Below are positions 1 to 22,639 of a stretch of DNA of 22,639 nt, piece by piece. The position numbers and the translations under genes are program-made. Positions within the stretch are counted from its first letter, which is position 1. Each line of letters opens with the position of its first letter. The stretch is from positions 1 to 22,639 of the IMG/VR virus record IMGVR_UViG_3300037104_000412. One strand, written 5' to 3'. The notes beneath the pieces were generated by a model. The model was not told the DNA's origin. It saw only the letters and a program-made list of their open reading frames with translations, and did no database searches. The DNA comes from a virus.

Positions 1-138
1 CAACCTATTTGTGGGAGAAAATTCGATAATTATCGAATGTCAATCAACGTACCATTAGGTAATTCTTGTAAAAAATGTAATCAACGACTTAATAGTAAAA
101 ATTTCGATTCAAAAGAATTCATAAAACAAAGTTTATAA
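1..138 (+). CDS. C-terminal end of a Cys-containing protein (5' end outside window)
   Basis: An open frame runs from the first base to a TAA at 136-138, giving the last 45 residues of a gene that begins upstream. It contains a CG pair near residue 4 and a CKKC pair near residue 28, spaced like a small zinc ribbon or zinc finger. The following gene starts three bases after the stop, so it belongs to the same operon. I cannot name the protein; the metal-binding idea rests only on the cysteines. Confidence 0.6.
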   Translation, partial: QPICGRKFDNYRMSINVPLGNSCKKCNQRLNSKNFDSKEFIKQSL

Positions 139-140
139 TT

Positions 141-365
141 ATGAAACCATTGTTTGAAAAAATTGAAGTTAAAACGATTGATGATTTACCAAAAGAAGAT
201 ATGTTAATATATGGTAAATATAAAAGAAGTGTCACATTTGAAGCAATTGAATTTCAAAAAAATGATCTTCAATGGGGTATTGCTAATATTGATTGGTATT
301 TTAAACCCGTTACTGAAGAAGAAGTGCAAAATATATTATGTATATATCCAAAAATAAAATTATAA
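141..365 (+). CDS. Hypothetical protein, 74 aa
   Basis: Short, charged protein with no membrane segment and no motif I recognise. Its ATG lies in the AATTATG context seen before many genes here, two bases after the preceding stop, and its TAA is followed within a few bases by the start of the next small gene. This spacing suggests it is translated as part of the same polycistronic message. Function unknown. Confidence 0.6.
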   Translation: MKPLFEKIEVKTIDDLPKEDMLIYGKYKRSVTFEAIEFQKNDLQWGIANIDWYFKPVTEEEVQNILCIYPKIKL

Positions 366-368
366 TGT

Positions 369-500
369 ATGAATTTCTTAAAATTTTTAAATAGTTTATT
401 AACAGCACTTATTGTAACTGGCGCATGTGTTGCAATTGGTTTTATTATATTTTTAAGAAAACATGAAAGAGAAAATAAAAAAGAAACTAATATTAAATAA
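369..500 (+). CDS. Small single-pass membrane protein, 43 aa
   Basis: ATG at 369-371 and TAA at 498-500. The protein starts with a short amphipathic stretch, has one hydrophobic segment at about residues 10-32 (LLTALIVTGACVAIGFIIFL), and ends in a Lys/Glu-rich cytoplasmic-type tail. It fills exactly the space between the 74-aa gene and the ATG at 502, which argues that it is real. Phages often carry such tiny membrane proteins, but no function can be assigned. An out-of-frame ATG at 365 gives only nine codons and is not used here. Confidence 0.55.
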   Translation: MNFLKFLNSLLTALIVTGACVAIGFIIFLRKHERENKKETNIK

Positions 501-501
501 A

Positions 502-1068
502 ATGAAAGAAGAAATAATTTTAAGAAAAAAGGCATATTTTTTTGTACCTTACAATATAAGTGCTGCGCAAATCGGCATACAGGCAGGACATGCACTTGGA
601 CGTTATGCTTTAAAATATGGTAAAAATGACCTTAATCATGTTATCTGGGACTTTCTTGAAAATCATGAAACATGGATTGTTCTTGATGGTGGTACAACCA
701 ATGAAGACAGAGATTTTGAGGGTATTGCTGCAGGTACAATGAATCAAATTGGTGATCAGTTACTTGAAAATGATATTGAATTTTCATATTTTATCGAACC
801 TGATCTGAATCATGCACTTTCTGCACTTTGTTTTATTGCTGATGAAAGAGTGTTTGACAGAGAACTTTATCCAGATTTTATTAATTATTTTATTGATAAT
901 TATAGAACAAGTGCACCTGCACAAGAAATTGTTGCTATAAGAATGCTTTCATATGAGCAATTAAAAGAATATGCTCCTGAACGTTATAAAGAATGGGTAA
1001 GACTTATTGGTGGTGTTAAGAATGTATTTTTACGTGATTTAATTAAAGATAAACACTTAGCAAGATAA
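502..1068 (+). CDS. PTH2-like protein (peptidyl-tRNA hydrolase II fold), 188 aa
   Basis: The N-terminal half has a beta-strand (AYFFVP, residues 11-16) followed by AAQIGIQAGHALGRYALKYG at 21-40, which resembles the G-K-x-A-A-Q-x-x-H-A-A helix of PTH2 enzymes. Further on come ETWIVLDGG, a helix ending in a short acidic strand (EFSYFIEPDLNHALSAL), and a C-terminal extension of about 60 residues not typical of PTH2. PTH2 enzymes release peptides from peptidyl-tRNA stalled off the ribosome. The classical catalytic lysine is not clearly placed, so it may be a binding or regulatory relative. I chose the ATG at 502, one base after the upstream TAA, rather than 463, because the earlier start would overlap the membrane-protein gene by 38 bases. 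Confidence 0.45.
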   Translation: MKEEIILRKKAYFFVPYNISAAQIGIQAGHALGRYALKYGKNDLNHVIWDFLENHETWIVLDGGTTNEDRDFEGIAAGTMNQIGDQLLENDIEFSYFIEPDLNHALSALCFIADERVFDRELYPDFINYFIDNYRTSAPAQEIVAIRMLSYEQLKEYAPERYKEWVRLIGGVKNVFLRDLIKDKHLAR

Positions 1069-1070
1069 AA

Positions 1071-1142
1071 TTGAAAAAACTTAGCATAATATTGTTTTTA
1101 CTTATAGTTATTTACATATTAATACATATCTTTGTACTATGA
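1071..1142 (+). CDS. Possible 23-aa membrane peptide with TTG start
   Basis: A TTG at 1071 opens a frame of two lysines followed by an almost wholly hydrophobic segment (LSIILFLLIVIYILIHIFVL) and a TGA that overlaps the next ATG as ATGA. It fills the gap between two genes exactly. Against it, the start is a rare one, random A+T-rich DNA readily encodes hydrophobic residues, and the 3' end carries a promoter-like TATCTTTG. Treat as a candidate only. Confidence 0.22.
   Translation: MKKLSIILFLLIVIYILIHIFVL
1127..1134 (+). promoter_or_regulatory. Bacteroidota-type -7 element (TATCTTTG)
   Basis: TATCTTTG matches the TAnnTTTG -7 consensus of the Bacteroidota primary sigma factor. No good TTTG lies 19-21 bases upstream, so the match is half-complete. 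The ATG of the nuclease gene begins only four bases after the element, so transcription from here would give a leaderless or nearly leaderless mRNA. Confidence 0.45.
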
Positions 1143-1792
1143 CACATCGTGACTTATGTTTTTCTTTGGCTGAAGCAAAGGGTACTAATTTTATTGAAGT
1201 ACCTTTGGGGAGTGTCTGGCTGAGTAAAGATGGGTTGGGCGTGGCTGATGTAATATCGATTGATTATTCATATGTTAAATTCATTATGAATATTTTTGAA
1301 TGTAAAGTTACACGATCAGATTTTATACAAGATTTAAAGTCAAAAAAATATGAAAAATACTTACCATATTGTAATAGATTTTATTATGCTTGTTTAGCAG
1401 GTATTACAACTGCAGAAGAAATGCCACCAGATGTTGGGTTGATAGTGAAGGGTGAAAATGGGTGGAAAACAGTTAAAGCAGCGAAAAAAAGAGTTATTGA
1501 TATTCCACAGGAAGCACTATTATCAATGCTTTTTTTCAAAGGCAGAATTTACAATAGCAGAAGAATTGAATTATCAAATAATTATTATGGAGTACATGCA
1601 TTACAAAGAAGTCAATTAAAGGGATTTGGTAAAAAAATTCAGGACATGATATTAAATTATAATGATCTTGAACTTAGATTTAGTAATTTACTGTATGAAT
1701 ATACTGAATCATTGAACGTACCAGATGACGAAAGAAAAAGAATAAAAGATGAATGGAAAAATTTAACATATTTAAGTAAAAATAGAAGATAA
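1139..1792 (+). CDS. MmcB-like PD-(D/E)XK nuclease-family protein, 217 aa
   Basis: Residues 36-56 carry the restriction-nuclease core: ADVISID with Asp37, then a strand with FECK giving Glu54 and Lys56. KVTRSDFIQDLKSKKYEKYL, RFYYAC and MPPDVGLIV follow, in the order seen in MmcB-family proteins (a family linked to DNA repair in Caulobacter). The family core is about 150 residues; this protein adds a C-terminal helical tail of about 100. It stands just before a helicase gene, which fits a role in DNA repair or processing. A PD-(D/E)XK enzyme would cut DNA or RNA with divalent metal. The fold assignment is fairly secure from the motif order, the substrate is not. The last base of its TAA is the first base of the next ATG. 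Confidence 0.7.
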   Translation: MTHRDLCFSLAEAKGTNFIEVPLGSVWLSKDGLGVADVISIDYSYVKFIMNIFECKVTRSDFIQDLKSKKYEKYLPYCNRFYYACLAGITTAEEMPPDVGLIVKGENGWKTVKAAKKRVIDIPQEALLSMLFFKGRIYNSRRIELSNNYYGVHALQRSQLKGFGKKIQDMILNYNDLELRFSNLLYEYTESLNVPDDERKRIKDEWKNLTYLSKNRR

Positions 1793-2049
1793 TGGAAAAT
1801 ATTACAGAAAAAAATTTATTAAATCTTGGCTTTAAAAGACAAGATGTTAGCGAAGAAGAATCTGGTGATAAACCATATTATTACTTCACATATGAAATAG
1901 ATAAGTTATGTCTTATCAGTAATTCAAATGATGAATGTGTTGATGGCAAATACGATATTGAATTTTATGACTATGTTGATTCAGTATGTTTTACTGATAT
2001 TAAAATACTTACAAAACTTATTAAAATACTTAAGTCAAACAAAGTTTAA
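1792..2049 (+). CDS. Hypothetical protein, 85 aa
   Basis: The start overlaps the previous stop (TAATG), and its own stop overlaps the helicase start in the same way, so the three genes are likely translationally coupled. The protein begins ENITEKNLLNLGFKRQDV, a style of N-terminus common in small phage proteins, and has an acidic middle and a C-terminal Lys-rich helix. No catalytic motif is visible. Function unknown. Confidence 0.6.
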   Translation: MENITEKNLLNLGFKRQDVSEEESGDKPYYYFTYEIDKLCLISNSNDECVDGKYDIEFYDYVDSVCFTDIKILTKLIKILKSNKV

Positions 2050-3566
2050 TGAGCAAACGTAGAACGCCATATAAAGGTATTTCAAAGAATTATGACTTCA
2101 ATAAGTTGAATACATCACTTGGTGATAAAACTATTATTGCTAATAATAAACTTGCAGATAATCAATTACTTACCCCGTCTGGCAAAATTATAACGTTTAA
2201 TGACCAACAATATGAAGGTATTAATAAAATTCGTGCTTGGCTAAAAAGTGATAAGACATTCTTTTGTTTAGCTGGACATGCGGGTACGGGAAAAAGTAGT
2301 ATTGTAAAGAAAATGATTGATGAATACCGTTATGGTGTTGTTGTGTCAGCACCTACTCATAAAGCACTTGGAGTCATTGAGAATTTAACTGGATGTAAAG
2401 GGGTCACCACTCATTCTTTACTTGGATTAAGACCTGACGTATCCATCGATTCGTTTGACCCCAATAACCCAATTTTTAATCCAATAGTACCGCCAAAAAT
2501 AAATGATCATAATTGGATTGTTTCAGACGAATCATCGATGGTGAATAAGCCATTATTTGAAATGATTAAAGAAAAAACAATGGGACATAGAACAAAAATA
2601 TTGTTTATTGGGGACCCATGTCAAATTCCGCCTGTTGGAGAAAAGATGAGTGTAGTATTTTTTCAAGACGATATTGAAATACACACACTTACCAAAGTTG
2701 AAAGGCAAACTGATGATAATCCATTATTATTTTTATATAATGATTTAAGAAACAATTTAGATTCATTAGATGGTGGATTTTTAAGAAAATCTAATGTAAA
2801 TAGTAAAGGAGAGGGAATAATATTCACCACAAATAAACAAGAATTTAGAGAATCAATATTCAAAGAATATAAGACTGAAGAATTTCAAAAAAATAGTGAT
2901 TATGTAAAAACAATTGCATGGCGAAATATTACTGTTATGCAATCAAATAAAATAATAAGAGATGAATTAATTGGAAAAAATAAAGATGTCATTGAGATCG
3001 GTGATTTAATCAGTGGCTATCGATCAATACTAAATGAAAAACAAAACTATATTATAATTGAAAACTCCACAGACTACCACGTTGTAGAAAAGTCAAGTCT
3101 CGAAGAAAATAAATATGATATAAAGGGATTTCAAGTGAAACTTCGTGAAGATTTACCAAAAGGTAAATTTAAATATGATGATGTTTTTATTGTAAATAGT
3201 AACGACCACAATAATTTACATCATTATGCCGAAATGCATGATTTTTTTAAAGATATGGCAAAGGATAATAAAAAACTTTGGAAAAAATATTACGAGTTTA
3301 GACGTAATAATTTAATTATGGTCAATATTGATAAATTTCGCAACGAAATGTTTCGCAATACAGGAGAGGTTATTTCCAAAGACCTTGATTTCGGCTATTG
3401 TATAACTGGACATCGAAGCCAAGGTTCAACGTACAATAAGGTTTTTGTTATTGAAAACGATATTCGAAAAAATTGGGTTATTAAAGAACGAAATCAAATT
3501 TTTTATGTAGCGGTTTCAAGACCAACCACATTAGCTACAGTACTTTCTAATAGAATTGATTTATAA
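2049..3566 (+). CDS. Dda/RecD-like superfamily 1 DNA helicase, 505 aa
   Basis: All main SF1 helicase motifs are present: Walker A GHAGTGKSS at residues 76-84, APTHKAL (motif Ia) at 101-107, TTHSLLGL at 120-127, Walker B SDESSMVN (motif II) at 159-166, FIGDPCQIPPVG (motif III) at 187-197, and near the C-terminus GHRSQGSTYNKVFVIE (motif V) and FYVAVSRPT (motif VI). The order and length fit T4 Dda and other SF1B 5'-3' helicases, which use ATP to unwind DNA at replication origins and forks. The N-terminal 50 residues are family-variable. A nuclease gene lies two genes upstream. The stop codon at 3564-3566 directly touches the stop of the convergent endonuclease gene. The motif set makes the call firm; equivalence to Dda itself is inferred. 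Confidence 0.9.
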   Translation: MSKRRTPYKGISKNYDFNKLNTSLGDKTIIANNKLADNQLLTPSGKIITFNDQQYEGINKIRAWLKSDKTFFCLAGHAGTGKSSIVKKMIDEYRYGVVVSAPTHKALGVIENLTGCKGVTTHSLLGLRPDVSIDSFDPNNPIFNPIVPPKINDHNWIVSDESSMVNKPLFEMIKEKTMGHRTKILFIGDPCQIPPVGEKMSVVFFQDDIEIHTLTKVERQTDDNPLLFLYNDLRNNLDSLDGGFLRKSNVNSKGEGIIFTTNKQEFRESIFKEYKTEEFQKNSDYVKTIAWRNITVMQSNKIIRDELIGKNKDVIEIGDLISGYRSILNEKQNYIIIENSTDYHVVEKSSLEENKYDIKGFQVKLREDLPKGKFKYDDVFIVNSNDHNNLHHYAEMHDFFKDMAKDNKKLWKKYYEFRRNNLIMVNIDKFRNEMFRNTGEVISKDLDFGYCITGHRSQGSTYNKVFVIENDIRKNWVIKERNQIFYVAVSRPTTLATVLSNRIDL

Positions 3567-4421
3567 TTAAATTATGTACCAACCTTTAAATGCTCCACTT
3601 TTTATTTTTCTCTTATTAGTATATGATTTTTGAAATATTGAAGATAAATTCATTTTTTTTAATTCGGCTTGAAGATTAATGCATTCAAATTTATATTTTA
3701 AATTATTATTTTCATCATATATTTCATAACATTTAATATTAAAACGATATTTATTTGATTCAATAATTTTATTAATAGTTTCTTCAGAATGTTTATACCA
3801 TTTACGACTTTCTATCATTTTTTCAATATGTTCCTTGGTTAATTTCCGTCCTAAACAATTTTTATTTCCTAAATGTGCTTCGCCTATTTTTCGTTTTTGC
3901 TCTTCAGTTGCTTTATATCCTTTATGAGAATCACTTAATTTTTGTCTATGTTCTTTCGTAAGTTTTTTACCAATATGTGTTATTCTTAACTTTTCTTTAG
4001 ATTCTTCAGAATGATGTTTGCCTAAAAACGACCTACTAGAATTTTCACTTAATTTTTTTCTTGTTTCTTCGGAACATACTCTAAGTTTACTTGCTGCTCC
4101 GATTTTTAATTTTGTTTCGTCAGACATTTTATAATGATCACCACCAGTTGTTAAATTTAATCCATGTTCGGTATTAAATGTATCATAAAGTTTAATATAA
4201 TATGCTTCTAAATCATTAAGTTCGGATTCTTGACATTCATGAATTAATTCAAATATATGTATATCCCAACCATATTTAATAATAGAATGGTATAATTTTT
4301 GTTGACATTTACATCTAGCGTTTTTATAATTAGTAATTCTTGATTTTATATTTGCCGATTGACCAATATAAATCTTGCCTGTTGGTGACGTTATTTTATA
4401 TATACCACAAATTTTATTCAT
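3567..4421 (-). CDS. GIY-YIG homing endonuclease with NUMOD3 repeats, 284 aa (copy 1)
   Basis: The N-terminal GIY-YIG nuclease domain (about residues 1-95) has GIY at 6-8, YIG at 18-20, the expected catalytic Arg28 and Glu72 (LNDLEAYYIKLYD), and the family motif GLNLTTGG. About six NUMOD3-like DNA-binding repeats follow, of the form S-E-E-T-x-x-K-I-x-x-x (residues 100-225). The C-terminal segment (KCYEIYDENNNLKYKFEC to AFKGWYII) looks like a NUMOD1/helix-turn-helix unit. Such enzymes cut a specific site in genomes lacking the element and spread by repair. It is free-standing, on the strand opposite its neighbours, and its ATG overlaps the 3' end of the 51-aa RHH gene by eight bases. Its stop abuts the helicase stop without a gap. 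Confidence 0.9.
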   Translation of the reverse strand: MNKICGIYKITSPTGKIYIGQSANIKSRITNYKNARCKCQQKLYHSIIKYGWDIHIFELIHECQESELNDLEAYYIKLYDTFNTEHGLNLTTGGDHYKMSDETKLKIGAASKLRVCSEETRKKLSENSSRSFLGKHHSEESKEKLRITHIGKKLTKEHRQKLSDSHKGYKATEEQKRKIGEAHLGNKNCLGRKLTKEHIEKMIESRKWYKHSEETINKIIESNKYRFNIKCYEIYDENNNLKYKFECINLQAELKKMNLSSIFQKSYTNKRKIKSGAFKGWYII

Positions 4422-4425
4422 AATT
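4363..4425. repeat. Duplicated 63-bp segment covering the start of endonuclease copy 1
   Basis: This stretch matches 6178-6240 at about 59 of 63 positions by eye. It covers the first 20 or so codons of the GIY-YIG gene and the overlap with the RHH gene. The near-identity at DNA level, while later parts of the two endonucleases have diverged, points to duplication followed by drift, or to recombination between the copies. Confidence 0.8.
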
Positions 4426-4569
4426 ATTTTTTTTCATATCCCTGTTTATTAAGTCTGTAAAATACTGCGTCACCGTAGTAAAATTCTTCTCAGCAGTCTT
4501 ACGCAGATACTCCAATTGTTTTGGATGTATTCTAATCGTATACAATTTTTTAATTTCTTTATTTTTCAT
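4414..4569 (-). CDS. Small ribbon-helix-helix (CopG/Arc-like) protein, 51 aa (copy 1)
   Basis: The reading frame runs from ATG (4569-4567) to TAA (4416-4414). The protein has the ribbon-helix-helix layout: a beta-strand (KKLYTIRI, residues 7-14), a first helix (KQLEYLRKTAEKN, 17-29) and a second helix starting at the TTVTQYFTDL box (31-40). RHH proteins of this size bind operator DNA as dimers. Its 3' end overlaps the homing endonuclease start, so the two are probably co-translated. A close paralogue at 6233-6388 stands in the same position before the second endonuclease. A role as repressor of its own cassette or as specificity partner is inference. Confidence 0.75.
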   Translation of the reverse strand: MKNKEIKKLYTIRIHPKQLEYLRKTAEKNFTTVTQYFTDLINRDMKKNNYE

Positions 4570-4614
4570 AGTAACAACGTATTTACTATAAATACTAAAT
4601 ATTTTTTAAAAAAG

Positions 4615-4672
4615 CAAGTTATTTTAAATAAATTCATTATATTTGTAACTTATTTTAAAAATATCCGTATAA
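4615..4672. repeat. Duplicated intergenic segment beside RHH copy 1
   Basis: CAAGTTATTTTAAATAAAT and, after a short variable part, ATTATATTTGTAACTTATTT recur at 6436-6494 with the same spacing. The segment lies between the minus-strand cassette and the next plus-strand gene and contains the phage-type promoter. Its duplication means the cassettes share their flank as well as their genes. Confidence 0.75.
4643..4672 (+). promoter_or_regulatory. Phage-type promoter, TTGTAAC-N16-CGTATAA (copy 1)
   Basis: TTGTAAC at 4643-4649 and CGTATAA at 4666-4672, spaced 16 bases, 28 bases before the ATG at 4701. It is one of eight copies with near-constant spacing. The upstream half is embedded in TATATTTG, which by chance or design also matches the host -7 consensus. 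Confidence 0.75.
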
Positions 4673-4700
4673 GTACTATTAATAACTAAAATCAACTATT

Positions 4701-4994
4701 ATGAAAACAGAATTTAATGGGAATTTAGGTTTATTTGAAGTAGATAAAATTATACATAAAAATAATTTTTATGAAATTAAATTTCAAAACACAAATAAAA
4801 GATTTGCGGGAACATATCTACATTCATTCATGACTGAAGAAAATATTGCCAAGTCATTAGTTGATTTAAAACGTGGGGATAGGATATGGATTGATATTTC
4901 TGCATATACTGCCGATAAATCATTGTTTATACATAATCCATTTGGAACAATTGGCACATATAGCAGAGCAAGAAAATTTAATACGAACAACTAA
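4701..4994 (+). CDS. Hypothetical protein, 97 aa
   Basis: First gene after phage-type promoter copy 1; its ATG follows an A+T-rich leader. The protein looks like a compact beta-rich domain (NGNLGLFEVDKIIHKNNFY, then alternating strands and a GDRIWIDISAY stretch), perhaps an OB- or SH3-like barrel, but no family is recognised. It precedes the NADAR gene by 26 bases, so the two probably share a transcript. Confidence 0.6.
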   Translation: MKTEFNGNLGLFEVDKIIHKNNFYEIKFQNTNKRFAGTYLHSFMTEENIAKSLVDLKRGDRIWIDISAYTADKSLFIHNPFGTIGTYSRARKFNTNN

Positions 4995-5020
4995 AATAAA
5001 TTATTAAATAGTTAATAATC

Positions 5021-5506
5021 ATGGAACGCATAACCGATAAATATGTCTTTTTTTGGGGGTCAGAATTCTCTAACTGGTTTGAGTGTAAATTTACATATAA
5101 AAATTTAACATTTTTTAACTCTGAACAGGCATTCATGTGGGAGAAAGCGATTTATTTTGGAGATACAGAAACTGCTGCATTAATTTTAAAAACACCTTCA
5201 CCTAACCAAAACAAAAAATTAGGTCGTAAAATTAAAAATTTTAAAACAGATGTATGGTTAAAAGAAGGTTATGCAATTATGATTGCTATTAATACGGCTA
5301 AGTTCAGTCAGAATTCAAAATTAAAGACAATTTTACTTTCTACTGAAAACAAGATTCTTGTTGAAGCCAGTCCTCATGATACAATCTGGGGTATTGGCTT
5401 ATATCATGAGGATGACAAGGTTCTGGACGAAAAAAATTGGAAAGGACAGAACCTTTTAGGCAAAGCATTAATGTGTGTGAGAGATGAGATTCGAAAAAAT
5501 CAATAA
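5021..5506 (+). CDS. NADAR-family protein (YbiA-like, DUF1768), 161 aa
   Basis: The length and motif order match the NADAR family: FWGSEFSNWFECKF at residues 11-24, FFNSEQAFMWEKA at 31-43, the A-x-x-I-L-x-T-x-x-P region, KKLGRKI at 66-71, VEASPHDTIWGIGL at 114-127 and NWKGQNLLGKALMCVR at 139-154. These include the conserved Ser-Glu-Gln-Ala and Glu-Ala-x-x-x-Asp elements. Family members hydrolyse N-glycosidic bonds: YbiA-type proteins act on riboflavin-pathway intermediates, and others remove ADP-ribose from guanine in DNA. In a phage the latter role would reverse DarT-type DNA ADP-ribosylation by the host; that is inference. The gene ends two bases before the convergent end of the second endonuclease. 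Confidence 0.85.
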   Translation: MERITDKYVFFWGSEFSNWFECKFTYKNLTFFNSEQAFMWEKAIYFGDTETAALILKTPSPNQNKKLGRKIKNFKTDVWLKEGYAIMIAINTAKFSQNSKLKTILLSTENKILVEASPHDTIWGIGLYHEDDKVLDEKNWKGQNLLGKALMCVRDEIRKNQ

Positions 5507-5507
5507 A

Positions 5508-6236
5508 TTATTTTTTTATTAAACGACTCTTTTTTTGTGCAATAGACATATTATTTTTTTGCTCTTCAGTGCATTTTCTACCCATGTTGCTTAAACTTAT
5601 TTTTTGTTTAGCTTCTTCACTACATTTTCTGCCTTTCATGCTATTAATAAATTTTGCTATTTGTTTTTCAGTATGTTTTTTACCAGTATTTATAATTCTT
5701 AATTTTTCTTTACATTCTTTTGAACAAGGAATACCTTTTCTATTTAATCTCATTTTTATTTTACTTTCTTCAGTGTGTTTTTTACCAGTATTTGCAATTC
5801 TTATTTTTTCTTTATGTTCATCGGTAAGTTTTTTTCCTAAATTTCTTCCCTTACTGGCTTTACTCATTTTTATTTTAGATTCATCAGATGCTCTTCTTCC
5901 AATAATTGCATTACCAATTTTTCTTTTTGTTTCTTCAGAAAGAATAGGGTTATTGCCACCGCTTGTTAAATTTAAACCATGTACACTATTAAATGTATTA
6001 TATAATTTAATATAATATTTTTCCAAATCATTTAGTTCAGACTTATCACATTTATGAATTATTTCAAAAATATGTTTATTCCAACCATATTTTTTAATTG
6101 AACGACATAATTTTATTTGATGTTTAGAACAAGATTTTTTATATGACGAATATCTACGCTTAATATCAACACTTTGCCCAATATAAATTTTACCTGTTGG
6201 TGATGTTATTTTATATATACCACAAATTTTATTCAC
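5508..6236 (-). CDS. GIY-YIG homing endonuclease with NUMOD3 repeats, 242 aa (copy 2)
   Basis: Paralogue of the copy at 3567-4421, with the same GIY (6-8), YIG (18-20), Arg28, Glu72 and GLNLTSGG. The NUMOD3-like repeats follow (S-E-E-T-K-R-K-I-G, T-D-E-H-K-E-K-I, T-E-E-S-K-I-K-M and more). It lacks the C-terminal NUMOD1-like unit of copy 1 and ends in a Lys-rich tail, so its DNA specificity should differ. The start codon is GTG, overlapping the RHH stop as GTGA, whereas copy 1 uses ATG at the same place. All catalytic residues expected for the family are present. Confidence 0.9.
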   Translation of the reverse strand: MNKICGIYKITSPTGKIYIGQSVDIKRRYSSYKKSCSKHQIKLCRSIKKYGWNKHIFEIIHKCDKSELNDLEKYYIKLYNTFNSVHGLNLTSGGNNPILSEETKRKIGNAIIGRRASDESKIKMSKASKGRNLGKKLTDEHKEKIRIANTGKKHTEESKIKMRLNRKGIPCSKECKEKLRIINTGKKHTEKQIAKFINSMKGRKCSEEAKQKISLSNMGRKCTEEQKNNMSIAQKKSRLIKK

Positions 6237-6240
6237 AATT
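6178..6240. repeat. Duplicated 63-bp segment covering the start of endonuclease copy 2
   Basis: Partner of 4363-4425, differing at about four positions. One difference turns the ATG of copy 1 into the GTG start of copy 2. Confidence 0.8.
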
Positions 6241-6388
6241 TTATTGAATTATTTTTCATGTCATTATATATTAAATCCAAAACATATTGTGTTACGGTCG
6301 TAAAGTTTTTATCTGCCATAAGTCGTAAATAATTTAACTGATCGGGATATATTCTAATAGAATATAATTTTTTCTTTTCTTTTTTCAT
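6233..6388 (-). CDS. Small ribbon-helix-helix (CopG/Arc-like) protein, 51 aa (copy 2)
   Basis: Same length and layout as the RHH protein at 4414-4569: a strand (KKKLYSIRI), a helix (PDQLNYLRLMADKN) and the shared NFTTVTQY box opening the second helix. I chose the ATG at 6388. An upstream in-frame ATG at 6418 would add ten residues with no counterpart in copy 1. The TGA overlaps the GTG of the endonuclease. As with copy 1, self-regulation of the cassette is likely but not shown. Confidence 0.75.
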   Translation of the reverse strand: MKKEKKKLYSIRIYPDQLNYLRLMADKNFTTVTQYVLDLIYNDMKNNSIKL

Positions 6389-6435
6389 TGTATTAACATT
6401 ATATGTACATAAATACAAATAATTTTTTGAAAAAA

Positions 6436-6494
6436 CAAGTTATTTTAAATAAATATTATTATATTTGTAACTTATTTAAATATTATACGTATAA
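6436..6494. repeat. Duplicated intergenic segment beside RHH copy 2
   Basis: Partner of 4615-4672. It keeps the same order: CAAGTTATTTTAAATAAAT, ATTATATTTGTAACTTATTT, then CGTATAA. Confidence 0.75.
6465..6494 (+). promoter_or_regulatory. Phage-type promoter, TTGTAAC-N16-CGTATAA (copy 2)
   Basis: TTGTAAC at 6465-6471 and CGTATAA at 6488-6494. Only seven bases separate the downstream element from the ATG at 6502, so if CGTATAA acts as a -10 element the message starts at or very near the start codon. Confidence 0.75.
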
Positions 6495-6501
6495 TTATAT
6501 T

Positions 6502-6606
6502 ATGAAAAAGTTTATAGAAATACTTAAATTCTTTTGGTTTCCAATTTTATGTGTGATATATTTTATTATATATGGAATATTGGCAAGCAAAGGAATAATT
6601 AAATAA
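6502..6606 (+). CDS. Small single-pass membrane protein, 34 aa
   Basis: MKKFIEILKFFWF leads into one hydrophobic segment (PILCVIYFIIYGILA) and a short tail SKGIIK. An in-frame ATG at 6403 would place the start upstream of the promoter core and is rejected. The gene is placed directly behind phage-type promoter copy 2. Function unknown; size and placement suit a small early or middle phage membrane peptide. Confidence 0.55.
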   Translation: MKKFIEILKFFWFPILCVIYFIIYGILASKGIIK

Positions 6607-6631
6607 CTTGAAATTTTAAAAGACAGAACAG

Positions 6632-6883
6632 ATGAAAAGAATAATTGATTTTATTTGTAGTTATAGTATGACAAATAATTTAGAAGTAAATGATTATCCA
6701 AAATTAATACCTTTATTGAGAGAAAAATTTGATATAAGAGATTATTGTGGACAAGAAGCAACTGAAGAATTAATTGATACAGTAATATTTTGGGAAAAAC
6801 ACCCCGAAATTTACGAATCATTGGAATCAATTCTTAATAAAAAATATTTTGTAAAACAATTTATTATAATTAATGAAAATTAA
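6632..6883 (+). CDS. Hypothetical protein, 83 aa
   Basis: Soluble, probably helical protein with a C-terminal hydrophobic strand (FVKQFIIIN). No motif recognised. It lies 25 bases behind the membrane-peptide gene with no promoter between, so it is likely in the same transcript. Its ATG is preceded by an A/G-rich stretch (AAAAGACAGAACAG) that is not a clear Shine-Dalgarno sequence. Confidence 0.6.
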   Translation: MKRIIDFICSYSMTNNLEVNDYPKLIPLLREKFDIRDYCGQEATEELIDTVIFWEKHPEIYESLESILNKKYFVKQFIIINEN

Positions 6884-6887
6884 TTAA

Positions 6888-6895
6888 TATCTTTG
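6888..6895 (+). promoter_or_regulatory. Bacteroidota-type -7 element (TATCTTTG)
   Basis: The same TATCTTTGTAC core as before the nuclease gene at 1139, again with the ATG four bases downstream of TTTG. No TTTG is found at the proper -33 distance, so activity is uncertain. If used, the transcript would be leaderless. Confidence 0.45.
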
Positions 6896-6899
6896 TACA

Positions 6900-7271
6900 A
6901 TGAAAAAAATAATAGATCATAAATATATTGGTGTGCCTAATATCTGTTTTTCTTTAACCGATAAAGATGATGACAGAGAAAAAGAATATTCTAAACAACG
7001 AATTGAATTTGGATTTGATGATTCAGAAACATGGAGTTTAAGGGATACAATTGCCAATTTCATTATTCCACGTTTAGAAAGATATGAAGAAATCTCAAAA
7101 GAATTTTTAATACGGGATGAAGAACTTATAAAAGATATTGAAAAGTTTTTAATTGCAATGAAATTAACAGCACGAGACGAAGGGTCATTAATACTTTCTG
7201 AAGAAGAAGAAAAGCAACTGACAGAAGGTTTAGATGCATTTCCAAAAATATTTCTTACTTTGTGGTGGTAA
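6900..7271 (+). CDS. Conserved phage protein of unknown function, 123 aa
   Basis: The central motif GFDDSETWSLRDTIANFIIPRLERYEEI (residues about 39-66) resembles a family of small phage proteins that I know as widespread but uncharacterised. It is followed by acidic helices and a C-terminus ending LTLWW. The conserved pattern is Asp-Asp-x-Glu-Thr-Trp-x-Leu, then Ile-x-Pro-Arg-Leu. No enzymatic motif. The gene follows a host-like -7 element and precedes phage-type promoter copy 3. Confidence 0.65.
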   Translation: MKKIIDHKYIGVPNICFSLTDKDDDREKEYSKQRIEFGFDDSETWSLRDTIANFIIPRLERYEEISKEFLIRDEELIKDIEKFLIAMKLTARDEGSLILSEEEEKQLTEGLDAFPKIFLTLWW

Positions 7272-7272
7272 A

Positions 7273-7303
7273 TTGTAACTAATTCAAAACATTATTCGTA
7301 TAA
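7273..7303 (+). promoter_or_regulatory. Phage-type promoter, TTGTAAC-N17-CGTATAA (copy 3)
   Basis: TTGTAAC at 7273-7279 and CGTATAA at 7297-7303. The ATG at 7311 follows after seven bases, the same arrangement as copy 2, so a leaderless message is possible. Confidence 0.75.
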
Positions 7304-7310
7304 TTGTATT

Positions 7311-7703
7311 ATGAAAAAGACATTAGTGATAGTACGTGGATTACCCGGTGCGGGTAAAAATTCTTTCGCAGAATTACTTGGAAGAGCTATTTGCTGTGCT
7401 GATGATTGGCATACACATAAAGGTAAATACAATTGGTTACCTCAAAACGTTGGTACTGCTCATGCGTGGTGTCAAAGAAAATGTTGGAGATTTATGCAAA
7501 AAGATATTTCTCCCATCATTATTGCTAATACAAACACAACTGAAAAAGATATTGAAATATATTTTGAATATGCAAAATTTTTTGGATATAAAATTTTCTC
7601 AGTTGTAATTGAAAACAGACATAATGGTGTAAACATTCATGATGTCCCTGTCGAAACTATTGAAAAAATGAAAAATCGTTTAATGAATAGTATTAAATTA
7701 TGA
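7311..7703 (+). CDS. P-loop nucleotide kinase-like ATP-binding protein, 130 aa
   Basis: MKKTLVIVRGLPGAGKNSFA holds a strand followed by a Walker A loop GLPGAGKNS (residues 10-18); the usual Thr/Ser after Lys is displaced by Asn. An Asp-Asp pair (CCADDW, about 28-33) sits where kinases have the substrate-binding acid. IIIANTNTT is a strand with a polar loop (Walker B region), and NRHNGVNIHDVPVETIEKMKNRL is a lid-like segment with the pattern of polynucleotide-kinase and N4BP2-type ATPases. The protein is short and single-domain. The substrate is unknown; 5' ends of nucleic acid are plausible. The TGA overlaps the next ATG (ATGA). Confidence 0.7.
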   Translation: MKKTLVIVRGLPGAGKNSFAELLGRAICCADDWHTHKGKYNWLPQNVGTAHAWCQRKCWRFMQKDISPIIIANTNTTEKDIEIYFEYAKFFGYKIFSVVIENRHNGVNIHDVPVETIEKMKNRLMNSIKL

Positions 7704-8188
7704 TAAAATTTATAGGAAAATATCCCTTCATTGAAATAATCCCAAAAATTGTGGATTATGTGAGTGTTATTGTAAACGAGAAACAGTTATCTGATGAAGA
7801 AAAAAGACAACTTAAAGAAGCCAAAGAAATACTTTCACTTCATCAAATACCTCTTAATAAAGTACGTTTTGTATTCGATGTGAAATTTACATATGATGTG
7901 ACTAATAATATTGTTAATCCAAGATATGTGAAATTAGTACCAAAGAAAAAAACAAAATATGATCAGAGTATTGCTATTGATGCTCCTACAGATTTAATGA
8001 CAATTCTTGTTGGTACATACCAAACAGATTATGATGATTTTAAAAATGTCAGAGAAATAATAAGAAAGAGCAAAAAGGGTGTTGTTATAACGTTAAATGA
8101 TTTAGGCACGGGTAAAATAGGACTTGATTATTGTATTTTAATGGCAAATCTTGATACAGCAATTGATTTTCACAATAATGTTATATAA
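7700..8188 (+). CDS. Hypothetical protein, 162 aa
   Basis: Coupled to the kinase gene by an ATGA overlap. The protein is soluble with mixed helices and strands; a charged helical region (EKQLSDEEKRQLKEAKEIL) lies near residues 27-45 and a beta-rich half follows. No family is recognised. The overlap suggests its product works with, or is made in proportion to, the kinase. Confidence 0.6.
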   Translation: MIKFIGKYPFIEIIPKIVDYVSVIVNEKQLSDEEKRQLKEAKEILSLHQIPLNKVRFVFDVKFTYDVTNNIVNPRYVKLVPKKKTKYDQSIAIDAPTDLMTILVGTYQTDYDDFKNVREIIRKSKKGVVITLNDLGTGKIGLDYCILMANLDTAIDFHNNVI

Positions 8189-8191
8189 ATT

Positions 8192-8611
8192 ATGATGTTC
8201 GAAATGCTACTTGGTCACTTGACGGGTGACTATCTCTTACAGAATCAGTGGATGGCACTTAATAAATCAACCAATACACGAACGGGTTGGCTTGCAGCAA
8301 TAATACACTGTTTATTATATACATTTGCAGTATGTTTATTCATGTGGAATTTTCATTTGATCTGGATAGTTCTTGTATTTTGTTCACATTTCTTTATTGA
8401 CAAATTTGGTTTTGGCGAAATTTACATGAAATATATTAAAGGAAATGGATTACGAGATTATATTGATGATGTTAATTCACATAAACATTTTCATAATACT
8501 GGTCAAGAAATAATTACTGGTGGCTTTAAAGCAGTTGTCTATACATTAACTGATAACACAATGCACCTTATTTTAATGTGGTTAGGTTATCAAATATTAT
8601 ATGTGTGGTAA
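8192..8611 (+). CDS. DUF3307-family membrane protein, 139 aa
   Basis: The N-terminus LLGHLTGDYLLQNQWMALNK matches the DUF3307 signature (G-H-x-x-G-D-x-x-L-Q-x-x-x-M-A). Hydrophobic segments at about residues 33-53, 54-72 and near the C-terminus indicate three or so membrane spans, and the polar His/Asp residues of the family (SHFFIDKF, VNSHKHFHN) are kept. Members occur in bacteria and phages; their role is not established. The start could be the first or second of two adjacent ATGs (8192 or 8195). Confidence 0.75.
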   Translation: MMFEMLLGHLTGDYLLQNQWMALNKSTNTRTGWLAAIIHCLLYTFAVCLFMWNFHLIWIVLVFCSHFFIDKFGFGEIYMKYIKGNGLRDYIDDVNSHKHFHNTGQEIITGGFKAVVYTLTDNTMHLILMWLGYQILYVW

Positions 8612-8647
8612 TAAAAAATGAAATTTTTTAAAAATAAATGGTATTTT

Positions 8648-8677
8648 TTGTAACCTTTTAAAATTAATTACGTATAA
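8648..8677 (+). promoter_or_regulatory. Phage-type promoter, TTGTAAC-N16-CGTATAA (copy 4)
   Basis: TTGTAAC at 8648-8654 and CGTATAA at 8671-8677, 42 bases before the ParB-like gene, leaving a conventional untranslated leader. It lies in a 108-base gap that holds no gene. Confidence 0.8.
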
Positions 8678-8719
8678 GCAGATATAAAAAATTTTATTAT
8701 TAACTTAAATTTAAGAATT

Positions 8720-9508
8720 ATGAGCACATTAAACACAGGAGTAGCAGTTTTTAAAACGAAAAATTATGACATGTTTAAAATCATCAAAGGTAACAGACCT
8801 CTTGATGCAGCAAATTTGGCAAGATTAATAAAATCTTTCAAAATTCAATATCTCTATACTGTCATAATATTGAATGAATTTTTTGAAATTATTGACGGAC
8901 AGCACAGAGTTGAAGCATGTAAGCAATTGGGATTTGAAGTAAATTATACGATTATCCCCGGGTTACGTCTGAAGGATTGCCAGCTTTATAATACTGTTGG
9001 TAAAATATGGACAAAAAAGACTTTTCATGAGTCTTATTGTATATTGGGTTCACCAGCATATTTGATGTTACAAGAATTTATGGTGAACTATCCTGAATTT
9101 ACCCTTAGTGTAGCTGAAGCAATTATAACAAATAATGTTGCTGGTAAGGATAATGCTAAAAGAGAAAAATTAGGAAATGGCAAAACAAAAGATAATGAAA
9201 GAATTCATTATTTTCGTGAAGGTACATTTCAAGTTACGGAAAAAGAAAGAGTTAAAGGTTACGAAACCGTTGCAAAAATACGAGAATTCAGACCGTATTT
9301 TCAATATTATAACAATGGAACTTTCGTAAGAACATTAATTGCATTATTCAAAAAAACAACTTATAATCATGACCGTATGATTACTAAATTGAAAAAACAG
9401 CCAACAGCCTTGGTTAAATGCCCAACAGCCACAACTTATCTTCAATTGCTTGATAAAATTTACAATTATCGAGCAACTGATAAAGTTAGTTTGCTGTATA
9501 GTAAATAA
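8720..9508 (+). CDS. ParB-like (ParB/sulfiredoxin superfamily) DNA-binding protein, 262 aa
   Basis: Residues 20-75 carry the ParB N-terminal fold signature: LDAANLARLIKSF, then TVIILNEFFEIIDGQHRVEA with DGQHR at 59-63 in place of the common D-G-x-H-R, then CKQLGF. The rest is helical with a Lys/Arg-rich middle (about 140-160) suited to DNA contact. Phages use such proteins as transcription regulators, partition proteins or nucleases. The gene is a one-gene unit with its own promoter (8648-8677) and terminator (9514-9546), so it is probably made at a distinct level or time. Which ParB-like function applies cannot be decided from the sequence. Confidence 0.75.
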   Translation: MSTLNTGVAVFKTKNYDMFKIIKGNRPLDAANLARLIKSFKIQYLYTVIILNEFFEIIDGQHRVEACKQLGFEVNYTIIPGLRLKDCQLYNTVGKIWTKKTFHESYCILGSPAYLMLQEFMVNYPEFTLSVAEAIITNNVAGKDNAKREKLGNGKTKDNERIHYFREGTFQVTEKERVKGYETVAKIREFRPYFQYYNNGTFVRTLIALFKKTTYNHDRMITKLKKQPTALVKCPTATTYLQLLDKIYNYRATDKVSLLYSK

Positions 9509-9513
9509 TATTT

Positions 9514-9546
9514 GAAGTGGAGAAAAAAATTTTCCACTTTTTTTTA
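9514..9546 (+). terminator. Rho-independent terminator after the ParB-like gene
   Basis: AAGTGGAGAAAA and TTTTCCACTT form a stem of about ten pairs with one mismatch around a three-base loop of A, followed by a run of T. It starts a few bases after the stop at 9508 and is the only unmistakable intrinsic terminator in the window. Confidence 0.85.
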
Positions 9547-9552
9547 TTTCTT

Positions 9553-9584
9553 TTTGGATATGTCAATATTTAGTAATACATTTG
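9553..9584 (+). promoter_or_regulatory. Bacteroidota-type promoter, TTTG-N20-TACATTTG
   Basis: TTTG at 9553-9556 (-33) and TACATTTG at 9577-9584 (-7, TAnnTTTG), 20 bases apart, match the Bacteroidota consensus in both halves. It stands directly behind the terminator. It decides the start of the next gene: a TTG at 9582 is inside the -7 element, so the ATG at 9603 must be the start if this promoter is used. Confidence 0.7.
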
Positions 9585-9602
9585 ACAAATAAAATTTATG
9601 AT

Positions 9603-9824
9603 ATGGAAAAAGCACCATTAGAACTCGTAAAAGTTTATTCACTAATCGAAGACAAAGACATTCGTACTAATCTTGGTAACTCACCAATTTTTAAAGGTGT
9701 ACGTTATCACGAAAGTGAATATAAAGAAGCATTGAAGAAACATGCTGAGATGTTCGAATATAATTTTAAATTCGAAGGACTAAAAGTAATCCAATTTTTA
9801 AACATGAAGAAAGTTATAAAATAA
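9603..9824 (+). CDS. Hypothetical protein, 73 aa
   Basis: Begins MEKAPLELVKVYSLIEDKD. The in-frame TTG at 9582 is rejected because it overlaps the promoter. The protein is soluble, charged and helical; no motif recognised. First gene behind a complete host-type promoter. Confidence 0.6.
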   Translation: MEKAPLELVKVYSLIEDKDIRTNLGNSPIFKGVRYHESEYKEALKKHAEMFEYNFKFEGLKVIQFLNMKKVIK

Positions 9825-9837
9825 AATCTTATCGTTT

Positions 9838-10041
9838 ATGGAATATTCTGATGGTGATATTAGAACATGGGCAAAACAGATCAGAGAAAATAAAATTCGT
9901 GATTTGAAAATTATTGTCGATTATAACGAAAGAGAAATAAAAAGTGATCTTAACGATGTAAGTTCAATATATTATATTCATACCAAACAGAGGATTATTG
10001 AACTGAGAAAAAAACTTGATTATCTTATTCTTTCGGTATAA
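9838..10041 (+). CDS. Hypothetical protein, 67 aa
   Basis: Highly charged, mostly helical protein (Lys, Arg, Glu, Asp and Ile), probably forming a helical hairpin or a coiled coil. It follows the previous gene by 13 bases and ends just before phage-type promoter copy 5. No function can be inferred. Confidence 0.6.
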   Translation: MEYSDGDIRTWAKQIRENKIRDLKIIVDYNEREIKSDLNDVSSIYYIHTKQRIIELRKKLDYLILSV

Positions 10042-10044
10042 TAA

Positions 10045-10075
10045 TTGTAACTTTTTTATTCTATTTTACGTATAA
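10045..10075 (+). promoter_or_regulatory. Phage-type promoter, TTGTAAC-N17-CGTATAA (copy 5)
   Basis: TTGTAAC at 10045-10051 and CGTATAA at 10069-10075, 17 bases before the ATG at 10093, directly behind a stop codon. Confidence 0.75.
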
Positions 10076-10092
10076 CATATTAAATATTTTAT

Positions 10093-10491
10093 ATGAAAAT
10101 GCCAAAATCAATAAAAGAATTACCGAAAGAAATGAGAGACGAAATGATGTATAAAGATAAAGTTAAGAAAAACTTTTTCAAAGACGAAAGTCAACGTAAT
10201 CTCTGGATTCGCCTGAATGCTGAACATATTCATTATGTTGCAAAAAAATTAAATAAAGTAGATTTTAAACAGAATTTAGAAATTGGTAAACTTGGTGAAC
10301 CATTTTCATGTATGCAAATTTCTGCAAATCAATTGGATTATGATGAACATATGTGTGATGCTCCAAGATTCAATTTTGAAGAACTTGTGCTTCCTCATGA
10401 TGAATTATTTAAACTTGAAAGAAAAAGAAATAATGAAAAACTCAGAAATATGTTTCATTTAATTGGTGATGTTGATGATGAAGATTTATAA
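10093..10491 (+). CDS. Hypothetical protein, 132 aa; paralogue of the product of 11570-11926
   Basis: The protein shares three blocks with the 118-aa product encoded 1.1 kb downstream: KKNFFK-x-E (29-36 here), LWIRLNAEH (43-51) and DAPRFNFEELVLPHDELFKL (89-108). It has an extra N-terminal helix (MKMPKSIKELPKEMRDEMMY) and an acidic C-terminus. Both copies follow a phage-type promoter. The family is not one I can name; the conserved Trp, His and acidic residues suggest a folded domain, not filler. Confidence 0.65.
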   Translation: MKMPKSIKELPKEMRDEMMYKDKVKKNFFKDESQRNLWIRLNAEHIHYVAKKLNKVDFKQNLEIGKLGEPFSCMQISANQLDYDEHMCDAPRFNFEELVLPHDELFKLERKRNNEKLRNMFHLIGDVDDEDL

Positions 10492-10493
10492 TT

Positions 10494-10970
10494 ATGAACG
10501 AAAAAATTCAATGGTTTAAGAAAGTTATGCTTGAAAGCATGATTGAAAATTATAAAAGAGACGGTCATTTATCACCAGTATTTATTACATTCACAACCGA
10601 AAAGATTTTAATTACTCCAATTCCACGTGACATGTTGAAACCTCAAAATAAACAAGCACTTGCAGCTACAATAAAAAATACATGCAAAAATCCGCTTATA
10701 CTGGCATCGGTTGTAATTCTTGAAGCATACGGTGCACAAGTTGAACCCGACAGTGAGGTAATTAATCAAATTATAAGGGGTGAGATTGATATGTCAGACA
10801 TTGAAGATAAACGGGATATTATTATTATGTTATTCAGTTCACCCGAAGAAGAAGAATTTCTTGCTTATTATGTGAACGATAAAACAAAAACTGTTGGCGA
10901 AAGATTTTGTGAAGATGGCACGCACTTCGAAGGTATGTTTTCACATTTATTTGCTTGGAATAAAAACTAA
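10494..10970 (+). CDS. Hypothetical protein, 158 aa
   Basis: Soluble protein starting two bases after the preceding stop, so probably in the same transcript. The N-terminal half has a strand-rich region (SPVFITFTTEKILITPIP), the middle is helical and contains NPLILASVVILEAYGAQVE, and the C-terminus is acidic then aromatic (EGMFSHLFAWNKN). No family recognised. About 70 bases without a gene follow; they contain a small palindrome (GTAATCATTAC) and nothing else evident. Confidence 0.6.
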   Translation: MNEKIQWFKKVMLESMIENYKRDGHLSPVFITFTTEKILITPIPRDMLKPQNKQALAATIKNTCKNPLILASVVILEAYGAQVEPDSEVINQIIRGEIDMSDIEDKRDIIIMLFSSPEEEEFLAYYVNDKTKTVGERFCEDGTHFEGMFSHLFAWNKN

Positions 10971-11042
10971 TCTCAAACTATTTATTAACGAACTAAAATA
11001 CTCAGGAATGTAATCATTACTTTATATAACACTCGACATGAA

Positions 11043-11240
11043 ATGAAGTTTACAAAAATACTTATATATGTTATATTGTTTATATTATATGGGTATTCTT
11101 GTTACATGACTTCAGCAGATTCAAAACGTCTTATTTGGGGTTATATATGCGCAATAGATTTCGGAATTTTATTCACTATGTCAGTTTCATATGTTATCAC
11201 ATATCAAAAAAAGAATAAAGATAACGAAAATAAACAATAA
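11043..11240 (+). CDS. Small two-span membrane protein, 65 aa
   Basis: Hydrophobic segments at about residues 5-21 (KILIYVILFILYGYSCYM) and 32-52 (WGYICAIDFGILFTMSVSYV) with a short polar loop and a Lys/Asn-rich tail. It uses the ATG at 11043; an ATG at 11038 gives only two codons. Function unknown; the membrane topology is clear from the sequence. Confidence 0.6.
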   Translation: MKFTKILIYVILFILYGYSCYMTSADSKRLIWGYICAIDFGILFTMSVSYVITYQKKNKDNENKQ

Positions 11241-11243
11241 AAT

Positions 11244-11274
11244 TTGTAACCTTTCCATAATGTTCTACGTATAA
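11244..11274 (+). promoter_or_regulatory. Phage-type promoter, TTGTAAC-N17-CGTATAA (copy 6)
   Basis: TTGTAAC at 11244-11250 and CGTATAA at 11268-11274, 27 bases before the ATG at 11302. Confidence 0.75.
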
Positions 11275-11301
11275 ACACAATGTTTAATTTAAATTATACT
11301 T

Positions 11302-11511
11302 ATGAAAACACTCGAATTTATTCTTAGTAGTTTTTGGCATTGGGCAGGATTTATGGCAATTTTAGTAATAATACTTTATTTTGGCTGTAATACCATTCTT
11401 CAGTTGGGAAATAGAATATTACGTCATTCAACCCTGAAGAAAATCGGCTATCCGCCAATTTATTGTGATGCTGATGGTGATGCCCGTGAACTTGAAGAAG
11501 AGATTGATTAA
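11302..11511 (+). CDS. Small membrane protein with conserved C-terminal motif, 69 aa
   Basis: One membrane span at about residues 13-33 (HWAGFMAILVIILYFGC), then a polar domain with the segment KKIGYPPIYCDADGD, a pattern I have seen in small phage proteins of unknown role, and an acidic end. The short C-terminal domain probably faces the cytoplasm. It lies between phage-type promoters 6 and 7, so it may be transcribed alone. Confidence 0.6.
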   Translation: MKTLEFILSSFWHWAGFMAILVIILYFGCNTILQLGNRILRHSTLKKIGYPPIYCDADGDARELEEEID

Positions 11512-11513
11512 AA

Positions 11514-11543
11514 ATGTAACTTTTTCACAAAAATATCATATAA
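11514..11543 (+). promoter_or_regulatory. Phage-type promoter variant, ATGTAAC-N16-CATATAA (copy 7)
   Basis: The same layout and spacing as the other copies but with ATGTAAC at 11514-11520 and CATATAA at 11537-11543, followed by T. It is the most divergent copy, and may be weaker or differently recognised. The next ATG is 26 bases on. Confidence 0.6.
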
Positions 11544-11569
11544 TGATAATAATGTAGAACATTTACTTT

Positions 11570-11926
11570 ATGAAAAAAAATTTTTTTAAGAACGAGAAAG
11601 AAAGAATGCTTTGGGTGCGCCTGAATGCCGAACACAATCAATACGTTCAAAGAATAGTAAATCATATAGATGTACCATTGGGCGAAATTAATGAGCAGCT
11701 TAGTCTCATGCAAAATTCATTGCTTCAATTAGAACATGATGAAATTCATCGTGATGCGCCAAGATTTAGTTTTGAAGAACTTGTATTACCGCATGATGAA
11801 TTATTAAAATTATCAGAAAAAAAGCATAAAGAAAGAATAGAAAAAATGTTATCCAATCCACATTCTATTGAGAATTTCAAGAAATTTTTTGGTGAAAGTG
11901 ACCCATATGATGATAGCATCACATAA
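11570..11926 (+). CDS. Hypothetical protein, 118 aa; paralogue of the product of 10093-10491
   Basis: Starts directly with the shared KKNFFK block, so it lacks the N-terminal helix of the 132-aa copy. LWVRLNAEH and DAPRFSFEELVLPHDELLKL follow. The C-terminus is unrelated in detail but also acidic. Conservation of the DAPRF and LPHDEL blocks between copies points to selection on these residues. Function unknown. Confidence 0.65.
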   Translation: MKKNFFKNEKERMLWVRLNAEHNQYVQRIVNHIDVPLGEINEQLSLMQNSLLQLEHDEIHRDAPRFSFEELVLPHDELLKLSEKKHKERIEKMLSNPHSIENFKKFFGESDPYDDSIT

Positions 11927-11938
11927 AAATGAATAATT

Positions 11939-12160
11939 ATGAAATACGATAAACGAAAAAATGTTCCATTTAGTCAAAAATTCCATTATCTTGCGTTGGC
12001 AATAGATTGTATGGATATTCACAGAAATACGAAGTTTAGGACTGATTTAATTGGTCTTGCCTGTCAATTTAGTTCTCAACCAAAACTTAAACGTGAAGAC
12101 TTTAAAGGTATGCTTGATATGAGTATACAGGATGTTTTAACTATATTAAATATCAAATAA
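11939..12160 (+). CDS. Hypothetical protein, 73 aa
   Basis: Helical, soluble protein with an ATG in the AATTATG context. Its TAA overlaps the next start (TAATG), indicating coupling with the paralogue pair that follows. No motif recognised. Confidence 0.6.
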   Translation: MKYDKRKNVPFSQKFHYLALAIDCMDIHRNTKFRTDLIGLACQFSSQPKLKREDFKGMLDMSIQDVLTILNIK

Positions 12161-12612
12161 TGAAAGACCAATGCATTGTATTGAAAACAGCCAAACTTGC
12201 CAAAGAAAAGGGATTTAATATTGGTTGTAATGGGTCTTATACTGAATTTCTTAAGACACACAAATCTGATAATCCTTCTTTTGCAATGAAGAAAGGTGAA
12301 ATTGAATTTGATAATAGTTTTTTCTTCATAAATAATAATTCATTGTGTGATAATTCAAATGAAAATTTTACTATGTATGCTGCACCAGCACAGAGTTTAC
12401 TTCAACGTTGGTTAAGAGAAGTGCATAATTTTCATATTGAAATTGTGTTGGGACATGATGAAAAAGAAACGTGGTATGATTTTTATGTTTATAAAATTGA
12501 ACTTGGTTATGATGATGATTTTTTAGCGGATTCATGTGATATGGATGGTAACGCTTCTTATGAAGAAACATTAGAGACTGGTTTACAGGAAGCACTTAAA
12601 CTTATGAAATAA
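12160..12612 (+). CDS. Hypothetical phage protein, 150 aa; first of a tandem pair
   Basis: Shares with the next gene an N-terminal TAKLAKEKGF, a central APAQSLLQRWLREVH (residues about 75-89) and a C-terminal Glu-Thr-Leu-x-x-x-Leu-x-x-Ala-Leu-Lys-Leu helix. I recognise the S-L-L-Q-R-W-L-R-E-V-H pattern from small phage proteins, often in Bacteroidota phages, but no function is known to me. The middle is acidic and aromatic. The TAA overlaps the ATG of its neighbour. Confidence 0.65.
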   Translation: MKDQCIVLKTAKLAKEKGFNIGCNGSYTEFLKTHKSDNPSFAMKKGEIEFDNSFFFINNNSLCDNSNENFTMYAAPAQSLLQRWLREVHNFHIEIVLGHDEKETWYDFYVYKIELGYDDDFLADSCDMDGNASYEETLETGLQEALKLMK

Positions 12613-13010
12613 TGGAAGAACAACTTGTATCATATGAAACGGCAAGACTTGCCAAAGAAAAGGGATTTAAAGAATCTATGAATAATTGTTATGACCCCGA
12701 ATGTTTTGAAGTTAATCATGTTTTTAAATATTGGGATGAATATTTTTGTTCAACTGAAAATAGAAGAAAGAGACTACTTAATGCACCTACACAGGCATTA
12801 CTTCAACGCTGGTTCAGAGAAGTTCATGGTATTGAAGTGTTTGTAAAACCATTTTATATTCCACAATTGAGTCGAGAAGGTTGTTTTAAATATTATGGCT
12901 TAGTTGTGTTGAAAGATTGTGTTAGCGATTGTAATGCACTTAGTGAATGTAAAGATAAATATGAGGATGCATTTGAAGATGCATTAAAATTAGCATTTAA
13001 ATCAATATAA
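12612..13010 (+). CDS. Hypothetical phage protein, 132 aa; second of a tandem pair
   Basis: Paralogue of the preceding gene: TARLAKEKGF at residues 10-19, APTQALLQRWFREVHGIEV in the middle and a C-terminal EDAFEDALKLAF helix. It is richer in cysteine (six or so, including a C-x-x-x-C pair near the end). The overlap with the upstream stop suggests that both are made together and may form a heterodimer, which is inference. Confidence 0.65.
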   Translation: MEEQLVSYETARLAKEKGFKESMNNCYDPECFEVNHVFKYWDEYFCSTENRRKRLLNAPTQALLQRWFREVHGIEVFVKPFYIPQLSREGCFKYYGLVVLKDCVSDCNALSECKDKYEDAFEDALKLAFKSI

Positions 13011-13012
13011 TA

Positions 13013-13399
13013 ATGGAAGACAGAATTACACAAATAAAAGCTGAAATTGCTAAACAAGAAAAATTATTTCATATTGCTGTTGGTTCGGCTATTAAGTATG
13101 ATACTTATGATGAATATGAAATAGCTATAGCACCTTTTCAAGCAAAACTTCGTGCCCTTGACAGGGAATTACGTATGATAATGCCATATGAATTTATTGA
13201 CAGCATTGATAAAGAAGATGATGTAATGACAATAAAAGAATTTATAAATGCGGTAAAATCTGGACTTTTTGTTGATACTGATGGTTATGGACGTTATGTC
13301 AAAAATTATAAAAAAACTAACATAACAATACTACCATCTGATATTAAATATCAGGCAATTAGGAGAGACTTTGATACAATAGTTTGGTTTAATAAATAA
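13013..13399 (+). CDS. Hypothetical protein, 128 aa
   Basis: N-terminal coiled-coil-like helix pair (MEDRITQIKAEIAKQEKLF and AKLRALDRELRMI), then a short alpha/beta domain with TIKEFINAVKSGLFVDTDGYG (residues 73-93) and a C-terminal strand ending TIVWFNK. The second half resembles a small substrate- or protein-binding domain found in phage proteins, but I cannot name it. Starts two bases after the previous stop. Confidence 0.6.
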   Translation: MEDRITQIKAEIAKQEKLFHIAVGSAIKYDTYDEYEIAIAPFQAKLRALDRELRMIMPYEFIDSIDKEDDVMTIKEFINAVKSGLFVDTDGYGRYVKNYKKTNITILPSDIKYQAIRRDFDTIVWFNK

Positions 13400-13406
13400 T
13401 ATTATT

Positions 13407-13601
13407 ATGGAATATATTGATAAAATATTAAATGAAGCTGAAAAAATTCAAAAAGAATTACATGCAATGATTGATGAAGTTAAGAAAACTGAAAGAGGAA
13501 AAAATATTCCTTATCAAGATTTAGTAACAGTATTCTTTTCAATGAAACTTGCTGAATTAAAAGCAGAAATAAAAGAAGCAGGTCTTATATTAAAAAATTA
13601 A
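13407..13601 (+). CDS. Hypothetical protein, 64 aa
   Basis: Small helical protein, rich in Lys and Glu, with heptad-like hydrophobic spacing suitable for a helical bundle or coiled coil. No recognised motif. It ends four bases before the deformylase start. Confidence 0.55.
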   Translation: MEYIDKILNEAEKIQKELHAMIDEVKKTERGKNIPYQDLVTVFFSMKLAELKAEIKEAGLILKN

Positions 13602-13605
13602 TTAT

Positions 13606-14169
13606 ATGAGTGAAATTATAGTTATACCAAATGAGCAGACTCCTAAAGTATCTGAGATAGGGGATATTGAATTGTTCTTTATTCAGAACATTAAACAACT
13701 TCAAGAATTCAAAGACTATGCATATACCAGATTTGATGCGGTGGGTATGGCAGCCAATCAATGTAGTCTTGATGGTGAAAGATTCATGGCAAGAGTCTTT
13801 GCACTTAAAGACACAGAAAAACATATTTGGAGATTAATCATTGACCCGCATATCACCGAATATATCGGCATTAAAGAAATCAAACGTGAAGGCTGTCTGA
13901 CATGGAAAGGTAAAGTAATTGTTGCTGAACGTAGCCGTGCAATAAGAGTCAATTATTTTGATGAAATCGGTCAAAGTATTAATAATGAATTACATTTTGG
14001 TTTTGAAGGGCAGATTTGGCAACATGAGATCAATCATTTAAATGGTGTTGAAGAACGCATTGAAGAACGTGATTTTATTGAACCAAAATCAATTAGTGTT
14101 GGTCGAAATGATAAATGCCCATGCAATTCTGGGAAAAAATACAAATATTGTTGTTTATTATATATTTAA
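13606..14169 (+). CDS. def: Peptide deformylase with C-terminal SEC-C motif, 187 aa
   Basis: The three deformylase motifs are present: VGMAANQ at residues 46-52 (G-x-G-x-A-A-x-Q, with the first Gly as Val), EGCLTW at 95-100 with metal ligand Cys97, and QHEINHLNG at 139-147 with His140, Glu141 and His144. The enzyme removes the formyl group from nascent proteins at the ribosome. Length to the end of the core, about 155 residues, is normal. The extra tail contains GRNDKCPCNSGKKYKYCC (166-183), a textbook SEC-C zinc motif like that at the end of SecA, with Cys171, 173, 182 and 183. This fusion is unusual; SEC-C may bind ribosome or SecB-like partners. The active site appears intact. Confidence 0.9.
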   Translation: MSEIIVIPNEQTPKVSEIGDIELFFIQNIKQLQEFKDYAYTRFDAVGMAANQCSLDGERFMARVFALKDTEKHIWRLIIDPHITEYIGIKEIKREGCLTWKGKVIVAERSRAIRVNYFDEIGQSINNELHFGFEGQIWQHEINHLNGVEERIEERDFIEPKSISVGRNDKCPCNSGKKYKYCCLLYI

Positions 14170-14181
14170 ATCATATCTTTG
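14150..14181 (+). promoter_or_regulatory. Bacteroidota-type promoter inside the 3' end of the deformylase gene
   Basis: TATCTTTG at 14174-14181 (-7) with GTTG at 14150-14153, 20 bases upstream, as a weak -33. It lies across the deformylase stop and leads to the ATG at 14196, giving a leader of under ten bases. It would let the regulator module be expressed apart from the upstream operon. Confidence 0.55.
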
Positions 14182-14195
14182 ATAAAAATTTTATT

Positions 14196-14378
14196 ATGAG
14201 GAAATTAGGAAAGAAGCAAAAAGAAAGATTTGAAAAATATTGGAACAAAGAAACTATAAATGGACTTATAACTTCAAATGTACCAACAGAAATTGTTGTA
14301 AAATGGTTATATTCAATTCTTTCAATTAAAAATGAAAACGAATTTTTATTGAAATCAGAAGAAATGAAATTATTGTGA
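14196..14378 (+). CDS. Hypothetical protein, 60 aa, upstream of an HTH regulator
   Basis: Basic, helical protein (MRKLGKKQKERFEKYWN at the start). An in-frame ATG at 14115 would overlap the deformylase gene by 55 bases and include the promoter; it is rejected. The TGA overlaps a GTG start of the HTH gene (GTGA), so the two form a coupled pair. The layout is like a toxin-antitoxin operon, but the product matches no toxin that I know; it could equally be a small co-regulator. Confidence 0.5.
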   Translation: MRKLGKKQKERFEKYWNKETINGLITSNVPTEIVVKWLYSILSIKNENEFLLKSEEMKLL

Positions 14379-14698
14379 AAACAATTAAAGCAAGAAAATA
14401 TTATAGTAAACATTTAGCAGAAATACTTGCTGACATACCAAAATCACTGGAGAAACAAGTATCTTCAACAATGGTAATCGCTGCTCTCATTGATGATGAA
14501 ATGAAGAAAAACAATCTCACTGTTGAGGATGTAGCTAAAATATTTAAAGTAAAACCAGAAACTATTGGTCATTGGTTAAGTGGTTCATTTGATTTTAAGA
14601 TCAGTACGCTTTGTAAAATTGAAGAAAAAATTGGAATTGAATTGTTCAAGATTACTGAATATAAAAGAGCAATAAAAAATGAATCGAGCACAAGCTAA
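14375..14698 (+). CDS. HTH (XRE/Cro-like) transcriptional regulator, 107 aa
   Basis: The C-terminal half has a Cro/CI-type helix-turn-helix: LTVEDVAKIFKVKPETIGHW (residues about 48-67), then the SGSFDFKISTLCKIEEKIGIELF box of XRE proteins. The N-terminal 45 residues are helical and basic. The start is GTG, overlapping the upstream stop; this is the only gene besides endonuclease copy 2 for which I chose GTG. Such proteins repress nearby promoters, so autoregulation of the promoter at 14150-14181 is plausible. It could be an antitoxin or a phage switch component. Confidence 0.7.
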   Translation: MKTIKARKYYSKHLAEILADIPKSLEKQVSSTMVIAALIDDEMKKNNLTVEDVAKIFKVKPETIGHWLSGSFDFKISTLCKIEEKIGIELFKITEYKRAIKNESSTS

Positions 14699-14918
14699 AC
14701 GAATGGCATTTGTAGAATTTGATGGTGGTAAAACTGTCAGAGGTAGAGGACTTAAGAAAAAAACTTGGTACTCTATCTGCAGTATACATGCTGTTCATAA
14801 TAAAAATTGTAACATGTGCAACACTGGTAACTGGCAAAATAATTTTATGCTTGCAATCAGTGGTTGTTTTCATGACCATGTTTATTGGTTATGGTATTTT
14901 TGGGTAAATAATATTTAA
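14679..14918 (+). CDS. Small Cys/His-containing phage protein, 79 aa
   Basis: The 5' end overlaps the HTH gene by 20 bases. The core ICSIHAVHNKNCNMCNTG (residues 33-50) has a Cys-x-x-His plus Cys-x-x-Cys arrangement suitable for a zinc site, a pattern I recognise from small phage proteins. The C-terminus is aromatic (HDHVYWLWYFWV) and may touch the membrane. A competing 62-codon frame at 14719 on the same strand lacks these features. Function unknown. Confidence 0.55.
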   Translation: MNRAQAKRMAFVEFDGGKTVRGRGLKKKTWYSICSIHAVHNKNCNMCNTGNWQNNFMLAISGCFHDHVYWLWYFWVNNI

Positions 14919-14929
14919 AAATAAAAATT

Positions 14930-15181
14930 ATGGAAATAAGTTATGATTTTTCGGGAACAAAAGTAATCGCAGAATATGATAATGCTGGATGTTTTGAACA
15001 CGTAATAAATGTAAAAACCCAAAGAAAAATGATGGTAGAATATACTCAAATTGGTACTGGTTACGAAATTACTGACGATAATGGCTATATTAAAATGAAA
15101 ATGTGTAATGCTGTTTATGTTAGAATAATGGACTTGGATGTGTTTATACCTAAATTTATATTTATATTAAACAATATTTAA
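14930..15181 (+). CDS. Hypothetical protein, 83 aa
   Basis: Predicted mainly beta-stranded, soluble protein with alternating hydrophobic residues and a C-terminal hydrophobic strand (KFIFILNN). ATG in the AATTATG context. No family recognised. Confidence 0.6.
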   Translation: MEISYDFSGTKVIAEYDNAGCFEHVINVKTQRKMMVEYTQIGTGYEITDDNGYIKMKMCNAVYVRIMDLDVFIPKFIFILNNI

Positions 15182-15184
15182 ACT

Positions 15185-15472
15185 ATGGCAACAAAAGTAA
15201 TGACAACAGCCAAAGATTTGGCATTTAAAGCGTATTGTGATGCACTTAAACTTGCATGTTATAAAATAAATAAAAAAACAAATAGTCCTGATGAACTTAG
15301 GTTTACCGATTTAAGTGATGTTTTTAATGAATTGAATATGGATGGCACTGAATTAGAAGAACGTTTCGAAAATTGGTGGACAGAATGGTATTATCGTCAA
15401 GATCATAAAGATAGTTTTTATCCAGAACATAATGTTTATGTTAATGGTCATCGTTATATAAAAGGTGATTAA
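15185..15472 (+). CDS. Hypothetical protein, 95 aa
   Basis: Mixed helical protein with an acidic, Trp-rich middle (RFENWWTEWYYRQDH) and a short His/Asn-rich end. Starts three bases after the preceding stop and ends two bases before the next start. Function unknown. Confidence 0.6.
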   Translation: MATKVMTTAKDLAFKAYCDALKLACYKINKKTNSPDELRFTDLSDVFNELNMDGTELEERFENWWTEWYYRQDHKDSFYPEHNVYVNGHRYIKGD

Positions 15473-15474
15473 TT

Positions 15475-15702
15475 ATGTCAAAATCAACAACTGAAATATT
15501 ATCTTTTAGAGAATGGTTAGCACAAGAATATAAGACAAATATTGAATGGGCAGATAATTTTATTAAAGGTACTGCAGAAGAAAACACACATATGGGTGAT
15601 TGTACTAAAGACCCCTGCCCATGCGCACTTTGTGGATTAGAAAGAGTACTTAAAGAATATCGTCTTTATTGCGAAAAGAAAGGTTTATTTAATGATAATT
15701 AA
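15475..15702 (+). CDS. Small Cys-rich, possibly zinc-binding protein, 75 aa
   Basis: Helical protein with GDCTKDPCPCALCGLERVL at residues about 41-59. The four cysteines (Cys-x4-Cys-x-Cys-x2-Cys) could bind one zinc ion. It belongs to a run of small genes with paired cysteines (also 14679, 16814, 17844 and 18290). Function unknown. Confidence 0.6.
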   Translation: MSKSTTEILSFREWLAQEYKTNIEWADNFIKGTAEENTHMGDCTKDPCPCALCGLERVLKEYRLYCEKKGLFNDN

Positions 15703-15714
15703 AACTAAATAATT

Positions 15715-16062
15715 ATGTGTCTACTTATACCAATACCAATGATTGACCCACATATAGAATCCTTAATAAGAGATTTATTTGCGGAAGATGTGAGAGATTA
15801 TGAAGAATTCAAACCTTTTGTAGAATTTTACGAGAATTGCGAACATAATGCACGATTGCTTGATTATTGCAATCATGCAAAAAAAGATTATAATGAATAT
15901 CTGAAAAGAATGTTAACCGTTATTTCACATGAAATGGGTTGGAATGAAGTTTATGTGCCTTTTTGTATTCATCCTTGGGATATAACTGAAAAAACAGAAA
16001 TATATTTACTTTGGAAAAAATGTTTTAATGATTATATAAATAATAAATTAAAACAATTATGA
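15715..16062 (+). CDS. Hypothetical protein, 115 aa
   Basis: Helical, acidic protein with scattered cysteines and aromatic residues (FVEFYENCEHN and FCIHPWDI). The TGA overlaps the next ATG as ATGA, so the following Glu/Arg-rich protein is coupled to it. No family recognised. Confidence 0.6.
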   Translation: MCLLIPIPMIDPHIESLIRDLFAEDVRDYEEFKPFVEFYENCEHNARLLDYCNHAKKDYNEYLKRMLTVISHEMGWNEVYVPFCIHPWDITEKTEIYLLWKKCFNDYINNKLKQL

Positions 16063-16517
16063 GACATTACTTTTCTTGGGAAGAAGACGAAGCTAACAAA
16101 CAAGGTCATAGTGATGAAAGAAATCATCACAGTGATTACGAACATGACAGATACGCTTATGATGGTGAAGATCGTGCTTATTGGGACGGGAGAGATGATG
16201 AAGCAAAAGAAATGAGAAGACAACGTGATGAACGTGAGGAAGAAGAAAGACAAGAAAGAGAAGATCATGAACGTTATGAACGTAGAAGACATGAAGAAGC
16301 AGCACGTGAACAAGAAGAAGAACGTCAGTGTCATGAAGATGATATGAGAGAACTTGATGCAGAACAACGCAGGGAAAAAGAATCATGGAAAGATTTGGAG
16401 AGAGAATGCGCTGAAGAAGAATTTATTAATGAAGTACCAATTACAGAAGAAGAATTATTTAATCAAATACAAGAAGATGAAAGAAGAAATCAGGAAATTA
16501 AATCCGATAGTAATTGA
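16059..16517 (+). CDS. Extremely charged Glu/Arg/Asp-rich helical protein, 152 aa
   Basis: Most of the protein from about residue 45 to 125 is Glu, Arg, Asp, Gln and His in a pattern (EEERQEREDHERYERRRHEE) typical of single stable alpha-helices or long coiled coils. The N-terminus is Asp/His/Tyr-rich (SDERNHHSDYEHDRYAYDG). Low complexity makes homology calls unreliable. The codon pattern creates long false open frames on the other strand at 16032-16386; these are shadows. Role may be structural or a DNA-mimic-like scaffold, but this is a guess. Confidence 0.6.
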   Translation: MRHYFSWEEDEANKQGHSDERNHHSDYEHDRYAYDGEDRAYWDGRDDEAKEMRRQRDEREEEERQEREDHERYERRRHEEAAREQEEERQCHEDDMRELDAEQRREKESWKDLERECAEEEFINEVPITEEELFNQIQEDERRNQEIKSDSN

Positions 16518-16788
16518 AATTGCTGAAGAATTAAATGAATTTGAAAGATTTGTTGGCATTTCTGCAGCATTTGATGATAATGGAGTAGCTGTTTTTGTTG
16601 GTCTTGTTGAACAATATAATTCAGATATAGAATTAATTGGCAAAAGATATGTCAGAATACAGGCAAGACATCTTGAACCAACTGATGACACTTTTACAAA
16701 GAGAGATTTGAAAATAGCATATGAAAATGGTGTGGATAAAGAGCATTCATTTGAGGAATGGTTTGATTTTTTTATTAAAAGAAAATAA
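16477..16788 (+). CDS. Hypothetical protein, 103 aa, overlapping the charged-protein gene
   Basis: The start chosen is the ATG at 16477, which overlaps the previous gene by 41 bases in another frame. An upstream in-frame ATG at 16354 would give 41 residues of Lys-rich sequence that is only a frame-shifted image of the charged gene. The product has a strand-rich core (FVGISAAFDDNGVAVFVGLVEQYN) and a helical acidic end. No family recognised. Confidence 0.6.
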   Translation: MKEEIRKLNPIVIEIAEELNEFERFVGISAAFDDNGVAVFVGLVEQYNSDIELIGKRYVRIQARHLEPTDDTFTKRDLKIAYENGVDKEHSFEEWFDFFIKRK

Positions 16789-16813
16789 ATAATAATTTTA
16801 AAAACTAAACATT

Positions 16814-17044
16814 ATGGAAATAAACGAAAAAAACAAAGTTTGTCCAAATTGTAAGGGTGAAGGATATTCATTCTTCATTAATCAAGGCGAACCAGATTTA
16901 GATAGTAAATGTACTACATGTAAAGGTACTGGTAAAATAGCCGATGTACCCCAGCCACCAGCACCACCTCCTCCGAGATTAATAAAAGAAGGCGGTGAAA
17001 CTATTTGGAAATCAATTAGTGATTGGTTAAAAAAAAGAAAATAA
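16814..17044 (+). CDS. DnaJ-type zinc-finger-like protein with proline-rich linker, 76 aa
   Basis: Two C-x-x-C-x-G-x-G units, CPNCKGEG (residues 10-17) and CTTCKGTG (33-40), form one zinc site as in the central domain of DnaJ chaperones. The linker PQPPAPPPP follows, and a short amphipathic C-terminal helix (WKSISDWLKKRK). No J-domain is present, so it is not a DnaJ; similar isolated zinc modules occur in phages as small regulators or protein-binding proteins. Confidence 0.7.
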   Translation: MEINEKNKVCPNCKGEGYSFFINQGEPDLDSKCTTCKGTGKIADVPQPPAPPPPRLIKEGGETIWKSISDWLKKRK

Positions 17045-17045
17045 T

Positions 17046-17210
17046 ATGATACCAATTAATTACATACAATCAATACCAGCATATCAATATTATCCAGCAA
17101 TAAATTATCTAATATTTGTGCCAATAGGTTGTCAGTTCAATATTCCTAATGGTCAGGTTTGCAGTGGTGGTTTTATTGTTTATTATAAAAACAATTCATA
17201 TTTTTTGTAA
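17046..17210 (+). CDS. Hypothetical protein, 54 aa
   Basis: ATG at 17046 to TAA at 17208-17210; the stop overlaps the TTGTAAC of promoter copy 8. The product is Tyr/Ile/Asn-rich (MIPINYIQSIPAYQYYPA) with a weak hydrophobic centre and two cysteines. It fills the space between the zinc-finger gene and the promoter, and its start lies two bases behind the preceding stop, which supports it. Function unknown. Confidence 0.4.
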   Translation: MIPINYIQSIPAYQYYPAINYLIFVPIGCQFNIPNGQVCSGGFIVYYKNNSYFL

Positions 17211-17235
17211 CTTTTTAAAATTTATTTACGTATAA
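17205..17235 (+). promoter_or_regulatory. Phage-type promoter, TTGTAAC-N17-CGTATAA (copy 8)
   Basis: TTGTAAC at 17205-17211 and CGTATAA at 17229-17235, 49 bases before the ATG at 17285. It has the same TTTTTTGTAAC upstream context as copy 4. An ATG at 17260 opens only six codons. Confidence 0.8.
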
Positions 17236-17284
17236 GTAACTTAAAACGTTTAATTATTATGAATGAACCTTTAATTTAAATATT

Positions 17285-17446
17285 ATGAAGTGGAGATTTA
17301 CATCATTTAAAGTTGCTCCAATGAGAATAGCAGCATTTATTCTGCTTATCATTGCGTGGTCACACGGTACTGTATCTGGCATACTTGCTTGGATACTTTT
17401 GCTATTGATACTTGACATTAGTTTAGATGCCAATAAAAATAAATAA
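17285..17446 (+). CDS. Small two-span membrane protein, 53 aa
   Basis: ATG at 17285 to TAA at 17444-17446. Basic N-terminus (MKWRFTSFKVAPMR), two hydrophobic segments (IAAFILLIIAW at about 15-25 and ILAWILLLLILDI at 33-45) separated by SHGTVSG, and a polar tail. First gene behind phage-type promoter copy 8. Similar in style to other small membrane proteins of the window, which also lie close behind such promoters. Confidence 0.5.
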   Translation: MKWRFTSFKVAPMRIAAFILLIIAWSHGTVSGILAWILLLLILDISLDANKNK

Positions 17447-17448
17447 TT

Positions 17449-17619
17449 ATGGAAATTATACACAAACCTTGGGAATGGACGACAGTTACCACAGAAGGTG
17501 GTGGCTATTCGTTAGTTAAAGCAGACGAAGAAACTCGTAAAAAACAACTCGAAGAGTTTAAGAAAAAACGTAAAGCTGAACTCAAAAAAGACCTTGATGA
17601 AATTGATAACTTATTTTAA
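17449..17619 (+). CDS. Hypothetical protein, 56 aa
   Basis: ATG at 17449 in the AATTATG context to TAA at 17617-17619. The N-terminus has a Trp-rich strand (HKPWEWTTVTT) and a Gly-rich turn, followed by a long Lys/Glu helix (ETRKKQLEEFKKKRKAELKK) ending in an acidic tail. Probably a small helical binding protein; no family recognised. Confidence 0.5.
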   Translation: MEIIHKPWEWTTVTTEGGGYSLVKADEETRKKQLEEFKKKRKAELKKDLDEIDNLF

Positions 17620-17635
17620 TTAAAACAAAATAATT

Positions 17636-17842
17636 ATGGCAGACGTAATCGGTAGTGGTAATCCTAAACGAGAAATATTGGTAGATGCAATAAAAGAATT
17701 GCATGCTGCAAATTTAAATCTTATACGTGAAAAAAGTGTTGAAACTCAATTTGCTAAGAATCATATTAAAATGGCATTGCATTTGATTAATGGACTATTA
17801 AATACAATTGAAGCACCAGAACAAACATATCATTTAGAATAA
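17636..17842 (+). CDS. Hypothetical protein, 68 aa
   Basis: Mostly helical soluble protein with one long amphipathic helix (KNHIKMALHLINGLLNTIE). Starts in the ATAATTATG context and ends one base before the next gene. No motif recognised. Confidence 0.55.
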   Translation: MADVIGSGNPKREILVDAIKELHAANLNLIREKSVETQFAKNHIKMALHLINGLLNTIEAPEQTYHLE

Positions 17843-17843
17843 A

Positions 17844-18293
17844 ATGAAAGAAGAAGATTTAACAATTATATTTAACATATTACTTGCAGAAAAAGACAGT
17901 TGTTCAATTTCTGAAGTAAATCGATTATGTAGTAAATATATGAAAGAACATCCAGATACATATATTTTTAATTGTAGAGATACTTTTTTTTATTATATCA
18001 ATATATTTCCTGAATTATATTATTGGGATAATAGAGCAGAATTAATTCGCAAACAAGCAGTAACTATGTGTAAGTTTTGTGGTAAAACATATAGAAAATA
18101 TCCAGACATTAAAAAATATAATGCAGTTGTTGAAGCAAATAAAGGATATACCGAAGCTGATATTTATAAAGCATTTTATGTAGGTTTGAACAGAGGGATA
18201 TATGTCGCAAGTGTGATAAAAGGCGAACCGATTGAAGGCGATTATCCAACATACGAAGAATATATTACTAAATTAAAAAATAATGAGAAATGA
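17844..18293 (+). CDS. Hypothetical protein with a CxxC pair, 149 aa
   Basis: Helical protein with cysteines scattered in the first half and a CKFCGK pair near residue 76. The C-terminal half includes a GYTEADIYKAFYVGLNRGIY segment. The TGA overlaps the next ATG (ATGA), coupling it to a Cys-rich neighbour. Function unknown. Confidence 0.6.
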   Translation: MKEEDLTIIFNILLAEKDSCSISEVNRLCSKYMKEHPDTYIFNCRDTFFYYINIFPELYYWDNRAELIRKQAVTMCKFCGKTYRKYPDIKKYNAVVEANKGYTEADIYKAFYVGLNRGIYVASVIKGEPIEGDYPTYEEYITKLKNNEK

Positions 18294-18883
18294 GTGAACG
18301 TTGTATAGTATGTGGTAAATTTATTGGAGATAAAGAAATTTCCAATAATGAAATTGAAACAGAATTTATACCTGACACTGAATTTACTATAGAAGAAATA
18401 AATTACACACATAAAAAATGTATAATGAAAAAAGAAAATGAACCAGTACAACTCTGTGGCTTTAATGAAGCATGGAGAGGCAATTGTAAAAAACCTGCAG
18501 TTAAAAACGGTAGGTGCGAAGAACATGCTGATTTAGTGTGTGCAAGTTGTGGTGCTCCTGCAACACATAGTTGTTATGAAACAGGTCAATTTGTTTGCGG
18601 TGCTCCGCTTTGTGACGATTGTGAACACACAATTGCTGGTGATGGTACTAATGGTAATATTGGTTTTTACAGGACTGCTCCGCTTCCAGAAGGTATGAAA
18701 GAGCATTGCAAAAAAACTGCACAAGTAAATTTTCCTTGGATAGTAATATCTTGTTGCAAAGATTATCCTGAAATGCAAGCAATGCTTGACAAATATAAGA
18801 AAGGGGAACTTTCATATGCAGATGCAGATAAGCAGATGGGCGACTATATTGCTGCAAAAAACAAAGAAGAAGGAAGGGATTAA
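18290..18883 (+). CDS. Multi-zinc Cys-rich phage protein, 197 aa
   Basis: Three metal-site candidates are visible: CIVCGK at residues 5-10 with a later HKKC (about 41-44), a Cys/His group CKKPAVKNGRCEEH (65-78), and a cluster CASCGAPATHSCYETGQFVC-x-x-x-x-C-x-x-C (83-110). The C-A-S-C-G-A-P-A-T-x-x-C-x-x-T-G-Q-F-V-C-G-A-P-L-C pattern is one I know from phage proteins of unknown role; it resembles a treble-clef or B-box-like double zinc fold. The C-terminal 70 residues are helical. Confidence 0.7.
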   Translation: MSERCIVCGKFIGDKEISNNEIETEFIPDTEFTIEEINYTHKKCIMKKENEPVQLCGFNEAWRGNCKKPAVKNGRCEEHADLVCASCGAPATHSCYETGQFVCGAPLCDDCEHTIAGDGTNGNIGFYRTAPLPEGMKEHCKKTAQVNFPWIVISCCKDYPEMQAMLDKYKKGELSYADADKQMGDYIAAKNKEEGRD

Positions 18884-18885
18884 TT

Positions 18886-19134
18886 ATGGACAACAAAATA
18901 GCTGAATTAATTAATACTGGTTGGGATGTTAAATTTTCAAATCAAGTTAAGAGGATAGACAGTGAATTCGTTATCAGAACTTGTTGGAAAGCTGAATATG
19001 GTGACGAAAGATATGAATCTCAATGGGCAGGATTTAAAGATGCAAAATTATGCGTTAAAGATTTTATTAAAATTGCTGAAATAGCAATGAAAACTGAAGC
19101 AAAACTTAAAACTGAAAATCATGAAAAAAGATAA
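18886..19134 (+). CDS. Hypothetical protein, 82 aa
   Basis: Helix-strand protein with WKAEYGDERYESQWAGFKDA in the centre and a C-terminal Lys/Glu helix. It overlaps the next gene by 14 bases. No family recognised. Confidence 0.6.
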   Translation: MDNKIAELINTGWDVKFSNQVKRIDSEFVIRTCWKAEYGDERYESQWAGFKDAKLCVKDFIKIAEIAMKTEAKLKTENHEKR

Positions 19135-20236
19135 ATTAACTCTTGCAGAAAGAAGAAATCTTGCAAAACTCACTCTCCCAAACGGACCTGATGGTTGGAC
19201 TGGTATTATAAAAGGTACTCATAAAAAAGAAACTTATGATAAATTTGGTATACCAAATTTACGAAGTGAAGTAATTGATTATTTGACCCTGCATCCAATA
19301 ACCACAAAATATTTAGTAAAAACACATCCTGAATTATTGAGAAATGAAGTGTTTATCATTAATGTTAAAGAGAATGAAGATTGGGAAAATAAATTACCTG
19401 ATTTCATTGAATCAACAAGACGTGGTAATATTGCTTATACTTTAACTGGTGAAGTTGTACCAGAAATGAAACCTTTATTTGCAGTTCTAAAAGCAATCAG
19501 TAATACACGTGGAAATATTAAAATAGAAACAGGTGCAGGTGACTGGTTTCCAAAAGTTGCTGAAAAAGCACAACATGCTGCAAAACACATTATTAAAACA
19601 CATGGAAAAACTATTGCTGAATTCGATTTTAATGGCATTAAATGTGTGGTAGATAAAGATACAAATCTTGAATGGCTTGAAAGAGATTATCATAATGCTC
19701 ATATGATGGAGTGGAAACAAATCGGTCCTGAATGCTATCCTGTGTACGAACCTGAAGTTCAGGTAGAACTTGAAAGACGTGAAAAAGCACGTGAAGAAAA
19801 AGCTGAAGCTAATTCAATAGCATACAGGGCAAAAGAAGAGACAGAACGCAGACAGTTTGAAGAAAAGGTCAAAGGAATTGAAATTGAACTTATTGATAAA
19901 AAAGGTTGGGATGACTGGAAAGCCAATCAAAAGGATGATGGCTATGGTCTTGCAATTTTTGAATATGCCGAATTTTGGGCAAAAAGAATGCAGAAAGAAT
20001 TTGCAGATAGAAATATTGAAAATCCAGACGTTGCTTGTATGGTTGCCCATGCAGACAATTGTGCCAATGAACTCAATTTTCTTGGCATTACAGGATTCAT
20101 GTATGGTGCAGCAGTAGTAACACTTGCCAAATGCTGGAAACACGGTGAAGCACTCCGCAAGTGGCATAATAAAGAATGGGGTGTAGTGGGTGGTGAAGGT
20201 GTGGTTAATCCTGCAATGTTTACAATTGGAAAATGA
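19121..20236 (+). CDS. Large conserved phage protein of unknown function, 371 aa
   Basis: The third-longest predicted protein here, after the helicase and TnpB. The N-terminal half is globular, with an NGPDGWTGIIKGTH loop and mixed helices. A charged helical stretch follows at about residues 210-260 (Glu/Arg/Lys heptads, likely coiled coil). The C-terminal domain has a helical, Cys/His-bearing region (CMVAHADNCANELNFLGITG and CWKHGEALRKWHN) found in other phage proteins I recall only as uncharacterised. No catalytic motif is certain. No gene or terminator follows for about 75 bases, after which a new promoter appears. Confidence 0.65.
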   Translation: MKKDKLTLAERRNLAKLTLPNGPDGWTGIIKGTHKKETYDKFGIPNLRSEVIDYLTLHPITTKYLVKTHPELLRNEVFIINVKENEDWENKLPDFIESTRRGNIAYTLTGEVVPEMKPLFAVLKAISNTRGNIKIETGAGDWFPKVAEKAQHAAKHIIKTHGKTIAEFDFNGIKCVVDKDTNLEWLERDYHNAHMMEWKQIGPECYPVYEPEVQVELERREKAREEKAEANSIAYRAKEETERRQFEEKVKGIEIELIDKKGWDDWKANQKDDGYGLAIFEYAEFWAKRMQKEFADRNIENPDVACMVAHADNCANELNFLGITGFMYGAAVVTLAKCWKHGEALRKWHNKEWGVVGGEGVVNPAMFTIGK

Positions 20237-20249
20237 AAAATATTATTTG

Positions 20250-20280
20250 TTTGTTTTTTTAATTATTTAAATTATCTTTG
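20250..20280 (+). promoter_or_regulatory. Bacteroidota-type promoter, TTTG-N19-TATCTTTG, before tnpB
   Basis: TTTG at 20250-20253 (-33) and TATCTTTG at 20273-20280 (-7), 19 bases apart; both halves match the Bacteroidota consensus. It is the most complete host-type promoter of the window and drives the TnpB gene with a leader of about 25-30 bases. The leader contains a small inverted repeat (GTATTT...AAATAC) that may belong to the left end of the transposon. Confidence 0.75.
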
Positions 20281-20313
20281 TATTTATTAATGTAAGTAAA
20301 ATACATACTTTTT

Positions 20314-21618
20314 ATGTTAAAAGCAATTAAAATACAAATTTACCCCGATAATGACCAAAGAGTTTACATTGCTAAACTATTGGGTTCTTGTAGATTTGTT
20401 CATAATAATTGTCTTGCTTATAGAATTGATAAATATGATAATGAAAAAATTAATGTTGGATTTGCTGATTTGTGTAAATATCTCACTGAACTTAAGAAGA
20501 AAGAAGAATATTCTTGGTTAAAAAACAGCCATTCAAAGGTTTTACAACAAACACTAATTAATTTAGATTTAGCATATAAATCATTTTTTAGGAATGGTTA
20601 TGGCTTTCCTAAGTTCAAAGCAAAGCATGATAATAAACAATCATGTAGATTTCCTGTTGATGCTATTAGTAATGTTAATGGAAATAGAATTAATATAATT
20701 AAACAATTAAAAAATATTCATTATAAATGTAGCATTACTGATGAAAAATATCTTAATAAAAATCGAAATTTAATTAAATCAGCGACATTAAGTCGAACCA
20801 AGTCAAATAAATATTATTTTAGTATTTTAATAGATAAAAATAATAATAAACAATTGCCCAAAACCAATAAAATTATCGGCATTGATTTAGGAATCAAGGA
20901 TTTTATTGTTGATTCTAATTGTAATAAATTTGAAAATTTAAAATTAATTAGAAATAATAAAAAGAAGTTAGTAAAATTAAGTCGTCAGTTAAATAAAAAA
21001 CAGTTAATTGGAACTGGCGAATATAAAATTAATAAATATGACAAAGAAGTTGAAATTAAAACACCATCAAAGAATAGAGAAAAAGCAAGAATAAAACTTG
21101 CTAAATTCAATGAAAAATTAAATAATATTAAAGAAAATTATCTACATGAAATTACCAATCAATTACTTAACGAAAATCAAGTTATTGTAATGGAAAATCT
21201 TAATGTAAACGGCATGTTGAAAAACCATAATTTGGCACGTTCAATACAAGAATTAAGTCTAAATAGATTTAAAAATATGCTTACTTACAAGGCTAATTGG
21301 TATGGTAGAGAGATAATCGAGATTGATAGATTTTATCCTTCGAGTAAATTATGTTCAAATTGTGGTTATAAAAACAATAAATTAACATTAAATGATAGAT
21401 CATGGAAATGTCCTGTTTGTGGTGTTATTCATAATAGGGATTTAAATGCTGCAATTAATATCAAGAAAGAAGGACTAAGAATTTTATCAATTAAAGAAAA
21501 TAAAATAGGGTTGAGTTCACCCGAATTAACGCTTGAGGACTATCCAACTATGGATGACAAGGCAGAAATGCCCCTAAAAAGTAGTGATAGGATGAGACAA
21601 GAAAAAAATGAGTTTTAA
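20314..21618 (+). CDS. tnpB: TnpB, RNA-guided nuclease of the IS200/IS605 family, 434 aa
   Basis: N-terminal OrfB helix-turn-helix region (residues 1-60, with FVHNNCLAYR), then the RuvC-like nuclease: GIDLGIKDF at 189-197 with Asp191, VMENLNVNGM at 292-301 with Glu294, and a zinc ribbon C347-x-x-C350 ... C366-x-x-C369 followed by HNRDLNAA with Asp376. All three catalytic acids and four zinc cysteines are kept, so the enzyme is probably active. TnpB cuts DNA using an omega-RNA (right-end RNA) transcribed from the 3' end of its gene and beyond. No TnpA is present, so the element cannot move by itself. The C-terminal 45-residue tail covers the likely omega-RNA scaffold. Confidence 0.9.
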   Translation: MLKAIKIQIYPDNDQRVYIAKLLGSCRFVHNNCLAYRIDKYDNEKINVGFADLCKYLTELKKKEEYSWLKNSHSKVLQQTLINLDLAYKSFFRNGYGFPKFKAKHDNKQSCRFPVDAISNVNGNRINIIKQLKNIHYKCSITDEKYLNKNRNLIKSATLSRTKSNKYYFSILIDKNNNKQLPKTNKIIGIDLGIKDFIVDSNCNKFENLKLIRNNKKKLVKLSRQLNKKQLIGTGEYKINKYDKEVEIKTPSKNREKARIKLAKFNEKLNNIKENYLHEITNQLLNENQVIVMENLNVNGMLKNHNLARSIQELSLNRFKNMLTYKANWYGREIIEIDRFYPSSKLCSNCGYKNNKLTLNDRSWKCPVCGVIHNRDLNAAINIKKEGLRILSIKENKIGLSSPELTLEDYPTMDDKAEMPLKSSDRMRQEKNEF

Positions 21619-21640
21619 TAAATTTATTAAAATTCGGAAC
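21540..21640 (+). ncRNA. Probable omega-RNA (right-end RNA) scaffold region of TnpB
   Basis: In the IS200/IS605 family the guide RNA scaffold overlaps the last part of tnpB and ends at the transposon right end, with the guide taken from the flank. The last 80 bases of the gene and the about 20 bases after it are the corresponding region here. Exact ends, fold and expression cannot be fixed by eye; the coordinates are approximate. Confidence 0.35.
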
Positions 21641-21719
21641 TATCCTTCAAAAGAACCAAATCATTGTTGATGAGGGCGAAACATAATTTTCCTCTTAAAA
21701 GTCTTATAACTAAAGAAAT
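21641..21719 (+). pseudogene. Decayed fragment related to the adjacent 163-aa gene
   Basis: The stretch matches 21888-21966, inside the next gene, along its whole length: TATCCTTC-A/T-AAAGAACCAAATCAT, then GAAACAT, then AAAGTCTT, then TAAAGAA. In translation it keeps YPSKEPNH, and after a one-base insertion V-x-x-GET. The insertion and TAA in place of the Trp codon stop the frame. It therefore looks like the relic of a second copy of the neighbouring gene, beginning close to the right end of the TnpB element. The part corresponding to residues 1-54 is missing. Confidence 0.7.
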
Positions 21720-21725
21720 ATTAAT

Positions 21726-22217
21726 ATGAAAACTTTTGTAAAACCAGTCAAATTAATTCTTGGTCATGATTATGAAGTGGGATATAGTTTTGAAACTAAA
21801 GTTATTATGAGATTAATTCAGACCACACCCAAAGGTTATAAGTTTTTTAATATGAAAAACAACAAATGCTGGCGACAACCAATTATATATCCTTCTAAAG
21901 AACCAAATCATGTTGGTAAAGGAGAAACATGGTTCTTTGTCTCAGAAAGTCTTGTGGTTAAAGAAGTGTCTGAATCAAATACCGTTACTGAAGATTCAAA
22001 AATGAAAAAAGAACCACAAGAACTGAAAGTTTATAAGCATCAGGACTTAATGAAAGAACTGAATGATATGATGATAAGAATTAAAAGACATTTATATCAA
22101 TTACCTTCAATGGCAAGCGATGTAAGCGCAATACCAGAGAACGAAGAACTGGATACTCTCACTAATAAACTCATGGCTGTACTCCATGAAGACAGTGAAC
22201 CTATGATAAAATATTAA
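21726..22217 (+). CDS. Hypothetical protein, 163 aa
   Basis: N-terminal beta-rich domain (about residues 1-85) with GHDYEVGYSF, CWRQPIIYPSKEPNH and GETWFFVSESLVV, then a charged linker and a C-terminal helical segment (HQDLMKELNDMMIRIKRHL) with an acidic end. A broken copy of residues 55-83 lies just upstream. No family recognised; the beta domain could be an SH3- or OB-like binding unit. Confidence 0.6.
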   Translation: MKTFVKPVKLILGHDYEVGYSFETKVIMRLIQTTPKGYKFFNMKNNKCWRQPIIYPSKEPNHVGKGETWFFVSESLVVKEVSESNTVTEDSKMKKEPQELKVYKHQDLMKELNDMMIRIKRHLYQLPSMASDVSAIPENEELDTLTNKLMAVLHEDSEPMIKY

Positions 22218-22219
22218 AT

Positions 22220-22561
22220 ATGATAGATAATAACAAAGAGTATATCTTGTGTGCTGCAATTCATTATTTGGAACTGCCGTTAATTAATAATGATATACCA
22301 AGCAGTCTGCTCAGACCAGTTAATATTGCTACTGGTATTGTTTTCTGTGGGTTTCGTCACCCTCATTGCATGTATCAAATGGTTGCAATAACTGGCACAA
22401 AAAGTGTTAAACCAGAATGTGGTGATTATACACAGGGTTTCCTGACAAGTAAAAACAGATTTGTTGATAGGAAAGAAGCAGCCATAATAGCAATAGCATC
22501 TGGTCAAATTTTAAAGACAGAGTATGAAGAAGGTGTTTTATTCAGTGAAGACATATACTAA
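22220..22561 (+). CDS. Conserved phage protein of unknown function, 113 aa
   Basis: The pattern YILCAAIHYLELPL ... NIATGIVFCGFRHPHCMYQM ... CGDYTQGFLTSKNRFVDRKEAA ... GQILK ... LFSEDIY is one I recognise from phages and prophages of many hosts, always annotated as hypothetical. Conserved Cys, His and Arg (FCGFRHPHC) and the GFLTSKNRFVDR box look like an active or binding site. Length is normal for the family. It starts two bases after the preceding stop. Confidence 0.7.
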   Translation: MIDNNKEYILCAAIHYLELPLINNDIPSSLLRPVNIATGIVFCGFRHPHCMYQMVAITGTKSVKPECGDYTQGFLTSKNRFVDRKEAAIIAIASGQILKTEYEEGVLFSEDIY

Positions 22562-22577
22562 TTTTAATTAAAAACAT

Positions 22578-22639
22578 ATGAAAAATATTCTTGAAAAATT
22601 TAAATCGATGACTCAGAGCGATATCGAAAAAGTCAAACA
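22578..22639 (+). CDS. N-terminal end of a further gene, cut by the window edge
   Basis: ATG at 22578 opens a frame with no stop to the last base: MKNILEKFKSMTQSDIEKVK. It begins 16 bases after the previous gene in the usual A-rich context. Too short to assign; the start looks like a helical N-terminus. Confidence 0.5.
   Translation, partial: MKNILEKFKSMTQSDIEKVK

Follow-up and report, generated by a model that had tools for sequence, protein, structure and literature searches.

A phage TnpB without TnpA whose predicted guide copies part of the adjacent gene: a probable RNA-guided, intronless homing unit

The tnpB gene and its surroundings

The locus described here lies in IMG/VR virus record IMGVR_UViG_3300037104_000412, a fragment of a genome whose 22,639 bases (positions 1 to 22,639) were analysed in full and are referred to below as the window. 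On the plus strand, an uninterrupted open reading frame (20314–21618) encodes a TnpB of 434 amino acids, and shortly behind it lies an intact gene on the same strand (21726–22217, 163 amino acids) that has no confident relatives, none being found in IMG/VR or among phage records. The TnpB contains the Pfam domains HTH_OrfB_IS605, OrfB_IS605 and Cas12f1-like_TNB, and the structure match to ISDra2 TnpB (8bf8, E 1e-53) spans nearly the whole protein. Its RuvC residues D191, E294 and D376 and the zinc-finger cysteines are intact, as an earlier note on this DNA had stated for the catalytic residues, and both the acidic triad and the CxxC cysteine pairs are invariant in an alignment with five relatives that are 57–80% identical. 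The window TnpB shares with TldR that it is a phage-borne member of this lineage with an omega-RNA; however, TldR is a transcription factor descended from TnpB with an inactivated RuvC site, whereas all three RuvC acidic residues are present here.

The same note described the gene as lacking TnpA, and this is borne out for the 22.6-kb record, a fragment in which neither a Y1 TnpA nor a serine recombinase was found; TnpA is also absent from the Lak-B4 record, which is 550 kb long and was deposited as complete. The nearest TnpB relatives among phage records are those of the Prevotella Lak megaphages (about 47–55% identity), which carry up to five TnpB copies per genome. A conserved left end, as expected of an IS200/IS605 element, was not found within the window clade, where conservation covers the omega-RNA scaffold (z 26–64) but not the 80 nt upstream of tnpB (z at most 2.5). 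A left end is shared by three Lak copies (L006, L007 and L011), which indicates that its absence is a property of the window clade and not of all relatives.

Elsewhere in the window, the 371-residue product of a gene upstream of tnpB (19121–20236, plus strand) matches in its C-terminal part the type I Thoeris inhibitor Tad4 (PF25186, E 2e-27). Further genes on the plus strand encode a NADAR-domain protein (5021–5506) and a peptide deformylase with a SEC-C motif (13606–14169).

The omega-RNA, its guide and the relic

The omega-RNA scaffold (21502–21643, plus strand, the 5′ limit being approximate) overlaps the 3′ end of tnpB and has a conserved core and paired helices. An Rfam search returned no omega-RNA family match. 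The scaffold is conserved in Lak phages and in about 45 IMG/VR loci, where its motifs follow in the order GGGTTGAGTT..CCCGAATTWACGCTTG..CCAACTATGGATGA..CTAAAAAGTAG..GAAACAAGAAA, succeeded by a terminal hairpin and by seven final bases of the GAACTAT, GAACGGT, ATACTGT or ATACGGT type. In the window, the terminal AT hairpin occupies 21611–21635 and the scaffold ends in GAACTAT. Omega-RNAs of the same family are also found without a full tnpB in front of them (L142, L144, L145, L146 and G014:C1:62394-62510), some in genomes that have tnpB copies elsewhere, and it is possible that these provide guides in trans.

The plus-strand segments AGTTC (21514–21518) and GAACT (21637–21641) form the two strands of a covarying pseudoknot, which is followed by two spacer bases (AT) and then by the guide. 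Across 34 related loci the pairing survives changes on both strands, with 146 of 170 cells paired compared with 113 ± 4 (maximum 126) in shuffles. The ISDra2 omega-RNA structure has the same order, its pseudoknot ending just ahead of the guide (PMC10097598). Because the covariation puts the end of the scaffold at 21643, the guide, CCTTCAAAAGAACCAAATCA, is predicted to start at 21644 and occupies 21644–21663 on the plus strand. Guide starts at 21636 or 21641 were ruled out, since GAACTAT falls within the scaffold according to the pseudoknot and to the relatives L026, L028 and L073. The omega-RNA thus ends where the decayed copy of the neighbouring gene begins and, with this predicted start, the window guide is relic sequence, in agreement with the derivation proposed in the earlier note.

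The relic itself (21644–21719, plus strand, 76 nt, including the guide) is a decayed copy of codons 56–81 of the intact gene. It agrees with 21888–21966 in 62 of 79 aligned columns, its local alignment score of 67 compares with a mean of 20 and a maximum of 34 in 2000 dinucleotide shuffles, and frameshifts and stops make it non-coding. The copy had previously been placed at 21641–21719 and assigned to codons 55–81; the relic is real, but TAT at 21641–21643 belongs to the omega-RNA scaffold and both limits are corrected to those given here. No relic of codons 1–54 was detected upstream of tnpB (20237–20313; score 33, shuffle mean 29).

The guide matches the intact gene at 19 of 20 positions (21891–21910, plus strand), with a mismatch at guide position 6, and this site, preceded by TTATATAT, is its sole match in the window at four or fewer mismatches. 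The expectation that the guide would match the intact paralogue in this phage or in rivals therefore stands for the phage itself, while IMG/VR yielded no sequence that matches the guide exactly. Since the neighbouring gene also has no relatives in IMG/VR or phage records, the presumed target, a phage or rival allele, is as yet unseen.

It is conceivable that the relic is only a scar, left where an IS605-type TnpB that had lost TnpA and its left end survived in a spare tandem duplicate of the gene, the guide now being functionless. As the right flank is always the source of a TnpB guide, target sequence is expected there after any insertion, and the frameshifts and stops of the window relic would fit such a passive history. 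Against this, the catalytic residues and the omega-RNA have been retained, and conservation is higher in the guide than in the remainder of the relic, the first 20 bases matching the intact gene at 19 of 20 positions compared with 40 of 56 in the rest (Fisher p 0.03). Taken with the evidence from relatives given below, we consider this explanation unlikely, although it deserves some weight. A different concern is that the duplication is a metagenomic misassembly, as the window and most of its relatives are metagenomic contigs. However, the two window copies differ at 17 columns of their alignment and the pattern is seen again in contigs independent of the window and in many assembled Lak genomes, and we regard such an artefact as extremely improbable.

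Related loci and tnpB-less alleles

Recurrence of the layout was assessed at 78 distinct TnpB loci by comparing each right flank with its own left flank and downstream region, mismatched locus pairs serving as the null (mean 24, 99.9% point 51, maximum 85). The maximum null pair, L183 and L004, probably samples one Lak site twice. Because similarity of sequence guided the choice of loci, and some thresholds were set once the first examples had been seen, the recurrence count serves as a description and not as a pre-planned test.

The arrangement recurs beside related TnpBs, both in Lak megaphages and in IMG/VR contigs, where the omega-RNA is followed by sequence that duplicates the 3′ end of the intact gene alongside. 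Left-flank copies score 132, 85 and 82 in the Lak-B4 loci L003, L004 and L008, 64 in L110 and 51 in L230, and the copy in L195 is seen at the protein level (65; 99.9% point 58). The TnpBs of L110 and L109 are 69% and 79% identical to that of the window; L109, likewise compared at the protein level, is a weaker fit (ELYNKIINEVWL compared with NLYEDIINETWQ, each followed by a stop). The gene to the left of tnpB ends at its own stop in L109, L003, L004, L008 and L230 and, inside the first tnpB codons, in L110; the left gene of L195 was not traced as far as its stop.

Six of the ten closest loci show the pattern (the window, L109, L110, L003, L004 and L008) and four do not (L108, L006, L007 and L011), and a large, more distant rumen group is mostly without it. 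The several loci that lack the pattern are compatible with a passive scar, as is the occurrence of tandem paralogous genes beside TnpB at L181, L203 and L216. At these three loci tnpB adjoins tandem paralogous genes or gene pieces in an arrangement that differs from the relic pattern; together with L146 they were ruled out as instances of it, being tandem paralogous genes or domains, and the matches at L122 and L147 were dismissed as artefacts, the left boundary having been set in the wrong place. The intact copy lies downstream of tnpB in the window but upstream in the close relatives, which suggests that a single insertion mechanism may not cover all cases.

Phages without tnpB, whose existence the earlier note had considered informative, are found at the sites of relatives. 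At the Lak-B4 locus L003 (MK250023.1, around 515.2–516.6 kb), eight sister Lak-B genomes with flanks 99% identical lack that tnpB and hold the gene as a single copy (for two of them the full sequence was read), and the insertion is accompanied by an exact duplication of about 61 nt of the gene 3′ end on both sides. The absence of a duplication in these sisters argues against a passive scar in a spare gene copy. It also bears on the proposal that the element entered or replaced a duplicate of the gene: with eight sisters single-copy at this one site, entry into a duplicate becomes less likely as a general mechanism. L003 is an exception to the layout in that 65 nt of other sequence separate the omega-RNA from the duplicated gene end; this flank was rejected as a relic of its own gene, which it resembles no more than expected by chance (54 of 1000 shuffles reaching the score), and has no clear match elsewhere in phages.

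At a second Lak-B4 locus, L004, the left gene and the displaced 3′ end share 17 codons and the stop, and the five changes between them are all synonymous (p about 1e-4). The gene at this site is uninterrupted in Lak-A1 and Lak-C1, where it has two mismatches to the first ten guide bases compared with three in the resident copy. The clearest example is the locus L230/L238 (IMG/VR 3300034082_001069), which has the guide ATGAGAGGTAATACAATATCACCATAA, and its resident copy reads ATGCGAGG... after ATTT, with a silent Arg change in the seed, one conservative amino-acid change (Y to F) and no TTAC. In contig 3300043466_003331 (L239), a record with no TnpB, the gene is uninterrupted and runs straight into the next gene, and TTAC is followed by ATGAGAGG..., a 27/27 match to the L230 guide. 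TTAC is the insertion motif of IS608, and the right end of the L230 TnpB (TTCAA) agrees with this. It is possible that TTAC is the TAM of the L230 TnpB; the motif was seen at the tnpB-less L239 allele, which belongs to another subfamily than the window TnpB, and the resident copies of the window clade gave no consensus for a common TAM. No tnpB-less alleles of L195 and L109 were found in phage records.

The mainly silent differences between the copies at L004 and L230, and the missing TTAC at the latter, also argue against a passive scar, the recoding argument being based on these two loci. The contrast expected between resident and tnpB-less copies agrees with the sequences at L230/L239 and partly at L004, and the window resident copy is one mismatch from its guide.

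A possible homing cycle

We propose that the window locus is a TnpB and omega-RNA unit, devoid of TnpA and a left end, that probably acts as a free-standing (intronless) homing endonuclease. Its nuclease gene stands alone, outside any intron or intein and beside its putative target gene. TnpB is known to cut TAM-flanked DNA that matches the omega-RNA guide (PMC8612924), double mismatches within guide positions 1–12 abolish this cleavage (PMC10097598), and TnpB is able to drive an element through plasmids (PMC11870625), while phage homing endonucleases of the free-standing type cleave at sites away from their own gene and are passed on to more than their share of the progeny (PMC2988022). In combination, these findings make it most likely that the locus represents intronless homing directed by an RNA guide, with a resident copy that is protected.

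For the window, sequence comparison leads us to infer cleavage, a TAM, spread by way of repair, and a resident gene that is protected. The unit would enter a gene and leave a piece of its target directly behind the omega-RNA, where this would serve as the guide, and the working gene would persist alongside as another copy, so diverged that its match to the guide and/or the TAM is no longer complete. When a related phage with an unmodified allele infects the same cell, TnpB would cut that allele, and repair by recombination would then copy tnpB and its flanks into the cut phage. The second gene copy may arise by template switching during repair or by recombination with a related allele. In the window, where one guide mismatch sets the resident copy apart and the clade gave no consensus TAM, self-protection is no more than a possibility, and this, the lack of an allele with an exact guide match, the downstream position of the intact copy, the 65-nt insert of L003 and the loci without the pattern count against a homing-type reading.

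The same anatomy could be expected if tnpB were kept as a weapon, with cutting of the homologous gene excluding co-infecting phages and the spread of tnpB being incidental. A precedent is viral interference by an intron-encoded homing endonuclease of phage PhiPA3 (PMC11620839). Sequence alone cannot tell such a weapon from homing; however, the presence and absence of tnpB among near-identical Lak-B genomes resembles a mobile unit and not a fixed weapon, and we regard exclusion as its main role as improbable.

A homing unit of the kind preferred here would combine features of several known systems. With ISDra2 and other IS200/IS605 TnpBs (PMC8612924, PMC10097598) it shares the RuvC and zinc-finger TnpB, the omega-RNA overlapping the tnpB 3′ end, the terminal pseudoknot and a guide copied from the right flank, but it differs in having no TnpA, in the left end that is not conserved in its clade, and in that the guide consists of a piece displaced from the neighbouring gene, which survives intact as a second copy. 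As with the free-standing homing endonucleases of T4-like phages (PMC2988022), a stand-alone nuclease lies beside a gene whose unmodified allele would be cut, and near-identical genomes occur with and without the nuclease. In those systems a protein DNA-binding domain sets the target, whereas here this would be done by a relic-derived RNA guide; the broken target piece lies beside the window nuclease and the resident copy can be recoded. In the TnpB gene drive of IS elements in plasmids (PMC11870625), the guide likewise records the insertion site and element-less copies are cut, but there a full IS with TnpA interrupts the site, whereas here a second, diverged copy keeps the gene working. Among the open-access papers searched, none mentions both 'TnpB' and 'intronless homing'.

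More tentatively, and with less than even confidence, we suggest that these phage TnpBs may be natural homing drives with a recoded rescue, in which the unit enters a gene that the phage needs, the displaced piece serves as the guide towards intact alleles in other phages, and silent changes and/or loss of the TAM protect the working copy. If true, this layout would be what gene-drive engineers design on purpose, and nature would itself have provided a gene drive whose rescue copy is recoded. It would also explain how, with no transposase, TnpB can persist in phages and spread, tie RNA-guided nucleases to the classical phage homing endonucleases, and give a rule for finding the target of a lone phage TnpB, namely to look at the next-door gene in related phages.

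The window also contains a GIY-YIG/NUMOD3 homing endonuclease gene (3567–4421, minus strand), so that, together with tnpB, this phage has both kinds of homing-type nuclease.
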